Below are positions 1-64,000 of a DNA stretch of 64,000 nucleotides, piece after piece (the first letter of the stretch is position 1; every line of letters begins with the position of its first letter). The DNA comes from Hyphomonas sp. Lineage in GTDB: Bacteria; Pseudomonadota; Alphaproteobacteria; Caulobacterales; Hyphomonadaceae. A program made the position numbers and the translations under genes. The DNA is taken from the NCBI RefSeq assembly GCF_013823385.1, contig NZ_PNMA01000003.1, positions 124,001-188,000 on the forward strand. The letters are read 5' to 3'. Below the pieces are notes generated by a model that saw only the letters and a list, made by a program, of their open reading frames with translations, ran no database searches and was not told the DNA's origin.

Positions 1-33
1 GCCGCCGAGCGCAAACGGCAAAGGGACGGGCGG

Positions 34-1191
34 ATGCATCAGGCCGAGTATTTCCATGTGGCGGGCGACCCCTATTCGCATCTGATGCTCCAGGTGCTGC
101 CGCTGCTGGCCGCGCGCTATGACATTGCCGTGAAGCCGAGGCTGGCGCCGCCGCCGCCCGATTGGGCCGCGCCGGAGCGGGCCAAACTGGAAGACTATTC
201 GCGCCAGGATGCCGCGCGGCTGGCGGCGAAGGCGGGCCTGCGCTTTGCCGATCCGGGGGCGCAGCCTTCTGCTGAGAGATTGGCGCAGGCCGAAGCGGCT
301 TTTGCGGGCATTCTGGACGCGCCGGAATTTGCCACGCGGGCGCTGGAGATCAGTGGGGCGCTCTGGTCTGGCGCGCCGCTGCCGGGCGGGGGCGCGGCGG
401 CAGAGGCGGCGCTGGCCGAGGGCGGGGCACGGCGCGAGGCGCTGGGGCATTATCTGGGCGGGATGCTGCATTACGAAGGCGAATGGTATTGGGGCGTTGA
501 CCGGCTGCACTATCTGGAGCGGCGCCTGCGGGCGCTGGGCGCGCAGAAGGCCGGGGCGCCGGAGGCTTTCATCTTTGTGCAACCTGATTGTCCGCAGGCG
601 GAGGCAAAGCCGGGCGGGGCGGCGAAGGAGGTTCACTTCTACCTCTCTTTCCGCAGTCCTTACACCTACATTGCGGCCGAGCGCATCCGGGCGCTGGCGG
701 CGGCCCATGGGGCGGCGCTGAAGCTGCGCTTCGTGTTGCCGATGGTGATGCGGGGGCTGCCGGTGCCGCGGATGAAGGGGATGTATATCTCCCGCGACGT
801 GGCCCGCGAGGCGCGCCGGATGGGCATTCCCTTCGGCAAGATTGCCGATCCGGTCGGCACGCCGGTTGAGCGCGGCTATGCCATCCTGCCGATGGCGATG
901 GAACAGGGCGCGGGGTTTGAATACTGCCAGTCTTTCCTGAAGGGCGTGTGGGCCGAGGGCATTGATGCGGGCAGTGATGCCGGTCTGCGGCAGATCGTGG
1001 AGCGCGCGGGACTGGACTGGAGCAAGGCGCGGACGCTGATTGGCGGAGACCATTGGCGCGCGGAGGCAGAGGCCAACCGCGCGGAGATGATGGGGCTGGG
1101 CATCTGGGGCGTGCCGAGTTTCCGGGTGGGCGATGTGGCCACCTGGGGGCAGGACAGGATGTGGATCATCGAAGATGCGCTTTCGGAATAG
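34..1191 (+). CDS. Two-domain DsbA-fold protein, 2-hydroxychromene-2-carboxylate isomerase-like
   Basis: The protein is 385 aa from the ATG at 34. The reading frame stays open to base 1, so the true start may lie upstream of the window. The second half begins near residue 200 with HFYLSFRSPYTYIAAERI, the first strand and helix of the DsbA/HCCA-isomerase fold, and ends with GIWGVPSFRVGD, the cis-proline segment of that family. The first half begins EYFHVAGDPYSHLMLQV, which looks like a second, degenerate copy of the same opening strand, so this is probably a tandem fusion. Known relatives are glutathione-dependent isomerases of aromatic catabolism or kappa-class GSTs. No CxxC is visible at either active-site position, so oxidoreductase activity is unlikely. 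The exact substrate is unknown. A DUF1330-like gene follows 28 bp downstream. Confidence 0.75.
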   Translation: MHQAEYFHVAGDPYSHLMLQVLPLLAARYDIAVKPRLAPPPPDWAAPERAKLEDYSRQDAARLAAKAGLRFADPGAQPSAERLAQAEAAFAGILDAPEFATRALEISGALWSGAPLPGGGAAAEAALAEGGARREALGHYLGGMLHYEGEWYWGVDRLHYLERRLRALGAQKAGAPEAFIFVQPDCPQAEAKPGGAAKEVHFYLSFRSPYTYIAAERIRALAAAHGAALKLRFVLPMVMRGLPVPRMKGMYISRDVAREARRMGIPFGKIADPVGTPVERGYAILPMAMEQGAGFEYCQSFLKGVWAEGIDAGSDAGLRQIVERAGLDWSKARTLIGGDHWRAEAEANRAEMMGLGIWGVPSFRVGDVATWGQDRMWIIEDALSE

Positions 1192-1219
1192 GCGAATAAA
1201 TCCGTACAGGGAGGAATGA

Positions 1220-1675
1220 ATGCAGGTTGTCAATGAAGTGTTTCCCACAGATCCGGCGGTGGTGCAGGAGCTGATGAAGCCGGGGCCCGATGGGCCGATC
1301 TTCATGGTGAACCTCCTGAAGTTCAAGGAGAAGGCCGAGTATGAGGATGGCCGGGCCACCGATCTTTCCGGGCGCGACGCGTATATGATCTATGGCCGGG
1401 CGGTGACCGACATCCTGCCGAAGTTTGGCGGCAAGGCGATCTTTGCCGCAGACGTGACCTTCCTGTCGCTGGGCAAGGCCGAGGAGCTGTGGGATGAGGT
1501 GGCCATCGCGATGTATCCCAAACGTGCCGATATGGTACGCATGTCGATGTCGGCCGAATGGCAGGCGGCGGCGGTGCACCGCACGGCGGGCCTCAAAGGG
1601 CAATTGAACATTGAAACGGTGCTTCAGGAGAGCATGAAGGCGGCCCTGCTGTCACAAATGGGCATCAAGGCATAG
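1220..1675 (+). CDS. DUF1330-like dimeric alpha/beta-barrel protein
   Basis: This is a 151-aa cytoplasmic protein without signal peptide or membrane segment. The segment GPIFMVNLLKFKEKA near residue 27 and the later YGRAV...GGKAIFAADV pattern match the ferredoxin-like dimeric barrel of DUF1330 and related monooxygenase-like small proteins. The start has a good Shine-Dalgarno (GGGAGG, about 7 nt before the ATG). It follows the HCCA-isomerase-like gene by 28 bp and probably shares its transcript. Function is unknown; proteins of this fold are often accessory enzymes of aromatic catabolism. The fold call is fairly secure, the role is not. Confidence 0.65.
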   Translation: MQVVNEVFPTDPAVVQELMKPGPDGPIFMVNLLKFKEKAEYEDGRATDLSGRDAYMIYGRAVTDILPKFGGKAIFAADVTFLSLGKAEELWDEVAIAMYPKRADMVRMSMSAEWQAAAVHRTAGLKGQLNIETVLQESMKAALLSQMGIKA

Positions 1676-1734
1676 GCAGGCACGGACTTAACCGCTATTA
1701 AAGCGCCAGAAAACTGGCCTAGCAAGGAAGCGGA

Positions 1735-2352
1735 ATGGCAGACCTTCTCGAAAATGAGCCCGATCTCATCGACCCGGCAACCGAAAGCGAAGACGGCCGC
1801 AAACGCCGCTCCGAGCGCAGCCGGGAGCAGATCATCGAAGCGATGTTCGAGCTTGTGGCTCAGGGCGAGCTTGACCCCGGCGCCGCGCGGATCGCTGAGG
1901 TGGCAAATGTCAGCCTGCGCACGGTGTTCCGTCACTTCGAGGAGGTTGACGGGCTCTACCAGGAGATGAACCGCCGCGTGAAGGCGGAGGTGATGCCGAT
2001 CGTCAAGGCGCCGTTCAACAGCACGAACTGGCGCGATACGGTGCTGGAACTTGTCGGGCGCCGGTCTGAAGTGTTCGAGCGGATCATGCCCTACCGCGTG
2101 TGCGGCAGCATCCGGCGTTTCCGCTCGGCCTATCTGATGCAGGGCCATCAGGATTTCGTGGCGATGGAGCGGTCGATCCTCGATTCGGTGCTGCCCGAAG
2201 AGATACGCTCCGATGTGGTGCTCGAAGCCGCGTTTGACAGCGTTCTGGGCTTTGATACCTGGCGGCGTCTGCGGCAGGATCGCGGGCTCTCGGTTGAGGA
2301 TGCGCGCGCGGCGATGCGCAAGCTGGTCGAAGCGTTGCTCGCCTCTGTCTGA
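1735..2352 (+). CDS. TetR/AcrR family transcriptional regulator
   Basis: The protein is 205 aa. After an acidic leader of about 25 residues comes the N-terminal DNA-binding domain: RSREQIIEAMFELVAQG, then the helix-turn-helix around RIAEVANVSLRTVFRHF (residues about 55-72). The remainder is helical and should be the ligand-binding and dimerisation domain, with no family-specific signature that I recognise. It is followed 9 bp later by the formylglycine-generating enzyme gene in the same direction and may control the sulfatase locus; that link is inference from position only. No clear TetR palindrome was found in the short upstream gap. Confidence 0.85.
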   Translation: MADLLENEPDLIDPATESEDGRKRRSERSREQIIEAMFELVAQGELDPGAARIAEVANVSLRTVFRHFEEVDGLYQEMNRRVKAEVMPIVKAPFNSTNWRDTVLELVGRRSEVFERIMPYRVCGSIRRFRSAYLMQGHQDFVAMERSILDSVLPEEIRSDVVLEAAFDSVLGFDTWRRLRQDRGLSVEDARAAMRKLVEALLASV

Positions 2353-2361
2353 CCTGGCTCC

Positions 2362-3237
2362 ATGCGCGCGCGCCTTGCCCTTCTGACGCTGTGCGCGCTG
2401 GCCGCTTGCGGGGCTGCGCCTTCGGATGATCCGGCTGCGGGAAGCTGCGGGCTTGAAGCTGGCGCGGTGGGGCAGTTTGTGACCGTGCCCGGCGGCGTTC
2501 TGCAGAAGGGCCGCGATGCGATCTATCCCGAAGAGCGGCCCGAGATGGACCTGCATGTCGACGGGTTTCGCATTCAGGCGCATGAAGTGACGAATGATCA
2601 GTTTGCGGCCTTTGTGGCGGCGACAGGTTATGTGACCGATGCCGAGCGCGGCGTGGCCGAGAACCTGCCCGGCGCAGGCTCGGCCGTGTTCCGCAATGCG
2701 CGCTGGCATCTGGTTTCCGGCGCGAGCTGGAAAACGCCGGATGGTCCGGGGTCTGACATTGAAGGCAAGGGCAGCCTGCCGGTGGTTCATGTGTCACTGG
2801 CTGATGCGATGGCCTATGCGGCCTGGGCGGGCGGTCGCATTCCCAGCGAAGAGGAATGGGAGCATGCCGCGCGCCTCGGCCTGCCGGACCCGGAACGGGA
2901 CACGTCCGGCGCGTTTACCGATGAGGGCAAGCCGAGGGCAAATACCTGGCAGGGCATCTTCCCGGTGGCGAATGCCGGGGATGACGGCTTTGCGGGCGCT
3001 GCGCCGGTGGGCTGTTTCCCGGCAGACCGGCTTGGGCTCTATGACATGATCGGCAATGTCTGGGAGTGGACGGATACGCCGTTTGCGCCGGGCAACAATA
3101 CGATCAAGGGCGGCAGCTATCTCTGCGCCGACAATTTCTGCCGCCGGTATCGCCCGGCCGCGCGCCATCCGCAGGAGGTGGATTTCTCATCCAACCATAT
3201 CGGCTTCCGGATCGTGAAGGATATGGAAGCCGACTAG
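2362..3237 (+). CDS. Formylglycine-generating enzyme (SUMF1 family), predicted lipoprotein
   Basis: This 291-aa enzyme should oxidise the active-site Cys of type I sulfatases to formylglycine. The FGE-sulfatase fold is recognisable from HEVTNDQFAAFVAATGY, the SLADAMAYAAWAGGRIPSE stretch and the terminal GGSYLCADNFCRRYRPAAR. The two cysteines in that last segment (Cys255 and Cys260) have the five-residue spacing of the catalytic pair in aerobic FGE (human 336/341), which separates it from catalytically dead SUMF1-domain proteins. The N-terminus is a lipoprotein signal with lipobox LAAC (Cys16), so the enzyme is predicted to sit outside the cytoplasm. Two Cys-type sulfatases lie convergent and directly downstream, its likely clients. 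The start at 2362 is 9 bp after the TetR gene. Confidence 0.88.
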   Translation: MRARLALLTLCALAACGAAPSDDPAAGSCGLEAGAVGQFVTVPGGVLQKGRDAIYPEERPEMDLHVDGFRIQAHEVTNDQFAAFVAATGYVTDAERGVAENLPGAGSAVFRNARWHLVSGASWKTPDGPGSDIEGKGSLPVVHVSLADAMAYAAWAGGRIPSEEEWEHAARLGLPDPERDTSGAFTDEGKPRANTWQGIFPVANAGDDGFAGAAPVGCFPADRLGLYDMIGNVWEWTDTPFAPGNNTIKGGSYLCADNFCRRYRPAARHPQEVDFSSNHIGFRIVKDMEAD

Positions 3238-3244
3238 GCGGCGC

Positions 3245-4906
3245 TCAGTTCGGCCAGTAGATGTATTCTTCGCCTTCGACATAGGGATCGGCCAGGGTGT
3301 GGTCGATCTTGATGGGACTTTCGATTGTGTACGGATAGAGCGGCTGGCGGGCGTCTTTCCAGTGAGCGTCGATCAGGGCCTGCAGTTCGGCGAGTTTTTC
3401 CGGCTCCGAGGCGGCAAGGTTAGTCTGCTCGGTGGGGTCGCTCTTCAGGTCAAACAGCCAGGATTTGTTCTGGCGGCCATTGACCTGGAGTTTCCAGCCG
3501 CCGGCGCGTACGACCCTGTAATAGCCGCTGGACCAGAAGATGGCATCGCCGGGGCGTGCGAACTCGCCATTGCCGGTGGCGAGCGGCAGGATGTTCTGCC
3601 CGTCGATCTCGACGCCGGCGGGGAGCGGCGCGCCCGCGACGGCAGCGAGGGTGGGCATCATGTCGACATGCGCGACGGGTTCATCGACGACCGTGCCGGG
3701 CTGGATGGCGGCGGGCCATTTCATGAAGAGGGGCACGCGGATGCCGCCTTCAAACAGGGTGATCTTCCAGCCGCGATAGGGCGCGTTGACCTCCGGAATG
3801 CCGATATAGCCGGCAGCGCCATTGTCGCTGGAAAAGACGATGATGGTGTTGTCCGCGAGGCCTTCTTCCTCCAACTTCTCCATGATGCGGCCGACGCTGC
3901 GATCCACGGCGCGGAGCATGGCGGCGTAGACGCGCAGGCGATGGGGCTCGATGTCGCCGACGGCTTCATAGTCTTCCTTCGTGGCCTGGAGCGGCGTGTG
4001 AACGCCCCAATGGGCAAGATAGAGGAAGAAGGGCCGGTTCCGGTTGGCTTCAATCACTTTCAGGGACTCGTCGGTCCAGTAATCGGTGAGATAGCCGCCC
4101 GGCTCGAACCAGTCGCTGCCATTATAGCTGGCAGCGAACTGCATCCGTGCCCAGAGGAATTTGTCGATGGGGTCAAAGTCTAGCCTTGCATCCACCCCGC
4201 GCGGATCGCCGGGGGGCAGGAACATGCCGCTGGCCATGTCCAGGCTTTCATCGAAGCCCTGATCGTTTGGCTTGAAGGGGGAGGCGTTGCCAAGGTGCCA
4301 TTTGCCGATATGGACGGTGTGATAGCCGCGCGCCTTGAGGACTTCGGCGATGGTGACCTCTTCGCTGGGCAGACCCTGCTCGGCGAAGGGAGGCATGATC
4401 TTTTCGTTTTCCTTCACATGCTCCGTAGGCGGCAGGCCTGTGCGCATGTCGTTGGCGAACATCGGCACGATGCGGGACATGCCGGGCGGGGTGGGGGTAT
4501 ATTCAAAGCCTGTGCGGGTGGGATAGCGGCCCGTCATCAGCATGGCGCGGGACGGCGCGCAGGTGCCGGTGCCGGAATAGGCGGTGGAGAAGAGAGCGCC
4601 GTCGGCGGCCAGCCGGTCGATATTCGGGGTGGGGACACGCCCGCCTGCGACGCCGCCGCCAAAGGTGGAGATGTCGTTGATGCCGAGATCATCAGCGAGG
4701 ATGAAGATGATGTTGGGCGGGCGCTCTGCGGGCGGCTGCGCGGCTGTTTCCGGACCTTTCATCCACAGGATGGGGCGGTTGGGCGCAATCTCCGGCCGCT
4801 CCGAGCGCGTGACGAGATAGAGGATGATTTCCTTGCGGTTGAAGAAGGCGAGCGCGCCGGCGCCAATGATCAGAACGGCGAGCCCGGTGAGGATCTTGCG
4901 CAGCAT
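3245..4906 (-). CDS. Type I sulfatase (arylsulfatase family), membrane-anchored
   Basis: The protein is 553 aa. An N-terminal hydrophobic helix (residues about 5-22) with no obvious cleavage site suggests a membrane-anchored periplasmic enzyme. The metal-binding start IIFILADDLG contains Asp72-Asp73. The sulfatase signature is CAPSR at residues 116-120 followed by TGRYPTRTG, so Cys116 is the residue to be converted to formylglycine. HIGKWHLG and the SSDNGAA segment supply the usual Lys/His and Asp-Asn metal ligands. It lies only 4 bp from the next sulfatase upstream, so the two are an operon, convergent with the FGE gene. The substrate (sulfated glycan or aryl sulfate) cannot be assigned by eye. 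Confidence 0.9.
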   Translation of the reverse strand: MLRKILTGLAVLIIGAGALAFFNRKEIILYLVTRSERPEIAPNRPILWMKGPETAAQPPAERPPNIIFILADDLGINDISTFGGGVAGGRVPTPNIDRLAADGALFSTAYSGTGTCAPSRAMLMTGRYPTRTGFEYTPTPPGMSRIVPMFANDMRTGLPPTEHVKENEKIMPPFAEQGLPSEEVTIAEVLKARGYHTVHIGKWHLGNASPFKPNDQGFDESLDMASGMFLPPGDPRGVDARLDFDPIDKFLWARMQFAASYNGSDWFEPGGYLTDYWTDESLKVIEANRNRPFFLYLAHWGVHTPLQATKEDYEAVGDIEPHRLRVYAAMLRAVDRSVGRIMEKLEEEGLADNTIIVFSSDNGAAGYIGIPEVNAPYRGWKITLFEGGIRVPLFMKWPAAIQPGTVVDEPVAHVDMMPTLAAVAGAPLPAGVEIDGQNILPLATGNGEFARPGDAIFWSSGYYRVVRAGGWKLQVNGRQNKSWLFDLKSDPTEQTNLAASEPEKLAELQALIDAHWKDARQPLYPYTIESPIKIDHTLADPYVEGEEYIYWPN

Positions 4907-4910
4907 GGGA

Positions 4911-6677
4911 TCAGGCTCCCTTTTTCCGTTTGCGGAGAAGTTTGAGGAGTAGCCAGATGAGGCAGCCGAGCAGCAGAAGGCCGATAATGCCGAAGGTAAT
5001 GATCTTCGGCATATTCCGCTTGAGCACGGCGGCGGTCATGTTCTTTTCCACCTGGGTGACGGAATTGTAGCCGGCCGGCACTTCCAGCACGCCGACCCGG
5101 TCTGCATAGGCGGCGTAGTCTGCCTGAAGCTGCTCGAAGATTTCCGGATGGTCTGCGCTCAGATCCTGGGTCTCGCCGGGATCGGTTTCGAGGTTGAAGA
5201 GGCGCCAATTGCCATCGCCCCAGGGCTGGAGATTGCGGACGATCTTCCAGGGGCCTTTATAGAGCGCGGCGTTGCCGGAGACTTCGATGCCGACGGCGTC
5301 GTCTTCCGAGTAGACCGCCGCAGCGGCGCCGGAGAGGAGGGGCATGAGGCTGCGTCCGTCGATGGAAACGCTGCCTTCCGGGGCGGGGCCAGCGTCTGCC
5401 ATTTCCAGCAGGGTGGGCGCCACATCGGTGACAATCGCGAAGGCATCCACGCGGCCGGGCGATATTCCGGGGCCGGACATGATGAGCGGTACGCGCAGGC
5501 CGCCTTCGGAAACGTAGAATTTGAAGAGATAGCTGGGCGAGGAGGCGGCGCTGGCAAATTCCGGCCCGATGAAGCCATAGCTGCCTTTCTCGCCGATACG
5601 GTCGATGCCGATATGATAGCCATTGGCGGCGAGCCAGGGGCCGAAGCGCGGGTCTTCTGCCGTGGAGGGCTCCGGGCCGTTGTCTGACGTGATGACGAAG
5701 ATGGTGTTCTCGAACTCGCCAGTGGCTTTCAGATGCGCGATGAAACGGCCGACATGATGGTCCATCGCTTCCAGCATGCCGGCATTGACGGCCATACGGG
5801 CGGCAAAGAGGCGCTGCTGGTCTTGTGAGAGGTCGTCCCATTTGCGCAGGTTGGGGTGCAGGGCGGGCTGCGCCGCGCCGGCGGGGACGAGGCCGAGTTC
5901 CTGGGCGCGTTGCCAGCGCCGCGTCTGCAGCGCTTCCCAGCCATCGCGATAGGTCTCCAGATAATTGGCGGTGAACTCGGGCGGGGCCTGAACGGGGATA
6001 TGGACCGCCTGGAAACTCAGATAGGCCAGAAAAGGCGCGGTGCTGTCACCTTCGCGCATATAGTCGATCATCTTGTCGACGATGAAGGTGGAAGAGTAGA
6101 AATCTTCCGGCAGGGAGGCGGGCTGGCCATCCTCATACCACGGCGCATCGGCGTAGAAGGGCATATAGGACTTGTCTTCCCAATTGTCCGCCCCCGACGC
6201 ATCGAGCGCGAAAGAGCGGTCAAAGCCATGACTGTCCGGCAAGTCGCCATGGCCGCTACCGAGGTGCCACTTGCCGGTCATCAGGGTGCGGTATCCCAGC
6301 GGCTTCAGGCGCGCGGCCAGCGTGGTGACGCCGGGTTCCAGACGCATGGAGTAGCCGGGCTTGCCGACATGTTCGGGAGGCAAGACTTCCGGGATGGTGG
6401 AGATACCGGTCCGGTGATTGTCGACCCCGGTAAGCAGCATGGCGCGGGAGGGCGAGCAGAGGGGGGAGGAGCGATACTGCGTGAACATGGCGCCGGAGGT
6501 GGCGAGGGCGTCAATGTTCGGGGTAGCCGCTTCGCCGCCATAGATGCCGAGATCCATCAGGGCGGCGTCATCGATCACCATCACCACGAAGTTGGGCTTT
6601 TTCTCAGGTACCTGCGCCGAGACCGGCAGCGCGGTGGCCACAAGGATAGTCAAGGCAGCCAGTAGCCTGCGCCTCAT
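4911..6677 (-). CDS. Type I sulfatase (arylsulfatase) with C-terminal membrane anchor
   Basis: The start chosen here gives 588 aa: a Sec signal peptide (MRRRLLAALTILVATA...SAQ) preceded by GGGAGG 8 nt upstream. The open frame runs 18 codons further without a better site. VVMVIDDAALMD carries the N-terminal Asp pair, and CSPSR at residues 74-78 with TGVDNHRTG is the Cys-type sulfatase signature. TGKWHLG and ITSDNGPE give the remaining metal and sulfate ligands. The last 30 residues hold a transmembrane helix (GIIGLLLLGCLIWLLLKLL) and a basic tail, so the enzyme is probably tethered in the periplasm. It is the first gene of the two-sulfatase operon; maturation by the adjacent FGE is inferred. 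Confidence 0.9.
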   Translation of the reverse strand: MRRRLLAALTILVATALPVSAQVPEKKPNFVVMVIDDAALMDLGIYGGEAATPNIDALATSGAMFTQYRSSPLCSPSRAMLLTGVDNHRTGISTIPEVLPPEHVGKPGYSMRLEPGVTTLAARLKPLGYRTLMTGKWHLGSGHGDLPDSHGFDRSFALDASGADNWEDKSYMPFYADAPWYEDGQPASLPEDFYSSTFIVDKMIDYMREGDSTAPFLAYLSFQAVHIPVQAPPEFTANYLETYRDGWEALQTRRWQRAQELGLVPAGAAQPALHPNLRKWDDLSQDQQRLFAARMAVNAGMLEAMDHHVGRFIAHLKATGEFENTIFVITSDNGPEPSTAEDPRFGPWLAANGYHIGIDRIGEKGSYGFIGPEFASAASSPSYLFKFYVSEGGLRVPLIMSGPGISPGRVDAFAIVTDVAPTLLEMADAGPAPEGSVSIDGRSLMPLLSGAAAAVYSEDDAVGIEVSGNAALYKGPWKIVRNLQPWGDGNWRLFNLETDPGETQDLSADHPEIFEQLQADYAAYADRVGVLEVPAGYNSVTQVEKNMTAAVLKRNMPKIITFGIIGLLLLGCLIWLLLKLLRKRKKGA

Positions 6678-6821
6678 GATGAAACCCTCCCTCATCTTAT
6701 CGTTGCGTCCATCTGACATTATGGCACGCATCGCGTCAATTGATTCCTGTGACGGGCTTGCCAGCGGGATGGAAGAGGCCAGATTGAACCTTCACGCGCG
6801 GCGGCGCGTTTGACGGTGAGG

Positions 6822-7823
6822 ATGAGATTGCCAATCGACTGGATAAAGCCCGGCGCGGGCGGGATTGAGGTGGCGGGCGGGGCCGCATTTGTGGACCCGT
6901 CGCTGCCGAGGCCATTGGCGATCGTGACGCATGGCCATGCGGATCATGCGCGCTCTGGCCATGGCCGCGTGATTGCCACGCCGGAGACGCTGGCGATCAT
7001 GGAGGCGCGCTATGGGCCAACGCCGGGCTGGGCCGTGGCGTATGGCGAGACAGTGGAAATCGGAGATGTGCGGGCAACGCTCTATCCGGCGGGCCATGTG
7101 CTGGGCTCGGCGCAGGTGTTGCTGGAGCGGGGCGGCGAGCGCGTGATCGTGACCGGAGATTTCAAGCGGGCACGCGATCCGACCTGCCGGCCCTTCGTGC
7201 CAGTGGCGTGTGATGTGCTGATCACGGAGGCGACATTTGGCCTGCCGGTGTTCCGGCATCCGCCGGCGGCGGGCGAGGTTGCCAAGGTGATCGAGCGGCT
7301 GGCCGAGGCACCGGAGCGCAGCGTTCTGATAGGCGCGTATGCACTAGGCAAGGCGCAGCGGGTGATCTGCCATCTGCGCGAGGCGGGGTATGACCGGCCG
7401 GTTTATCTGCATGGGGCGATGGAGAAGCTCTGCGCGCTGTATGAGGCGCATGGGGTGGCGCTGGGCGAGCTGCGCCCGGCCACCGGGGCAGCGGCAAAGG
7501 AGATGGCGGGACATGTGGTGGTGGCGCCGCCGAGCGCGCTGCGCGATCGCTGGACGCGGCGGCTGCCCGATCCTGTGCTGGCGATGGCGTCAGGCTGGCT
7601 GCAGGTGCGCCAGCGGGTGCGGCAGAACAATATCGACCTGCCGCTGGTGATCTCCGACCATGCTGACTGGGCGGAGCTGACGCAGACGATCCGCGAAGTG
7701 GCACCTTCCGAAGTGTGGGTGACGCATGGCAGTGAGGCGGGCCTCTTGCGCTGGTGCGAGCTTAACCAGATCCGCGCGCGGGCGCTGCATATGGTCGGGC
7801 GGACGGATGAGGGCGAGGCATGA
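6822..7823 (+). CDS. Ligase-associated DNA exonuclease (metallo-beta-lactamase/beta-CASP-like)
   Basis: This is about a 333-aa MBL-fold nuclease. THGHADHARSGH (near residue 38) is the metal-binding HxHxDH motif. YPAGHVLGSAQVLLE, VTGDFK and ISDHADW are further signature blocks of the family annotated as ligase-associated DNA exonuclease. The ATG at 6822 is preferred over upstream TTG 6810 and GTG 6816 because it has a GTGAGG just upstream and matches the usual family N-terminus. It overlaps the DNA ligase by 4 bp (ATGA), so the two are translationally coupled. In other bacteria this pair often sits with an Lhr-type helicase and a PdeM-type phosphoesterase; neither is present here. The expected role is DNA end processing in repair. 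Confidence 0.88.
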   Translation: MRLPIDWIKPGAGGIEVAGGAAFVDPSLPRPLAIVTHGHADHARSGHGRVIATPETLAIMEARYGPTPGWAVAYGETVEIGDVRATLYPAGHVLGSAQVLLERGGERVIVTGDFKRARDPTCRPFVPVACDVLITEATFGLPVFRHPPAAGEVAKVIERLAEAPERSVLIGAYALGKAQRVICHLREAGYDRPVYLHGAMEKLCALYEAHGVALGELRPATGAAAKEMAGHVVVAPPSALRDRWTRRLPDPVLAMASGWLQVRQRVRQNNIDLPLVISDHADWAELTQTIREVAPSEVWVTHGSEAGLLRWCELNQIRARALHMVGRTDEGEA

Positions 7824-9403
7824 TTGCCGATTTTGCCCGTCTGCTGGACCGGTTGATCATCACGCGCTCGCGCAATGAGAAGCTGAGCCTGATTGCGCGC
7901 TATCTGCGGGAGGCTGACCCGCAGGACCGGGGCTGGGCCCTGGCGGCGCTGGGCGGCTCGCTGGATCTGCCGCAACTGACCTCCAGTGTGGTGAGGAAAA
8001 TGGCGGCAGAACGGGTGGACGAGGAGCTGCTGCGCCTCAGCCGGGAGTTTGTGGGCGATACTGCCGAAACGGTGGCGCTGATCTGGCCGGTGCAGGAAGG
8101 GCGGGCGGCAGCGCCGCTGACCTTGCGGGGTGTGGTGACGGCGCTGAAGGAGGCGCGGCGCGGCGATGCGCCTGCGCTGCTCGCGTGCTGGCTTGATCAG
8201 TGTACGGCGGAGGAGCGATTTGCGCTGTTGAAGCTGGCGCTGGGGAATTTCCGCATCGGCATATCCGAGCGGCTCGCGAAGACAGCCTTTGCCGAGGCGT
8301 TTGGTGTGTCGCTCGCGGATGTGGAGGAGTATTGGCATGCAAGCGCGCCGCCGCATGACGATCTCTTCGCCTGGGCCACGGGGGCCGGGCCTGCGCCGGA
8401 TGTGAGCGCGGCGGTGCGGTTTCGCCCGTTCATGCTGTCTCTGCCTGTGGAGGGCGCGCCGCCGGATCTGCGGGACTTCGCCACCGAATGGAAATGGGAC
8501 GGTATCCGGGTGCAGCTGGCGCGGGCGAAGGGCGAAGCACGCCTCTACAGCCGGGGCGGGGAGGACATTTCAGATGCCTTTCCGGAGTTTACCGGAGCGA
8601 TCCCGCCCGGCACGGCATTGGACGGCGAACTGCTTGTGGCGGATGAGGACGCGCCCTATCGAACGGCGAGTTTCTCAGAGTTGCAGAAACGCCTCGGGCG
8701 CAAGGCGCCTCCGCGCAGCCTGCTGGAAGGCTCACCCGCTTTTATCCGAGTGTACGATCTCTTGGAGCATGAGGGCGGCGATTTGCGCCCGCATAGCTGG
8801 ACGGAGCGGCGCAGCATTCTGGAGGCATTTGTGCAGCGCTTGCCGAGGGAACGGTTTGATCTATCGCCGCTGGTGCCGGCGACAGACGCTGTGATGCTGG
8901 AGGCTATGCGACGGCAGCCGCCAGCGCCAGCGATTGAAGGCGTCATGCTGAAGCGCCGGGACAGCCCCTACATGGCGGGGCGCATTTCCGGTCTGTGGTA
9001 CAAATGGAAGCGTGATCCGTATACGGCAGACTGCGTGTTGATGTATGCGCAGCGGGGATCGGGCAAACGATCCTCCTTCTATTCTGACTACACCTTTGGA
9101 TGCTGGACAGAGGCGGGCGAGCTGGTGCCGGTCGGGAAGGCTTATTCCGGCTTTACCGACGAGGAACTGGTGCGGCTCGACAAGTTCGTGCGCGGGAACA
9201 TTACAGGGCGCTATGGGCCGGTGCTGGAGGTGCGCAAGGAACTGGTGCTGGAGGTGGCGTTTGATTCCATCGGGGCGAGCCCCCGGCACAAATCCGGGCT
9301 GGCGATGCGCTTTCCCCGGATAAGCCGCATCCGCTGGGACAAGCCCGCCGCGGAAGCCGATACCGTGGCGGCGCTCCACAGCCTGATCCTGCAGACACGG
9401 TGA
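7820..9403 (+). CDS. ATP-dependent DNA ligase
   Basis: The protein is 527 aa. It has an all-helical N-terminal DNA-binding domain (residues 1 to about 200), an adenylation domain and a C-terminal OB-fold. The nucleotidyltransferase motif I is EWKWDGIR with the AMP-accepting Lys225. Later motifs include LDGELLV (motif III), EGVMLKRRDSPY (motif IV) and WYKWKRDP (motif V). It lacks the polymerase and Ku-associated modules of LigD and matches the stand-alone ligases paired with an MBL exonuclease. It starts inside the exonuclease gene (ATGA overlap). This is a repair ligase in addition to the replicative NAD-dependent enzyme expected elsewhere in the genome. Confidence 0.92.
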   Translation: MIADFARLLDRLIITRSRNEKLSLIARYLREADPQDRGWALAALGGSLDLPQLTSSVVRKMAAERVDEELLRLSREFVGDTAETVALIWPVQEGRAAAPLTLRGVVTALKEARRGDAPALLACWLDQCTAEERFALLKLALGNFRIGISERLAKTAFAEAFGVSLADVEEYWHASAPPHDDLFAWATGAGPAPDVSAAVRFRPFMLSLPVEGAPPDLRDFATEWKWDGIRVQLARAKGEARLYSRGGEDISDAFPEFTGAIPPGTALDGELLVADEDAPYRTASFSELQKRLGRKAPPRSLLEGSPAFIRVYDLLEHEGGDLRPHSWTERRSILEAFVQRLPRERFDLSPLVPATDAVMLEAMRRQPPAPAIEGVMLKRRDSPYMAGRISGLWYKWKRDPYTADCVLMYAQRGSGKRSSFYSDYTFGCWTEAGELVPVGKAYSGFTDEELVRLDKFVRGNITGRYGPVLEVRKELVLEVAFDSIGASPRHKSGLAMRFPRISRIRWDKPAAEADTVAALHSLILQTR

Positions 9404-9493
9404 ATACCGGACTTGGCAACGCCGCTTTCGGGCGATAGCAGATGTTGCATAAGGCGTGTCAAGAGGCATCGCATACATTCCGGGGAGAGACAC

Positions 9494-11446
9494 ATGCGCC
9501 GTCATCTTGTTGCAGGCCTAGCGGCCTTGCTGGTTCCTGCGCTGGGCGCGGTGGCGGAGCCGGCGAAGGCCACCCAGGCCACGATCAATGCCAACAAGGC
9601 CTTCGCTGAGGGGCTTCCCTGGGAGGATAATTCCGAGGCCGAGCTTGCTGCGCGCGGCTTCGTGGCGACGCGGGAAGACCCGGTGATCCTCGGCGCGAAT
9701 GGCGAGAAGGTGTTTGACCTCAGCGCTTATGATTTTACCGACGGCCCGGTTGCCGAGACGATGAACCCGAGCCTCTGGCGGCATCTGGGCCTGCTGAAGC
9801 AACATGGCCTTTATGAGGTGACGCCCGGCCTCTGGCAGGTGCGCGGTTTCGACATTTCGGTGATGAGCATCCTTCAGGGCGAGACGGGCTACATTATCGT
9901 TGATCCGCTGACGGTGACCGAATCGGCGGCGGCGGCTTTTGAGCTTGTGAAGCAGCATCTGGGCGACAAGCCGATCCATGCGGTGATCTATACTCACAGC
10001 CATGGCGACCATTTTGGCGGCGTGAAGGGGATTGCCTCGGTAGAGGATGTCGAGGCCGGTAAGGTTCAGATCATCGCGCCGGAAGGCTTTATGGAACATG
10101 CCGTCAGCGAAAACCTGATTGCTGGCCCGGCCATGAGCCGGCGGGCGAATTTCCAGTTCGGCTCGCGGCTGGAGCCTGGCCCAGCAGGACAAGGCGGCGC
10201 AGGCATCGGCACCGGCATTCCGCGCGGCACGATCAGCCTGATCGCGCCGACCCATTCGGTCACGCAGACCGGCGAGACGATGGTGATTGACGGCATTGCC
10301 ATCGAATTCCAGCTGACACCCGGAACCGAAGCGCCCGCCGAGATGAACTTCTACATTCCGCATCTGCGCGCGCTTTGCCTGGCGGAGAATGCCAATGCGA
10401 CGATGCACAATGTGCTTCCGCCGCGCGGCGCGCTGGTGCGCGACGCCAAGGCGTGGGCGGACTATCTGACCGAGTCCATCGCCCTCTATGCTGACAAGAC
10501 CGATGTGATGTTCGTGTCTCATGGCTGGCCGCGCTGGGGGCAGGCGGAGATTACCGAGTACATGGCGCATCACCGGGACGCGTACAAATACCTGCATGAC
10601 CAGACCATCCGCCTGATGAACAAGGGCTATGTGGCCAGCGAGATTGCCGAGGTCATTGCCCTGCCGGAGAGCCTGGCGCGCAAATGGTACAATCGCGGCT
10701 ATTACGGCACGATGTCCCACAACTCCAAGGCGGTCTATCAGCGCTATCTTGGCTGGTATGATGGCAACCCGGCCAATCTCAATCCCTGGCCGCCGGAAGA
10801 GGCCGGCAAGCGCTATGTAGCGGCGATGGGCGGGGCGAAAAAGGCGCTGAAAGTGGCGCAGAAGGCCTATGATGGCGGCGACTATCGCTGGGCGGCTCAG
10901 GTGGCGAGCCATATCGTATTTGCGGACGATACCAATATGAAAGCGCGCGAATTGCTGGCAAAAGCCTTCGAGCAGATGGGATACCAGGCCGAAGGATCCC
11001 TGTGGCGGAACATGTATCTGACGGGCGCCGCCGAGGCGCGAGAAGCCCCGACCGATCGTCAGATCACGACCGTTTCCCCGGACATGATCGGGGCGATCAG
11101 CACGCCTCAGGTGTTCGACATGCTGGCAATCCGGGTTGATCCGGTGAAGGCAGAGGGCATTGCCACGTCTGTGGCATTTGTTTTCCCCGACCGGGGCGAG
11201 GCACGGCGTGTTTCCATCCGCAATTCCGTTCTGATCCATGAGGAAGGCGTTGCGGGCCCCGTGGAGGCAACGGTCATCATTCCGCGCCCGGCCTTCCTCG
11301 CCATGTTGTTTGCCGGGCAGACGGCAGCGGCCCTGATGGAAGCGGGGATCATGAAGGTGGAAGGCGATCCGGGCGCGACGGCCGCGCTGATGTCCGTCTT
11401 CGATCCGGCCGATACCGGCCCGCCTTTCGAGATCGTGACGCCCTAA
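9494..11446 (+). CDS. Zinc-dependent alkylsulfatase (type III, SdsA/Pisa-like)
   Basis: The preferred start at 9494 follows GGGGAGAGAC and begins a Sec signal peptide (MRRHLVAGLAALLVPALG), giving about 650 aa; the frame extends 27 codons upstream without a convincing ribosome site. THSHGDHFGG (near residues 167-176) is the MBL zinc motif. The central dimerisation domain and the C-terminal SCP2-like domain (ending near GDPGATAALMSVFD) give the three-part layout of linear alkylsulfatases. These periplasmic enzymes hydrolyse alkyl sulfate esters such as dodecyl sulfate without formylglycine. It is therefore mechanistically unlike the two sulfatases 3 kb upstream but extends the sulfatase theme of the locus. 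A hairpin follows the stop codon. Confidence 0.92.
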   Translation: MRRHLVAGLAALLVPALGAVAEPAKATQATINANKAFAEGLPWEDNSEAELAARGFVATREDPVILGANGEKVFDLSAYDFTDGPVAETMNPSLWRHLGLLKQHGLYEVTPGLWQVRGFDISVMSILQGETGYIIVDPLTVTESAAAAFELVKQHLGDKPIHAVIYTHSHGDHFGGVKGIASVEDVEAGKVQIIAPEGFMEHAVSENLIAGPAMSRRANFQFGSRLEPGPAGQGGAGIGTGIPRGTISLIAPTHSVTQTGETMVIDGIAIEFQLTPGTEAPAEMNFYIPHLRALCLAENANATMHNVLPPRGALVRDAKAWADYLTESIALYADKTDVMFVSHGWPRWGQAEITEYMAHHRDAYKYLHDQTIRLMNKGYVASEIAEVIALPESLARKWYNRGYYGTMSHNSKAVYQRYLGWYDGNPANLNPWPPEEAGKRYVAAMGGAKKALKVAQKAYDGGDYRWAAQVASHIVFADDTNMKARELLAKAFEQMGYQAEGSLWRNMYLTGAAEAREAPTDRQITTVSPDMIGAISTPQVFDMLAIRVDPVKAEGIATSVAFVFPDRGEARRVSIRNSVLIHEEGVAGPVEATVIIPRPAFLAMLFAGQTAAALMEAGIMKVEGDPGATAALMSVFDPADTGPPFEIVTP

Positions 11447-11451
11447 ACAGC

Positions 11452-11480
11452 AAGGCCGGGTGTTGAGCCCGGCCTTGTTC
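11452..11480. terminator. Hairpin terminator between convergent genes
   Basis: A perfect 9-bp stem AAGGCCGGG/CCCGGCCTT with a 7-nt loop starts 6 bp after the alkylsulfatase stop. It sits between convergent genes and could stop transcription from either side. Only short T runs flank it. Confidence 0.7.
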
Positions 11481-11503
11481 GCTCTGGCGGCAGCGCCGGA
11501 AAT

Positions 11504-11884
11504 CTATTTCTTCGTGCAGCGGCTGTTGAAGGCGGCGACATCGTCATTGTACTGGCGAACGCTGGCCTGCAGCGCGAGTTCATGCCGGGCAAGGCGCTTT
11601 TTTGCCTCGTCATAGGCGGCCTTCGCGGTGTCGGCAGCGGCGGCATGGCCGGCGGAGGCGCGGCGGTGGATCTCGATATCCTCCCAGGCCTCGCCAGTGG
11701 TTTCCACGGTTTCGGCAGCCTCATCCCGCAAGGCGGTCAGCTCTGCGATTTCGGCCTGCTTGGGAGTGAGCGTCGCAGCCATCGCCTTGCAGGCCTGCAT
11801 GTCGGACGCGCCATTGGCTTGAGCAGCCGCCACGGGGCCGGCAACCATCAGCGCGGCCAGAAGCGCGGGGCGGAAAAAGGGCAT
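11504..11884 (-). CDS. Small exported helical protein of unknown function
   Basis: This 126-aa protein has a typical Sec signal peptide (MPFFRPALLAALMVAGPVAAA, cleaved near residue 21-24). The mature part is almost entirely helical and rich in Ala, Glu and Lys, compatible with a coiled coil. It has exactly two cysteines, one near the mature N-terminus (MQACKAM) and one four residues from the C-terminus (NSRCTKK), which could form a disulfide tying the two ends of a helical hairpin in the periplasm. I do not recognise the family. It is transcribed alone, convergent with the alkylsulfatase. Confidence 0.6.
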   Translation of the reverse strand: MPFFRPALLAALMVAGPVAAAQANGASDMQACKAMAATLTPKQAEIAELTALRDEAAETVETTGEAWEDIEIHRRASAGHAAAADTAKAAYDEAKKRLARHELALQASVRQYNDDVAAFNSRCTKK

Positions 11885-11966
11885 CGGGAACTCCTTGCAA
11901 TCGGGCTGATTATCCGGGGCGGCGATGAAGCGAGCCTGAACGGGTCTGCCACTTCACCGCCGCATT

Positions 11967-12986
11967 TCAGGCGTGGTTCTGATCCACCCGGATACGGCCG
12001 GCCGTGATTTCATCAATAATGTTGAAGACGGCGTTGAAGTCTTCCAGAAGTTCGCGCACGCGGTCTGCGCTGTCGAGCGGCTTGAACATGCTGCCGGGCT
12101 CGAACAGGTTCCCGCCCTGCACGGTGATCAGCACTTCGCCGCCGTCAAAACAGGCTTTCAGCTTGCCACCCTTGAACACATGTTCGAGATCCACGAGTTT
12201 CTGCATCACATCCGGAGTGAGCAGGTAGCGGCTTTCAACCTGGTCTGTGGTGTAGACTTCGAATATCTTTTCAAAGGTCGGATCTTCCAGGCCCGCGCGC
12301 TGCATGCCTTTGCCGCCGCCGAAGCGGTTGAAGAAACCGGCATCCCGCGTCACCAGCGTTCGTCCGTAGAAGGTCTTGTGGAAGTCGAGGCGCAGGCACT
12401 GGCCCTTGAACACCGTGACCCAGGTTGTCCGTGTGCGGCCTTTGGAGTCTGTCGTGGTGCGCTTTTCTTCAAGATGGGCTTCGAACAGTTCGAAATTCAC
12501 CTCGCGGCGCACGCCGGTGATATAGTCCTCATACTTTGAGCGGTCCCAGCCGGGGACGACGCCGACTTCCTTGTGGCGGTAGATCGACTGGACAGCGCCG
12601 GGCGCGGCTGTGAAGCTCAAGCCAAACTGTTCGGCAATCGGCACCACGATCAGGTCTTTTGCTTCCCTGGCAAGCTGGGTGACGCCATGCTCGCCGGCGG
12701 CAAAGACGATGATGCCGATGAACCCGGCGACAATGGCGATCCAGAGCATCTGCGTCAGGAAAGCTACCGCCAGACCCGCAGCGATCACACCTCCGGCGAT
12801 CCAGCGTAGCTGGATGGCGCGCCTGGTGACTTTTATCCGCTCTTCTTCGCGCGCCAGCAGCGCGGGGCGGATGCGTTCCTCGAAGATCTGATCGAAGCCC
12901 TGAAACTCCCTGGGCAGACCTGCAAGCGCCTGCCGGATGGCCTGGTTGCCTGCGGAGGGTTCCGGGGAGAGTGAGGTATCCGTCAT
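11967..12986 (-). CDS. DUF3137 family membrane protein
   Basis: The protein is 339 aa. A cytoplasmic N-terminal part of about 60 residues is followed by two closely spaced transmembrane helices (IAGGVIAAGLAVAFL and MLWIAIVAGFIGIIVF, residues about 68-105). The large soluble C-terminal domain contains YEDYITGVRREVNFELFEAHL and FKGQCLRLDFHKTFYGRT, the arrangement of DUF3137 proteins. The family has no established biochemical function. It is a single-gene unit on the minus strand, and nothing in its neighbours suggests a pathway. Confidence 0.72.
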   Translation of the reverse strand: MTDTSLSPEPSAGNQAIRQALAGLPREFQGFDQIFEERIRPALLAREEERIKVTRRAIQLRWIAGGVIAAGLAVAFLTQMLWIAIVAGFIGIIVFAAGEHGVTQLAREAKDLIVVPIAEQFGLSFTAAPGAVQSIYRHKEVGVVPGWDRSKYEDYITGVRREVNFELFEAHLEEKRTTTDSKGRTRTTWVTVFKGQCLRLDFHKTFYGRTLVTRDAGFFNRFGGGKGMQRAGLEDPTFEKIFEVYTTDQVESRYLLTPDVMQKLVDLEHVFKGGKLKACFDGGEVLITVQGGNLFEPGSMFKPLDSADRVRELLEDFNAVFNIIDEITAGRIRVDQNHA

Positions 12987-13064
12987 GCCAGTTGTCCCGA
13001 ACTGTCGATTGCGCGGTCAAGTCTAGGGCGAGTTGGCCGGGGCTGAAAGGCCCCGATTCCAGGG

Positions 13065-13604
13065 TCAGAGCGCCAGCCTCAGCAGGAATTCGAGATCTTC
13101 GTGGCGCCCGACCGGGAAGATGAACTCTCCCACCTTTTCCCAGCCATAGCGGGCATAGAGGCGCTGGGCCCCTACATTTTCCGAATAGACGCTGAGATAG
13201 ATTTCCGGCGCGCCCTGGGCGCGGGCCCAGGCGAGGGCCTCGCTCACAAAGCGCGAACCGAGGCCGCGCCCTTGCAGGGGCGTGTCGACATAGAGGCGCT
13301 TCAGCTCCACCGCGCCCGGCCGGGCATTTTCAGCAGGCAGAGACAGCGGGCTGCAGAGCAGATAGGCCGCCAGCGCGCCTGTTTCAGTCCCCGCCACGCG
13401 GATCAGATTGCGCGGATCGGCGAGATAAGCCGCATAGGTCGCGGGCCCGTGGAACTCTTCGAGAAAGGTCGCGAGGTCTTCGGGGCGGTAGAGGTGCCCG
13501 AACTTGTCCGTGAAGGTCTTCCGCGACAGCGCGGCCAGCGCGGACAGATCGCCAGGCACCGCATCCCGAACCGTGAGGGCAGGGGCGGGTGCGTCAGTCG
13601 TCAT
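13065..13604 (-). CDS. GNAT family N-acetyltransferase
   Basis: The protein is about 179 aa from the ATG at 13604, which overlaps the end of the isoaspartyl peptidase gene by 11 bp; a longer frame exists but would overlap that gene by 100 bp. The acetyl-CoA binding motif A is LYVDTPLQGRGLGSRFVSEAL. The motif B segment SVYSENVGAQRLYARYGWEKVG supports a RimI/PaiA-like N-acetyltransferase. The acceptor is unknown. Overlap with the upstream gene implies translational coupling in the valS, peptidase, GNAT transcript. Confidence 0.88.
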   Translation of the reverse strand: MTTDAPAPALTVRDAVPGDLSALAALSRKTFTDKFGHLYRPEDLATFLEEFHGPATYAAYLADPRNLIRVAGTETGALAAYLLCSPLSLPAENARPGAVELKRLYVDTPLQGRGLGSRFVSEALAWARAQGAPEIYLSVYSENVGAQRLYARYGWEKVGEFIFPVGRHEDLEFLLRLAL

Positions 13605-14610
13605 CGCTCTGGCCGTAGATCGCGGTGCCCGAACCTGAGGCATCGATCCAGCCGCGATACATGCCCGCAGAGTTGAAGACGAAGCCATAGTCGCCATCGC
13701 CGCCGATCACGATGACGCCGCCATCACCGCCGAGCGCGGCAACTTCATCCAGCGCGGCGCCGGCGGCAGCTTTCACGTCTTCTCCTGTCAGCTTCACGCG
13801 GTCACAGATCGTCTTGGCGACGGCGACGCGAATGAAATACTCACCATGGCCGGTGGCGGAGACGGCGCAGACGCCGTTTTCGGCATAGGTGGCCGCGCCG
13901 ATCAGCGGGGTATCGCCCACACGGCCGACGGCTTTCGCGGTCATGCCGCCGGTGGTGGTGGCTGCGGCGAGGTCGCCCTTCGCGTCGATGGCGACGGCGC
14001 CGACCGTGCCGTGACGGTCAGCGGCGGTACGGGCGCGTTCCTGCAGGACGCGCTCCAGCGCCTCGCGGCGTCGGTCAGTGTCGAAATAGCTGTTGTCCAC
14101 CATTTCCAGGCCCTGATCCTGCGCAAACGCATCTGCGCCGGTGGCCGCGAACATGACGTGTTCGGACTTTTCCATCACGGCGCGGGCGGCTTTGATGGGG
14201 TTCTTCACGCGCGTCACGCCCGCTACGGCGCCAGCATTGCGGTCGCGCCCGTCCATGATGGCGGCGTCGAGTTCATGGGTGCCTGCGGCGGTGAACACCG
14301 CGCCATGGCCGGCATTGAAGAGGGCGTCGTCCTCCATCGTCAGCACGGCGGCTTCGACCGCGTCGAGCGCGCTGCCGCCTTCGCGCAGCACCTTTGCGCC
14401 TGCCTCAAGCGAGACATTCAGGGCGGCGATGTAAGCGGCTTCCAGTTCGGGCGTCATGCTGCCCGGAAGGATGACGCCCGCCCCGCCATGGATCACGAGA
14501 CGCCATTCAGGTGCCGCTTGCGGGGCAGGGGCAGGCTCGGCGGAGACACTGGCGCAGGCGGTCACGATCAATCCTTCGAGGGCGAATGCGAGCTGCGTCA
14601 GTGTCTTCAT
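13594..14610 (-). CDS. Isoaspartyl peptidase / plant-type L-asparaginase (Ntn hydrolase), predicted lipoprotein
   Basis: The protein is 338 aa. The enzyme opens with VIHGGAGV, the family hallmark. It carries the autoprocessing site before HGTVG, making Thr202 the N-terminal nucleophile of the beta subunit; GHGEYFIRV and the TTTGGMT stretch contribute to substrate binding. It should cleave beta-aspartyl dipeptides and possibly asparagine. The N-terminus is unusual for an E. coli IaaA-like enzyme: a hydrophobic leader with lipobox VTAC (Cys19) followed by a Pro/Ala-rich linker, so a periplasmic lipoprotein is predicted. It lies 2 bp after valS and overlaps the GNAT gene. A PCMT-like protein, also tied to isoaspartate, is encoded 5 kb away. 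Confidence 0.9.
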   Translation of the reverse strand: MKTLTQLAFALEGLIVTACASVSAEPAPAPQAAPEWRLVIHGGAGVILPGSMTPELEAAYIAALNVSLEAGAKVLREGGSALDAVEAAVLTMEDDALFNAGHGAVFTAAGTHELDAAIMDGRDRNAGAVAGVTRVKNPIKAARAVMEKSEHVMFAATGADAFAQDQGLEMVDNSYFDTDRRREALERVLQERARTAADRHGTVGAVAIDAKGDLAAATTTGGMTAKAVGRVGDTPLIGAATYAENGVCAVSATGHGEYFIRVAVAKTICDRVKLTGEDVKAAAGAALDEVAALGGDGGVIVIGGDGDYGFVFNSAGMYRGWIDASGSGTAIYGQSDDD

Positions 14611-14612
14611 TT

Positions 14613-17333
14613 TCAGATCCCTTCAAGGCTCTTGCGGGCGGCTCTCAGCTTCTCCCGGCGCGCGGTCCAGTCGCGGATACGCTCGCGGTTTTCTTCGACA
14701 ATCTCTTCGGGCGCCTTGGCCACAAAGTCTGCATTGCCGAGTTTCTTTTCGGTGCTGGTGATGTCCTTGTCCAGCGTGGCGATTTCCTTGTCGAGACGCT
14801 TGCGCGCTTCGGACACGTCGATCAGATCCGCGATGCTGAGGGCGGCAACGGTTGATCCGACCACGGCCGAAACGGCGCCGGACGGCATTTCGTTCGGCAA
14901 TGTCAGATCATCCACGCGGGCCATCCGGCGGAGGATTTCCTCATGCGCGCCAACGCGCATCAGATCTGCCGTCGACGCGTTCACGATGGCGAGCGGCACC
15001 TTGGCGCCGGCCGGCACGCCGAGATCGTTCCGCAGGGAGCGGATTTCGGTGATCAGGTCGATCAGCCAGGTGATCTCCTCAGCGGCAGCATTGTCGCGCC
15101 AGCCGGTGGCCTTCGGCCAGGTCTGCAGCATCAGGAAGCCCTGATCGCTTGCCCGGCCAGGCGCGCGGCGTTCCCAGAGTTCTTCGGTGATGAAGGGCAT
15201 GAAAGGATGGAGCAGTTTCAGCGCCTCGTCGATCACATAACCGCAGACCATGCGCGTCTCGCGCTTGGCGCCGTCATCCATGCCTGCGAGGAGCGGCTTG
15301 ATCAGCTCCAGATACCAGTCGCAGAGCGTATTCCAGATGAACCGGTAAAGCGCGCCGGCGGCTTCATTGAAGCGGTATTCCTCAAGGCCGCGCGTCACGT
15401 CTTCCACGCAGGCGGAAAGCTCGCTGAGAATCCAGCGGTTGACGGGGCGTTCGATGGTGGACGGATCAATTTCGCCCGGCGCGCCGCACTCGTTCATCTC
15501 GGCAAAGCGCACGGCGTTCCAGAGCTTGGTCGAGAAGTTGCGGTTGCCTTCCACCACCTGTTTGGACAGGCGGATATTGCGGCCCTGGCCTGCCAGGCGG
15601 CTCATCGCAAAGCGCAGGGCGTCGGCGCCATATTCGTTGATGAGGTCCAGCGGGTCCATGACGTTGCCCTTGGACTTTGACATCTTCTGGCCCTTCTCGT
15701 CGAGGACGAGGGCGTGGATGTAAACGTCCTTGAACGGAACCTGACCGGTGAACTCGATGCCCATCATCATCATCCGGGCCACCCAGAAGAAGATGATGTC
15801 AAAAGCGGTGACCAGCGTGGCGGTTGGGTAATAGGCTTTCAGCGCATCCGTTTCTTCCGGCCAGCCCTGCGTTGAGAAGGGCCAGAGGGCGGAGGAGAAC
15901 CAGGTATCCAGGACGTCTTCGTCCTGAACCAGCTTCTTGCCTGGTCCAGCTGCCAGCTGCGCCTCTTCTTCAGAGTTGGCAACAAAGCAATTGCCGTCTT
16001 CATCATACCACGCCGGAATCCGGTGCCCCCACCAGAGCTGGCGGCTCACGCACCAGGGCTGGATGTTGTCCATCCAGTTGTAATAGGTCTTCGTCCAGTT
16101 CTCGGGCACGAAACGGGTGAGGCCATCTTCAACGGCCTTGCGGGCAGGCTTGGCCAGCGTGCCGGCATCGACATACCACTGATCTGTGAGCCAAGGCTCG
16201 ATAACCACACCCGAGCGGTCGCCGAAAGGCTGCTCGATCTTCAGCTTTTCGATCCGTTCCAGGAGTTCCAGCGCCTCGAACGCCTCGACGACCTTGTCGC
16301 GTGCCTTGAAACGGTCGAGCCCGCGGAAATCTTCCGGAATGCCGGCTGCATCGGCTTCGGCGCCGCTGACAATCGCGGCAACGGCGTTGAGAATATTCAG
16401 CGGCGTGTGGCCCGCGCGCTTGCCGACTTCAAAGTCGTTGAAGTCGTGCGCCGGGGTGATCTTCACGGCGCCGGAACCTTTTTCCGGGTTGGCGTATTCA
16501 TCCGCCACGATCGGCACGCGGCGGCCAACGATGGGCAGTTCAACGAACCTGCCGACGAGGCTCTTGTAGCGCTCATCGTCCGGGTGAACGGCCACGCCAG
16601 TGTCGCCCAGCATGGTTTCGGGCCGCGAGGTGGCCACGACGATATAGTTGCGTGTCTCGGTGCCGGCCGGATTGCCGTCTTCATCCTTGACCGGATGTTC
16701 ATAGGTGACGCCATCAGCCAGCGGATAGCGCAGGTGCCAGTAATGGCCGTCGACTTCCTTCTGCTCGACTTCCAGATCGGAGATCGCCGTCTGGAAATGC
16801 GGGTCCCAGTTCACGAGGCGCTTGTCGCGGTAGAGCAGGCCCTTGCGGTAAAGCTCGACGAACACCTTGGTGACGGCCTTGGAGAGGCCCTCATCCATGG
16901 TGAAGCGCTCGCGGCTCCAGTCGCAGGAGGCGCCGAGGCGTTTGAGCTGGCCGGTGATGGCGCCGCCCGACTGCTCTTTCCATTTCCAGACGCGCTCAAG
17001 GAAGGCCTCGCGGCCCATTGTGCGGCGGTCCTGATTGCCTTCCTGGGCCAGCTGGCGCTCAACCACCATCTGCGTGGCGATGCCGGCATGGTCCGTGCCC
17101 GGCTGCCAGAGCACATTCTTGCCGCGCATCCGCTCAAACCGGATCAGCACATCCTGAAGCGTGTTGTTGAGCGCATGGCCCATGTGCAGCACGCCGGTAA
17201 CGTTCGGCGGCGGAATGACGATGGAATAGGCCTGGGCGCTGGTATCGCCCGATGGATGGAAGCAACCCGCTTCCTCCCAGGCTTTATAGAGCCTCGGTTC
17301 GGCTTCGGCGGGGTCAAATCTCTGATCAAGCAT
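14613..17333 (-). CDS. valS: Valine--tRNA ligase
   Basis: The protein is 906 aa, full length for class I ValRS. The HIGH-type motif is HMGHALN at residues 50-56, KMSKSKGN lies near residue 550, and the tRNA-binding anticodon domain and C-terminal coiled coil (EARKRLDKEIATLDKDITS) are present. The CP1 editing domain is intact (TSRPETMLGDTGVAVHP). It charges tRNA-Val in the cytoplasm. It follows popZ in the same direction after a clear terminator, so it probably has its own promoter, and it leads a transcript with the isoaspartyl peptidase and GNAT genes. Confidence 0.98.
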   Translation of the reverse strand: MLDQRFDPAEAEPRLYKAWEEAGCFHPSGDTSAQAYSIVIPPPNVTGVLHMGHALNNTLQDVLIRFERMRGKNVLWQPGTDHAGIATQMVVERQLAQEGNQDRRTMGREAFLERVWKWKEQSGGAITGQLKRLGASCDWSRERFTMDEGLSKAVTKVFVELYRKGLLYRDKRLVNWDPHFQTAISDLEVEQKEVDGHYWHLRYPLADGVTYEHPVKDEDGNPAGTETRNYIVVATSRPETMLGDTGVAVHPDDERYKSLVGRFVELPIVGRRVPIVADEYANPEKGSGAVKITPAHDFNDFEVGKRAGHTPLNILNAVAAIVSGAEADAAGIPEDFRGLDRFKARDKVVEAFEALELLERIEKLKIEQPFGDRSGVVIEPWLTDQWYVDAGTLAKPARKAVEDGLTRFVPENWTKTYYNWMDNIQPWCVSRQLWWGHRIPAWYDEDGNCFVANSEEEAQLAAGPGKKLVQDEDVLDTWFSSALWPFSTQGWPEETDALKAYYPTATLVTAFDIIFFWVARMMMMGIEFTGQVPFKDVYIHALVLDEKGQKMSKSKGNVMDPLDLINEYGADALRFAMSRLAGQGRNIRLSKQVVEGNRNFSTKLWNAVRFAEMNECGAPGEIDPSTIERPVNRWILSELSACVEDVTRGLEEYRFNEAAGALYRFIWNTLCDWYLELIKPLLAGMDDGAKRETRMVCGYVIDEALKLLHPFMPFITEELWERRAPGRASDQGFLMLQTWPKATGWRDNAAAEEITWLIDLITEIRSLRNDLGVPAGAKVPLAIVNASTADLMRVGAHEEILRRMARVDDLTLPNEMPSGAVSAVVGSTVAALSIADLIDVSEARKRLDKEIATLDKDITSTEKKLGNADFVAKAPEEIVEENRERIRDWTARREKLRAARKSLEGI

Positions 17334-17363
17334 CGTTTTCGTGTGGGCTTTGCGGGCAGGGCA

Positions 17364-17393
17364 TAAAAGAAAAGCGCGCCGGTAAAGGCGCGC
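17364..17393 (-). terminator. Rho-independent terminator after popZ
   Basis: On the minus strand a 7-bp GC-only stem GCGCGCC/GGCGCGC with a 6-nt loop is followed by TTTTCTTTT. It lies 30 bp after the popZ stop and separates popZ from valS. Confidence 0.8.
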
Positions 17394-17423
17394 CGTTCCC
17401 TATAGCAAGTTTGAGGGATGAGG

Positions 17424-18092
17424 CTAGCGCGCCATGCGGGCAATCCGCTGTACTTCAGCTTCTACCTTCTCTTCGACGATGCGGGCGAGGTTGGCGTCGA
17501 GCCATTCCTTGACCATCGGCTTCAGCAGCTCGCGCACCAGGCCTTCCAGCGTGTTGTCGCTGCCAAGGTCCATCTTGGAGATCAGCTTGCCGAGCGCGCC
17601 AGCGGCGGATTCGGCGGTGTTGGGGTCAGTCAGAGGCTCATTTGCATAGCGCGGTGCGGCAGGCATTTTGGGCTCCGGTTGAGGGGCGGGTTGAGCGGCG
17701 CGGGGGGCAGGTCTCGGGGCCGGGCGGAAGGGCGCCTCGATTTCAGGCTCCGGTTCCGGCAGCGGGGCGGGGGCTGGCGCGGCGGCTTCCCGCGCGGTCG
17801 AAGCACCGAGAATCGCCTCGAAGGAGAATTCGGGGCCTTTGATCTCGGTGGTGAATTCTTCAGCGACTTCACCGGCAATCTCGTCGGCGAGATCTGCGTC
17901 GTCTCCCTCGAACATGCCAAGATCATCGGCATCGTTATCGTAGGAGAAATGCGGGCGGCTGGCCGGCTCGGCCGTCACCTCACGCATAACCGGCCGCCCG
18001 GCAGGGGGCGCAGGGCCATCATCTGCGATGATCTTGCGGATCGATGCGAGGATTTCCTCCATCGTCGGCTCTTTATGTGCTTCGTTGGCCAT
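17424..18092 (-). CDS. popZ: Polar organising protein PopZ (DUF2497)
   Basis: The protein is 222 aa. It has the three-part PopZ layout: a short N-terminal helix for client binding (MEEILASIRKIIADDG, residues about 11-26), a long disordered linker rich in Pro, Glu and Asp (residues about 30-155), and a C-terminal helical oligomerisation domain (LGKLISKMDLGSDNTLEGLVRELL...EWLDANLARIVEEKVEAEVQ). In Caulobacter PopZ forms the polar microdomain that anchors ParB at the chromosome origin. Its position between a TolC-type gene and valS matches what I recall for Caulobacter (popZ beside rsaFb). The linker carries several PAP/EPEP-like repeats, as in other family members. Confidence 0.93.
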   Translation of the reverse strand: MANEAHKEPTMEEILASIRKIIADDGPAPPAGRPVMREVTAEPASRPHFSYDNDADDLGMFEGDDADLADEIAGEVAEEFTTEIKGPEFSFEAILGASTAREAAAPAPAPLPEPEPEIEAPFRPAPRPAPRAAQPAPQPEPKMPAAPRYANEPLTDPNTAESAAGALGKLISKMDLGSDNTLEGLVRELLKPMVKEWLDANLARIVEEKVEAEVQRIARMAR

Positions 18093-18191
18093 CTCAGCCC
18101 CTCGCTGGCGGAATCACAATGTCTGATACCACCGTTAGGCCGCCGGGGTTAACAAGCGTTTGACATTATTAACGCCTGAGAGGCGAGTGGA

Positions 18192-19472
18192 TCAGCCAAT
18201 AGTGCCCAGTGCGCCAGTTGCGCGCAGCAGGTTGTGGGCCGCAACATACGCGTCTCTTTCTGCGGCGACCAGTGCCAGGCGCGCTTCGAACAGCTGCTGC
18301 TCCTGATCGAGGGCGTCCAGCGTCGAGCGCACGCCCACGGCGAGTTCTTCCTGGGCCCCTTCGTAGGCGATTTCTGCTGCTTCGACCTGACGGCGCGAGG
18401 CTTCGATCGAGCGCAGGGCGGCGTCATAGCTGAACCAGGCCTGGGTGACCTGCGCGCGCACCTGCGTTTCCAGATTGTCCACAAACCGCCGCGCCTGTTC
18501 CCGGCGCAGCTTGGCGCTCTCGGTCTGGGCCTTCACGACACCGCCAGTGAGCAGCGGAATGCGAGCCTGCGCCAGAGCGGACACGCTGGTATCGCGCTGG
18601 TCGTTATTGCCGAAAGTTTCCTGCACGCCGGCTGTTCCGACGAGGCTGACCTGCGCGCGCCCATCGGCCCTGGCCGAATCAACGGCGGCTTCGGCCGCGC
18701 GGAGATCTTCGCGGGCAGAGGCAATGGTCGGGTTGTCCTTGATTGCTGTCACCAGCGCGGTCTCGAGGGTTGCCGGCAGCGGCGGCACCGGCGGGGGCGG
18801 GGCCAGATCGCCAGGGCGAAGCCCGGTCAGATACTGATAGTTGGCTTCGCTGGCTTGAAGGGTTGCCTCAGCGCCAGCAAGTGCCGCGCGGGCGCCTTCC
18901 AGCCGCGCCTGCGCCTGCGCCACGTCCGTGCGGGTGACAACGCCGACATCGAAGCGGTCCTGCGCGGCGCGCACCTGCTCTGCAGTGACCTCGACATTGT
19001 TCCGGCGGATGGCGACGGCTTCCCGGTCGCGCACCACATCCATGTAGGCGGTGACAACCTGCAGCGTCAGATCCTGACGGGCAGCGGCAAAGCCGAGATC
19101 GGCCGAGCTGATGCCGGCTTCGGCCTGGCGAATGCCAGCGGAGACCTTGCCGCCGGTATAGATCGGCTGGACAGCCTGCAGCTGCGCCGTCGCAATCGGC
19201 CGGTCGCCAAGATTGAAGGCAAACGGGCTGGTCGTGTCGGTATATTCATAGCCGCCGCTGGCGGTGAAGTTCACCGTCGGCCTGCCTGCGCCGCGCGCGG
19301 CCACCAGGTTCTGCCGGGCGATATCCGTGCGGTAGCGCTCGATTTCCAGCTGCGGATTGGTTGCAAACGCCGAGGCAATCGCTTCCGGCAAGGTTTCGGC
19401 GAGCGCCGGCGCCGCCATGAAGAAGGAAAGAAGGCTGGTGCCGATCAGCAGCCGGGGCGTGAGCTTACGCAT
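18192..19472 (-). CDS. tolC: TolC-family outer membrane channel
   Basis: The protein is 426 aa. A Sec signal peptide (MRKLTPRLLIGTSLLSFF...LAE) is followed by two repeats of the outer membrane efflux protein domain. The first begins LPEAIASAFATNPQLEIERY and the second LETALVTAIKDNPTIASARE, a conserved internal duplication. Later segments such as ALDALDQEQQLFEARLALVAAERDAY form the second long coiled coil. It should trimerise into a channel-tunnel used by RND pumps or type I secretion systems; no partner gene is adjacent. A perfect palindrome lies upstream at 19527-19543, so a repressor may control it. Confidence 0.92.
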   Translation of the reverse strand: MRKLTPRLLIGTSLLSFFMAAPALAETLPEAIASAFATNPQLEIERYRTDIARQNLVAARGAGRPTVNFTASGGYEYTDTTSPFAFNLGDRPIATAQLQAVQPIYTGGKVSAGIRQAEAGISSADLGFAAARQDLTLQVVTAYMDVVRDREAVAIRRNNVEVTAEQVRAAQDRFDVGVVTRTDVAQAQARLEGARAALAGAEATLQASEANYQYLTGLRPGDLAPPPPVPPLPATLETALVTAIKDNPTIASAREDLRAAEAAVDSARADGRAQVSLVGTAGVQETFGNNDQRDTSVSALAQARIPLLTGGVVKAQTESAKLRREQARRFVDNLETQVRAQVTQAWFSYDAALRSIEASRRQVEAAEIAYEGAQEELAVGVRSTLDALDQEQQLFEARLALVAAERDAYVAAHNLLRATGALGTIG

Positions 19473-19526
19473 GATGAATACCCTGTTGGTCCTGTCAGCA
19501 GGGTATATAAGCTTTTCTTTTAATAA

Positions 19527-19543
19527 GGTGAACGCTGTTCACC
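19527..19543. promoter_or_regulatory. Palindrome upstream of tolC (putative TetR-type operator)
   Basis: GGTGAAC-GCT-GTTCACC is a perfect 7-bp inverted repeat 55 bp before the tolC start. GTGAAC/GTTCAC half-sites are typical for TetR regulators of efflux genes. It could alternatively act as a weak terminator for the PCMT-like gene, because the minus strand continues TTATT. Confidence 0.45.
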
Positions 19544-19567
19544 AAAACATATGGACGCAGGGTGTCT

Positions 19568-20221
19568 TCAGAAGGTGAAGGCCGGTTTGCGGTCAAATTC
19601 CACAAGGCGCGGCGGGCAGGCATCGAAGCCGTCGCGTGAGGAGAGGGTGTCTCCCGCCTTTGTGAAAACCTTGCCGCGGCCCAGGCGCCCGTCATCGCCG
19701 ACAACGGCCACGAGGCGGCCCCCATCGGAAAGCTGCGCGCCCCATGCTTCCGGCAGGGTTTCCACCATGCCGCAGACATAGATGACATCAAATGGCGCCT
19801 GTTCGGCCAGGCCCTCGGCCATCTTGCCTTCCACCGGCGCAATGCGATCAAGGCCGAGTTCGGCAAAGCGCGTGCTCATCGCGTCCACGAGGCCCGCCTT
19901 GTCTTCCAGCGCGATCACCGTGTCAGCCAGGTGGCTGATAAGCGCCGCTTCATAACCAGAGCCTGCCGCAATCACGAGCACGACATCTGTCGGCTTGATC
20001 TGAGCCATCTTGATCAGCTTGGCCGTATCGCGCGGCGTCCAAAGGGACCGGCCGGGTGCGGTTTCGATTTCCATCTCCGAATAGGCAACGGAGCGGCGCG
20101 AGCTGGGGACGAATTCCTCGCGCGGGGTGCGCAGGAAGGCGGCCACAATCGCCGGATCGGTCACATCATTCGGGCGGATCTGGCTGTCCACCATGATTTC
20201 GCGCGCAAGGTCGAAGTCCAT
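19568..20221 (-). CDS. Protein-L-isoaspartate O-methyltransferase-like protein
   Basis: The protein is 217 aa from the ATG at 20221; the open frame continues upstream through the tRNA-Cys gene and cannot be coding there. PCMT features are MVDSQIRPNDV near the N-terminus, REEFVP, the alternative substrate segment GRSLWTPRDTAKLI and the AdoMet loop VLVIAAGSGYEAALIS. The usual motif I (EIGTGSGY) is altered to VIAAGSGY, and the substrate loop differs from canonical Pcm, as in many alphaproteobacterial paralogues placed next to tolC. True isoaspartyl repair activity is therefore uncertain, while the methyltransferase fold is secure. Confidence 0.85.
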   Translation of the reverse strand: MDFDLAREIMVDSQIRPNDVTDPAIVAAFLRTPREEFVPSSRRSVAYSEMEIETAPGRSLWTPRDTAKLIKMAQIKPTDVVLVIAAGSGYEAALISHLADTVIALEDKAGLVDAMSTRFAELGLDRIAPVEGKMAEGLAEQAPFDVIYVCGMVETLPEAWGAQLSDGGRLVAVVGDDGRLGRGKVFTKAGDTLSSRDGFDACPPRLVEFDRKPAFTF

Positions 20222-20341
20222 CTTGAAAACGCCGTTTCTGAATCGCTGGATCGGTATGCCCCCTGTATCACGGCGGCTGCGCCGCGCAATGCGCAGGATC
20301 GCCGCGACATGCTTCTTCTGTGAAAGGTGATGAAAGGCCGA

Positions 20342-20370
20342 TTGTCTCCGCGCCCAAGCGCTGCTAGAGG
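20342..20370 (+). promoter_or_regulatory. Candidate promoter of tRNA-Cys
   Basis: TTGTCT, a 17-bp spacer and TAGAGG end 14 bp before the mature tRNA. The -35 is good and the -10 is poor, so confidence is limited. Confidence 0.35.
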
Positions 20371-20383
20371 GCCTTTCTCCTGA

Positions 20384-20457
20384 GGCCCTATGGCGGAGTG
20401 GTGACGCAGCGGATTGCAAATCCGTGCACCCCGGTTCGATTCCGGGTGGGGCCTCCA
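20384..20457 (+). tRNA. tRNA-Cys (anticodon GCA)
   Basis: The gene is 74 nt with encoded CCA. The acceptor stem GGCCCTA pairs with TGGGGCC (one G-T pair). The anticodon stem GCGGA/TCCGT closes loop TTGCAAA with anticodon GCA, and the T arm CCCGG/CCGGG has loop TTCGATT. The last 16 bases and one base beyond are repeated at 30649-30665, marking this gene as the integration site of the adjacent element. Confidence 0.95.
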
Positions 20458-20458
20458 C
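20442..20458 (+). repeat. attL, 17-bp core
   Basis: CCGGGTGGGGCCTCCAC is the T-arm/acceptor 3' half of tRNA-Cys plus one base. The identical 17 bases recur at 30649-30665. The integrase stop codon lies 7 bp away. Confidence 0.88.
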
Positions 20459-20464
20459 AATCAA

Positions 20465-21571
20465 TCATTTTTCGTTACCTTTCAGGTTGTTGGTGTGAGA
20501 ATTGGCTAACCTGCCCTCTTGGTTCGCCAAATTTTGTTCCCGTTCCATATCAGGGCTGAGCTTGTGCATTGCTTGCCGGGCGAGTTTCAGCCTGTCTGCA
20601 GCACGTGAATAACGCGCCACTTCGCTGAGGCTTCTGTGACCAGTGATGGCAGCGATTTCATGTGGACTGCAGCCGGCCTCAGCGAGGCGTCGTGCACATG
20701 CTTTGCGGAGGCCATGAGGGGAAAGGCCATCTGGTAGGCCGCAGGCTTTGGTGCGGGCTACAAACCACTGTGAGAGGGATTTGACACCATAAGGCGCCCC
20801 TCGATCTGTCAGGATGAACATTGCCTGACCGAGATCTATTCGATCTATTTCTGCCTGCAGCTCAGGCAGAACGGGGACCGCGACCGGCTGGCCGGTTTTT
20901 TGCTGAGTAATTGATATGGCGCCGCCTTTCAGGTGCTGGCGGCCCATTCGGGTAACGTCGCTCACCCTCTGTCCGGTGCAAAGGAATAGCTCCAGCGCTA
21001 GGCGTTCTCGGGTTCCGGAAGGGTACGATTTCCGGAAGTGTTCGATTTCGTCGTCGGTCCAGGTGCGATGACCTTCCGATTGATCTTTGACCTTCCGGAT
21101 GCCTTGGGTCGGATCGATCGATACAAGGCCGTGACGCTGGCCGTGGCTGTAAATGACACGCAGGACCTTCAGCAGTTCGTTTGCAGCCGCGGGGGTGCCG
21201 GATCGCTTGCTGATCAATTTTGTGACGTGTTGGCGCTCTAGGCGGGCTGCAGGCAGGCTACCGAACTCATCAACAAACTTGTCGATGATGCGGCGCCGAG
21301 GTGTTCTTGTCGCCTCAGCGAGGGCCTGAAATTCCTGGCTCTGCAGATAGTGGACAGAAAGAGCCCGGATGGTTCCCGCCGGGATGCGAGCAAGTGAATT
21401 GCGGTTGCCGCCTGTTTCAGAAGCCCTGAGGGCGGCGGCGTAGGCATCAGCGAACTCGCGAGATTGCGGGTCCGGCATAGGGCATTGATAGCCTCTCTGG
21501 CGAAAGCGCCAGCGGCGGCGGCCATGTCTGTCGACATAGCTCGAAAGGCCTTTAATCCGTACCTTGCTCAA
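20465..21571 (-). CDS. int: Tyrosine recombinase (phage-type integrase)
   Basis: The protein is about 368 aa from a TTG at 21571, beginning SKVRIKGLSSYVDRHGRRR, the usual opening of alphaproteobacterial prophage integrases; the frame runs further upstream to 21718 without a better start. It has an N-terminal arm-binding domain, a SAM-like core-binding domain and a C-terminal catalytic domain. The catalytic set is visible: Arg in CTGQRVSDV, His-x-x-Arg in SPHGLRKACARR, His in TGHRSLSEV and nucleophilic Tyr in VARYSRAADR. It catalyses site-specific recombination at the tRNA-Cys end next to it. The TTG start overlaps the preceding small gene by about 20 bp, suggesting coupled translation at the end of the long leftward operon. 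Confidence 0.93.
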   Translation of the reverse strand: MSKVRIKGLSSYVDRHGRRRWRFRQRGYQCPMPDPQSREFADAYAAALRASETGGNRNSLARIPAGTIRALSVHYLQSQEFQALAEATRTPRRRIIDKFVDEFGSLPAARLERQHVTKLISKRSGTPAAANELLKVLRVIYSHGQRHGLVSIDPTQGIRKVKDQSEGHRTWTDDEIEHFRKSYPSGTRERLALELFLCTGQRVSDVTRMGRQHLKGGAISITQQKTGQPVAVPVLPELQAEIDRIDLGQAMFILTDRGAPYGVKSLSQWFVARTKACGLPDGLSPHGLRKACARRLAEAGCSPHEIAAITGHRSLSEVARYSRAADRLKLARQAMHKLSPDMEREQNLANQEGRLANSHTNNLKGNEK

Positions 21572-21755
21572 GCGCGATATCCCACGGGTTAGGGGCGTCA
21601 GCCAGCACCGGTTCGGCTTGCTGATCGCTAATTTGAACTGTGATGCGACCATCAGGGTGAAGATCCACGCCAATTGGGCGAAAGCCGCAACGCTGGATAC
21701 CTGCGAGGCTTTGCGCAATTTTTGCTTGAGAGGGGTATCTAGCTTTGGCGGTCAT
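21552..21755 (-). CDS. Small protein upstream of integrase
   Basis: The protein is 67 aa if the internal ATG at 21755 is used, or 103 aa from 21863. The core (SQAKIAQSLAGIQRCGFRPIGVDLHPDGRITVQI) is a short helix followed by a beta hairpin. It resembles the uncharacterised small proteins that commonly sit immediately before tyrosine integrases in alphaproteobacterial prophages. A role in directionality of recombination is possible but unproven. Its end overlaps the TTG start of the integrase. Confidence 0.5.
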   Translation of the reverse strand: MTAKARYPSQAKIAQSLAGIQRCGFRPIGVDLHPDGRITVQISDQQAEPVLADAPNPWDIALEQGTD

Positions 21756-21873
21756 GGTCACATCGTGCAGTGAAGGGGTAGGCCGTGCGTCCTTGAAGGC
21801 AGGGGAAACGGTTGCGGGCGCCCAGGACGCTTTTCGTTGTTCGGCGGGCCTCAGCGCCGTCATCCTGAGCCCG

Positions 21874-22206
21874 CTAGTTCAATACGGCCGTCAGGCGAAC
21901 GCGGAGAGAAGATGCGGCTGAGCCGGCGGCCTCAACACATACTCCAATGAGAAAATTGGCTTCGCTTGTTGTTGTGCATTCGCGCTCAGCCGCGTCCCAA
22001 TACACGCGACTTCCGAGCGTGAAGACCTGCGAAGTGGCCTTCGGGAGCTCATAGACGCCTTCACAGTGAAGCACCAAATCGTGCCCAGTGGCCGCGTCAG
22101 CGCCCGCGACGCCGAACAAACGATCGATCAACACGCCTTCGCCAGAAATGATGTTCCTGGGCGAGGGGACTGTGATTGCGTTGCCGGGCTGAATGAAATT
22201 TCTCAT
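21874..22206 (-). CDS. DUF2190 family capsid cement/decoration protein
   Basis: The protein is 110 aa with a clear Shine-Dalgarno (AAAGG) before the ATG and a 1-nt gap after the preceding gene. The opening NFIQPGNAITVPSPRNIISGEGVLIDRLFGVAG and the later YELPKATSQVFTLGSRVYWD are typical of DUF2190 phage proteins, which are beta-rich and thought to stabilise the capsid surface like lambda gpD. Its place after the capsid and gpW-like genes agrees with a head role. It is the last structural gene before the integrase end of the element. Confidence 0.8.
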   Translation of the reverse strand: MRNFIQPGNAITVPSPRNIISGEGVLIDRLFGVAGADAATGHDLVLHCEGVYELPKATSQVFTLGSRVYWDAAERECTTTSEANFLIGVCVEAAGSAASSLRVRLTAVLN

Positions 22207-22207
22207 G

Positions 22208-22423
22208 TTACCAACCTTTCTTCATGCGGACGGTCAACGATTTCCGCGATTGACCGCCTTGTGCTGTTCTGAGTTCTTCGGTGAGGTCCTGAATGGCGCG
22301 GCGGAGCTCAGCGTCCGATCGATATTCGACACTGTTGCCGTCATATTCGACCTTCCGAACCCCAGAAGCGCGCGCCGCTTTCAGGGTTTCAAGCCGTGCT
22401 TCTAACTCCGCCACGCTTGCCAT
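22208..22423 (-). CDS. gpW-like phage head completion (head-tail joining) protein
   Basis: The protein is 71 aa from the ATG at 22423, which overlaps the capsid gene stop (ATGA). Two helices (VAELEARLETLKAARASG and DAELRRAIQDLTEELRT) flank a short beta hairpin RKVEYDGNSVEYRS, the fold of the gpW family. gpW-type proteins close the portal vertex and create the site for tail attachment. In lambda the gene lies between terminase and portal; here it follows the capsid gene. It is the only candidate interface for a tail in this tail-less element. Confidence 0.8.
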   Translation of the reverse strand: MASVAELEARLETLKAARASGVRKVEYDGNSVEYRSDAELRRAIQDLTEELRTAQGGQSRKSLTVRMKKGW

Positions 22424-24258
22424 CAGGGCACCGCCGCGTGATCGAGCCGTGTCCAGCCCCGCCATTCAACGAACGCGTGGCCAAGATCATGCCGGATCTT
22501 GAATTGCAGGGCATCGACTTCGAAGCCCCAGCGGCTTTCCGTCATGGGACCAGGCTGCCCCTCAAGGGTTGCCTTCACGAGGCCGTCCATCTGCGATGGA
22601 TTAGCGCTGAGCCAGCTCTTGTCTGTTGCGGACAACCGGGGCTCCACAACGACCTGAAGCTTCCCGGCAAGCGGGTTCACATCAGCAATGGCTGATGCTT
22701 GGACGGTGGCCACTGCTTTCAGCGCCGTTTCCTCGAATTCAGGCGCTACGATCCAGTAGGCAGGGAACACGCCAACAATAACATTGCCGCGACCCTTGCG
22801 CTTTGACATGGCTGCGCGCGCGGTCATGAGGCTGGTAACAATGGTCGCAAGGCTGGTGGTATTCAGCGTGGCGATGTTGCTGCGGTCGCCGTGGAACACC
22901 GGCGTTCCGTCTCGCATCGTGGGCCCCGCATGGCTGGCCTGTTCGATGAATGCGACCGCACGATCAGCTTCATCTGCGGCGAGACGCCGTCCCTGCGATC
23001 CAGAGAGATTGGCGAGGGCGCCAGCTCCATTTATGTAGAGTTGCCGGCTGATGGAGGTGATGCCGCCAAGAGTGTAGAGCAAGACAGGCTCACCGTCATC
23101 GGTGACGGCAGAGGTCTTGAACTCACCGGTTTCCGCAACGCGGTCGACCTTGAGCGTGGTCCAGTCGACAATCACATCGTTCTGCGGGCGGAAGTCCTGA
23201 AGGCTGCGCGAGCCAAACAGGGCGGTGATAGGGCTCGCTGCAGCTTCATACTCGCGGCGCACATTCATGTTTACCGCCTCGCCGGCAATCTGCGGCATGT
23301 CACTGGTCGCCAGCAGGCGGGTGAAAAGATCAACACGGCTGAGGCCGGTGGTCTGAATGCCCATCGACCGGGCGTAGGAGCGGTGCATTTCGTCCCACTC
23401 CAGGCCTGCGAGCTGACGGGCCGCGCCTTGCGGTTCCTCGCCGGTCATCCTGGCAACAATGGCGCCGGTCATAGCACGCCGTACCGCAGACGGATTGTCG
23501 AGCGTTTCGGCATTGTGGCGGGTCGCCGTCCGGCGCGCAGGGGCTGTCCGCTGGCGAAGGGCAGCAACGGCGGCAGCCCTTTCGTTGTCCGTTCCGGGAT
23601 CTTCTTCGCTGTCCATGCTGCGGCTCAAAACATCAGCACCCAGATTGAGGGCTTCTGCTGTCCGGCGGATGATGGCGACATCTTCGGAGGTGGCCGTTTC
23701 GGTCGCGGCTTCCGTGGCAGTGTCTTCGGTCTCGATTACTTCGTCTTCCATGACTTTTCCTTTGCTTCTTATGCGCGCCGCCGGGTCCGCCGGATCGACA
23801 ACCAGAGATGCTTCAACAAGTGTCCACGACATGGCGGTTCGAAGCGGCTTGCTGCCTCGCTCGCCATTTCGGTTCTGCCAGCGGGCAACGCGGTAGCCGA
23901 CGCTGAGAGAGGTAATGGTGCCGTCTTCGATGCGGCTTGCCAACCAGTCGAGATCGGAACCCTGCGAGAGCCGGGCGCGGCCGACAAGCTGTCCATTCTC
24001 GATACGAATGTTCTCGACACGGCCGATTGTATTTTCGACTGATAGAACATGGTCGAGCTGCAGCGGCAGGCTTTCTGGCCAACTCGCTCCGGCAACATCA
24101 AGCACCTCGAAAAAGTTGCCGCGATCAACCGGCGCGTCCGTTGCCAAAATGACTTCAAAGGTGCGGAGCTGGGGATTGTAGGTATTGGCAACTGGCCGCA
24201 TGCGGTTGACGACACGCGAAGGCTGGGCTCGTCTCTGGGCAGATGATCGCTTAAGCAT
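22423..24258 (-). CDS. Prohead protease-major capsid protein fusion
   Basis: The protein is 611 aa. Residues about 20-170 form a prohead protease domain: RTFEVILATDAPVDRG, the QLDHVLSVENTIGRVE block with the candidate catalytic His, and SLSVGYRV with the candidate Ser. A linker rich in Glu and Thr (residues about 170-260) probably acts as the scaffold or delta segment. The C-terminal 330 residues are an HK97-fold capsid protein (MNVRREYEAAASPITALFG, GGITSISRQLYINGAGAL). One chain therefore supplies protease, scaffold and shell, and self-cleavage must release mature capsid protein. It overlaps both portal (8 bp) and gpW (ATGA) genes. Confidence 0.88.
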   Translation of the reverse strand: MLKRSSAQRRAQPSRVVNRMRPVANTYNPQLRTFEVILATDAPVDRGNFFEVLDVAGASWPESLPLQLDHVLSVENTIGRVENIRIENGQLVGRARLSQGSDLDWLASRIEDGTITSLSVGYRVARWQNRNGERGSKPLRTAMSWTLVEASLVVDPADPAARIRSKGKVMEDEVIETEDTATEAATETATSEDVAIIRRTAEALNLGADVLSRSMDSEEDPGTDNERAAAVAALRQRTAPARRTATRHNAETLDNPSAVRRAMTGAIVARMTGEEPQGAARQLAGLEWDEMHRSYARSMGIQTTGLSRVDLFTRLLATSDMPQIAGEAVNMNVRREYEAAASPITALFGSRSLQDFRPQNDVIVDWTTLKVDRVAETGEFKTSAVTDDGEPVLLYTLGGITSISRQLYINGAGALANLSGSQGRRLAADEADRAVAFIEQASHAGPTMRDGTPVFHGDRSNIATLNTTSLATIVTSLMTARAAMSKRKGRGNVIVGVFPAYWIVAPEFEETALKAVATVQASAIADVNPLAGKLQVVVEPRLSATDKSWLSANPSQMDGLVKATLEGQPGPMTESRWGFEVDALQFKIRHDLGHAFVEWRGWTRLDHAAVP

Positions 24259-25600
24259 GAGCTTGCTCCGTCTGGGGTAGCGCTGGCGACATTGAAGGAG
24301 GGTCGTTGTCGATTTCGCTGCGCACTTCCTCAGGATCGCGCCCGCGAGCGGCTATCACTTCTGATCGGCTTTTCAGGCGAGCGCCGATAGCTGCAATGTC
24401 TGCCTCGACTTCGTCCTTCGGATTGATCGGATCCCAGCCGGGCCACATGAAAACAGGCTCGGGTAGTTTGTCCGGATCGGCCTCAAGGCGGCCCGCGAGG
24501 ATTTCCTGCAGGGCCCAGCGACGGAAGATCGGGCGAAGGGCCTGATGCTCTAGCAGGCTCTTCTGAAGTGCCTTCATCCGCCGACGAAACTCCATCAGTC
24601 CGAGGCGGGCGGACGAATAGTTGACCTGGCTGAGGTCGCCCGAAACAAGCTCATAGGGGACGCCAGCGCCAGCCGCGAGGGTACGCATCATATAGCGCGC
24701 AAGCTCTGGCTGCGCGCTGGCATCTCCATGGGGGGTGAAGGTAACTTCGGAGTCCGCAGGAATGACGCGGATAACGCCCGGCTCAAGCGAGAGGCTTTCT
24801 TCCGAACCACGAGAGAACCCGGCATCGCCGGACGGATCGCGAACGAAACCGGCGAAAAGCGCGGTCACTCGCGCCTTTGTCAGGATTGCGTCTTCGAGCT
24901 GGTCGAGCTCGACCGCCCTGGTCGCGATCGATGTGAGCGGCGAGACGCCGCGCATCTGACCGGGGTGGCGCGGATCGTAGATGTGAACGACATCAACCGC
25001 CGGAATGCGGACTGAAGGCCCGGCCATCGGGAAGGGGCCATCCGGCGGGGTGGGCAGGACCCAATACGCGACCCGGCGGCCGAACGCGTCGATTTCGATG
25101 CCCTGAACGATCATTCCGCCGTCGCCAAGATCTTCGTTCCGGTCCCGGTCGATCTGTTCGGGGCTGACCAGGCGCAACGCGAGCGCGCCAACGTCCGTGG
25201 TGTCCAGAATGAAGAAAGCCTCACCAGTGCGGACCCAGCTTTGCACCGCGCGGCGCAGCAAGCCCGCGAGATCAGACACGCCTTCTGCATCCGCTAGGTG
25301 CCAGAAGCGGTTCCAGCCGGCGACAATTGCCGTGTCCGGATGATGCAGGGAGGGGCCATCACCGGCGAGATTGGAAGTGTAGGCGTTCTCTACTGCACGC
25401 AGCGCCGGAGAATTCTCGACCAGGTAGCCGATGCGGGCGCTCACTAAGCGTGCTGCAGCATGTGCCTGGCTGGCTGGCGCCCTAAGGTGCGCAGACATAG
25501 GCCAGCGGCCGCTACCGCCAGCAGCGTCGTAGGAGCGGCGGCCCGTAAGAATTCTGGAGAAACTATTCCGAATGCGGACTACAAGGGACGCCATATTCAT
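24251..25600 (-). CDS. Phage portal protein, lambda gpB family
   Basis: The protein is 449 aa. The N-terminal part contains LVSARIGYLVENSPALRAVENAY and the middle has VVHIYDPRHPGQMRGVSPL, the hallmark of lambda-type portal proteins. VPYELVSGDLSQVNYSSARL and the WPGWDPINPKDEVEAD block complete the family pattern. Twelve copies would form the ring through which DNA enters the procapsid. The 3' end overlaps the protease-capsid gene by 8 bp and the 5' end overlaps the MerR-like gene by 4 bp, so the three are translationally linked. Confidence 0.92.
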   Translation of the reverse strand: MNMASLVVRIRNSFSRILTGRRSYDAAGGSGRWPMSAHLRAPASQAHAAARLVSARIGYLVENSPALRAVENAYTSNLAGDGPSLHHPDTAIVAGWNRFWHLADAEGVSDLAGLLRRAVQSWVRTGEAFFILDTTDVGALALRLVSPEQIDRDRNEDLGDGGMIVQGIEIDAFGRRVAYWVLPTPPDGPFPMAGPSVRIPAVDVVHIYDPRHPGQMRGVSPLTSIATRAVELDQLEDAILTKARVTALFAGFVRDPSGDAGFSRGSEESLSLEPGVIRVIPADSEVTFTPHGDASAQPELARYMMRTLAAGAGVPYELVSGDLSQVNYSSARLGLMEFRRRMKALQKSLLEHQALRPIFRRWALQEILAGRLEADPDKLPEPVFMWPGWDPINPKDEVEADIAAIGARLKSRSEVIAARGRDPEEVRSEIDNDPPSMSPALPQTEQAHA

Positions 25601-26193
25601 TCTTCCGCCATGCTAACCATCCAACGCCGGACCAGCCGGAGAATGGTAGGTGTGTAGTAGAAGGGAATTCCGTTTTGCGATGCCAAGTGAGGCTTGGCGA
25701 CATGACGGGCTAGCGCCTCTTTTGAGGTAAACAGCCGCACTTGAGGACCAGAGAAAGGCGCTTGTTCTTCCCAAGCCTTTCGGCGTTCAGACAACGAGGG
25801 CTCGTCTAGACCCACAGGTTGATAGAGGCCCACCAGGCAGAAATCGTCGGCAACTGCGTCCGTGATGCGCGTCTTCGTGTAATCAGAAAGAAAGTCGGAG
25901 AGTTCATCTATCGCAATATTTGCGAACTCCGAAAACTCTCTCGCTAAATCATGGGAGTAACCAATGTGCTGTGCATCGCGAATAACAGCAAAACTTGCTA
26001 AGTCGCGCCCCGAATACCGCGCCCAACCCTTATCTCGCTTCTGAGGCTGAGAGGCCCGCGTTCGGCGCCAGTGCCCCAAAGTTTCGTGCGGCACACCAAG
26101 CAATTTGGCGGCATCACCTGCTTTGAAAATCTGAACCCGGAACGCGCTCAGAAGCTCTGAATAAGATGCAAGATCATTATCTGGCTGGTTCAT
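25597..26193 (-). CDS. MerR-like helix-turn-helix protein inside the packaging operon
   Basis: The protein is 198 aa from the ATG at 26193. Residues about 17-60 form a winged helix of MerR type: FKAGDAAKLLGVPHETLGHW followed by RYSGRDLASFAVIRDA. The rest shows no recognisable domain. Its Shine-Dalgarno AGGA lies inside one arm of a perfect 14-bp inverted repeat (26202-26266), so translation may be gated by RNA structure or by protein binding. Its stop overlaps the portal start by 4 bp. A DNA-binding protein at this place could regulate late genes or take part in packaging. An alternative TTG at 26256 is unlikely. Confidence 0.65.
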   Translation of the reverse strand: MNQPDNDLASYSELLSAFRVQIFKAGDAAKLLGVPHETLGHWRRTRASQPQKRDKGWARYSGRDLASFAVIRDAQHIGYSHDLAREFSEFANIAIDELSDFLSDYTKTRITDAVADDFCLVGLYQPVGLDEPSLSERRKAWEEQAPFSGPQVRLFTSKEALARHVAKPHLASQNGIPFYYTPTILRLVRRWMVSMAEE

Positions 26194-26201
26194 GCGGTAA
26201 G

Positions 26202-26266
26202 TCCTGAGGCGTTGCCAGTTTTTCGGGTGATTCGCCCGATCTTTCAAGACACGCAACGCCTCAGGA
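26202..26266. repeat. 14-bp perfect inverted repeat enclosing an inner hairpin, before the MerR-like gene
   Basis: TCCTGAGGCGTTGC (26202-26215) pairs with GCAACGCCTCAGGA (26253-26266) across 37 nt that contain CGGG-TGATTCG-CCCG. It fills the intergenic gap. In the leftward mRNA the right-hand arm ends with the AGGA ribosome site of the next gene. Confidence 0.75.
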
Positions 26267-26272
26267 GTTTAG

Positions 26273-26521
26273 TTAGGCCGCTTTGCTCTCTTTGGTGGCC
26301 TGCTCTACGCTGAGCTTGCCGTGGTTTTTTAGCGTCTCCACGGCGTCTTCGATCTCATGAACTATATCGTCCATCATCAAGCTTAAGGCGCTGATGCCAT
26401 GCTTCGGCGCGCTGCCTTGCCGATCCCAACCATCGATCGCCATGGTCGCAAGTGCGATTTTGTTTCGGCACTCCAACAACTGATCCATGAGTTCTACGGT
26501 GTTCAATCCTTGGCGAGTCAT
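26273..26521 (-). CDS. Small unknown protein, first gene of the leftward head operon
   Basis: The protein is 82 aa from the ATG at 26521, preceded by GAGAGGAAA; the frame extends 16 codons further without a better site. It is acidic and helical (VELMDQLLECRNKIALATMAIDGWD and SLMMDDIVHEIEDAVETLKNHG). I recognise no family. It is transcribed divergently from the XRE regulator, with 63 bp between the starts, the position of a Cro-like or early gene under repressor control. It could be an anti-repressor or a host-interaction protein; nothing in the sequence decides this. Confidence 0.6.
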   Translation of the reverse strand: MTRQGLNTVELMDQLLECRNKIALATMAIDGWDRQGSAPKHGISALSLMMDDIVHEIEDAVETLKNHGKLSVEQATKESKAA

Positions 26522-26554
26522 AGTATTTCCTCTCTCTCTGGAAGATTTGAAGAG

Positions 26555-26568
26555 TGTGCAAATGCACA
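26555..26568. promoter_or_regulatory. Candidate XRE operator between divergent genes
   Basis: TGTGC-AAAT-GCACA is a perfect 5-bp palindrome midway between the starts of the XRE gene (26585, plus) and the small gene (26521, minus). It is the only clear dyad in this 63-bp intergenic space. Confidence 0.45.
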
Positions 26569-26584
26569 TGTTTGGTTATGCGGA

Positions 26585-26833
26585 ATGAATGACTCCCTGA
26601 CAAGCATGCATATTCGGGCAGGGCGCGCGGCCGTGGGCTGGTCCATCCAAGACCTCGCCGAAAAAATCGATGCGCACCGGAACACTGTCAGCAACTTTGA
26701 GAACGGGCGCACGGAAGATCCTGACATTCTGTCGCGAATGAAAGCGGCCTTAGAGGCGGCCGGTGTCGAATTCCTCTATGGTCCCAAGCCCGGTGTTCGG
26801 CTTGTCAATGTCCGCTCATCCAGCGGGAAGTAA
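26585..26833 (+). CDS. XRE/cI-like helix-turn-helix regulator
   Basis: The protein is 82 aa from the ATG at 26585, or 75 aa from 26606. It is almost entirely one HTH_3 domain: HIRAGRAAVGWSIQDLAEKIDAHRNTVSNFENGR, then a short C-terminal strand EFLYGPKPGVRLV. It is the only plus-strand gene of the element and converges on the terminase gene, overlapping its 3' end by 29 bp. Divergence from the small gene at 26521 and the palindrome between them suggest it is the maintenance repressor of the head operon. It lacks the peptidase domain of lambda cI, so release by RecA cleavage is unlikely and a helper phage signal is possible. Confidence 0.8.
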   Translation: MNDSLTSMHIRAGRAAVGWSIQDLAEKIDAHRNTVSNFENGRTEDPDILSRMKAALEAAGVEFLYGPKPGVRLVNVRSSSGK

Positions 26834-28658
26834 TGACGCTTCGCTTCTGTTGAGCCGTTGGTGATTCACTGGTGATTGGATCGCTCGGGCCGCGTAGCGG
26901 TGCGTCCAGCAATAGCCTTGCCTCGTCGTTGAGCCTCAGCCCCAGCGATTTGAGCCCCTCCAGAGCGGCCATCGCATACACGCGGCAATCGAGCGCTTCG
27001 TTCCTGTCCTGGGCGCGTTTACGCCATTCACGGATTTGGCGGCCTTTATGCCAACGGGCGTGCAAGCGTTCAGCGGTGAGCTGTGAAAGCCATTCGCCCT
27101 CACGACCTGTGGGGAAGTGAACATAGCCCTCACCCGCTGTATCGATCGCCAGACGGGAATAGAAAACATCTTTGATGCCATCAACGCCGATCACAAAAAG
27201 CGGCTGGCCGCCCTTTTTGGCTCTTGATGGCCTGCGGGGCCATGCCGGGCGTCCGGCGCCGGAAGCGCCTTTGATGGCCCAAACACGGCGCGCTGATCTT
27301 GCTGCGCAGAATTCCAGCACGGTTGGGGTGTAGTGCCCCCCGCTATCGATACAGCATGCCCTTACTGAAAGAGCGGGCGCATTGCGAGGCGGTGTGTAGC
27401 GGCGACCTAGAATGCCATCGAGGGTTTCCCAAGTCGCGGCATCAGCAGGCGAACCAGGTATCACGATATAGTCAAGGCTCCAGCTTTCTTCGCCAGCGCC
27501 CCACCCAACCAGCTCCACTTCAAGCCTGTCATCCTGAACGTCGACCCCAGCGGTGATTACAGCAATGCCGTCAGGGAGCGCGTCTCCCCAATTTTCAGCA
27601 CGCGCAGCGAGGCTTTCAGGTTCAAGCCGCGTCTGCCCATCATCCCAAGTCTCAGCGAGCGCGGTATTCGTCCAGGTCTTTAGGCGGGAAACGTCGCGCC
27701 GGGACGCTAGGAACTCAACGGCAATCTCGCCCCATGTTTCAAAGGGGGAGTAGAGCGAGGATAGCAGGAAACCGGCGGTGCGGCCGTCGCCCTGGCCGGT
27801 GGCGATCCATTCTCCGGCGCGCAGCATGGCGGCTTTGTGGTGTTCCCCGATCGGGTCGCCGCAATGGGCACATTCAAGATAGGCTTTCAGGGGCTCACCG
27901 CTTGGCCATTTGATGCGTGCCCACTCAATTGTCTGCATGGCGCCGCAATGCGGGCAGGGGACCTGATAGCGGCGCTGGTCGCTTTCCAGATAGGCAGCCT
28001 CGATGCGGGAAAAGTCGCGGATGGTCGGGGTCGAGACCATGAAGATCTTGCGTTTACCGGCGAATGTGGCCGTGCGTTTAACGGCCAGCGAAACAGGGTC
28101 TCCTTCGCCTTCAACGTCGCTGGGGTATCCATCGACCTCGTCCAGGAAGAGGTAGCGGGCGGGCGTCGAGCGCAGGGCAGATGCAGCGTTTGCGCCCGTC
28201 ATGACCAACTCGCCGCCAATGAAGCGTTTCGAAGTGGCGGTATTGCCGGGGTCGCGCGAGCGAGGGGCCACGACCCTTTCAGCCAGCACAGGCGAAGATT
28301 GAATGAGCGGGTCGATACGGGTCCGGGTGTTGCGCCGCACGACATCGATCGATGGCATGACCAGGAGCGCCACGCCCGGCGCCTGGTGAATGATGTAGCC
28401 GATCCAGTTTAAGCCGGCTTCGGTGCCGCCGAGCTGGGCGCCCTTCTGGAAAACGACCCGTTCGAAGGGCGAGCCGGTCGAGAGGCAATCCATGATCTCG
28501 CGCATGTAGGGCACGCGGTCAGTGCTCCACGGTCCCGGCTCTGCGCTGGCCGAGGGAAGGAAGCGGTGCGCGTCCGCCCATGATGATACACTCATCTGCA
28601 GCTCTGGCCTGAGGCCTGAGCGCCATGCAACATCAAAGGTGTCCCAGCCGTCAGCCAT
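26805..28658 (-). CDS. Terminase large subunit, lambda gpA family
   Basis: The protein is 617 aa from the ATG at 28658, which overlaps the small subunit gene by 8 bp; the long upstream frame is the antisense shadow of that overlap. The ATPase part includes VVFQKGAQLGGTEAGLNWIG (Walker A region) and RYLFLDEVDGYP (Walker B). A zinc-knuckle-like pair of CxxC motifs (CPHCG and CAHCG) follows. The nuclease part holds GVDVQDDRLEVELVGWG, and the tail has RNEALDCRVYAMAAL. Family members cut cos sites and drive DNA into proheads, so cos-type packaging is expected. Full length is compatible with a functional enzyme. Confidence 0.93.
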   Translation of the reverse strand: MADGWDTFDVAWRSGLRPELQMSVSSWADAHRFLPSASAEPGPWSTDRVPYMREIMDCLSTGSPFERVVFQKGAQLGGTEAGLNWIGYIIHQAPGVALLVMPSIDVVRRNTRTRIDPLIQSSPVLAERVVAPRSRDPGNTATSKRFIGGELVMTGANAASALRSTPARYLFLDEVDGYPSDVEGEGDPVSLAVKRTATFAGKRKIFMVSTPTIRDFSRIEAAYLESDQRRYQVPCPHCGAMQTIEWARIKWPSGEPLKAYLECAHCGDPIGEHHKAAMLRAGEWIATGQGDGRTAGFLLSSLYSPFETWGEIAVEFLASRRDVSRLKTWTNTALAETWDDGQTRLEPESLAARAENWGDALPDGIAVITAGVDVQDDRLEVELVGWGAGEESWSLDYIVIPGSPADAATWETLDGILGRRYTPPRNAPALSVRACCIDSGGHYTPTVLEFCAARSARRVWAIKGASGAGRPAWPRRPSRAKKGGQPLFVIGVDGIKDVFYSRLAIDTAGEGYVHFPTGREGEWLSQLTAERLHARWHKGRQIREWRKRAQDRNEALDCRVYAMAALEGLKSLGLRLNDEARLLLDAPLRGPSDPITSESPTAQQKRSVITSRWMSGH

Positions 28659-29187
28659 CTTCGATTTCCTCATCAAGAAGGTCGACCAATGGCGTGTCGG
28701 CAAGCCTGTTGAGGTGCTCTCGCATCTCTCGATCGAGCGCAGCAAACAGCGCCCTGGTATCCACGCCGAGCTCAGCGGCAATGCGAGGGGCCACGCGGGC
28801 GGCAAAGCCGATATGGGCGTCACGCTCAGCTCTGGCGCGTTCGAATGCCGCGCGCTCCACTGTCGCCCTATCGACAAGGCGACCGGCTTGTTTGGCTGCT
28901 TTTTGCTGCAGCAGCTCGCTGTGTGCGCGCTCGCGGGCAAGGCGGGCCTCGGCCAGCTGTGACATTTGGGCCGCTGGAGCGGGGTCAGGATCGCTGGCGC
29001 GGCGGTTCACGTTTGCTTCGAACCATTCGCGACCGTCATCAACGTCAATCCGGCCATCTAGCCGAACAGGCAGGCCCTGCTCAATCAACTGCGATACCCG
29101 CCCAGGTGAAATGCCCAACATCCGGGCGAAGTAGCCTTTCGAAACTGCGCTTGGCGTTTGCTCGGGTGCGTCGAGATTGGGGAACAT
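28651..29187 (-). CDS. Terminase small subunit, Nu1-like
   Basis: The protein is 178 aa. The N-terminal winged helix (KGYFARMLGISPGRVSQLIEQGLPV and RIDVDDGREWF) matches lambda Nu1, which binds cos DNA. The middle and C-terminal parts are helical (EARLARERAHSELLQQKAAKQAGRLVDR...RIAAELGVDTRALFAALDREM) and should bind the large subunit. It overlaps the large subunit by 8 bp. A 156-bp non-coding stretch directly upstream is where the cos site would be expected. Confidence 0.88.
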   Translation of the reverse strand: MFPNLDAPEQTPSAVSKGYFARMLGISPGRVSQLIEQGLPVRLDGRIDVDDGREWFEANVNRRASDPDPAPAAQMSQLAEARLARERAHSELLQQKAAKQAGRLVDRATVERAAFERARAERDAHIGFAARVAPRIAAELGVDTRALFAALDREMREHLNRLADTPLVDLLDEEIEDG

Positions 29188-29343
29188 GGCTTGGCTCAGT
29201 GCATTGTTTAGTTTAGATTATTTAGCTCCGCTGTGAGATGAAGCCCCGCACTCTTCGACAACCCGTAAAGTGCCGGCCCCGGAAGGACCCATGAGGGCCT
29301 AATGTGGCCGCCTCCACGGTGCCGGAATTGGCCACTCGGAGCA
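29188..29343. other. Non-coding stretch upstream of terS, candidate cos region
   Basis: 156 bp without a supported gene lie between terS and the upstream unknown gene. It contains GC-rich blocks such as GCCGGCCCCGGAAGG. cos sites of gpA/Nu1 phages lie just upstream of the small subunit gene. No nicking site can be proven by eye. Confidence 0.35.
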
Positions 29344-29814
29344 TCATCTGCCCTCGACCGCTGCCTTAACCATTCGGACACCTGCAGCGTGGGTGATCAC
29401 GTCCTGCAGGAAGTCACCTAGCGAGGGCGCGAACTGCCCGCGTCGGCAAATTGTGCGCTCGTAGCAAGCCCAGATGGATGCAGAGGGTTGATCGCGGAGC
29501 ATTCGGACCCAATCGTGTGCCACGCTATCCGGCTTGTCTGCGTTGTAGCCGGGATAGTGGGCGAGCAACCGCTTCACGATGGTCAAGACCTCACTCGGCG
29601 TCCCTGGGGACAACAGAGAATTCAACATCGACAATGCGGCTGTCCGCTGATCCTCCGGCAGGATCTGGCTCAATAGGCGACCTTTCGGTGTCGCCCGCCA
29701 TTTGGCGCTCAAGTCGTTCAAACGGGTTAGAGCGAGCTCCATGGCCTCGGGTGTGGGCGCTGGGGCTGTAAGCTGGCGAGGCGCGAAGGTGTGTTGAATG
29801 ACTGCGGTCATCAT
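29344..29814 (-). CDS. Unknown protein in the satellite replication module
   Basis: The protein is 156 aa with a strong ribosome site (GGAAGGAAACT before ATGATG). It is mostly helical and ends with WACYERTICRRGQFAPSLGDFLQDV. This pattern, following a replication initiator, resembles phage helicase-loader-type genes, but the match is too weak to name it. Its first 224 nt overlap the end of the replication initiator in another frame. It lies just before the candidate cos region and terS. Confidence 0.55.
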   Translation of the reverse strand: MMTAVIQHTFAPRQLTAPAPTPEAMELALTRLNDLSAKWRATPKGRLLSQILPEDQRTAALSMLNSLLSPGTPSEVLTIVKRLLAHYPGYNADKPDSVAHDWVRMLRDQPSASIWACYERTICRRGQFAPSLGDFLQDVITHAAGVRMVKAAVEGR

Positions 29815-30535
29815 AGTTTCCTTCCATGACTTTGGTGAGATTGGCGGGCTTCAGCAGCCAGTCGATGGCCAAACAAAACGGCTTACCAGTTCGGCCGGTG
29901 AGGAACGAACTTTGCTCAGCTCGCTCGATTGCGGTTTGCCAACCCTCAAGGCCGATCTTGCGAATGCGAGCTTTCAGGGCCGCTTTGCGACTGTCGCTGA
30001 AGGCGGTGGGTGTTGCCCAGTTTGGCTGGCGTTGGGATGCGACAACGAACATCCGAAAGCCCTCTTCGGCACGGCGAAGCTCACGGGCCCGGTCAGGGGT
30101 AGCGGGCGCCGGTTCAACATGCGCGTCGACAACATCAGAAGCGTCAGCTTCTGATGTAAGGTTGTTCTTATGGGTCGTTCTAGGGTGTGATCGCGTAGGA
30201 TCACGGGGGGTGTGATCGTTAGCGGTCACAGGGGGTGTGACGGGACGGTCACACGGGTCTAAGATAACGCGGTAGAGGTTTTCTCTCTGGCCGCCGTCGG
30301 CTCGATATTGATGTTCTACTGCGACATAGCCCAATTCGACCAGGCGGGCGCAGGCGCGGTTCACAGTTTCGCGAGCAATGCCGAGCAGGTCGGCAATCGT
30401 TTTTTGCTTGGGAAAGCATTCTTGGTCTTTCGATGTGAAAGAGCCGATTGCGAGCAGCACACGGAGCTGGATTGGCGTAAGCCTATCGTCAGCAATCGCG
30501 GCCGAAGGAATGAGAGTGTATCGTGATTGGCTCAC
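29591..30535 (-). CDS. Replication initiator-like protein with N-terminal winged helix
   Basis: The protein is about 314 aa if translation begins at GTG 30535 (SQSRYTLIPSAAIADD); a TTG at 30586 is the outer limit. Residues about 1-85 form a winged HTH of the phage replication type: RLTPIQLRVLLAIGSFTSKD, CFPKQKTIADLLGIARETVNRACARLVELGYV. A disordered linker and a second helical block follow (KAALKARIRKIGLEGWQTAIERAEQS...FCLAIDWLLKPANLTKVMEGNY), a layout like lambda O-type initiators. It is the first gene of the leftward transcript at the attR end and should start replication of the excised element. Its C-terminal 75 codons overlap the next gene out of frame. Confidence 0.72.
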   Translation of the reverse strand: MSQSRYTLIPSAAIADDRLTPIQLRVLLAIGSFTSKDQECFPKQKTIADLLGIARETVNRACARLVELGYVAVEHQYRADGGQRENLYRVILDPCDRPVTPPVTANDHTPRDPTRSHPRTTHKNNLTSEADASDVVDAHVEPAPATPDRARELRRAEEGFRMFVVASQRQPNWATPTAFSDSRKAALKARIRKIGLEGWQTAIERAEQSSFLTGRTGKPFCLAIDWLLKPANLTKVMEGNYDDRSHSTHLRASPAYSPSAHTRGHGARSNPFERLERQMAGDTERSPIEPDPAGGSADSRIVDVEFSVVPRDAE

Positions 30536-30648
30536 GGCTACACCGGAAGTGAAAGGTTCGCCAAATTCGCCGCAATGCACCCGCAAATAGCGCTGAAATG
30601 CGGCGGGTTAGACAGGCTAAGTGTCTGACTATGCGGGAAACGCGCAAA

Positions 30649-30665
30649 CCGGGTGGGGCCTCCAC
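30649..30665 (+). repeat. attR, 17-bp core
   Basis: CCGGGTGGGGCCTCCAC is identical to 20442-20458. Homology to the tRNA does not extend further left, as expected for the distal attachment site. It marks the right end of the element. Confidence 0.88.
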
Positions 30666-30821
30666 CGACTTTCCCGCAACAATCTGATCCCCCGGCAGGC
30701 AACGCGTTATGCTGAACGCGTTTTTGCGCATTTATTGCAAATCGTTTACTCCGGATTAACCATTTCGGGCGAATTTGGGCATGTCTTCTCTTGGAGACAC
30801 CCACCATCACCCAACGCCTTC

Positions 30822-30852
30822 GGCGGGAGCTTGTCTCCCGCCTCTTTTCTTT
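30822..30852 (+). terminator. Rho-independent terminator, probably the original tRNA-Cys terminator
   Basis: An 8-bp stem GGCGGGAG/CTCCCGCC with a 5-nt loop is followed by TCTTTTCTTT. No plus-strand gene precedes it on this side of attR. Removing the element would put it about 160 bp after tRNA-Cys, so it may be the displaced terminator of that gene. Confidence 0.65.
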
Positions 30853-30940
30853 CCGGGGTGAGGTTTGCCGGCAGAGCGCAGCTATCCACAATTCTGCAGC
30901 CTCTCGCAGGTGATTTTCTGCAGAAGGCGCTATTTGCCTC

Positions 30941-30969
30941 TTGAACCGGAAAGCCGGTCTGGCTATTCC
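30941..30969 (+). promoter_or_regulatory. Promoter of tRNA-Asn
   Basis: TTGAAC, a 17-bp spacer and TATTCC end 15 bp before the mature tRNA, a normal spacing for a housekeeping sigma factor promoter. Confidence 0.5.
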
Positions 30970-30984
30970 CCCGTCTCCAGCTGT

Positions 30985-31060
30985 TCCGCGATAGCTCAGT
31001 TGGTAGAGCAGGCGACTGTTAATCGCCCGGTCGCAGGTTCGAGTCCTGCTCGCGGAGCCA
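30985..31060 (+). tRNA. tRNA-Asn (anticodon GTT)
   Basis: The gene is 76 nt with encoded CCA. The acceptor stem TCCGCGA pairs with TCGCGGA. The anticodon stem GGCGA/TCGCC closes loop CTGTTAA with anticodon GTT, and the T arm GCAGG/CCTGC has loop TTCGAGT. It lies 320 bp outside the right end of the satellite. Confidence 0.96.
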
Positions 31061-31158
31061 CTTCTTCCCCCTTTTTTGCCTTTGAAGCCTGCGCCGCGTA
31101 AGAACGGCGGTCTGCGTTCATTCGTGATTGCCCTTGATGTCGCTCCGGCTGCCCTGGA

Positions 31159-32997
31159 TCAGAATGGAAAGATCCAGGGCGTCATGACAACCGAAACCAC
31201 CAGCGTGACGAGGGCGAAGGGCGATCCCACCCTGACGAAGTCCATGAAGGTGTATTTGCCGGGGCCCACGACCAGTGTGTTTACCGGTGAAGAGACCGGC
31301 GTCATGAACGCCGCCGATGCCGCGAGCGCTACTGTCATCGCGAAGGGATAGGGCGACACGCCGAGGGCGTCGGCAACCGTCAGCGCGACAGGCGCCATCA
31401 GCACGGCCGTAGCGGTGTTGGAAATGAACAGGCTGAGCACAGCAGTGGTGATGAAGATGGCTGCCAGCGCCATCCGCGGGCTGGCGTCGCCCGTGGCAGC
31501 GAGAAGGCCCTGGGCGGCGAGGTCTACCCCGCCGGTCTGCTGCAATGCGATGGAGAAGGGCAGCATGCCCACGATCAGAATCAGGCTCTGCCAGTGGATA
31601 GACCGGTAGGCGGCGTTCAGGTTGACGCACGCGAACAGACCCATCAGCAGGCAGGCGATCAGCGCGGCCTGGACATTCGGGATCACGCCCCAGACCATAA
31701 GGACGATCATCACTCCGAGGCTTAGCAGCGCATAAGGGGCACGGGATGCTGCGGGCGGCGCCTCTTCGAACTCTGCAGGCAGGTTGAGGACGATCATTTC
31801 CCGCGCATCATCGAGCGCCCGGATGGCCCGCCACGGGCCGATGACAAGCAATGTATCGCCCAGCGCCAGCTCTGTGTTCAGGATATCGCCTTCGGCCGCT
31901 TCTCGCCCGCGCTTCAGGCCGATGACGGTGACATCGTGCCGGGAGCGGAACCGCGTACCGATCACCGTTCGCCCGATGAGGGGCGACGGATCAGGTACCA
32001 TCACCTCTGCCATGCCGATGTCCTGGGCATGGTCTGAAAAATAGGCGCCAGCCAGAACCTGCCGCTCCAACCCGTAATCCCGTGCGATCGCATCGATCTC
32101 CGGTGCGCCCTCGGAGAGGTCGAGCAGAAGGATGTCCCCTGCGCTCAGTTCGCTGGAGGCACGCGGCTGGATCAGGCGCCGGGAGAATCGCCAGCCGCGC
32201 TCGATTGCCAGAATGTTTGCGCCAGCGCCGCCGCGCAGGTTCATTTCCCCGATCGTCCGGCCCACGAGCGGGGAGCCGGGCTTTACCCGGAGGCGGTGCT
32301 CGCGGCCTGCCAGACGGTATTCCTCGACCCAGTCGGACAGGCGGGGGCGTGCCGGGGGCGCGGCCGGCGGCGCCTCCCCAGATTTCGGCGCCCGCACAAG
32401 CCAGCGCCGGGCGAACAACATGTATCCCACCGCCAGGATGAGGATCGGAATTCCGAAAGGGGTGAAACTGAAGAAATGAAATCCTTCATGCCCGCGCCTC
32501 ACCAACTCGGCGTGAACAACCAGATTGGGCGCAGTGGCCACCAGGGTCATCATTCCGCTGATCAGCGCAGCCATCGACAGCGGCATCATCAGGCGCCCCG
32601 GCGCGATGCCGGAATTGGCCGCAATGCGCAGCACCACCGGGATGAAGATGGCGACCACGCCGGTCGAACTCATGATCGAACCGACGAGAGCCACGATAAT
32701 CATCAGCAGCGTGATCAGCCGCGCTTCGCTCCGCCCCGCCTTGGCCACCAGCCAGTCTCCCAGCCGCTGCGCGACACCTGTGCGGACCAACCCTTCGCCG
32801 ATCACGAACAGGGCGGCGATCAGGATGATGTTGGGGTCGGCAAATCCTGCCAGCGCCTCATTCATGGTGATCACGCCCGTCAGGGGCAGCGCCGTGATCA
32901 TGATCAGGGCGACCGCATCCATGCGGGGCTTGTTCATGGCGAACATGAGGATGGCTGCGGCCAGAAAGCCGAGCACAAGAGCCAGATCAAGTGTCAT
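31159..32997 (-). CDS. SLC13/DASS-type permease with two TrkA-C (RCK-C) domains
   Basis: The protein is 612 aa. An N-terminal membrane half (ALVLGFLAAAILMFAMNKPRM onward, about five helices) and a C-terminal half (VMIVLMVWGVIPNVQAALIACLL onward) enclose a cytoplasmic insert at residues about 210-385. The insert contains two RCK-C repeats: RVKPGSPLVGRTIGEMNLRG...GDILLL and VPDPSPLIGRTVIGTRFRSR...GDTLLV. Signature motifs such as SSTGVVAIFIPVVLRIA and SNTATAVLMAPVALTVA occur in each membrane half. Members import dicarboxylates, sulfate or other anions with Na+. Substrate is uncertain; a sulfate transporter would fit the sulfatase content of the window, but that is inference. Confidence 0.9.
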   Translation of the reverse strand: MTLDLALVLGFLAAAILMFAMNKPRMDAVALIMITALPLTGVITMNEALAGFADPNIILIAALFVIGEGLVRTGVAQRLGDWLVAKAGRSEARLITLLMIIVALVGSIMSSTGVVAIFIPVVLRIAANSGIAPGRLMMPLSMAALISGMMTLVATAPNLVVHAELVRRGHEGFHFFSFTPFGIPILILAVGYMLFARRWLVRAPKSGEAPPAAPPARPRLSDWVEEYRLAGREHRLRVKPGSPLVGRTIGEMNLRGGAGANILAIERGWRFSRRLIQPRASSELSAGDILLLDLSEGAPEIDAIARDYGLERQVLAGAYFSDHAQDIGMAEVMVPDPSPLIGRTVIGTRFRSRHDVTVIGLKRGREAAEGDILNTELALGDTLLVIGPWRAIRALDDAREMIVLNLPAEFEEAPPAASRAPYALLSLGVMIVLMVWGVIPNVQAALIACLLMGLFACVNLNAAYRSIHWQSLILIVGMLPFSIALQQTGGVDLAAQGLLAATGDASPRMALAAIFITTAVLSLFISNTATAVLMAPVALTVADALGVSPYPFAMTVALAASAAFMTPVSSPVNTLVVGPGKYTFMDFVRVGSPFALVTLVVSVVMTPWIFPF

Positions 32998-33079
32998 GCA
33001 AGCAGGTTAGGCGGCGCGGCCCGGACGCGGAACCCCTAAACGGACCCTGGTGCCCGCAAGAACGAGCAAGCAGGCGCCT

Positions 33080-33652
33080 TCACTCCCTGGGCAGGGACCA
33101 TTCGCCTTCGCCGAGATGACGTTGCATCATCACGGTGTCTTCCCACTGGCCGAATTTCAGGCCGACAGCTTTCAGTGTGCCGACATTGCTGAATCCCAGG
33201 CTGCGGTGAAGCGCCATGCAGGCTTCGTTGCGGCTGGTGCCCATCACCGCCAGCATCTGCCGCCAGGGCCCGGCTTCACACCGCGTGATGAGCTGAGAAA
33301 GCAACGCGCTGCCAACGCCGCGCCCCCCAAAGAGATCACTGACATAGATGGAATCCTCGACCGTGTATTTGTAGGCAGACCGGCTGCGATAGGGCGAGGC
33401 GTAGGCGAAGCCGATGACCTGGCCATCAGCTTCCGCCACCAGGAAGGGCAGATCAGCGGCAAGCACATTTGCCCGCCGCAGCTTCATTTCCGGTAGGGAG
33501 GGGGGCACTTCCTCGAAGGTGGCCGAGCTTGTCAGCACATAATGCGCATAGATGGCCCGGATAGCCTCCATATCGGCATCATCGGCGTCGCGGATTCGGA
33601 AGGCGGCATCGGGCCAGCCTGTCGGGGTTTCGGATTTCAGCGCGTATCCCAT
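33080..33652 (-). CDS. PAT/bar-type GNAT N-acetyltransferase
   Basis: The protein is 190 aa from the ATG at 33652 (GGAG 7 nt upstream); the frame reaches a TTG at 33685. It has the phosphinothricin acetyltransferase pattern: AIRAIYAHYVLTSSATFEE, YASPYRSRSAYKYTVEDSIYV, GRGVGSALLSQLI for acetyl-CoA and SLGFSNVGTLKAVGLKFG near the end. Known members acetylate phosphinothricin or methionine sulfoximine and related amino acids. It is a single gene downstream of the SDR unit, with its promoter in the 250-bp gap at 33653-33901. Confidence 0.9.
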   Translation of the reverse strand: MGYALKSETPTGWPDAAFRIRDADDADMEAIRAIYAHYVLTSSATFEEVPPSLPEMKLRRANVLAADLPFLVAEADGQVIGFAYASPYRSRSAYKYTVEDSIYVSDLFGGRGVGSALLSQLITRCEAGPWRQMLAVMGTSRNEACMALHRSLGFSNVGTLKAVGLKFGQWEDTVMMQRHLGEGEWSLPRE

Positions 33653-33852
33653 GGGCACTCCAGTTGGGGTGTTCAGTTTCCCCAAGGAGACACTCGACTG
33701 TGGCTCTGAAACAACACCCGAATGCGCCGGGAGGGAGAAGACTGCGCGCTATCCTGCTTTTTGAGCAGAGATTTGCGCAAGAATGCGAATTCCGGGCACG
33801 GATGCGGAAATCCGAAAAATTTCATGTGTAAGTAATTTAAACAACGCTCCGG

Positions 33853-33892
33853 CATCCGGCGCGCCGGCGAGCAGCTGCCCGCGCGCCGGATG
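33853..33892 (-). terminator. GC-rich hairpin after the SDR gene
   Basis: CATCCGGCGCG and CGCGCCGGATG form an 11-bp perfect inverted repeat with an 18-nt spacer, 10 bp beyond the SDR stop. No T run follows closely, so terminator function is likely but not certain. The rest of the gap to 33653 shows no gene. Confidence 0.45.
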
Positions 33893-33901
33893 TCTGAGCG
33901 C

Positions 33902-34693
33902 TCAGATCGTGGGGATGGTGCCGCCATCGATCACATACTCTGCGCCGTGGATGGCTGAAGCGCGATCAGAAGCGAGGAAAACCATCAGGTCGGCCACCTC
34001 TTCCGGAAGGGCGGGACGGCCAATCGGAATACCGCCCAGCGCGTCAAGAATGGATTGCCGCGCGGCCTCCTCGCTGCTGCCACTGCTCTGCGCAATGCGC
34101 TTCACCATTGCTTCGGCGGCACTGGTATAGATCCAGCCGGGCGAGACCACATTTACCCTTACGCCCTTGGGGCCAACCTCTTTCGACAGGGCCTTGCTGT
34201 AGGCCACCAGCGCGGCCTTCGCGGCGGCATAGGCTGTGGTGGACTCATACAGCGGCAGGCGCGACTGGATCGAAGCGGTATGAATGATCGCGCCTTTTCC
34301 GCGAGCGATCATCTGCGGAACGAGTAGCCGGTCCAGCCGCACGGCGGACATTAGATTGAGATCAAGCTCTGCCTGCCAGACATCGTCTCCGCTCGCTGCG
34401 AAACCGCCGCCAGGCGCGCTGGATCCTCCCAGCACATGAACCAGAATATCGACCCCGCCCATGCGTTCCAATGCGGCATTGGCCAGCGTTTCGGCGCCCG
34501 CCGCCGTGCTGAGGTCTGCGCGAACGAAGGCCGCTTCCGGCATTGTTTCCGGCGGCGTGGACCGGGCCGCTGTCAGAAGCTCGGCGCCGGCGGCGGCCAG
34601 CTTCTGGAACACGGCATGGCCTGCGCCCTGTGTGCCACCGGTAATCACCACGCGCTTGCCCGAAAATTCAGGTTCGGAAGGCGCCGTCATCAC
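33902..34693 (-). CDS. Short-chain dehydrogenase/reductase
   Basis: The protein is 263 aa. The cofactor motif TGGTQGAG is at residues 18-25, and the catalytic triad is Ser141 (HTASIQSR), Tyr155 and Lys159 (AYAAAKAAL). PGWIYTSAA and the terminal YVIDGGTIPTI are typical of classical SDRs. No acidic residue follows the second strand (LLTAARST), and the Arg there favours NADP(H). The gene overlaps the upstream NTF2-like gene by 4 bp. The pair is divergent from an HxlR regulator and a quinone-reductase-like gene, suggesting a small redox or detoxification unit. Confidence 0.9.
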   Translation of the reverse strand: MMTAPSEPEFSGKRVVITGGTQGAGHAVFQKLAAAGAELLTAARSTPPETMPEAAFVRADLSTAAGAETLANAALERMGGVDILVHVLGGSSAPGGGFAASGDDVWQAELDLNLMSAVRLDRLLVPQMIARGKGAIIHTASIQSRLPLYESTTAYAAAKAALVAYSKALSKEVGPKGVRVNVVSPGWIYTSAAEAMVKRIAQSSGSSEEAARQSILDALGGIPIGRPALPEEVADLMVFLASDRASAIHGAEYVIDGGTIPTI

Positions 34694-35022
34694 ACGATCT
34701 CCAGATGGGAGATTTCTTCGCCGGCAAGCTGGAAGCGGAAAGTGAGGGGCACGGGGCTGCCCGGAAAGTCGCCCGCGACATTGGCCACCACGATATGGCG
34801 GTCATCTTCCTGCGTTGCGGAAACGGGTGTGGAGATGGCTTTGACACCGACCGTTGCTTCCGTGATCCAGGCACGCAGCTCGTCCGTGCCCGTGCGGGTC
34901 TGGCGTTCGTCCACGACGACGGCATCGGCGGCAAACGGGGCGAGCATGCCTTCCACATCGAAGCTGGGATTGGCGGCGAAGTAACGTGCAATCGGGGCGG
35001 GCAGGGGCGGGCTGAATGACAT
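34690..35022 (-). CDS. SnoaL/NTF2-like protein
   Basis: The protein is 110 aa with the cone-shaped NTF2 pattern: an N-terminal helix ending IARYFAANPSFDVEGMLAPFAADAVVVDE, then strands with GTDELRAWITEAT and the LTFRFQLAGEEISHLEI end. It probably folds as a small isomerase, lyase or ligand binder. It shares an ATGA overlap with the SDR gene. No catalytic residues can be assigned with confidence. Its promoter region is shared with the HxlR gene. Confidence 0.8.
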   Translation of the reverse strand: MSFSPPLPAPIARYFAANPSFDVEGMLAPFAADAVVVDERQTRTGTDELRAWITEATVGVKAISTPVSATQEDDRHIVVANVAGDFPGSPVPLTFRFQLAGEEISHLEIV

Positions 35023-35107
35023 GGAATGCTTCCTTTCGGGCGCGCGGCGTTATTGCCTTTCCACGTCAGATGCGCCTAGGCTGTCAAAACGACAAGAACC
35101 AACTAAA

Positions 35108-35124
35108 AAGTAAGGTACTCACTT
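35108..35124. promoter_or_regulatory. Inverted repeat overlapping the HxlR ribosome site
   Basis: AAGTAAG-GTA-CTCACTT is a 7-bp inverted repeat with one mismatch. It ends directly at the ATG of the HxlR gene and covers its ribosome site, a good candidate for autoregulation and for control of the divergent NTF2-SDR unit. Confidence 0.45.
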
Positions 35125-35490
35125 ATGGGTAAGCGACCTGAGTATACGGCTCCTCTGGCAGCCGAAGGCGTGCAGAATGCGCTGCGGATCCTTGAAGGGC
35201 GCTGGAAGCTCATCATTCTGTTCCAGCTTTTCGGCGGCAAGGTGATGCGCTTTTCGGACCTTGAGCGCGCCATCCCCGGCATCTCGCAGAAAATGCTGAT
35301 CCAGCAGCTGCGCCAGATGGAGAAGGATGGCGTGGTCGCGCGTATCGTGCACCATGAAGTTCCTCCGCGTGTCGAATACCATCTTACAGATTGGGGCCAG
35401 TCTCTTTGCCCCGCTCTGGATGCGCTGCTTCTTTGGGCAGAGAGTGCGCCGGCTGAAATCCGGCAGGTGCTGCTCGGCGCGACCGGCTAG
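35125..35490 (+). CDS. HxlR family transcriptional regulator
   Basis: The protein is 121 aa, a single winged-helix domain. ALRILEGRWKLIILFQLFGGKVMRFSDLERA and ISQKMLIQQLRQMEKDGVVAR are the family blocks, and VEYHLTDWGQSL is the wing end. HxlR proteins are dimeric repressors or activators sensing aldehydes, quinones or redox state. It is divergent from the NTF2-SDR pair and precedes an oxidoreductase gene, both plausible targets. Confidence 0.9.
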   Translation: MGKRPEYTAPLAAEGVQNALRILEGRWKLIILFQLFGGKVMRFSDLERAIPGISQKMLIQQLRQMEKDGVVARIVHHEVPPRVEYHLTDWGQSLCPALDALLLWAESAPAEIRQVLLGATG

Positions 35491-35570
35491 CCGGCCCCGG
35501 CGGCATTGATTGACACGCCTGACGGCTGACCCCTCTTGTGGGGCCGGCAGAGTATTGTATCGGAGCGAAT

Positions 35571-36623
35571 ATGGCAGACAGGATGAACCCACACTGGGTG
35601 CTTGCGCGGATGCCGCCGGAAGGCTGGCCAGTGGATGCCGATTTCGCCTGGCGAGAAGCGCCTGCTCCCTCGCCAGGGCCGGGCCAGATGCTCACGCGCA
35701 CGATTTATCTCTCGCTCGATCCCTATCAGTGGGGCCGCCGCCGACGGGGCGTCGAAGCCCCGGGCGAAGTTTGCCATGGGCGCACGGTGTCTCAGGTCGT
35801 GGAAAGCCGACTTCAGGGTTTTGTGCCCGGGGACTTCCTCTTCAACACAAATGGCTGGCAGACCTACGGCCTCACCGGTGAGGGCATCTCAACCTTCGGC
35901 TATATGTTCCCCCGCAAACTTGATCCTTCCCTGGCGCCGATTTCATCCGCTGTCGGAGTTATGGGCATGCTCGGGCTCACCGCCTATGCCGGGCTCTATG
36001 TGCAGTGCGCGCCCAGGGCGGGGGAAACCGTGGTCATCTCTGCTGCGTCCGGTGGCGTGGGGCAGGTCGCCGGACAACTCGCAAAGCTGCGCGGCTGCAG
36101 GGTGGTGGGGATCGCAGGCCGCGCCGAAAAATGCGCCTATGTAAAGGAGGCGCTCGGCTTTGATGAATGCGTCTCTCATCTTGATCCGGGTTTTGCAGAT
36201 CGCCTGCGGACCGCCTGTCCGGAGGGTGTGGACGTTTACTTCGAAAATGTCGGCGGGCGCGTGTTTGAAACTGTGCTCGGGCTTTTCAACAGCGGCGCGC
36301 GCATTACGCTTTGCGGCCTTGCTTCCCAATATGGCGCCATGGGGGAAGACATCGTCCAGTCATGGAAGGCGGCCGGTGATAAAACATTCAGTGAGCGGAA
36401 TATGAAAGTGTATCCGCTGTTCGTGGGGGACTATGTTGCCAGCCACCAGGACCAGTTTCTGGCGGAAATGGCCGGTTGGTTGCAGGATGGTCGCATCCGT
36501 TACCGCGAAGATATCCACGAGGGCCTCGAAACTGCCCCGCGCGCTTTCCAATCCATGCTGTCGGGCGGAACCTTCGGCAAAACCCTGGTGCAGGTATCAC
36601 CGGACCCCACGCGGCAGGCGTGA
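35571..36623 (+). CDS. NADP-dependent MDR oxidoreductase (PTGR/CurA-like, zinc-free)
   Basis: The protein is 350 aa from the ATG at 35571 with GGAGCGAAT just upstream; an in-frame ATG at 35538 lacks a ribosome site. LSLDPYQWGRRR is the equivalent of the leukotriene B4 dehydrogenase start. ISAASGGVGQVAGQLAKLRGC is the NADP loop, and VYFENVGGRVFETVLGLF and RYREDIHEGLETAPRAF follow the CurA/YncB pattern. Such enzymes reduce alpha,beta-unsaturated ketones or aldehydes. It is downstream of the HxlR gene in the same direction. Confidence 0.9.
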   Translation: MADRMNPHWVLARMPPEGWPVDADFAWREAPAPSPGPGQMLTRTIYLSLDPYQWGRRRRGVEAPGEVCHGRTVSQVVESRLQGFVPGDFLFNTNGWQTYGLTGEGISTFGYMFPRKLDPSLAPISSAVGVMGMLGLTAYAGLYVQCAPRAGETVVISAASGGVGQVAGQLAKLRGCRVVGIAGRAEKCAYVKEALGFDECVSHLDPGFADRLRTACPEGVDVYFENVGGRVFETVLGLFNSGARITLCGLASQYGAMGEDIVQSWKAAGDKTFSERNMKVYPLFVGDYVASHQDQFLAEMAGWLQDGRIRYREDIHEGLETAPRAFQSMLSGGTFGKTLVQVSPDPTRQA

Positions 36624-36634
36624 TCCTGATTGGC

Positions 36635-36668
36635 AGAAAAGAAAACGGGCCGTGCAAGGCACGGCCCG
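36635..36668 (-). terminator. Terminator of the TonB receptor gene
   Basis: A 10-bp stem CGGGCCGTGC/GCACGGCCCG with a 3-nt loop is followed on the minus strand by TTTTCTTTTCT. It lies between convergent genes and serves the minus-strand receptor best. Confidence 0.8.
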
Positions 36669-36690
36669 CGAAGTATAAGCGCCGGGAGAC

Positions 36691-38922
36691 TTAGAAGCGC
36701 AGGCCCGCCTCCAGAGCGATGGTCCGCGGCGGTTCGACGTAGAAAATGGCGCGGGGCACGCTGGTGATCGGTGCGGGCAGGTTAAAGGCGCTGCCAGTGG
36801 TGATCTCGTCCGTCAGGTTTTTGCCGACGAGGGCCACATGCCAGCGATCGTCCTGGGGCGCGACCTGAAGGCGAAGGTCCACCTTCGCAAAGCCTTTCTG
36901 GAGGCCAAAGGTGGGGCTCTGATTATCGGAGTCGAAATATTCGGAGCGGCCGGTAACCGCCAGAATGCTGTCGAACACCAGATCGTTCCAGAGGTTCTGA
37001 GTATAGTTCAGCTGCACATTCCCGCTGAAATCGGAAATGTAGGGCAGGGGCCTGCCGCCAATATTGTTCTGCGCAACGCTTGTGGGATCGGCGGGGTTAC
37101 ACTCCGTCAAGGGCTGGCTGGCAAGGCAGGCGGCGCCGGGATAATCCTCGTATTTCGCGTCTTGATAGGCTGCCGAAGCATTGATGCTGAACTGGTCGGA
37201 AATGATCCAGGCAAGCGAGGCCTCTACACCGGTGGATTTCGCGCTGGCGGCGTTTCCTGTGATGTAGGTGGAAAGGTTTGGATCGTACACAGATGTCTGG
37301 AGATCCTTGAAGCTTGTCTCATAGACCGCGCCGTTCAGCACAAGCGCCCCATTCAGAAGCGTTGATTTGACGCCTGCCTCGAAGCTCTCGGACTTCTCCG
37401 GATCGTAGGTGAACGTCGCGTCGACCGTGCCATAGGTGTTGCCCACGAAACCGCCGGATTTCGAGCCCCGGCCATAGGTGACGTATGCCATCGCGTTGGG
37501 ATGAACATCCCATTGCAGGGTGATCGAGGGGTCCACGCCGTCTTCGCTGATGCTGCCATCGGCCTTGGTCAGCGGGCGCAGCGGATAGGGGCCGTAGACG
37601 AGTTCACCATCAAAACCCGCACGCTTGTCCGTATTGGTGTAGCGCAGGCTTCCGATGGCGCGAAGTGTGTCTGACAAGTGGTACGTGCCCTGACCAAACA
37701 GGGAGTAGGATTTGCTGAACTGCGAGAAGTCAGTCCGGCCGAGGCCTTCATAGTTGAACGCCGCGATATTGAAGCCTCCGAGCTGTGTCAGCAGATAGCG
37801 GGAAGAGTCGTAGTAGCCGCCAACGATATATTCGAACTTGCGGCCTGTGGGCGAGAGCAGGCGCAACTCCTGCGACACCTGGCGGAAATGCTCAGGATAG
37901 CTGTTGTAGACGCTGTTTGGAACGATCGTGCCGTTCGGGGCCTGCTGATCGAAATAGTTGTTGATGTCGGCGCGGAACCAGGAATAGCCGGTCACAGACG
38001 TAAGCGTGTATTCGCCAAGGTTCCAGTTGCCGGTGCCGGACACGAGCCAGGATGTGGCCTCGGTGCCCTCTTCGCCGACAACGCTGTCGACGCTGTAGCG
38101 TGTGAGGTCGGGATTCTGGGGGATATCCAGGCGGCCGGCGACGTTCATGCCACCGATCCGGCGGTTGTCGCCGAACTCCGCTTTGACAGTGTAATCGAAA
38201 TCACCTTCGCCTTCATAGCGCAGTGTGGCGCGCGCCAGAAACTGTTCTACCTGTGGCTCCTTCTGGCCGCCTTTTCCGAGATTGCTGATCCAGCCATCCT
38301 GATCGAGATGCTTGACAGCCAGCCTGCCGGAAATCCGATCCGTGATCGGACCAGAGACATGCCCGGAGAGTTCGTATCCCTCAAGGTCGAAATTATAGAC
38401 AGCTTTGACAGCGCCCTCGAACGTATCGGTGGGGCCGGCGGAAACGATGCTGACAGCGCCTGCAGCAGTGTTCTTGCCGAACAGCGCGCCCTGCGGGCCG
38501 CGGAGAACCTCGACGCGTTCCAGATCGAAGAACGGACCTTGGGTCTGCCTTGATTTCCCGGCATAAACGCCATCGATATAGAGGCTGACTGCCTGATCAA
38601 ACGAGAAGTTCGCGGCCGGAGAACCGAAGCCGCGGATATACACCACATTGTTGCCGGCCGTGAGCTGGACCGCGACGTTCGGCACGTATCGGGTCATGTC
38701 CTGAAAGTCGTTGACCTGAAGCGCCGCAAGCGCTTCGCCCGACATGACCTCCATCGAAATTGGGACATCCTGCAGGCTTTCTTCGCGCTTCTGCGCCGTC
38801 ACGGTAACGGTGGCGAGCTTGCGTGTTTCCTCTCCGCTGTCAGCTGCTTCCTGCGCAGTGGAAACGCCCGATAGTGCCGATAAGGCAACCGCCATGGCGA
38901 GTGTAGATATACCCGATTTCAT
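36691..38922 (-). CDS. TonB-dependent outer membrane receptor
   Basis: The protein is 743 aa. A signal peptide (MKSGISTLAMAVALSALSGVSTA) is followed by a TonB-box-like stretch ATVTVTAQKREESLQDVPIS, a plug domain to about residue 165 (VLRGPQGALFGKNTAAGAVSI) and a 22-strand barrel ending in Phe. It belongs to the large class found in Sphingomonadales and Caulobacterales that imports plant or aromatic compounds and glycans. No STN domain, sigma or anti-sigma gene is attached. Its promoter carries the 17-bp motif shared with three other promoters of the catabolic cluster, so it probably imports that cluster's substrate. Confidence 0.93.
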   Translation of the reverse strand: MKSGISTLAMAVALSALSGVSTAQEAADSGEETRKLATVTVTAQKREESLQDVPISMEVMSGEALAALQVNDFQDMTRYVPNVAVQLTAGNNVVYIRGFGSPAANFSFDQAVSLYIDGVYAGKSRQTQGPFFDLERVEVLRGPQGALFGKNTAAGAVSIVSAGPTDTFEGAVKAVYNFDLEGYELSGHVSGPITDRISGRLAVKHLDQDGWISNLGKGGQKEPQVEQFLARATLRYEGEGDFDYTVKAEFGDNRRIGGMNVAGRLDIPQNPDLTRYSVDSVVGEEGTEATSWLVSGTGNWNLGEYTLTSVTGYSWFRADINNYFDQQAPNGTIVPNSVYNSYPEHFRQVSQELRLLSPTGRKFEYIVGGYYDSSRYLLTQLGGFNIAAFNYEGLGRTDFSQFSKSYSLFGQGTYHLSDTLRAIGSLRYTNTDKRAGFDGELVYGPYPLRPLTKADGSISEDGVDPSITLQWDVHPNAMAYVTYGRGSKSGGFVGNTYGTVDATFTYDPEKSESFEAGVKSTLLNGALVLNGAVYETSFKDLQTSVYDPNLSTYITGNAASAKSTGVEASLAWIISDQFSINASAAYQDAKYEDYPGAACLASQPLTECNPADPTSVAQNNIGGRPLPYISDFSGNVQLNYTQNLWNDLVFDSILAVTGRSEYFDSDNQSPTFGLQKGFAKVDLRLQVAPQDDRWHVALVGKNLTDEITTGSAFNLPAPITSVPRAIFYVEPPRTIALEAGLRF

Positions 38923-38970
38923 TTGTTCCTCCCTGTGAGCCGGTATCGATCCGTCCGGCTTTATAATAGT

Positions 38971-38987
38971 TAGTTAGCTAATGGATA
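38971..38987. promoter_or_regulatory. Shared cluster motif, copy A (TonB receptor promoter)
   Basis: TAGTTAGCTAATGGATA lies 48 bp upstream of the TonB receptor start and contains the palindrome TTAGCTAA. It resembles copies at 47503, 48735 and 52131. Confidence 0.4.
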
Positions 38988-39085
38988 TTCGTCAGCTCGG
39001 CAAGGACAGACTTGTGTGACGTATCCGGATGAATTGCGGTTCAGTCTGGTATTTGGATAGGGCGGCTGAGTGGACGGGGATTAAG

Positions 39086-40735
39086 CTAACTCTGTTCTCT
39101 ACTTTCCGGCGTCCGGACGAATGTCACGCCGCCGAATTTGTCTCTCAGCTTCTTCTTGTCGATCTTTCCGGTAGGGCCGGTGGGCATCTCTTCGATGAAC
39201 TCCACCCGGTCCGGCAACCACCAGGTGGCAATTCTTCCCTCCAGAAATGCGAGCATCTCGGCGGCGGTAGCTGTGGCGCCCTTTCGAAGCTTCACCAAAA
39301 GCAGGGGACGCTCATCCCATTTGGGATGGGGAATGCCGATCACCGCGCAGAGTTCTGCCGCCGGATGGCTCGTTGCGATGTTCTCGACATCGACCGAACT
39401 GATCCATTCGCCCCCGGATTTGATGACATCCTTGGCGCGGTCGGTGATCTGCATATAGCCATCGCCATCCAGCCTGGCGATGTCGCCTGTATCGAAATAC
39501 CCTTCAGAATCCAGAGCATTAGTTGGCTCTCCAAAGTATTGGGAGGCAATCGTTGGGCCGCGGATCAGCAGGCGGCCGGGGGTGTGCCCGTCATGCGGGA
39601 GGGCCCCGCCGCCATCATCCACGAGCTTCAGGTCGATCCCCGCCAATGGACGGCCCTGTTTCAGTTTCCAGCCAATTTTCTCTCCGTCCGTGAGCGTATT
39701 GATACGGCGGTTCGGTATGGACACTGTGGCCAGTGGCGAGGTCTCTGTCATGCCCCAGCCCTGGATCACGTCGACGCCGTGCCGGTCGCGGAACTCGCGA
39801 ATGATGGTTTCAGGGCAAGCCGAACCGCCCACGGTAACCCGTTGAAGAGTGGAGAAGGAAGCGCCGGTCTCACGCATATATGTCAGCAGCATCTGCCAGA
39901 TTGTCGGCACTCCCGCCGAATAGGTGACGCCTTCTGCTTCCATAAGTTCGTGGAGGGAGGCGCCGTCGAGCCGCTGTCCGGGCAAAACAAGACCCGCGCC
40001 AACCATCGGGGCAGCATAGACCACGCCCCAGGCATTGGCATGATACATCGGTACGGCCAGAAGCACCGTGTCGCGCGCCGAAAGGTTCAGGGCGTCAGGC
40101 CCCAGGACCATCAGCGCATGAAGGTAGTTGGAACGATGCGAATAAAGGACACCCTTCGGGTTTCCGGTGGTGCCCGACGTATAGCAAAGGCCCGCAGCCT
40201 GACGCTCCTCGAAGCGCCCCCATTCTGCCGTCTCCGCATGCGGAGCAATCCATGCCTCGTATCCCGTCACCTGAACCGTCCGGCTGGAGAAGGGTGCGGG
40301 CGTCTCCTCATCCAGCATGATGACGGCTTCGATGCTGGGGCAGGAAGGGAGGATTTCCTCCAGAATGGGTCGGCAGGCGCTGTCGGCGAGAATGATCCGG
40401 TCCTGCGCATGATTGACGAGATAGGCGATCTGCTCGTTGAGAAGGCGCGGGTTCAGCGTATGGCAAATGGCCCCTATGCCAATGATGCCATACCAGGCTT
40501 CGAAATGCTGATAGCCATTCCAGCCAAGCGTGCCGACTCGGTCATCCTTGGTGATACCGGCTGCGCGCAGCGCGTTAGAGACGCGGCTGGCCCGACGCAC
40601 AATCCCCGCGTAGTCGGTGCGGGTGATCTCGCCGCGTGCTGAACGGGATGTGATCGGTGTCTGGCCATGCCAGCGGGCGGCATGGGTGAGCAGCCGGTCC
40701 AGCGTAAGTTCTGCTTCCTGCATCAGGCCATGCAT
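39086..40735 (-). CDS. AMP-forming acyl-CoA synthetase
   Basis: The protein is 549 aa, an ANL-superfamily ligase. The P-loop is CYTSGTTGNPKGVLYSH and the acyl-pocket motif is GWGMTETSPLATV. The hinge YFDTGDIARLDGDGYMQITDR and C-terminal PTGPTGKIDKKKLR with the adenylation Lys are all present. It activates a carboxylic acid (medium or long chain, or aryl) to its CoA ester. It lies 24 bp after the class III CoA-transferase gene in one operon. A position before the receptor gene hints that the imported compound or its product is a carboxylic acid. Confidence 0.92.
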   Translation of the reverse strand: MHGLMQEAELTLDRLLTHAARWHGQTPITSRSARGEITRTDYAGIVRRASRVSNALRAAGITKDDRVGTLGWNGYQHFEAWYGIIGIGAICHTLNPRLLNEQIAYLVNHAQDRIILADSACRPILEEILPSCPSIEAVIMLDEETPAPFSSRTVQVTGYEAWIAPHAETAEWGRFEERQAAGLCYTSGTTGNPKGVLYSHRSNYLHALMVLGPDALNLSARDTVLLAVPMYHANAWGVVYAAPMVGAGLVLPGQRLDGASLHELMEAEGVTYSAGVPTIWQMLLTYMRETGASFSTLQRVTVGGSACPETIIREFRDRHGVDVIQGWGMTETSPLATVSIPNRRINTLTDGEKIGWKLKQGRPLAGIDLKLVDDGGGALPHDGHTPGRLLIRGPTIASQYFGEPTNALDSEGYFDTGDIARLDGDGYMQITDRAKDVIKSGGEWISSVDVENIATSHPAAELCAVIGIPHPKWDERPLLLVKLRKGATATAAEMLAFLEGRIATWWLPDRVEFIEEMPTGPTGKIDKKKLRDKFGGVTFVRTPESREQS

Positions 40736-40759
40736 GATTTTCCTCCTCCCGCGCTTGGC

Positions 40760-41968
40760 TCAGATGATGCCGCGTTGTTGCAGGGATGCCAGTTCACCCG
40801 CACTCAGCCCGAGATCTGCTCCGTAAACGGCCAAATTGTCCTGGCCCGGTAGCGCCGGCGCGGGGCGGCGCACGCTGCCGGGTGTGGCGGAGAGCTTCGG
40901 GAAGGCGTTCTGCATCGGCAGCTTTCCCCATCGGGGATGATCAATCTCGATCAGGGATTGGCGTGCCTTGAATTGAGGGTCTGCCAGCATATCGGCAGGG
41001 GTATACATTTTTCCCGCTGGAACGCCCGCTTCCGCCATCAGATGTTCCAGGGCGTCGGTCGTGAGTGTGCTGGTCCAGGCCGCCACAATCTCGTCGAGTT
41101 CCTTCTGGTGATTGCCGCGGGCGATGTGGGTGGCGTAGCGCGGGTCGTCTGCCAGATCGGACCGGCCCATCGCGCTGCAGAGGCGCCTGAAAACGGAATC
41201 CTGATTGGCGGCGATAAGATAAAACCCGTCCGCCGTGGGATATACATTGGAGGGCGCCACGCCAGGCAGGATGGAGCCGGAGCGTTCCCGCGTGAAATTG
41301 CCGATGGCGTAGTCAGGCACCAGGCTTTCCATTACGTGCAGAACCGCCTCATAGAGAGAGGAGTCCACAAGCTGCCCCTTGCCGGTGCGGTGACGCGCTT
41401 CCAGCGCGGCGAGGGCGCCGAGGCAGGCAAAGGTCGCGGCGAGACTGTCGCCGATGGACACCCCCATCCGGGCAGGCGGACGATCAGGATCGCCGACAAT
41501 CCGCCGCCAGCCCCCCATGGCTTCTCCGATGCCGCCAAAACCGGCTCTGCCGGCATAGGGGCCTGTTTGTCCGTAGCCGGATACACGCACGACGATGAGG
41601 CGAGGGTTCTCTGCCATCAGGTCTGCAGGGGAGAGCCCCCATTGCTCCAGCGTGCCTGGCCGGAAGTTCTCGATCAGGATGTCGGCGCCCGCGATGAGCT
41701 GGCGGGCGAGCCCCTGGCCTTCGTCGGTACGCAGATTGGCAGTGACAGAGCGCTTGTTGCGGCCAAGCACTTCCCAGAACAGGGGATAGCCGGGCTGTCC
41801 CCACTGGCGGAGTGCGTCGCCGGTCCCCGGAGGCTCAATCTTGATGACGTCGGCGCCGAAGTCGCCCAGAAGCTGGCCGCAGAAAGGGCCGGCGATCAGC
41901 TGGCCCATTTCAACAACGCGGACACCGTGCAGGGAACCGGGTTGCGGCGATCCGCTGGTGGCGTTCAT
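40760..41968 (-). CDS. CaiB/BaiF family (class III) CoA-transferase
   Basis: The protein is 402 aa from the ATG at 41968 with GGGAGGG upstream. VVEMGQLIAGPFCGQLLGDFGADVIKIEPP is the family opening, and NKRSVTANLRTDEGQGLARQLI follows. The Asp in VSIGDSLAATFACLGAL is the expected catalytic residue. It moves CoA between carboxylic acids. It heads an operon with the acyl-CoA ligase and is divergent from a GntR/FCD regulator, with two TTGTATaCAA-type sites in the shared promoter. Confidence 0.92.
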   Translation of the reverse strand: MNATSGSPQPGSLHGVRVVEMGQLIAGPFCGQLLGDFGADVIKIEPPGTGDALRQWGQPGYPLFWEVLGRNKRSVTANLRTDEGQGLARQLIAGADILIENFRPGTLEQWGLSPADLMAENPRLIVVRVSGYGQTGPYAGRAGFGGIGEAMGGWRRIVGDPDRPPARMGVSIGDSLAATFACLGALAALEARHRTGKGQLVDSSLYEAVLHVMESLVPDYAIGNFTRERSGSILPGVAPSNVYPTADGFYLIAANQDSVFRRLCSAMGRSDLADDPRYATHIARGNHQKELDEIVAAWTSTLTTDALEHLMAEAGVPAGKMYTPADMLADPQFKARQSLIEIDHPRWGKLPMQNAFPKLSATPGSVRRPAPALPGQDNLAVYGADLGLSAGELASLQQRGII

Positions 41969-41988
41969 TCGTCCCTCCCATGGGCATT

Positions 41989-42059
41989 TTGTATTCAATT
42001 GCATCCATAATGACAAATTAATTGACGTTTTCAAGCCATAAACAAATTTATTGTATACA
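41989..42059. promoter_or_regulatory. Divergent control region with two GntR-type sites and one GACAA-TTGAC site
   Basis: TTGTATACAA (42050-42059) is a perfect 10-bp palindrome and TTGTATTCAA (41989-41998) is a near copy 61 bp away. Between them GACAA-ATTAA-TTGAC (42012-42026) resembles the dyads at 45301 and 46722. GT-N4-AC cores are typical of FCD-type GntR regulators. Confidence 0.5.
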
Positions 42060-42155
42060 AAGTGGGGGGGGCGGCTGGCTTGTGGCCTGTTCAGGAAGGG
42101 AAATTCCCGGCAGGATACAGGCAGGTCCAGCGGTGGCGGCGGTGAGGAGCAGGCG

Positions 42156-42809
42156 ATGGCGAGTGCCAGTGTTCAGGCGTATGAAATAATCCGGCAAGAG
42201 ATCATCTCTGGCCGTTTCCCGCCGGGGCACCGTCTGATCGAGTCCGACCTGACCGCGCTCTGCAAGGTATCGCGCACGCCGGTTCGCGAGGCATTGCGCC
42301 GTCTCGTGAATGAAGGGCTGGCCGAGTTCAGCCCCAACCACGGCGCGCAGGTGGCCGATCCGGGAGATGAGGATCTGGAAGCGCTCTACGAATTGCGGAC
42401 CCTCATTGAGGGTTATGGCGCTGCGCGCGCGGCCACACGGATATCGGAGGCTGAGATCGCTGAACTGGAGGCGCTGGCCAGTCAGATGGAAGCGCTCGTC
42501 AAGAAAGGCGCAGATCACACCCCCGAGGCCGCCGGCGCGAACAGCCGGTTTCACCGGATCATCCTGGAAGCCGCCCGCAGCGCGCGGCTTTTGAGTGTGG
42601 CCGGTCTGGTGGTCGAAACGCCGTTGGTTCTGCGCACGCTGGCGCGGTATTCAGCCGACGAGCGCGACCGCTCCATGCGGCATCACCGTGAACTCATCGC
42701 CGCTTTCCGGGCGCGGGACGCCCGCTGGGCAGAGGCTGTAATGACCGGCCATATCAAGGCAGCCTTTGCCGCCATTCGCCGGGACCTCGCTCAGCGCAGT
42801 CCCGGCTGA
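42156..42809 (+). CDS. GntR family regulator, FadR/FCD subfamily
   Basis: The protein is 217 aa from the ATG at 42156 with GAGGAG upstream. The N-terminal wHTH is AYEIIRQEIISGRFPPGHRLIESDL with CKVSRTPVREALRRLVNEGL. The C-terminal all-helical FCD domain starts at LYELRTLIEGYGA and includes NSRFHRIILEAA and MRHHRELIAAFRARD, whose His residues usually bind metal. FCD ligands are carboxylic acids. It should repress the divergent CoA-transferase/ligase operon through the TTGTATACAA sites. Confidence 0.93.
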   Translation: MASASVQAYEIIRQEIISGRFPPGHRLIESDLTALCKVSRTPVREALRRLVNEGLAEFSPNHGAQVADPGDEDLEALYELRTLIEGYGAARAATRISEAEIAELEALASQMEALVKKGADHTPEAAGANSRFHRIILEAARSARLLSVAGLVVETPLVLRTLARYSADERDRSMRHHRELIAAFRARDARWAEAVMTGHIKAAFAAIRRDLAQRSPG

Positions 42810-42818
42810 GGGCTAAGA

Positions 42819-43469
42819 TCAGCGCTGATCTGACGGGCGTGAGGACAGGAAGTCTGCGCTGCTGAAACCTTCTGGCGCATCGACCTCAACAATCGCTTCG
42901 GGCCGGTCGTCGAATTCTGTTTTCAGCGCGCGGGACATGATGGCGTGCATCACATACATGGACACGATGTAGGTGAATTCCAGGATTACCTCGTCACTGA
43001 GGAAAGTTTTGAGCTTGGTCATCACTTCAACTGGTGTCCGGCCACGGCCCGTTGAGAGACAATCCGCATACGCCAGGACAGCGCGCTCCTGATCGTTGAA
43101 GAGATCGGACACCTGCCAGGCCGGAACCGCCTTGATCTTGTCATCTGAAACGCCGAGGGCGCGAAGAAGCTTGCAGTGCTGAGAGAAGACAAACTGGCTG
43201 CCAATGGTCCAACCAACCCGCGTCTGGCCAAGTTCGCGCAATACAGGGTCAAGATGGATGTTCGGGCTTCGGTAAAGCTTGAAGCCATTGACGGCGTGTT
43301 CAAACACTTCTTCGGAGTTGGCGAAAACGCTCCACCAGTTACCCGGCGACCCTGTGGCCGTTCCCGGATCGGTGATCGGGTCGCGATCGGGGCCGAAGAG
43401 GCGTTCGAAATAGGCCAGCATCGTGGCGTTGGTGAGTTCGGCGCGGGGAACTTGTCTGATAGCGGGCAT
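42819..43469 (-). CDS. Carboxymuconolactone decarboxylase/AhpD-like protein
   Basis: The protein is 216 aa from the ATG at 43469 (AAGGAA upstream). VGWTIGSQFVFSQHCKLLRALGVSDDKI is the AhpD-like core, but only one Cys is present where peroxidase-type members have CxxC. FNDQERAVLAYADCLSTGR is the second family helix. The role may be lactone decarboxylation, isomerisation or a non-enzymatic one; the missing Cys argues against AhpD-type peroxidase activity. It is the last gene of the MFS, NTF2-like, CMD operon. Confidence 0.82.
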   Translation of the reverse strand: MPAIRQVPRAELTNATMLAYFERLFGPDRDPITDPGTATGSPGNWWSVFANSEEVFEHAVNGFKLYRSPNIHLDPVLRELGQTRVGWTIGSQFVFSQHCKLLRALGVSDDKIKAVPAWQVSDLFNDQERAVLAYADCLSTGRGRTPVEVMTKLKTFLSDEVILEFTYIVSMYVMHAIMSRALKTEFDDRPEAIVEVDAPEGFSSADFLSSRPSDQR

Positions 43470-43482
43470 GAGGTGTTCCTTG

Positions 43483-43875
43483 TCAGGCGTTTGCAAATTT
43501 CCGGAATTCGGCAACATGGGCGGAATCGAAATACTCATCCAGCCGGGTGATCCGGCCCTCTTTCACCAAGCACACAACACAGGCAGGAAGCTGGAGGCGC
43601 ACGCCATCATGGATGCGGGTGCCGCGCAGGATATGCTGCTGCACAAATCCGCCTGCGAACACGTCCACCCGGCGGTTGTCATATATGCGGTCGCTGATGC
43701 GGGTGACCATTCCGGCAAGGGTCTTGCGATTGTCTTCAGGGGTCTGTTCGGCCTGGTCCGTGTTATGCCAGATCTTCGCGTCTGGGGCGTAACAGGCGAC
43801 CAGCGTGTCAATGTCACCCGCCTCTACGGCATCAAAGAAGCGCTTCGCCAGCGCACGGATGTCTGTCTCGGACAT
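43483..43875 (-). CDS. NTF2-like (SnoaL/ketosteroid-isomerase-type) protein
   Basis: The protein is 130 aa from the ATG at 43875 with GGGAGG upstream. The opening IRALAKRFFDAVEAGDIDTLVACYAPDAKIWHN is the NTF2-like helix-strand start. ACVVCLVKEGRITRLDEYFDSAHVAEF is the closing strand and tail. Members are isomerases, dehydratases or hydrolases of small cyclic compounds. It lies 13 bp before the CMD gene and 35 bp after the transporter. Confidence 0.85.
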   Translation of the reverse strand: MSETDIRALAKRFFDAVEAGDIDTLVACYAPDAKIWHNTDQAEQTPEDNRKTLAGMVTRISDRIYDNRRVDVFAGGFVQQHILRGTRIHDGVRLQLPACVVCLVKEGRITRLDEYFDSAHVAEFRKFANA

Positions 43876-43910
43876 GGGGCCTCCCATTTGCGTGTGCTTA
43901 TCCTTTGAGC

Positions 43911-45239
43911 TCAGAAACCAGTTTGTATGCGGCGTGTTTCATGATCGGAGGTGATTGTGCGCGCCATCATGATGTAGAGGCCCATGGCGATCAGGGAAAC
44001 CGGGATCGTCGAGGCAAGCGCCCAGCGCAGGCTGTTCTGTGATCCCAGCGATGTAAAGAGGTCCGACAGCATGCCGATCATCAGCGGGCCGCCGCCGATG
44101 CCAACCAGATTGAACGACAGCAGCAGTAGCGCTGTTGCTGTGGCGCGGGCACGCAGAGGCGCGAGATTCTGTGTCAAGGCGAGGGCGGGGGCAACGTACA
44201 TCACCACGGTCACCATTGGGATGAGCATCAGGATAAGCGTCAGTTCCCAGCCCGGCATGAACAGCGCCAGGAGAAGAAACGGGCATCCGATCATGACCGA
44301 AAGCGCGGGCGCCCAGGCATAGGCCGTCAGACTTTTCCTCACGCCGATATTCACGATCGCGCCGCCACCCCAGATGCCAAGCCCCATGCAGATGCCCGCC
44401 GCCGGACCAAACCACAGCGCAAGCTGTTCCAGCGCCATGCCGTTTTCTCGCATGAGAAAGGCGGGGATCCAGTTCAGCAGGCCATAGCTGACAAAGGCCA
44501 GCAAGCCGCTTGCCGGGAGCAGAAGCCGCAAGGTGGGTAGCATCATGAAGATACGGATCGTGGAGAGCAGGGAAGGCGCCTTATCATCGGCGGTGGCTGG
44601 CGTCGCCGCTTCGGTCGCGCCCCGCCGAGGCTCGCGCACCAGCAACCAGAGCACGGGGGCGAGCGCAACGCCGAGAATGGCGACTGCGAAGAACGCCATC
44701 CGCCAGCCATATTGTGCCGCGATGAAGCCGCCCAGCGAGATGCCGATGAAAACCCCAATTGGTCCGTTTACGGTATACAGACCTATGATTGCCGGGCGTT
44801 GTTCCGGTTTGAAATAGTCCGACAGAATTGAAAGGGAGGGCGCTGTGCCTCCGGCCTCACCGACGCCAACGCCGAAACGGGCGAGAGCGAGTTGCCAGAA
44901 ATTCTGCGCAAATCCGCAAAGACCTGTGCAAACACTCCACATCGTGCAGGCGATAGCAACCAGCTTCACGCGATTGATCCGGTCCGCCAGCATTGCAACG
45001 GGAACCCCCATCGAAGCGTAAAAGAGCGCAAAGAAGAGGCCGGTCAGAAGACCAAAGGCGGTATCGCTGAGGGGAATATCCTGCCGGACAGGTTCGATCA
45101 GCAGGGAGAGGAGCTGGCGGTCCACATAATTGATGGAACCAATGGCCATAAGAACAACCAGGGCGAGGGTTTTCTGCAGCGGTGTGGCCGGGGTCACCGG
45201 TCCTGCCGAAATGGCAGTAGCCTGAGCAGTTTCAGCCAT
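43911..45239 (-). CDS. MFS transporter
   Basis: The protein is 442 aa from the ATG at 45239 (AAGGGGAG upstream), with 12 predicted helices. SINYVDRQLLSLLIEPVRQD at the first helix and GVPVAMLADRINRVKLVAI after helix two are typical of the anion:cation/spinster-like members that import organic acids or export lipids. GVGVGEAGGTAPSLSILSDYFKPEQRP is the motif C region. It heads the operon with the NTF2-like and CMD genes. A GTCAA-N5-TTTAC dyad lies 62 bp upstream. Confidence 0.92.
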   Translation of the reverse strand: MAETAQATAISAGPVTPATPLQKTLALVVLMAIGSINYVDRQLLSLLIEPVRQDIPLSDTAFGLLTGLFFALFYASMGVPVAMLADRINRVKLVAIACTMWSVCTGLCGFAQNFWQLALARFGVGVGEAGGTAPSLSILSDYFKPEQRPAIIGLYTVNGPIGVFIGISLGGFIAAQYGWRMAFFAVAILGVALAPVLWLLVREPRRGATEAATPATADDKAPSLLSTIRIFMMLPTLRLLLPASGLLAFVSYGLLNWIPAFLMRENGMALEQLALWFGPAAGICMGLGIWGGGAIVNIGVRKSLTAYAWAPALSVMIGCPFLLLALFMPGWELTLILMLIPMVTVVMYVAPALALTQNLAPLRARATATALLLLSFNLVGIGGGPLMIGMLSDLFTSLGSQNSLRWALASTIPVSLIAMGLYIMMARTITSDHETRRIQTGF

Positions 45240-45300
45240 GTTTCTCCCCTTTGGAGCGTCTGCGCGCTTTGACCGGGAGCGTACCGCTCTCGGTTTATGT

Positions 45301-45315
45301 GTCAACTTAGTTTAC
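45301..45315. promoter_or_regulatory. MarR-type dyad in the MFS promoter
   Basis: GTCAA-CTTAG-TTTAC differs at three positions from the perfect dyad GTCAA-CTAAA-TTGAC at 46722-46736. It lies upstream of the MFS operon. Confidence 0.4.
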
Positions 45316-45345
45316 GGTTTTCGATCTGTTCGCAAGCTGCGAGAT

Positions 45346-46059
45346 CTACTGGCCGCTTTTCAGCATGTTTTCGCCGAACAGGTTCGACCATGCCTCTTCG
45401 GTGAGTTGAGGCCGCAGGCTGGAGAGGTTGCGCTCATTGCTGATCTCGGTTCCTCGCTGCACGCCCGGCCGCTCCTCAATCTCTGCAAACCAGCGCTGGA
45501 TCGCCGGATAGGGCTCCAGCGGCAGCTGGATTGCCCGAACGGCGCGCACCCACGGCCAGGTCGCGATATCCGCGACGGAATAAGTGTCGCCGGCCATGTA
45601 GGGTGTCTCCTGCAATCTGCGCTCCAGAACATTCAGCAGGCGGATCGCCTCGTTGCGGTAACGCGTAACCGGATAGTCCTGTCCTTCGGGCGCATAGCGG
45701 ATGAAGTGGTGGGCTTGGCCATGCATTGGCCCAAAGCCGGCCATCTGCCACATCAGCCATTGCTGCGCGAGCGCGCGGCCGCGCGCGTCCCCTGGCATCA
45801 GCGCGCCGCCATGCTTCTCCGAAAGATAAAGCAGGATGGCTCCGGATTCGAATACCGGAAAGGGCGCTCCGCCATCTGCCGGGGCATGATCGACGATCGC
45901 GGGTAGGCGCCCGTTAGGATTGATCTGCCGGAACGCCTTTGTCAGATGCTGGCCTGCCAGCATGTCATACGGAATAAGGCGGTGGGGCACATCAAGTTCG
46001 GCCAGCATGATCGACACCTTGTGACCATTGGGTGTCGGCACGAAATGAACGTCTATCAC
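45346..46059 (-). CDS. Glutathione S-transferase (YfcG/Ure2-like)
   Basis: The protein is 237 aa. The thioredoxin-like half has VHFVPTPNGHKVSIMLAELDVPHRLIPYD and FRQINPNGRLPAIVD with the cis-Pro, then FESGAILLYLSEKHG for glutathione binding. The helical half has WLMWQMAGFGPMHGQAHHFIRYAPE and YMAGDTYSVADIATWPWV. The Thr-Pro-Asn-Gly start replaces the catalytic Tyr/Ser, as in YfcG-type disulfide-bond reductases. It is 11 bp after the VOC gene, and the two form an operon next to the MFS operon. Confidence 0.92.
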   Translation of the reverse strand: MIDVHFVPTPNGHKVSIMLAELDVPHRLIPYDMLAGQHLTKAFRQINPNGRLPAIVDHAPADGGAPFPVFESGAILLYLSEKHGGALMPGDARGRALAQQWLMWQMAGFGPMHGQAHHFIRYAPEGQDYPVTRYRNEAIRLLNVLERRLQETPYMAGDTYSVADIATWPWVRAVRAIQLPLEPYPAIQRWFAEIEERPGVQRGTEISNERNLSSLRPQLTEEAWSNLFGENMLKSGQ

Positions 46060-46070
46060 GCCGGGCCCCG

Positions 46071-46649
46071 TCAGGAGGGCTGAAGAACGCTGGGGTCGGG
46101 TTTGCCATCGGCCCGCACAGGCGCATGGCGCACATCGCTCTTGTCAAATTCCCGTGTCCAAGCGGCCAGCTCCAGGCAGATGCCGTCGGGATCGAAGAAA
46201 TACACGGACCGGACGAACACATCCTTCGTCAACTCCTTCGACATCTGCGTCGGGGAGTCGTCGTGATTGAATATCTCGGTCACATCGACGCCTTTGGCCT
46301 TCAGCTTCGCGTAATATTCATCGAAACGTTCGGCCGGGACATTGATCGCAATATGGTTCATCGAGCCGTGTGCGGAGCGGATATTGCCACGGGTCGGCAG
46401 ATTTTCGGGCGCCGCAATGCCCGGCGCGGCCTGGGGCGCGTCCGGGAACCAGAAGAAGGCAATGCAATCGCCATTCCCGACGTCAAAGAAAAAATGCTGA
46501 CCTTTGCCGGCAGGCAGATCAATCGTCTTGATCAGCGGCATACCGAGGACATCGCGGTAGAAGGTAACGGTCTTGGCCATATCCTTGCAGACCAGCGCAA
46601 GGTGGTTCACGCCCAGAAATTCGAATTCCTGATTGCGGGGTTTGCTCAT
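46071..46649 (-). CDS. VOC (vicinal oxygen chelate) family protein, copy 1
   Basis: The protein is 192 aa with two beta-alpha-beta-beta-beta modules. VNHLALVCKDMAKTVTFYRDVLGMP starts the first and MNHIAINVPAERFDEYYAKL the second, and FFDPDGICLELAAWT ends it. His in VNHLAL, His in MNHIA and Glu in CLELAA are candidate metal ligands. Members are glyoxalases, dioxygenases or resistance proteins. It is a close paralogue of the protein at 47563-48108, about three quarters identical by eye. It leads the VOC-GST operon, divergent from a MarR gene. Confidence 0.88.
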   Translation of the reverse strand: MSKPRNQEFEFLGVNHLALVCKDMAKTVTFYRDVLGMPLIKTIDLPAGKGQHFFFDVGNGDCIAFFWFPDAPQAAPGIAAPENLPTRGNIRSAHGSMNHIAINVPAERFDEYYAKLKAKGVDVTEIFNHDDSPTQMSKELTKDVFVRSVYFFDPDGICLELAAWTREFDKSDVRHAPVRADGKPDPSVLQPS

Positions 46650-46721
46650 CGTTTCTTCCTCCTGTCTGGCCGGTTTTTTGGCTCATGTTCTGCGGGGCAG
46701 CGTATCTGATACAATCATCAT

Positions 46722-46736
46722 GTCAACTAAATTGAC
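46722..46736. promoter_or_regulatory. MarR-type dyad between VOC copy 1 and the MarR gene
   Basis: GTCAA-CTAAA-TTGAC is a perfect 5-bp inverted repeat with a 5-bp spacer in the 175-bp divergent region. Similar dyads occur at 45301 and 42012. The regulator at 46825 is the obvious candidate to bind it. Confidence 0.5.
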
Positions 46737-46824
46737 GATAATTTCATCTTCGTCTCTTATTCCTCTCCAGTTTCCAGGAGTGTGCGGTGTTTGCATCGGC
46801 GCTCAGGCGAGGTAAGGCGCAAGG

Positions 46825-47319
46825 ATGCCAAAGACTGAAGACAATGCGATGCAGGCCAACCAGATTCTCCTGAATCTGCTTTCCGGCTTTTACTGGTTTG
46901 ATGAGGGGCTCCAGAGTTATATCCGCGCCTGCGGGTGGCCTGAGGTGACGCGCCCCCAATCCATGGTGATGGCCAATGTGGTGATGGGGGTTCGCCGTCC
47001 CTCCGACATTGCGCGCCGTCTCGGCATCAGCCGGCAGGCGATTCACTCCACGCTGAAATCCATGATCGATATGGGCATGGTCGAACTTGCCGACGATCCC
47101 GGAAACCAGCGTGTGAAGGTTGTGGTCCTCACGCCGACCGGCGAGGCAATGCGCCGGGATGCCCAGCGCGCCATGCAGCTGATGATCGCGACGCTGGTCG
47201 GGCGCATCGGCGAAGATGCGTTCAAGGCAACCGCAGATACCCTTGCCAGGGATTGGGGCGCCCCGATGTCATTTCGCCCGGAGGATACGGGCGAAGATGC
47301 AGGCCGCAAGCCCGGCTAA
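46825..47319 (+). CDS. MarR family regulator 1
   Basis: The protein is 164 aa. The winged helix is RRPSDIARRLGISRQAIHSTLKSMIDMGMVELADDPGNQRVKVVVLTPTGE, and helices on both sides form the dimer interface. It is divergent from the VOC-GST operon. A perfect GTCAA-N5-TTGAC dyad lies in the shared promoter, with related dyads before the MFS and CoA-transferase operons, so it may control most of the left half of the cluster. MarR ligands are commonly phenolic acids. Confidence 0.9.
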   Translation: MPKTEDNAMQANQILLNLLSGFYWFDEGLQSYIRACGWPEVTRPQSMVMANVVMGVRRPSDIARRLGISRQAIHSTLKSMIDMGMVELADDPGNQRVKVVVLTPTGEAMRRDAQRAMQLMIATLVGRIGEDAFKATADTLARDWGAPMSFRPEDTGEDAGRKPG

Positions 47320-47502
47320 CTCCAGTTTCAGGCGGTCCTCCGCTGAAGCAGCCCCTTTCTCAAGGCCTTGCCGTTAAGGGCAAATGCCCGAGGGGCAGGT
47401 TCACCACACAGATGCAAGCGGCGGTAATCTGTGTCCGGCATTCAGTCGGCTTGATCCGCCGGAGGGCCACCCCGGCGAATTGATTTGCGAGCCATTCTGA
47501 AT

Positions 47503-47519
47503 TAGCTATCTATGTAAAT
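47503..47519. promoter_or_regulatory. Shared cluster motif, copy B (VOC copy 2 promoter)
   Basis: TAGCTATCTATGTAAAT ends 43 bp before the VOC copy 2 start. With the preceding T it matches copy C at 15 of 18 positions. The remaining gap from 47320 shows no gene. Confidence 0.5.
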
Positions 47520-47562
47520 GAGCCCTGATCCGATTAAGCAAATAACAGGGCGGGAGGAACAT

Positions 47563-48108
47563 ATGGCTGAGCAACGTCCGTTCGAATTCAAAGGCGTGAA
47601 CCATCTCGCGCTGGTTTGCCGCGACATGAAGAAGACGGTTGAGTTTTACCGCGATACGCTGGGCATGCCCCTGATCAAGACGATCAATCTGCCCAACAAT
47701 TCCGGCCAGCATTTTTTCTTTGACTGTGGGAACGGCGATTGCATTGCCTTCTTCTGGTTCCCGGATGCGCCCAAGGCCGCACCTGGAATTTCTGCGCCCT
47801 CCACACTGCCGACACGTGGAAGCTTTGTCTCTGCCCACGGATCAATGAACCATATCGCGCTGAACGTTCCGGCTGAAAAGTTTGACGAATACTATCAGCG
47901 CCTCATCGAGCGCGGGGTCGATGTCACGCCCATCCTCAACCACGATAATTCGCCGATGCAGGTCAGCGCTGAAGTGACGGACGATGTGTTCGTCCGCTCG
48001 GTCTACTTCTTTGATCCCGATGGTATCTGCCTGGAATTTGCCTCCTGGACCAAGACATTCGACGAGAGCGATGTCGCCCACGAACCGATGTCGGCTGAAC
48101 AGGTCTGA
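47563..48108 (+). CDS. VOC (vicinal oxygen chelate) family protein, copy 2
   Basis: The protein is 181 aa from the ATG at 47563, preceded by GGGAGGAACAT; an upstream in-frame ATG at 47518 has no ribosome site and lies in the promoter motif. The two VOC modules align over their whole length with copy 1, including VNHLAL, FFFDCGNGDCIAFFWFPDAP, HGSMNHIALNVPAE and YFFDPDGICLE. Candidate metal ligands are conserved. It stands alone between two MarR genes and has its own promoter with the cluster motif. Duplication with separate regulation suggests two related substrates or two stages of one pathway. Confidence 0.88.
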   Translation: MAEQRPFEFKGVNHLALVCRDMKKTVEFYRDTLGMPLIKTINLPNNSGQHFFFDCGNGDCIAFFWFPDAPKAAPGISAPSTLPTRGSFVSAHGSMNHIALNVPAEKFDEYYQRLIERGVDVTPILNHDNSPMQVSAEVTDDVFVRSVYFFDPDGICLEFASWTKTFDESDVAHEPMSAEQV

Positions 48109-48131
48109 GATCCAGGCGAGAGCCCTCGCTA

Positions 48132-48623
48132 TCAGGGCGGTGGAGCGGGGGTCTGCAACAGCCGGTCTTCTGGCTCCAGGTTCTGGTTCACCTTGGTGAG
48201 GAGGCGTCGCAGCTCAGACTTTTCCTTCGGGGTCAGTCCTTTTGTTGCGAGCTCGTTGACCTCTTCCACCAGAGGCATCAGCTTTGCCTTCAGAGCCCTG
48301 GCTTTGGGCGTAAGAAGGATGTTGATCTTGCGGCCATCTTCCGTGCTCGGTTTGCGGGTAATGAGGCCGGCCTTTTCCAGGCGCTTGACGGCTATCACGG
48401 TGGTCGGCTCACGCATGCTGACCCGTTGGCTGAGCTCGCGCTGACTGATGCCGTCTTCGATCCACAGCACCCGCAGGAAATGCCATTGGGAAGCGGTGAC
48501 GCCATATTCGGAGGTGCGCACTTCCAGCGCGCGGGAGACAGACCGGAAGGATTTCCGCAGGAGATAGCCAAGACTGTTGCTCCACTCGGAGTAAGGGCTT
48601 TCAGTTCCGGCTTTTTTTGTCAT
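48132..48623 (-). CDS. MarR family regulator 2
   Basis: The protein is 163 aa from the ATG at 48623. The longer frame begins with TTG at 48650 and is rejected. VTASQWHFLRVLWIEDGISQRELSQRVSMREPTTVIAVKRLEKAGLI is the MarR winged-helix core, and RKPSTEDGRKINILLTPKA is the wing. It converges with VOC copy 2 and diverges from the alpha/beta hydrolase gene. A TTTGCAAA palindrome near 48643 lies in its own promoter, and the TAGNTAGCTA motif lies before the hydrolase. It is the best candidate regulator for the four-copy motif. Confidence 0.92.
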   Translation of the reverse strand: MTKKAGTESPYSEWSNSLGYLLRKSFRSVSRALEVRTSEYGVTASQWHFLRVLWIEDGISQRELSQRVSMREPTTVIAVKRLEKAGLITRKPSTEDGRKINILLTPKARALKAKLMPLVEEVNELATKGLTPKEKSELRRLLTKVNQNLEPEDRLLQTPAPPP

Positions 48624-48734
48624 ACGAAATACGCTCCTGTTTGTTTGCAAACTATATGGATGCTGCGCGTTTCAAGGCAAGCACCGGTTGCCGGGAGGGC
48701 AGAGGTTAGCTCAAGAAAGGTTTCGGAAAAAGGT

Positions 48735-48751
48735 TAGATAGCTATGCAAAT
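48735..48751. promoter_or_regulatory. Shared cluster motif, copy C (hydrolase promoter)
   Basis: TAGATAGCTATGCAAAT lies 83 bp before the alpha/beta hydrolase start in the region divergent from MarR regulator 2. Confidence 0.5.
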
Positions 48752-48834
48752 CCTTTTTGGTTTGCTACCGCTCGAAACGAGAAGAAACAGCCCCATGGCA
48801 TGTTTCCTGTACAGACAATTGGAGGAACGCCCGA

Positions 48835-49971
48835 ATGACCGATGCAGGCCGGATTGAAGACACAGTCGATAGCCGTTTCGTCAGCAGTGAATCGCCCACA
48901 TCTCCCAGGATCATGGCGGGAGGCCATCCCTGCCAGGGAGTTCACTGGACGCCTAAGGGCAACCCGGCCCCGCGCGTGGCATTCATTGCCACCCACTACA
49001 ATGTCGACTTCAGCGAACATTATTTCGCGCCCTATCTGGCCTCTCGCGGATATGGTTTCCTCGGATGGAACACGCGTTATCGCGGCGCCGAAGATATGTT
49101 CCTGCTGGAACATGCGCTGGTCGATATCAGCGTCGGGGTAAAATGGCTGCGTGAGGTTGCGGGCGTCGAAACCGTTGTGCTCTTCGGCAACTCCGGCGGT
49201 GGCTCGCTGATGGCGGCCTATCAGGCCGAGGCCACACGCTCTACACTTTCCGGAAAGCTGAAAGGCGCCGGCGCTGAGCGCCTGGCCGCTCTGCCACCGG
49301 CGGATTTCTACGTCTCCAGCAATGCCCATATCGGCCGCCCTGAAGTCATGACAGACTGGATGGATGCTTCGGTGACGGATGAATGGGACCCGGTCGCAAC
49401 CGACCCGTCTCTGGACCCGTTCAATCCTGACAATGGCCCGCCTTATGCGCCCGAATTCGTCACCCGTTACCGCGCCGCCCAGCGCGCGCGCAACCAGCGC
49501 ATCACCGATTGGGTGAAGGCTGAACTGGCGCGTCTCAACGCTGCAGGAATTCCCGACCGGATCTTCCCGCTGTTCCGCATGTGGGGCGACTTGCGCTGCA
49601 TGGACCCGGCGCTGGATCCGTCCGACCGGAAGCCCCGCTGGTGCTATCGCGGCGATCCCGCCATTGCCAACAGAAGCCCCAGTATTGGCCGCGCATCCAT
49701 GCTGACCAGCTGGCTCTCCATGTGGTCACTCGAAACATCGGACTGCCAGGGGGAGCCTCATCTGAAAAAGCTGGCCGTCCCGTCTCTGGTCATTCAGGGT
49801 ACGGCAGATACCGGCGTTTTCCCGAGCGATGCAGCCCGCATTCACAAAGCTATTGGCGCGTCCGACAAGCAGTTGCAGATGCTCCCCGGCGCGCATTATT
49901 TCGAAGATTCTGCGCAGCACCGGCATGATGCCGCCGACGTCGTTACAAGCTGGCTTCAGGCGCGGATATAG
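48835..49971 (+). CDS. Alpha/beta hydrolase
   Basis: The protein is 378 aa from the ATG at 48835 with GGAGGAAC upstream. The nucleophile elbow is VVLFGNSGGGSLMAAY with Ser120. PRVAFIATHYNVDFSEHYFAPYLASRGYGFLGWNTRYRG supplies the oxyanion strand region. Candidate acid and His are in VIQGTADTGVFPSDA and PGAHYFED near the C-terminus. A 190-residue insert between Ser and the acid is larger than in typical esterases. It could hydrolyse an ester, lactone or C-C bond. The PanE-like gene follows 2 bp later. Confidence 0.88.
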   Translation: MTDAGRIEDTVDSRFVSSESPTSPRIMAGGHPCQGVHWTPKGNPAPRVAFIATHYNVDFSEHYFAPYLASRGYGFLGWNTRYRGAEDMFLLEHALVDISVGVKWLREVAGVETVVLFGNSGGGSLMAAYQAEATRSTLSGKLKGAGAERLAALPPADFYVSSNAHIGRPEVMTDWMDASVTDEWDPVATDPSLDPFNPDNGPPYAPEFVTRYRAAQRARNQRITDWVKAELARLNAAGIPDRIFPLFRMWGDLRCMDPALDPSDRKPRWCYRGDPAIANRSPSIGRASMLTSWLSMWSLETSDCQGEPHLKKLAVPSLVIQGTADTGVFPSDAARIHKAIGASDKQLQMLPGAHYFEDSAQHRHDAADVVTSWLQARI

Positions 49972-49973
49972 GC

Positions 49974-50912
49974 ATGAGCGCAAAGACTCAGAGCATTGCG
50001 ATCGTCGGAGGAGGGGCCATGGGCTCCGTCTTCGCTGGTCTCTTTGCCGCCACCGGCCATGATCCCGTTGTCGTAAGCCGTCCTGGGGAGCACATTGAGG
50101 CCATTGCCGCCAAAGGCCTTCGCCTCGAAGGCGCCAGCGGGGACCGGACGGTTACGGTGCGTGCGTTTCAGGTGCCACCCAACGAAGCGTACGATCTCGT
50201 TATTCTTGCGGTAAAGGCTACCCAGGTGGCCAGCGCCCTCAAGGGGCTGGCTCCCATGGTCGGACGAGAAACCGTTATCCTCACCATGCAGAATGGTCTG
50301 GGCGCTGCAGATATGGTTACGGAATTCTTCGGGGCAGAGCGTGTGGCGGTGGGAATTGCGGCGGGTTTTGGGGCATCCGTTGTGTCTCCCGGTCACGCTC
50401 GCCATGCCGGGATGGGGGCCATTCAGATCGGGGCTTACGGAGCCCTTTCCGCCGACCGGATTTCGGCTATTGCGGAGCTCTGGCGCAGCGCAGGATTCAA
50501 TGCCGAAGCCACTGACGATATCGTCAGTATGCAGTGGGAAAAGCTGATCTGTAATGTTTCTTTCAGTGCGCCTTGCGCGATCTCAGGCCTCACGGTTGGG
50601 GCCGCCCTGGCCGATCCGGCCCTCGGCGAGGTCTGCATGGCCGCCGGCATCGAAGCCTGGGAGACTGCGCGCGCGGCCGGCGTGGCGCTCAGGGTCAGTG
50701 ACCCGGAGGCGCACATCCGGGCCTTTGCCGCGCGCGTGGCTGGCGCAAAGCCCTCCCTGTTGCAGGATCTGGAGGCGGGGCGCCCGACTGAAGTTGATTA
50801 TATCAACGGCGCCGTTCCCCGTGCGGCCGCCAGGATGGGCCGGACAGCGCCGGTGAACGGCGTGCTCACGGCCCTGGTGAAATCCCTGGAGGGTCGCCGG
50901 GCGAGCACCTGA
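49974..50912 (+). CDS. Ketopantoate reductase (PanE/ApbA) family oxidoreductase
   Basis: The protein is 312 aa. The NADP loop is IAIVGGGAMGSVFAGLFAATGHD, ILAVKATQVASAL and TMQNGLGAADMV follow the family, and the catalytic Lys is in SMQWEKLICNVSFSAPCA. The C-terminal helical domain has TEVDYINGAVPRAAARMGRTAPVN. Biosynthetic PanE is one option. Coupling 2 bp after a catabolic hydrolase, far from other pantothenate genes, suggests instead reduction of a 2-oxo or 3-oxo acid in degradation. Confidence 0.88.
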   Translation: MSAKTQSIAIVGGGAMGSVFAGLFAATGHDPVVVSRPGEHIEAIAAKGLRLEGASGDRTVTVRAFQVPPNEAYDLVILAVKATQVASALKGLAPMVGRETVILTMQNGLGAADMVTEFFGAERVAVGIAAGFGASVVSPGHARHAGMGAIQIGAYGALSADRISAIAELWRSAGFNAEATDDIVSMQWEKLICNVSFSAPCAISGLTVGAALADPALGEVCMAAGIEAWETARAAGVALRVSDPEAHIRAFAARVAGAKPSLLQDLEAGRPTEVDYINGAVPRAAARMGRTAPVNGVLTALVKSLEGRRAST

Positions 50913-50919
50913 CGAGTGC

Positions 50920-52080
50920 TCAGCCTGAAAGCTGATCGATATAGGGCCGCAGTTCCGGCTTGGCCTCCAGTCCAAAGCCAGGCTGCTCAGGTACGGCGAT
51001 CATTCCCTCCGTGATGGGAAGACCCGGCAGATAACCTCCGAAAGGCTGAAATACCGCAGGATAAGCTTCGCAGCCGCCAAGGTTCAGCCCCGCCACAATG
51101 TGCAGGTTCAAGAGATGCCCGCCATGGGGGTAAGCCATCGTCCGGCTGAAACCCGAAGCCTCCATCAGCGCGATCATCCCGGCATACTCCGTCAGCCCGT
51201 AGCTGAGGCCGGCATCCATCTGGAAAATATCGATGCCGGGCCGCATGCCGCCATGGCGCAGAAGGTTGCGCACGTCCGGAACGGAAAAGAGGTTTTCGCC
51301 CGTCGCCACCGGTCCCTGATAGGCTGCAATCACCTGCCGGTTCAGATCATAATCCAGCGGATCGCCCGCCTCCTCATACCAGCGCAGATGATAAGGCTTC
51401 AGCCGCTCTCCCAGAGAGATGGCGTCTTCCAGTCCAAACCGCCCGTTGGCGTCCACGCTGATGCAGCTTCCGGAGCCTGCCTGGTTTACCGCGGTCTCCA
51501 GCCGGGCAATATCCTCCTTTAACGGAACGCCGCCCACCTTCATCTTGAACTGGGTAAACCCCATTTCCTGATAGGCTTTCATTTCCTCGCGCAGCCTGTC
51601 TGCCCCGCCCTCAGGATAGTAATAACCACCCGCCGCATATACGCTGACCCTGTTATCGGGTATTCGCCCGAACGCCTTGGAGATGGTATTGGCCGCAGGC
51701 TGATCATCAAGCTTGGCCAGAAGATCCCATGCGGCGAGTTCTATTGTCGCTATGGCAGAGGCCCGGTCGCCATGACCGCCAGGCTTTTCGTCCTTCATGA
51801 GAACCTTGTAAAGCGCTGCGGGAGACAGGCTGCCATCGGCCCCGAGATAGGTATCGGGCGAAGCGGACATAACACGCGGAATGAGCCGCTCGCGGATAAT
51901 GCCGGATTGCGCAAAGCGGCCAATGGAATTGAACGCAAATCCTGTTACCGGCCGGCCATTGCGCATGACATCGCTTACAAGTGCCACCAGTGACACCGTA
52001 TGCCGCGAAAAATCCACCACAGCATTGGCGATATTGCCCGAAAGGCGCACCGGCATTTCCCGGACTTCGACAATCTTCAT
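50920..52080 (-). CDS. Enolase-superfamily enzyme (mandelate racemase/muconate lactonising type)
   Basis: The protein is 386 aa from the ATG at 52080 with GGAGGAG upstream. The N-terminal capping domain is followed by a TIM barrel. FTQFKMKVGGVPL carries the Lys-x-Lys acid/base motif. Metal ligands are Asp in ISVDANGRFGLE, Glu in LRWYEEAGDPLDYD and Glu in VATGENLF. SRTMAYPHGGHLLNLH carries His near the expected last catalytic strand. It should abstract a proton alpha to a carboxylate (dehydration, racemisation or cycloisomerisation). It is convergent with the PanE-like gene and divergent from the FMN reductase, with the cluster motif between. Confidence 0.92.
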   Translation of the reverse strand: MKIVEVREMPVRLSGNIANAVVDFSRHTVSLVALVSDVMRNGRPVTGFAFNSIGRFAQSGIIRERLIPRVMSASPDTYLGADGSLSPAALYKVLMKDEKPGGHGDRASAIATIELAAWDLLAKLDDQPAANTISKAFGRIPDNRVSVYAAGGYYYPEGGADRLREEMKAYQEMGFTQFKMKVGGVPLKEDIARLETAVNQAGSGSCISVDANGRFGLEDAISLGERLKPYHLRWYEEAGDPLDYDLNRQVIAAYQGPVATGENLFSVPDVRNLLRHGGMRPGIDIFQMDAGLSYGLTEYAGMIALMEASGFSRTMAYPHGGHLLNLHIVAGLNLGGCEAYPAVFQPFGGYLPGLPITEGMIAVPEQPGFGLEAKPELRPYIDQLSG

Positions 52081-52130
52081 CTGGCTCCTCCGATGGCGGC
52101 GCAAACAAGGCTTGAATGGATCGAAATAAG

Positions 52131-52147
52131 TAGCTAGCTAAGTAATA
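52131..52147. promoter_or_regulatory. Shared cluster motif, copy D (divergent enolase/FMN reductase promoter)
   Basis: TAGCTAGCTAAGTAATA lies between starts 52080 (minus) and 52191 (plus). It contains the palindrome TAGCTAGCTA. Confidence 0.45.
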
Positions 52148-52190
52148 TATGCCCATGCTTCTTCTTCGAGGCAATGCGCGGGAGTGAAGA

Positions 52191-52766
52191 ATGTCGGCCG
52201 TAAGGATACTTGTTTTAGCCGGCAGCGGGCGCGACGGGTCTTTCAACCAACGTCTGGCTGATGCCGCCGCCGCGCTTGCCGGCGCGCAGGGCGCTGAGGT
52301 CACTTCCATCCGGCTCGAAGAGTTCGATTTGCCCACATATTCGCACAGGCTGGAAATAACAGCGTTTCCCGAAAGTGCCCGCCGCCTGAAAACCCTCTTT
52401 GTCCAGCATGACGCCATTCTGATGGCATCGCCGGAATACAATGGATCCATCAGCTCACTGCTCAAGAATGCCATAGACTGGGTCTCGCGGCCCACCGATG
52501 GGGAAGGTCCTCTCGCGCTAAGCGCGTTCCGGGGCAAGGTTGCGGGCATCCTGTCAGCGTCTCCTGGCCCATATGGCGGTCTTCGCGGACTGATGCATCT
52601 GCGCCAGATCCTCGGCACGGTCCAGATGCTTGTCGTTCCGGAGCAGGCAGCCGTACCCTTTGCGGACCGCGCCTTCGACGGCAATGCGCTGGTTGATCCC
52701 GTCGCGCTTCAGGTTTTGCCATTGCTGGTGCAGCGCGTCATCAAGACTGCAGGATCGCTGAAATGA
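52191..52766 (+). CDS. NADPH-dependent FMN reductase
   Basis: The protein is 191 aa, flavodoxin-like. The FMN phosphate loop is VLAGSGRDGSFNQRLADAAA, and SPEYNGSISSLLKNAIDWVSR is the second FMN-binding segment of the NAD(P)H:FMN/quinone reductase family. It could supply reduced flavin to a monooxygenase or reduce quinones, though no monooxygenase gene is visible in the cluster. It overlaps the DUF2798 gene by 4 bp. Confidence 0.93.
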   Translation: MSAVRILVLAGSGRDGSFNQRLADAAAALAGAQGAEVTSIRLEEFDLPTYSHRLEITAFPESARRLKTLFVQHDAILMASPEYNGSISSLLKNAIDWVSRPTDGEGPLALSAFRGKVAGILSASPGPYGGLRGLMHLRQILGTVQMLVVPEQAAVPFADRAFDGNALVDPVALQVLPLLVQRVIKTAGSLK

Positions 52767-53032
52767 CGAACAAGGTGCCCGCCGCTTATTCTGGCGCCCG
52801 CTTCCGCCTGCCGCCAGGCTACGCGCCGTTCATGACATCGCTGCTTCTCTCCATTTTCATGTGCGCGTTCGTCTCCCTCGTCTCCACGATAAAAAGCGAA
52901 GGTATCACGCCAGGTCTTGTCAGCGCCTGGCTGAGTGCCTGGCTGATCAGCTGGCTGCTTGCCTTTCCGGTTGTCCTCGTCGTAATGCCCATCGTTCGCC
53001 GCCTCGTTCGCCTCATCTGCCGTCCGGTTTGA
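52763..53032 (+). CDS. DUF2798 two-helix membrane protein
   Basis: The protein is 89 aa. GYAPFMTSLLLSIFMCAFVSLVST and VSAWLSAWLISWLLAFPVVLVVMPIVRRL are two transmembrane helices in the arrangement of DUF2798. The family has no known function. The gene starts within the stop of the FMN reductase gene (ATGA), so the two are coupled. A thioredoxin-like gene follows 51 bp later. Confidence 0.82.
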   Translation: MTNKVPAAYSGARFRLPPGYAPFMTSLLLSIFMCAFVSLVSTIKSEGITPGLVSAWLSAWLISWLLAFPVVLVVMPIVRRLVRLICRPV

Positions 53033-53083
53033 CGGTCGCGGCTCGGGCGAGGGGCTTGCTGGAATGATGTTGGCACGAACAAT

Positions 53084-53884
53084 ATGATTGAAATTGGCCC
53101 CCTGGTTCTGGCAGCGGACCGCCTGATTGGCATCCTGCTTGTTTGGCTCTTTCTGACTGGCGCTGGGTTCATTGGGCGGCGCTTCGGCAAGGATCTCGGC
53201 CAGCTGGCGTGGAGCGCTGTGCTGATCGGTGTTGTGGCCGCCCACCTAGCTTTCGTCGCCCAGAACCATTCAGCCTATTTGGCCGAGCCCTGGGCAGTCC
53301 TGGCGGTCTGGCAGGGCGGCTTCACGCCATGGGCAGGGGTTCTGGCGGCGGCCGGTGTGGTGTTGATCGCAGGGAGAGGCCAACGCGCCTCTGTTATTCT
53401 GGCCGCAAGCGCGGGTCTTCTGTTTGCGGTTTATCAGGCTGCCAGCCTCACTCTTGAAACGCGCGAAAGAGCCCCGTTTCCACGGGACGTACAGATCGAG
53501 ACGCTTGAGCGAACACCGCTGCAGCTTGAAAGTCTTGGGGGAAGGCCCTTTGTCGTGAACCTCTGGGCCAGCTGGTGCGGCCCGTGCCGGCGGGAAATGC
53601 CGATGCTTGTCGAAGTCGCAGAAGCCTCGGCAACGCCCGTCCTGTTGATAAATCAGGGAGAGGACGCAGCCGTAATTCGAAACTTTCTCGAGAGGGAAGG
53701 CATCGTGTCGGGCATGATCCTGCTTGACCCGGATCAGGCGCTGTCTGCGGCCGTCGGATCAAGGGCTCTGCCGGCAACTCTTTTTGTCGATGCAGATGGA
53801 ATGATCCAGAAAATCCACATCGGCGAAATATCCAGAGCGGCGCTGATGAACGGAATTCGGGAGATTGAAACCTCGGCTAAGTGA
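53084..53884 (+). CDS. Membrane-anchored TlpA-type thioredoxin with Lgt-like N-terminal part
   Basis: The protein is 266 aa. Residues 1 to about 120 hold about four hydrophobic helices, including AEPWAVLAVWQGGFTPWAG, which resembles the WxGGxxxxG block of prolipoprotein diacylglyceryl transferase but is far shorter than that enzyme. Residues about 130-266 form a thioredoxin domain with active site NLWASWCGPCRREMPML and cis-Pro in SRALPATLFVDADG. It should reduce or isomerise disulfides on the periplasmic side. Whether the membrane part is a relict or a functional electron relay is open. Confidence 0.85.
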   Translation: MIEIGPLVLAADRLIGILLVWLFLTGAGFIGRRFGKDLGQLAWSAVLIGVVAAHLAFVAQNHSAYLAEPWAVLAVWQGGFTPWAGVLAAAGVVLIAGRGQRASVILAASAGLLFAVYQAASLTLETRERAPFPRDVQIETLERTPLQLESLGGRPFVVNLWASWCGPCRREMPMLVEVAEASATPVLLINQGEDAAVIRNFLEREGIVSGMILLDPDQALSAAVGSRALPATLFVDADGMIQKIHIGEISRAALMNGIREIETSAK

Positions 53885-53895
53885 ATTACTCCGGA

Positions 53896-56574
53896 TCAGG
53901 GTGGCTTCCCGCCCGACCAGGAAAGGCGCACATAGAGCAGCCCCCCATCGGTATCATAAGGCGCATTGCGGGAGTAAATCAGCCCTTTTGATTTCTGCAG
54001 GCCGGCTTCATCCGGATAGGTGTTGAAGAGGTTTTCCGCGCCGACGCGCAGGCGCCACTGATCGGTGAGGGCGTAGCTGATCGCGATATCGGCAAAGGCC
54101 TTCGCCCCGAACCTCTGCAGGCTGAGATTTTCGTCATCAGCATAATCTGACCAGGCGCCGCTCAGCCGTACGCGCCCTTCGAGCCGCCAGGCCCCATGAT
54201 CGAAGCTGGCGGTTGCCTGGGCCGAATGGGTCGGCAGGAATTCCTCAAACCGGCGCAGGCGCACGGGATTGGCCTGGAGCGACCCATTCAGAACCTTGAT
54301 CGTATTGTAGGTATAGGAGGCTTTGACGGCAATCTCACCGTTTGAGAGGGGCCGGCTGAACTGCGCCATCAGATCCAGCCCCTGCGTCCGGGTACGGAAG
54401 TCATTCTGAAAGAACGCCACTTCGGTAATGCTTTCCCCGCCCGGAACGCCGAGGGCTGTCAGCCGGGCACGTTCGTCGGAAGTAAGCGCGTAATTGTCAG
54501 ACAGAGTGAACCGGTCGTCGATTTCAATCTGATAGGCATCCACAGACAGGAACAGTTTGTCCGCCGGCGAGAAGACAAAACCGGCTGACAGGTTCTCCGA
54601 AACTTCCGGCCGCAAAGCTGTGATAGAGACATCCGGCCGCGTATTGAGAATGGCGGCGACCGGTCCGGTGGGTGAGAAGCGGCCCTGCGTAAACACGTCG
54701 AGCGTAAGCGCGCTGACGCCCTGCGAGGTGCGCTCACCGAATATCTGGCCAGGTGTCGGCGGGCGGAAGCCGGTAGACACCGTGGCGCGCAGGGCCGCGC
54801 CATTCCCCAGCGCATAGCGGGCGGAGATCTTGCCGGTGATCGCCTCGCCGAAGCCGGAATAGTCTTCATAGCGGGCGGCCATTCCGAGCTTCAGGCGCTG
54901 GGTAAGGTCTGACTCCAAATCGGCGTAGATTGCATGGCTTTCCTGATCGAAATCGCCCGCCTGAAGCGGGGTATAGCCGGGAAATCCATTGGAACCGGAA
55001 GTAAGCCCATCCGCCGCGCCGCTGCCGATGGCGTAAGACGCCGGATCACCGGCCCGGATCGTGTAAATCTCGCGGCGATATTCTGCGCCATAAGCAAGGG
55101 ACAAGGGCAATTGCCAGGCAAGGCTCTGGCGCAGATCGGCATTCACCGTATATTCAGTCTGCTGAAGGCCTCCGGTATTGAAGGCTGTTGGGCTTTCCGG
55201 TCCCATAGACGCGTTGATTGTGTCAAAGAGGAAATAGTCGATGCGGTTGCGCCCGAAGCCGGCGCTGATATCAAAATCCAGACGGTCGCCGATCTTCCGG
55301 TATCCTGCAAGGAGAGACCCGTCGCGGTAGTCCTGCCCGAATTGCGGCGTAAAGCCGTTGGGATACACGTCCGTCAGGGTGAAGCCCTCAAAGGCCTCCG
55401 TAGGGCCGTAAAGGCTCGCCGTTTCCGGGTGGCGCCAGTTGAAGTCGGACAGGCCGGCCCCCTGATTGTAATTCCCCTGCGCGTAGACCTCCCCGCTATC
55501 GTCCAGGCTATAGGTGAAATTCATCAGGCTGCGGATGTCCTCCCGCTCCGGCTGGCCCCAACGCTGAACCGGATTTCTCAGGATTGCTTCCGGATGTTCC
55601 TGCTGCCAGGCAAGGGCGTCTTCTCTCTGGCGGGCGCGAGAGGTTGGCGCGGCATGGCTGTACTCACTGGTAACGCGCAGCCGCGCGCCTTGCATTTCTG
55701 CGCCCCAGGCAACTCCCAGGCGAAACTGCTCGCCATCCCCATCCTGATACTGACTATGCTGGGTGAAGACATCAATGCCGTTCTCATCGCGGGTGATGAT
55801 ATTGATGATCCCTGCAATGGCATCTGCGCCATACTGGGCGGAGGCGCCATCCTTGAGGATTTCGATACGCTGGATCGCGCTGGCCGGGATCTGGGCGAGA
55901 TCAGGTGCCTGCGCGCCCTCGGGCCCCAGCAGAGCGGATTTGTGACGCCGTTTTCCATTGATGAGGACGAGGGTGTGGTCCGGCGCAAGATTGCGCAGCC
56001 GCGAGGGGCGCACATAGACATTGCCATCGCTGAGCGGCAGGCGCTGGGCGGTGAATGAGGGCACGAGTTGCGCGAGGATGTCGATCACATCGTCTGAGGC
56101 CGGCGCCATGATCTCCTGCGCGGGGAGAACCTCGATTGGCGCCATGCTTTCACTGAAGAGCGGGAGGTTGCGCGAACCGGTGACGACGATCGGGTCGAAG
56201 ACACGCAGGCTGTCCTCGGACTGTGGAAATCTGGGCGGCGCAACCGGTTTGATCTTCAGCGGGGCAGGGCGGGTTGCGGGCCGGGCATCCGTCTCTATGA
56301 CCCAAACGCCCTTGGTGCGGGACTGGTAGCGCAGCCCTGAGCCTTCCAGCAGGATGGCAAGGGCTTCTTCCACATTGCTGGCGCCGGTGATGCGGGGCGC
56401 CTGCCGGGCGCTGAGGTCGGGCGCATTGGCGATGATCACCAGCCCGGTTTCGGCTGCCAGTTGATTGAGCGCGTCCGCCAGCGGCTGGGCATCAACATTT
56501 ATGCCGCCCGGCGCCGCCAGAGCAGGGCCGGCAGCCAAGCAACTGAATGCGAAAGCCGCCAGGCTGCGGTGCAT
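53896..56574 (-). CDS. TonB-dependent receptor with N-terminal STN signalling domain
   Basis: The protein is 892 aa. A signal peptide is followed by an STN (secretin/TonB short) domain at residues about 22-100 (VDAQPLADALNQLAAETGLV...EEALAILLEGSGLRY). The plug has VLINGKRRHKSALLG and ILKDGASAQYGADAIAGIINI, and the barrel ends in YVRLSWSGGKPP. STN domains pass ligand occupancy to a FecR-type anti-sigma, and FecR and sigma genes lie 4-8 kb upstream on the same strand. It is a clear paralogue of the receptor at 58025-60457, which lacks STN. A signal-transducing role for this copy is inferred. Confidence 0.93.
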   Translation of the reverse strand: MHRSLAAFAFSCLAAGPALAAPGGINVDAQPLADALNQLAAETGLVIIANAPDLSARQAPRITGASNVEEALAILLEGSGLRYQSRTKGVWVIETDARPATRPAPLKIKPVAPPRFPQSEDSLRVFDPIVVTGSRNLPLFSESMAPIEVLPAQEIMAPASDDVIDILAQLVPSFTAQRLPLSDGNVYVRPSRLRNLAPDHTLVLINGKRRHKSALLGPEGAQAPDLAQIPASAIQRIEILKDGASAQYGADAIAGIINIITRDENGIDVFTQHSQYQDGDGEQFRLGVAWGAEMQGARLRVTSEYSHAAPTSRARQREDALAWQQEHPEAILRNPVQRWGQPEREDIRSLMNFTYSLDDSGEVYAQGNYNQGAGLSDFNWRHPETASLYGPTEAFEGFTLTDVYPNGFTPQFGQDYRDGSLLAGYRKIGDRLDFDISAGFGRNRIDYFLFDTINASMGPESPTAFNTGGLQQTEYTVNADLRQSLAWQLPLSLAYGAEYRREIYTIRAGDPASYAIGSGAADGLTSGSNGFPGYTPLQAGDFDQESHAIYADLESDLTQRLKLGMAARYEDYSGFGEAITGKISARYALGNGAALRATVSTGFRPPTPGQIFGERTSQGVSALTLDVFTQGRFSPTGPVAAILNTRPDVSITALRPEVSENLSAGFVFSPADKLFLSVDAYQIEIDDRFTLSDNYALTSDERARLTALGVPGGESITEVAFFQNDFRTRTQGLDLMAQFSRPLSNGEIAVKASYTYNTIKVLNGSLQANPVRLRRFEEFLPTHSAQATASFDHGAWRLEGRVRLSGAWSDYADDENLSLQRFGAKAFADIAISYALTDQWRLRVGAENLFNTYPDEAGLQKSKGLIYSRNAPYDTDGGLLYVRLSWSGGKPP

Positions 56575-56720
56575 TTTCCTCTCTCAGGCTCCAGCGGCCA
56601 GCGCCGCGCGCTTCACGCCGCTTTCAAGCGGCCAGGCATGACAGCAGGATGACAATGGCAGGCCATGGCTGCTTTTGCCTCGAAAGTGACGCCGGGCGGC
56701 AACACCTGCGCAGGCTGAAC

Positions 56721-58010
56721 TCAGGCCCTGAAAGCCTCGGCGGTTTCCACCAGCGCAGCAGCAAGACGGCTGCAATCATCCGCAGAGTTATAGAGAGCCG
56801 GAGTGATGCGCACGCAGGCCCCGCGGGCCAGACCGGTGCGATGGGTTGTAAAGATGCCATGCCGTTCGGCCAGATGCTCGACGATTGCCTGGTTGGCCTT
56901 TGTGGTGTCGTGCCCTGTCAGCCGCAAGGAGGTGATCCCCGCATGCAGGCGCGCATCGTCAGCCGTCAGGACATTGACGCCGGCAATGCCGCGCGCTTCG
57001 CGCACCCAAAGGTTCCGCAAATGAGCCAGGCGGGCCGCCTTGTTCTCCGGCCCGATCTCAAGATGGAAATCCAGCGCGTCGCCAAGCGTGAGGAAGGTCG
57101 CGAAGTTGGTCGTACCGGTGTGAACGCGGTGCTGGATGCCGCCGATGCCCTCGGGCAGTTCGGAAATGTCGGGCGATATTGCCTCAAGCCGGCTGCGCCG
57201 GATGTACATCAGCCCGGCGCCGAGGGGCGCGCCCATCCATTTGTGCAGGTTGAACCCGGCGAAATCGGCGCCAAGATCGTCAACTGTGAAAGTGGTCTGC
57301 CCCCAGGAATGGGCGGCATCCACAACGCAGTCCACCCCGCGCGCCCGTGCCAGCGCCGTAATTTCCCGGACCGGCACCTTCAGCCCGTTGCGGTGGCTGA
57401 TATGCGTGAGCAGGAGAAGCTTCACATCCCGATTGGCGTCGAGCGCAGCTTCGTAGAACGCCAGGATTTCGTCAAACCCTGCGGGTTCCGGCGCCTCCAG
57501 ACGCACGACGCGGCACTGATTGCGCAGCGCAAGGGATTCCATCGCTGTCTGGATGGAGTCGTAATCAATGTCGGCATACATCACGGCGTCGCCGGGCTGC
57601 AGCCGGTTATAGCCGCGCAGGATTGCCTGCAGGGCTTCCGTAGCGCCGCGGGTAAAGACAATCTCGTCTTCGCCGGCGCCAAGAAAGGCGGCCAGGCGGG
57701 CGCGAATGGGTTCCACGTCCTTGTAGAACTGGCGGCGCGCATACCAGGAGTTCTGCCGGTTCACATATTCTGTGTGGCGTTTGAAGGCCTCCAGCACCGG
57801 CCTTGCCATCAAGCCCCAATATCCATTCTCGAAATTGATGACCTCATTGGTCACTTCATACTGCGCGGCCACCTTGGCCCAATAGGCTTCGTCATCGGGA
57901 CGAACCGGTGAAGATTCCAGCGGAAGGGCCGCGCCGGTTCCCGAAACGGCCCCAAGGGCAGCCGCGCCAGCGGCTGCCCCCTTCAGGACCATGCGTCGTG
58001 TGATCGTCAT
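56721..58010 (-). CDS. Tat-exported class V aminotransferase-fold enzyme (isopenicillin N epimerase-like)
   Basis: The protein is 429 aa. The N-terminus TITRRMVLKGAAAGAAALGAV is a twin-arginine signal (RRMVLK), so the enzyme should reach the periplasm folded with its PLP. FTRGATEALQAILRG, CVVDAAHSWGQ (cofactor Asp) and FNLHKWMGAPLGAGLM (PLP Lys) are class V hallmarks of the isopenicillin N epimerase/EgtE-like branch. Possible reactions include racemisation or beta-elimination at amino acids or C-S bonds. It sits between two paralogous TonB receptors, 14 bp from the upstream one. It may process the imported compound in the periplasm. Confidence 0.9.
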   Translation of the reverse strand: MTITRRMVLKGAAAGAAALGAVSGTGAALPLESSPVRPDDEAYWAKVAAQYEVTNEVINFENGYWGLMARPVLEAFKRHTEYVNRQNSWYARRQFYKDVEPIRARLAAFLGAGEDEIVFTRGATEALQAILRGYNRLQPGDAVMYADIDYDSIQTAMESLALRNQCRVVRLEAPEPAGFDEILAFYEAALDANRDVKLLLLTHISHRNGLKVPVREITALARARGVDCVVDAAHSWGQTTFTVDDLGADFAGFNLHKWMGAPLGAGLMYIRRSRLEAISPDISELPEGIGGIQHRVHTGTTNFATFLTLGDALDFHLEIGPENKAARLAHLRNLWVREARGIAGVNVLTADDARLHAGITSLRLTGHDTTKANQAIVEHLAERHGIFTTHRTGLARGACVRITPALYNSADDCSRLAAALVETAEAFRA

Positions 58011-58024
58011 GGTGTCAGATTACC

Positions 58025-60457
58025 TCAGAAGCGGATGTCGGTACGGATGTAGTATTGCCCGCCATCGGTATCATAGGGCGCATTGCGGGAGTAGATGAGC
58101 CCGCGATTTGCCTGATAGGTGGCTTCGTCCGGATAGGAGTCGAACAGGTTTTCCGCGCCGATCCGGACACTGACGGCATCCGTCACTTTCCAGGTAGCGC
58201 CGATATCCATGAGCACCATCGAGCCGAAATCCTGATAGGAAACACCGTTGGCATTGTCCGAGAAGTCGCGCCACTTGCCGTAATACCGCAGGCGGCCAAA
58301 CACTTCCCAATCACCAAGCGTATAGGTGGCCTGGACGTTGCCGGTGCTTCCGGGAATACCTTTTTCAAAGCGGGAAGCCGTGTCCGGATTGGTGGCAAGG
58401 CTGCCGGCGCGCACTTCGGTCTTGTTGTAGTTATAGGCGCCGGTCAGGTTGAGGTTGCCCGGTCCCACTTCATGGCCCCAGGAAAGAACAAGGTCCACGC
58501 CCTGGGTGCGGGTGTCAAAGTCGTTCTGATAGAAGAACGCCGACGTGATGCTTTCCCCGCTGGGCACGCCAAGGGCCACCAGCTGCGCGCGCTCGTCAGC
58601 GGTCAGACGGTAGGTGGCAGAGGTGCCAAGGCGGTTGTCCACGTCGATCTGGTAGGCATCCAGCGTCGCCGTGAGACCAAAGCCCGAATTCCAGGCAAGA
58701 CCAACTGAAACGTTCTGGGATTCTTCAGGCTCCAGCGGGTTGATGGTAACGCCGGGGCGTGCGCTGATGATGTCGGCAACCGGGCCCTGCGGGCTGTAGC
58801 GGCCGTTTGTGAACACGTTGAGCGTGGTGGTGTCGAGACCCTGCGTAATCCGCTCACTGAACAGCTGGGCAGGCGTCGGGGCGCGGAAGCCGGTGGAAGC
58901 GGTGGCGCGCAGGGCAAGGCCGTCGGCCAGTTCAAAACGCGTCGAGAGCTTGCCGTCAACATTGTCGCCGAAGACCGAGAAATCTTCGTAACGCACCGCA
59001 GCGCCAACCGTCCAGCGGCTGGTGATCGGGGCTTCAAGGTCCACATAGGCCGCATAGCTTTCCTGATCCCAGTTGCCTGCCTGGGCCGGGCTGAACCCCG
59101 GGAAGCCGTTGGAGCCCGAAGGGAAACCTTCTGCTGCCAGCGGCCCGACAGCATAGGACGCATACTCGCCAGCCGAGATTTCATACTTCTCCAGGCGCCG
59201 CTCAGCGCCGAAGGCGATGTTGAGATCGTCTGCCAGGAAGCCGAGGGCCACCGGATAGACGAAATCGGCGTTCAGGTTGAACTCGGTCTGGCGCAGATTG
59301 CCGATGTCGAAGCTGGTGGGGCTTGCCGATCCGAGCGAGGCGTTGATCGACTCATACATGAAGTATTGAATGTCGTTCAGGCCATAGCTGGCGCTGAAGT
59401 CGTAGGAGAAGCCTTCCGCATTGGTGCTGCGATATCCGCCGGTCAGCGAGAAATCCTCATCATCCTGACCAAATTTCGGGGTAAAGCCAGCCGGGTAAAT
59501 CTCGCTGAGATCATATGCCGGGTCCAGGGCGCTGTTGCCATAAGTGTTCGTGTTCAGCGGGTTGCGCCAGTTGAAATCCGAGACGCCCGAACCCCAGCCA
59601 TGGGTGCCGAAAACATAGAGTTCGCTCGCGTCAAACTGATAGGCGCCGTTCATGGCAAAGCGGAAGGCCTGGCGCTCTGCCTGGCCCCAGTTCTGCACCG
59701 GGTTGGGAACTTTCAGATTGGGAAACTGCGCCTGCAGTTGCTCCGCATCCGGACGTTGACGGCTGCGGGAAGTGGGCTGCGCATCGGTATATTCGCCCGA
59801 GAGGTTGAAATAGCCCCGGTCAAAGGCAAAACCCTGCTGGCCGCCGAGGCGATACTGCTCGCCGTCACCTTCATAATACTGGCCGGCCTGAGCAAAAACG
59901 CGGGTGCCCGGCTTGTCTTCCAGGATGATGTTGATCACGCCGGCGATGGCGTCAGAGCCATACTGCGCCGATGCGCCGTCGCGCAGCACTTCGATGCGCT
60001 TGATCGCATAGGAGGGGATCTGCGCAAGGTCAGCTGCCTGCGCGCCGTTGGAGCCGAGCAGGGCGGAGCGGTGGAAACGCTTGCCATTCACCAGCACCAG
60101 CGTGTGGTCTGCCGAAAGCGCGCGCAGCGAGGCGGGGCGCACAAACACCTGGCCATCGGCCATCGGAAGGCGCTTCACATTGAAGGACGGCACGAGCTGG
60201 GCGAGGGTATCCATCACCTCATCCGAGACGGTGAGATTGATCGCATCGCCAGAAATCACATCCACCGGCGCAAGGCTGTCGAAGGCCGTGCGCGGCGCGC
60301 CGCGCGTGCCGGTCACGATTACCGCGTCCTGGACATAGGCTTCGGTTGGCTGGGCTGTCTCGTCTGCCGCCTGAGCTGCAGCCGGCAGGGCGCAGCCGAG
60401 CGCCAGGCTGGAGGAGACCAGCAGAAGGGCCGCGCGAAGAGAAAACGTGTTGGTCAT
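58025..60457 (-). CDS. TonB-dependent receptor without STN domain
   Basis: The protein is 810 aa from the ATG at 60457 (GGGGAA upstream). After a signal peptide (MTNTFSLRAALLLVSSSLAL...AAA) comes the plug: DAVIVTGTRGAPRTAFDSLAP, LVNGKRFHRSALLGSNGAQ, VLRDGASAQYGSDAIAGVIN. The barrel ends YYIRTDIRF with the usual terminal Phe. NLFDSYPDEATYQANRGLIYSRNAP is almost identical to the matching part of the second receptor, showing a recent duplication. It lies 167 bp after the fecR-like gene and 14 bp before the Tat-exported PLP enzyme. It is probably the bulk transporter of the pair. Confidence 0.93.
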   Translation of the reverse strand: MTNTFSLRAALLLVSSSLALGCALPAAAQAADETAQPTEAYVQDAVIVTGTRGAPRTAFDSLAPVDVISGDAINLTVSDEVMDTLAQLVPSFNVKRLPMADGQVFVRPASLRALSADHTLVLVNGKRFHRSALLGSNGAQAADLAQIPSYAIKRIEVLRDGASAQYGSDAIAGVINIILEDKPGTRVFAQAGQYYEGDGEQYRLGGQQGFAFDRGYFNLSGEYTDAQPTSRSRQRPDAEQLQAQFPNLKVPNPVQNWGQAERQAFRFAMNGAYQFDASELYVFGTHGWGSGVSDFNWRNPLNTNTYGNSALDPAYDLSEIYPAGFTPKFGQDDEDFSLTGGYRSTNAEGFSYDFSASYGLNDIQYFMYESINASLGSASPTSFDIGNLRQTEFNLNADFVYPVALGFLADDLNIAFGAERRLEKYEISAGEYASYAVGPLAAEGFPSGSNGFPGFSPAQAGNWDQESYAAYVDLEAPITSRWTVGAAVRYEDFSVFGDNVDGKLSTRFELADGLALRATASTGFRAPTPAQLFSERITQGLDTTTLNVFTNGRYSPQGPVADIISARPGVTINPLEPEESQNVSVGLAWNSGFGLTATLDAYQIDVDNRLGTSATYRLTADERAQLVALGVPSGESITSAFFYQNDFDTRTQGVDLVLSWGHEVGPGNLNLTGAYNYNKTEVRAGSLATNPDTASRFEKGIPGSTGNVQATYTLGDWEVFGRLRYYGKWRDFSDNANGVSYQDFGSMVLMDIGATWKVTDAVSVRIGAENLFDSYPDEATYQANRGLIYSRNAPYDTDGGQYYIRTDIRF

Positions 60458-60624
60458 CGGGTTCCCCGGAAAAAAGACTTGAGAGGCCCTGGCCATTCGG
60501 GCGCAGGCGCCGTCCGCACGAAAGGTGTGGACGCCGGGAAGACAGATGAGGGAGGCGGGAATTTCAGGCCGGAGCCAAACTTCACAAAAGGTTCACCGCT
60601 TTCACGGAACCGTCATCTTCAGTG

Positions 60625-61644
60625 TTATTCGGGTACGGAATAAATGTGAATTTCCGATGACGTATAGTCGATATCGAGCGGATAGGCTTCGTCGAGCCCC
60701 GCCAGCATGGTCTCGATCTGGTTGGCCGAGAAGCTCATGGTCAGCCGCATATCGCCAAGGGCTTGATCCGCCAGCGTGATCGGCCGCGGGCTGTAGCGGT
60801 TTACATCGTCGATGATGTCGCTGAGACGCGTATCCACATAATAGAGCTGACCCCGGCGCCATGCCGCCAGCCGGGCCGTATCAAAGGGCGCGCTTGCCTC
60901 AAATCCCTTGCCTTTACGGTAGGTCACCTGAAATCCGCTGGTCAGGGAAACGGCTGGCAGGCCCGGCGCCCCGGTAACGGCCACATGCCCGTCTTCGACA
61001 CTGACAATGGTTTCTGACTGGCGGCGGCGGATGTCGAACTGCGTGCCCAGAACCTCCACGCGCACCTCGCCGGCGCGCACATCCAGCGGCCGGTCCGGCT
61101 GGCGCGCAATATCGAAATAGGCGTTGCCGTCGACCAGGGTAAGCGACCGCTGATCCCGGGTGAACCGCCCCGTGACCTCCGAGCCCGCGTCCAGCGTCAG
61201 CCGGCTACCGTCAGAAAGATCGAAGGCGCGGATCTCGCCCAGCGTGGTGGCCAGGTAAATCTCTTCCGAAGGTCCCGGCTGCAGCAGCGGCGCAGCAAAG
61301 ATCAGGGCGACACCGCAGGCGGCCGCCGTCAACAGGCCGGCAACCAGGCCCCGGCGTTGGCGCAAGGGCGCTGCCGGCCGCCCGGCGCGCGGGCGGGCCA
61401 TCCTGGCCGGGGCGGAAAGAATGTCTTCAACACCCTCAATCTCGGCAATCGCCATCCAGCCGGACTGCAGCGTTTCCAGCGCGCGGCGATGGCCCGGCGA
61501 AGCGGCGAGCCACAGCGCCAGTTTTTCGTCCTCATCCGGCGTGTGCGCCCCCGACAGCAGATATGCCATCCAGGCGCGCGCTTCTGCCTCCACCCTAGGG
61601 GAGGGCGGCGCAGTCTGATCCGGAGAGGGCGAGGCAGAGGTCAT
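60625..61644 (-). CDS. FecR family anti-sigma/signal transducer
   Basis: The protein is 339 aa. The N-terminal cytoplasmic part (EAEARAWMAYLLSGAHTPDEDEKLALWLAASPGHRRALETLQ) is the FecR N-terminal anti-sigma domain. One transmembrane helix lies near residues 105-122 (VAGLLTAAACGVALIFAAPLL). The periplasmic FecR domain (TTLGEIRAFDLSDGSRLTLDAGSEV) follows, with a C-terminal STN-like segment (ADQALGDMRLTMSFSANQIETMLAGLDEAYPL). It should hold the sigma factor encoded 14 bp upstream until a loaded receptor touches its periplasmic domain. Confidence 0.93.
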   Translation of the reverse strand: MTSASPSPDQTAPPSPRVEAEARAWMAYLLSGAHTPDEDEKLALWLAASPGHRRALETLQSGWMAIAEIEGVEDILSAPARMARPRAGRPAAPLRQRRGLVAGLLTAAACGVALIFAAPLLQPGPSEEIYLATTLGEIRAFDLSDGSRLTLDAGSEVTGRFTRDQRSLTLVDGNAYFDIARQPDRPLDVRAGEVRVEVLGTQFDIRRRQSETIVSVEDGHVAVTGAPGLPAVSLTSGFQVTYRKGKGFEASAPFDTARLAAWRRGQLYYVDTRLSDIIDDVNRYSPRPITLADQALGDMRLTMSFSANQIETMLAGLDEAYPLDIDYTSSEIHIYSVPE

Positions 61645-61658
61645 GGGATACCGGAAGT

Positions 61659-62162
61659 CTAGGGGCGAAGTGCCTGCTGAATGGTTTCAAGGGCGCGGGT
61701 CAGCTGGCGGGAAATGTCAGCTTCACTCCAGCCGGTGGCGGCGCGGATCTCGGCATAGGTTTCACCATGAAACCGGCTGCGCAGGATGATTTCCCTTTGC
61801 TTGGGCGGCAGCGCCTTCAGGACATCGGCCAGCGCTATGATTGCCTGTTTTCCCATTAAGACAATTTCGGGAGAATTTTCTTCCAGCTCCGCGTCAGGAA
61901 ATTGAGTTTTTTCCAATTCCGCATGGGCGCGGGCGCGTTTTTCCCGGCTGCGGGCATTGAGTGTCAGGTTGATGGCGGTGCGGAACAGGAAAGCGCGCGG
62001 GGAATGGATTCGGGAAACGTCGTCCAGCCGGGCGATCTGTTCAAACGCCGCCTGCGCCATATCCTCCGGGTCCGGCGGGCCGGCGCCATAGAGCTTGCGC
62101 AGCCGGCCGACCAGTTCGCCGAAATGGTTGCTGTAGAGATCCTTCAGGAAGGAATTGCGCAT
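61659..62162 (-). CDS. ECF sigma factor, FecI-like
   Basis: The protein is 167 aa from the ATG at 62162; the frame goes 43 codons further, but that part is low-complexity and atypical. Region 2 is LYSNHFGELVGRLRKLYG...DPEDMAQAAFEQIARLDDV with HSPRAFLFRTAINLTLN. Region 4 is LKALPPKQREIILRSRFHGETYAEIRAATGWSEADISRQLTRAL. It forms a FecI/FecR pair with the following gene and should transcribe the downstream receptor genes. Confidence 0.93.
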   Translation of the reverse strand: MRNSFLKDLYSNHFGELVGRLRKLYGAGPPDPEDMAQAAFEQIARLDDVSRIHSPRAFLFRTAINLTLNARSREKRARAHAELEKTQFPDAELEENSPEIVLMGKQAIIALADVLKALPPKQREIILRSRFHGETYAEIRAATGWSEADISRQLTRALETIQQALRP

Positions 62163-62323
62163 CACGGCGCTGTCCCCCTCACTTCGCTGGGGCGAAGAGG
62201 AAGCAGGCAGGGCTTCGCCGTTTGAAGCCGGGTCAGCAGAGGCGCCGGGGAGCATGCCCCGCGCCATCGGCTGTCTGCGCGCGGCTGTCAAGCCGGGCAG
62301 GTTTCCCCCGGCCCGGCTTGCGC

Positions 62324-63160
62324 TCAGTGCGACAGAAGCAGCGGAAGCTTCACGTCCCGAAGCATGCTGCGGGTCATGCCGCCGAACAGGGCCTGCTGCA
62401 GCCGCGCATGGCGGTATCCGCCCAGAACGATCATGTCGGCATTCTTGTCCATGGCCACCTGCAGGATGACCTCATGTGCAGAGCGTCCGAGACTGCCCTC
62501 ATTGCGCAGCGTTACCTTATGGCCGTGCCGGGCAAGATGCGCGGCAATGTCGAGGCCCGGCGCGTCCCCATGGTCCAGGCTTCCGGCCTTGGCGTCCACG
62601 GTCACCACGGTGATGTCGGCGCCCTCATCGGCCACCAGCAGGGCATCGTGCACCGCGCGGGCGGCCTCCCGGCTTGCATCCCAGCCAACCACAATCTGTT
62701 TGCCAACCGGGCCGGATTTCCAGCCCACCGGCGCCACCATCACCGGCCGGCCGGACCCCAGCAGCGCCGCCTCGATCATCTGGGCATGCGGCTGAAGAAT
62801 GTCCTTCGCCGGGGCCCGGATGACGGTGAGGTCAGCATGGCGCGCAATGGTCGCCACCAGAGACTCCAGATTGGTCCCATAGGTCCTGTGGCGGCGCAGT
62901 TCGCAGCGCAGATCTTTCTTATCGAGGATCTTCTGAAGGTCGGCCCAGAACCGGTCGATCAGCTCTTTGTCCTGATTGAGTTGCTCCACATAGGCCGCGC
63001 CCATGCCGAATTCATTATAGAGGATCGGGGCCGGCATGATGCCGATGGCGGAGCAGGCGACATGCGCGCCCGTCTTGGCGGCCAGCGCCTGCGCAAGCTC
63101 CAGCGCGCCCGCATCCTCCTGAGCGCTCGCAACGCAGATGGCAATGTCCTTGAGCTGCAT
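62324..63160 (-). CDS. Tandem universal stress protein (UspA family)
   Basis: The protein is 278 aa from the ATG at 63160 with GGGAGGAC upstream; the frame extends 22 codons more. Two Usp domains are present: QLKDIAICVASAQEDAGALELAQALAAKTG opens the first, and QIVVGWDASREAARAVHDALL opens the second. The second ends with VLGGYRHARLQQALFGGMTRSMLRD, the nucleotide-binding glycine motif. The first domain lacks that motif, as in UspE-like proteins. The role in stress survival is general; no partner gene is visible. Confidence 0.92.
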   Translation of the reverse strand: MQLKDIAICVASAQEDAGALELAQALAAKTGAHVACSAIGIMPAPILYNEFGMGAAYVEQLNQDKELIDRFWADLQKILDKKDLRCELRRHRTYGTNLESLVATIARHADLTVIRAPAKDILQPHAQMIEAALLGSGRPVMVAPVGWKSGPVGKQIVVGWDASREAARAVHDALLVADEGADITVVTVDAKAGSLDHGDAPGLDIAAHLARHGHKVTLRNEGSLGRSAHEVILQVAMDKNADMIVLGGYRHARLQQALFGGMTRSMLRDVKLPLLLSH

Positions 63161-63569
63161 GATATCCGTCCTCCCTGGAAACCCGTATCGTTTCGAATAG
63201 CTATCCTGCAGGCGGCCCACGCCCAAATCCGGCTCGTATCAGAAAACAAATCCGGACAAGGATTACGCGCCACCTGTCAGCCCAGTGAGCATCAAAAACC
63301 CCAAGGGCAGTATAAGTAGAATTACGGGTGCGGCGCGGCATGGCCGAAAGTCAGGAAGGGCGTGGGCGCTATGGCGCCCTGTCAGCCAGCTAGAAAATCC
63401 GTGGACGGAATAGATACCTACTTAGTCAACCAGCAGCTGGTGATCAGGCGCAGCCTGAACTAAAGCCCGATGATCTTGGTGGCGCTTTAAATCTGGCGGG
63501 TCTGCCAGAACCATTAGCGGCAACGGCGAAGACTACCGCAGCAATTAGTGATGCTCACGGTCGATTGGA
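63161..63569. other. Gene-poor stretch of 410 bp
   Basis: No gene with a start codon and ribosome site is supported here. An uninterrupted plus-strand frame without ATG runs from about 63396 to 63634 and reads like protein (RGRNRYLLSQPA, then PDDLGGALNLAGLPEPLAAT), so it may be the end of a broken gene. Base composition becomes less GC-rich from about 63400 on. Confidence 0.35.
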
Positions 63570-63896
63570 TCAACCAAGACCGCCGCCATCTTTGCTCACC
63601 TTGAAGCCATGCCGATCCATCAGAATTTTGTAAAATCCTCCGGTCACCTTGGCGTGACGTATCTCCACCGCCAAGCTCGAAGTCGCGGTCAACAATTCGT
63701 TGAGAAAAGCTAGTTCGCGGGGAGTCATTACAGGCCGAGAACTTGATACAGTTTCTTCCAAATCGACACCAGACAGTGATTTTGAATCATCCAAACCATC
63801 ACGCAATTTCTGCCAAGTCGCCAAAATGCTCTCATAACCCCGCACTGCGTCTTGGTCTTCAGGGAGCGAGGTCAGATCAACTTGATGTGTCGGCAT
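63570..63896 (-). CDS. Small unknown protein at the window edge
   Basis: The protein is 108 aa, acidic at the N-terminus (DLTSLPEDQDAVRGYESILATWQKLRDGLDD) and predicted mostly helical (TPRELAFLNELLTATSSLAVEIRHAKVTGGFYKILMDRHGF). There is no signal peptide or membrane segment. I recognise no family. GC content is lower than in neighbouring genes, and codon use looks different, which hints at acquisition by transfer. No good Shine-Dalgarno is visible before the ATG at 63896, so the start is uncertain. Confidence 0.45.
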   Translation of the reverse strand: MPTHQVDLTSLPEDQDAVRGYESILATWQKLRDGLDDSKSLSGVDLEETVSSSRPVMTPRELAFLNELLTATSSLAVEIRHAKVTGGFYKILMDRHGFKVSKDGGGLG

Positions 63897-64000
63897 CGGT
63901 AACCCTCAATATTAGTGTAGTGAAAATCATAGGCGCGGCGGCGCGTGTCTGGCAATCAAATGAGTAGCTTATGCTTGCTGAACTTTGGTGCCGTTGTCAC

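Follow-up and report, generated by a model that had tools for sequence, protein, structure and literature searches.

A probable capsid-forming phage satellite at a tRNA-Cys gene of Hyphomonas sp., with relatives in Alphaproteobacteria

Satellites that make their own heads are known mainly from Gammaproteobacteria, Firmicutes and the phages of Streptomyces. By published accounts, cf-PICIs occur primarily in Enterobacteriaceae, Pasteurella, Morganellaceae and several Firmicutes, with an average size of 14 kb (PMC10803314); their published capsids are treated as PF05065, the cf-PICI-related TG54 carries a closure protein (both PMC13230959), and an HNH endonuclease belongs to their gene content (PMC10690885). 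MulchRoom and MiniFlayer, satellites of Streptomyces phages, encode terminases, a portal and a capsid themselves, and MulchRoom particles combine small heads with tails of helper length (PMC10690885). Literature searches among open-licence PMC articles brought up no work on such a satellite from Alphaproteobacteria, Rhodobacter or Roseobacter, or on one with its own capsid plus a tape measure.

Here we analyse an element of about 10.2 kb at positions 20442-30665 of the window (the whole 64,000-nucleotide stretch of Hyphomonas sp. DNA under study), which is inserted precisely at the 3' end of a tRNA-Cys gene. It is very probably a capsid-forming phage satellite that assembles its head as far as gpW and depends on a helper for head closure and tail, a reading based on the tRNA-anchored insertion, the open head and packaging genes, the lack of a recognised tail gene, the gene order of the family and purifying selection. 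The features are as follows.

20384..20457, plus strand: tRNA-Cys (gca), the integration target, left intact (ARAGORN)
20442..20458: att repeat copy 1, exact 17-bp direct repeat (repeat search and empty-site comparison)
20465..21718 (longest ORF), minus strand: tyrosine integrase (PF00589 1.3e-17; phrog_1 1.2e-46)
21552..21863, minus strand: small ORF of 103 aa between cement and integrase, start uncertain, without a Pfam or PHROGs family match
21874..22206, minus strand: DUF2190-type cement (head decoration) protein (PF09956 1.3e-29; phrog_122)
22208..22423 (ORF open from 22465), minus strand: gpW-type head-tail adaptor, Ad1 (phrog_2545 7.4e-20)
22423..24258, minus strand: prohead protease fused to major capsid protein (PF25209 2e-32; PF04586 2.1e-4; phrog_4523 2.2e-103)
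24251..25600, minus strand: lambda-type portal protein (PF05136 2.8e-67)
25597..26256 (TTG start; ATG 26193), minus strand: MerR-like HTH protein immediately upstream of the portal (PF13411 2.9e-9)
26273..26569, minus strand: 98-aa ORF with no assigned function (36% over 61 aa in G045)
26585..26833, plus strand (opposite to the other genes): Cro/CI-like (XRE) regulator (PF01381 1.3e-6, on the longer ORF 26399-26833)
26805..28658 (ORF open to 28940), minus strand: TerL, GpA/lambda type (PF05876; GpA_ATPase 8.5e-94; GpA_nuclease 7.3e-93)
28651..29187, minus strand: TerS (phrog_57 2.9e-29)
29344..29814, minus strand: possible helicase loader (orf156), start uncertain (phrog_2289 0.0013)
29591..30586, minus strand: Rep, replication initiator with winged helix, start uncertain (phrog_19658 4.5e-22; PF13730 8.1e-12)
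30649..30665: att repeat copy 2, exact 17-bp direct repeat (repeat search and empty-site comparison)

The boundaries were examined by blastn with the left and right flanks queried separately. In four relatives (loci L239-L242) the left flank ends and the right flank begins at the same 16-17 bases of the repeat, as expected of an empty site. In a comparison within the genus, 41 of 42 genomes matched, and in 28 of the 30 loci examined among the matches listed the right-flank DNA follows tRNA-Cys at a distance of no more than about 200 bases; the exceptions are the window's own genome and G045, whose copy of the element is broken. Repeat and empty sites together bear out the original prediction of an element with intact 17-bp att repeats in tRNA-Cys.

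The family matches also uphold the functions first assigned from sequence to integrase, Rep, both terminases, portal, protease-capsid fusion, gpW and the DUF2190 protein. The integrase may start at TTG 21718, ATG 21652 or ATG 21478, and orf156, at its full ORF length, shares 224 bases with Rep. The overlaps between neighbouring head and packaging genes measure 8 (TerS/TerL), 4 (MerR/portal), 8 (portal/capsid) and 1 (capsid/gpW) bases, in agreement with the few bases predicted; the gpW ATG shares its one base with the capsid stop, and gpW and cement lie one base apart. In the 15 selected ORFs that were scanned (a choice leaving aside shorter or antisense ORFs), no tail, baseplate, lysis or HNH family matched in Pfam and PHROGs at E<=0.1, so that the predicted absence of tail, baseplate and lysis genes holds in this set. 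Of the smaller genes, the XRE regulator has a 72% match in G045, where the 103-aa ORF matches weakly; many relatives carry an ORF of 50-100 aa between cement and integrase (two clusters of 24 and 23 loci). An ORF of 100-260 aa occupies the MerR-like position before the portal in 75 of 86 satellites, as against one of the 47 loci with phage gene order discussed below. For the portal-upstream ORFs of three other satellites Pfam gave no family at E<=0.01, so the 'MerR' identity applies to the window only.

An integrase, att sites, a replication gene of its own and too few genes for a virion are general features of phage satellites, and the element shows them all. Like cf-PICIs such as EcCIEDL933, it sits in the chromosome as an island, encodes capsid, protease, portal, adaptor, TerS and TerL, protease and capsid here being one gene, and has no tail genes in the 15 ORFs; the use of helper tails would be a further likeness, judged from gene content. 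The differences lie in the capsid, which is of the PF25209 type (2e-32) fused to an S78-like protease with no PF05065 at E<=0.1, in the HNH endonuclease, which was not found in the 15 ORFs at E<=0.1, and in the head-closure connector besides the adaptor (as in TG54), which was likewise not found in these ORFs. Across 89 satellite loci there is one Hc1-like match (L155) and one gpFII-like ORF (L154 and its copy L102). Thus the cf-PICI logic first proposed stands for the head genes and the missing tail, and fails for PF05065 capsid, HNH and head closure. MulchRoom and MiniFlayer resemble the element in having terminases, portal and capsid, and differ in being actinobacterial, with direct terminal repeats, virulent helpers and, reportedly, no significant homology to PICIs (PMC10690885). 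The 'PISP' satellite-plasmid TG93 of Vibrio crassostreae is cf-PICI-like with a capsid other than PF05065, but that capsid is PF03864 and TG93 is episomal (PMC13230959). The Rhodobacter phage RcKemmy and related siphophages share with the element homologues of TerL (43.1%), of the portal and of the capsid-protease fusion (32.9%), and also have a gpW-like gene; RcKemmy, however, is a complete 41-kb phage in which gpW precedes the portal and head attachment and a full tail follow.

Could the element be what is left of a prophage whose tail and lysis genes were deleted? Complete phages do encode homologues of its head proteins, as the RcKemmy capsid illustrates, and the broken G045 copy shows that decay happens. 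Gene order argues against it. Over all collections, the order portal-capsid-gpW was found in 94 loci (89 after five duplicates were dropped, with L102 and L154 still a single element), while gpW stands before the portal in 47 phage-order loci, and a single deletion cannot convert one order into the other. The annotated phages RcKemmy and F10 read TerL-gpW-portal-capsid-cement-tail, and in phage PBb002 an unnamed, gpW-sized ORF occupies the gpW position before the portal. In 77 gene-called named loci (80 found, less L158, L211 and L227, each under 5 kb) gpW follows the capsid in 70, precedes the portal in none and is not called in seven, among them five loci that break off no more than two genes from the portal. 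Tail-profile matches on the same strand downstream of the portal were obtained for 39 of 47 phage-order loci, a figure partly circular since the profiles were made from these loci (10 of the 19 were checked by name), versus one of 94 satellite-order loci. No integrase was found near the 47 phage-order loci, where it may merely lie farther away.

The original prediction had named relatives with the same head genes followed by tail and lysis genes as the sign of a simple deletion; none of the 77 examinable named loci has this order followed by such genes. Its proposal that relatives always lack tails holds for full tail and lysis sets, and not for single tail genes, which a few possess: 9 of 89 satellite loci contain a tail-like match at some position, and five relatives have their own tape measure. 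With the window capsid as sole query against viral contigs nothing was confirmed.

The family adds spread and selection to the case against a remnant. Host class is known for 69 loci, all of them alphaproteobacterial, and the same gene content recurs across many genera at different tRNA genes. In 45 of 63 elements with TerL placed as in the window, tRNA-anchored repeats delimit 9,851-13,645 bp (median 11,759), although the search used 14-base seeds without a shuffled control and eight of the 45 repeats are weak, at 14-15 bases. In the portal tree a branch with SH-aLRT 99 sets apart 85 of 86 satellites, and none of 62 phages falls among them. Relatives were sampled by likeness to satellite portals, which favours the finding of satellites. 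Head genes of the relatives are under purifying selection: omega stays below 1 in every filtered pair for capsid (186 pairs, median 0.25, maximum 0.43), portal (208 pairs, 0.23, 0.44) and TerL (524 pairs, 0.26, 0.52), and gpW gives a median of 0.27 and a maximum of 0.65 in 93 pairs. The dN/dS check suggested at the outset thus came out in favour of selection, with the window capsid and portal (at best 37% and 47% identical to their closest relatives) too distant from all relatives to enter it. It was confined there to gpW, cement and the TerL end, which against G045 give dN of 0.05-0.16 and dS of 1.1-2.5. On gene order, spread in a narrow size range and selection among relatives we rejected the prophage remnant as very improbable.

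Comparison with relatives supports the initial reading of a tail-less, head-making satellite with lambda-type TerL and portal and a protease-capsid fusion. On induction, the integrase of this satellite would excise it as a circle, which the initiator and the replisome of host or helper would copy. TerS and TerL would pack the DNA through the element's own portal into its own protease-matured capsid, which the cement protein would stabilise, and the 10-13 kb size range of the elements suggests a small shell. The head would stop at the gpW adaptor, and a head-closure protein of gpFII/Hc1 type and a tail from the helper would complete a chimeric particle; this dependence on a helper phage may be presumed from the absence of tail and lysis genes. 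The XRE protein on the opposite strand probably holds the element silent, and the head operon is probably switched by the MerR-like gene right before the portal. The head might instead work without any tail, for example as a particle freed when another phage lyses the host, in line with the lack of recognised tail and lysis genes in the element. We consider this very unlikely: gpW, a head-tail adaptor, has been kept and is under purifying selection among relatives, some of which even encode a tape measure. To our knowledge, a gpW adaptor has no use in the absence of a tail.

Taking the evidence jointly, we think it rather probable that these elements form one lineage of capsid-forming satellites across the whole class, which would be distinct from the three capsid clades of cf-PICIs. 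The lineage would have arisen once or twice in Alphaproteobacteria by capture of a lambda/Mu-gpT-type head, with gpW behind the capsid, handover to helpers at the joint of gpW and head closure, and terminases swapped among members. One branch would have taken up a tape measure and a further tail protein, so that its satellites would determine how long the stolen tail is. The possible undescribed lineage of the original prediction is refined to a family spread over Alphaproteobacteria that departs from cf-PICIs in the defining features of capsid family, HNH and head closure. If dozens of genera of Alphaproteobacteria indeed harbour a family of their own, tail piracy would have evolved anew on a different type of head, and many of the 10-kb 'defective prophages' in bacteria of sea and soil would be mobile elements with their own particles. 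The series portal-capsid-gpW-cement-integrase offers a simple genomic marker for finding such satellites. Members that carry a tape measure make it possible to ask whether a satellite can change how long its helper's tail is.

Profile searches of the draft host genome with PF05136, PF04860, PF10145 and PF04865 revealed no helper prophage, and a search with PF06074 was also negative, its controls being silent. The host-genome family searches matched only the satellite and a separate GTA-like cluster (GTA_TIM 2.5e-119), the sole tail-encoding locus found in this draft. A GTA is a fixed chromosomal cluster with tail genes and without integrase; the element has an integrase, att repeats and empty sites. 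The host's own GTA might nevertheless be the usual helper and source of tails, and GTA_TIM is present in 45 of 48 carriers searched (those of 49 of the 70 named satellite loci, less L191). GTA_TIM is common anyway: in the order to which the window belongs, 284 of 398 genomes have it, a rate not comparable with that of the carriers, which are mostly from other orders, and it is also found in phage tails (RcKemmy). The host GTA head is of PF05065/PF04860 type, and the GTA tail does not therefore necessarily match a head that ends in gpW. Carriers of L160, L165 and L224, and G045 of the same genus, lack GTA_TIM, which weakens the case for an obligatory GTA helper; we regard the GTA as very unlikely to be the usual one.

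By sequence, the capsid fusion has three matches among solved structures, one named 'major capsid protein' (9jod) and the other two being proteins with a Mu gpT domain, whereas gpW has no relative among solved structures. AlphaFold models were of low confidence (mean pLDDT 54.1 for the MerR-like protein and 57.0 for the capsid fusion). With the latter, Foldseek gave no match at E<=0.001; herpesvirus proteases make up most of the best ones, which begin at 1.1e-3, and T4 gp21 ranks lower. Finally, a circular metagenomic contig of 11,498 bp (L072) with a 127-bp terminal repeat, in which the integrase adjoins the genes upstream of TerS, looks like the excised circular form of a satellite.

The element is a precise insertion at tRNA-Cys, and the exact 17-bp att repeats that were expected to bound it were confirmed by repeat and tRNA calls and by an empty-site comparison:

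att repeats (repeat search and tRNA call): two exact copies of 17 bp, the first being the 3' end of tRNA-Cys

Measured from repeat start to repeat start the element comprises 10,207 bp, with a G+C content of 59.5% vs. 63.7% and 60.7% in its two flanks within the window. Profile scans of its ORFs gave the same gene families as the original prediction, and none of the 15 ORFs scanned matched a tail, lysis or HNH family. A 459-base query from the left flank, running as far as the first repeat, matches 41 of 42 same-genus genomes; the 30 loci listed from this search were then compared with both flanks. Of the loci with an empty site, the four nearest (left-flank identity 83.6–90.6%) show the left flank stopping and the right flank starting over the same 16–17 bases. 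Right-flank DNA lies at most about 200 bases behind tRNA-Cys in 28 of the 30 loci listed; the two exceptions are the window's genome and its same-genus relative G045.

A capsid search of the host's family (105 genomes) gave matches in 7 genomes, and a portal search of its order (398 genomes) in 23. Genes were called on 186 loci with a custom script and searched with profiles built on the element's head genes together with related sequences; of the 80 viral contigs listed, 69 had sufficient length and a called portal. The loci were drawn by similarity to satellite portals, so that the counts are no measure of how common satellites are. Among 173 loci with a portal, gpW lies behind the capsid in 94 (satellite order, as in the window), before the portal in 47 (phage order) and is uncalled in 32. 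It precedes the portal in the phages RcKemmy and F10 as well, and PBb002 has an unnamed ORF at that place. A same-strand integrase within 14 genes is found in 69/94 satellite-order vs. 0/47 phage-order loci, while same-strand tail-profile matches downstream of the portal occur in 39/47 phage-order, 9/32 gpW-uncalled and 1/94 satellite-order loci. The tail profiles are 19 clusters built from phage-order loci; ten representatives were checked: six could be given a name (head closure, minor tail, terminator, sheath, tube, tape measure), one matched a family without known function, and the remaining three matched no family. An ORF of 100–260 aa stands directly upstream of the portal in 75/86 satellites (median gap 2 bases) vs. 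1/47 phage-order loci; the window's copy has a MerR domain. The named loci are the best 80 of 139 confirmed, 77 of them gene-called after leaving out three shorter than 5 kb: 70 have satellite order, none phage order and seven no gpW call, five of these ending within two genes of the portal.

Removal of five doubly fetched loci left 89 satellites, which still count at least one element twice (L102 and L154). TerL lies upstream of the portal in 63, the arrangement found in the window, downstream in 10 and was not seen in 16. All 69 with an assigned host class (20 have no assignment) are from Alphaproteobacteria: Rhodobacterales 36, Hyphomicrobiales 24, other orders 9.

The gene set of the element stops at gpW, and the head closure/attachment gene that follows cement in phages (phrog_82; RcKemmy) is missing. 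We infer from this that the element would build and pack its own head up to the gpW adaptor, and that a helper would supply head closure and tail. Phage P4 packs a genome of about 11.6 kb into a T=4 shell; set beside it, the size of the element suggests a small shell. The capsid fusion keeps its protease part (PF04586, 2.1e-4, barely over its cut-off), and H70, S119 and E149, invariant in eight aligned satellites, are presumably catalytic.

As far as genomes show, cf-PICIs have the same mode of working. In published descriptions, however, cf-PICI capsids are treated as PF05065 (PMC13230959), an HNH endonuclease is carried (PMC10690885), and the islands have been described chiefly in bacterial groups other than the window's (PMC10803314); three capsid radiations are known (PMC11389934). 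The window element differs on the first three points. One cf-PICI capsid clade may include its lineage.

Quick maximum-likelihood trees were computed for portal, capsid and TerL. In the portal tree 85 of 86 satellites fall on one side of a phage-free branch (SH-aLRT 99), the exception, L088, being a long branch. The capsid tree places the satellites in two groups (75 and 9, support 100 each); the exact place of the window's capsid is unsure because of its long branch (1.66). Satellite TerLs are split over four positions of the tree (52, 17, 2 and 1), so terminases seem to have been exchanged between elements. Given the well-supported branches, no fewer than two changes of label are needed for capsid and portal and no fewer than three for TerL; the trees therefore do not establish a single origin of the satellites. 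The purifying selection proposed for the head genes was borne out among relatives of the window element, with omega below 1 in every pair for six genes (pairwise NG86; pairs of 60–99.5% identity with dS <2.5, saturated pairs dropped). The largest values are 0.43 for capsid, 0.44 for portal, 0.52 for TerL, 0.65 for gpW, 0.71 for cement and 0.42 for TerS, all from relatives' genes, as no relative is near enough to the capsid and portal of the window element itself. Between the window and G045, dN and dS are 0.05 and 1.1 for gpW, 0.06 and 1.5 for the TerL end, and 0.16 and 2.5 (saturated) for cement.

In 45 of the 63 elements with TerL as in the window, a direct repeat of at least 14 bases begins inside or close to a tRNA gene and has its second copy on the far side of the portal (8 of the 45 only 14–15 bases long, in a search without shuffled control). 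These elements, at many different tRNA genes, measure 9,851–13,645 bp (median 11,759). The metagenomic viral contig L072 (11,498 bp), a gpW-uncalled locus with a 75-aa ORF at the gpW place, is likely a relative excised as a circle, because its two ends share an exact repeat of 127 bp and its integrase adjoins the genes upstream of TerS.

Could the host's own gene transfer agent (GTA) be the helper? The draft genome (4.18 Mb, 172 contigs) does hold a candidate, where its single PF04860 portal clusters with other GTA-type genes:

G000:C25:4371-15227 (L269): GTA-like cluster with PF04860 portal, PF05065 capsid and a GTA_TIM protein

GTA_TIM is present in 45/48 carriers searched, but also in 284/398 genomes of the order, and it is absent from G045 and three named carriers searched. 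Lambda-type portals occur in the host draft genome only in the window element. A helper phage from outside is therefore more likely, since the draft genome shows no other lambda-type portal, GTA_TIM is widespread anyway and some carriers are without it; the genus does contain a locus in phage order whose gpW is homologous (G067, L058, 45%). Searches of the draft genome for PF10145 and PF04865 gave no match, nor did PF06074, for which the controls were silent too.

G045 carries a relative of the window element at the same tRNA-Cys (L010:1-5478, G045:C5), and this copy is broken and mosaic. Its TerL end (91%), XRE (72%), gpW (85%) and cement (78%) resemble the window's; the capsid is reduced to its last 52 residues, the integrase differs (24%), and a truncated TerL stands beside an inverted MerR-portal pair with which the contig ends. 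A further MerR-portal pair of G045 lies at the end of contig C34.

The absence of tail genes is valid for the window element and most relatives and not for every one: 9/89 satellite loci have some tail-like match. Five distinct elements, from Blastochloris, Ancylobacter (three) and Rhodopseudomonas, encode a tape measure of 634–794 aa (best PHROG E 1.4e-103 to 1.4e-90):

L151:2397-4301, tape-measure satellite
L152:6482-8863, tape-measure satellite
L154:17307-19691, tape-measure satellite (viral-contig copy L102)
L164:15258-17612, tape-measure satellite
L200:15146-17170, tape-measure satellite

A phrog_166 tail protein is present in three of the five as well, and L154 encodes a gpFII-like protein slightly below the Pfam cut-off; searches of the five with the available profiles and phage proteins found no tube, sheath or baseplate. 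Such satellites may determine how long the tail taken from a helper becomes. The nine loci also include L094, where a 335-aa ORF (3691-4698) resembling the tape measure of RcKemmy (8.1e-16) immediately precedes the satellite portal, and L155, which has an Hc1-like ORF.

In the window's genus, an integrase-bearing element of G069 (L017:4603-9996, with tRNA-Tyr at 12570-12655) has a 637 aa capsid-protease ORF with a 1,109-aa tape measure immediately behind it; neither portal nor TerL was matched on its 12.7-kb contig. L052:8769-10686 (G285) is a decayed relative, in which the portal is followed by a 170 aa ORF that starts like a capsid and overlaps the cement match. In L016:9041-10883 (G091), a satellite with the other TerL order, the integrase lies beside tRNA-Asn, which adjoins tRNA-Cys, and these two neighbouring tRNA genes seem to be a hot spot for elements of this kind; the same tRNA-Asn is at 30985 in the window.
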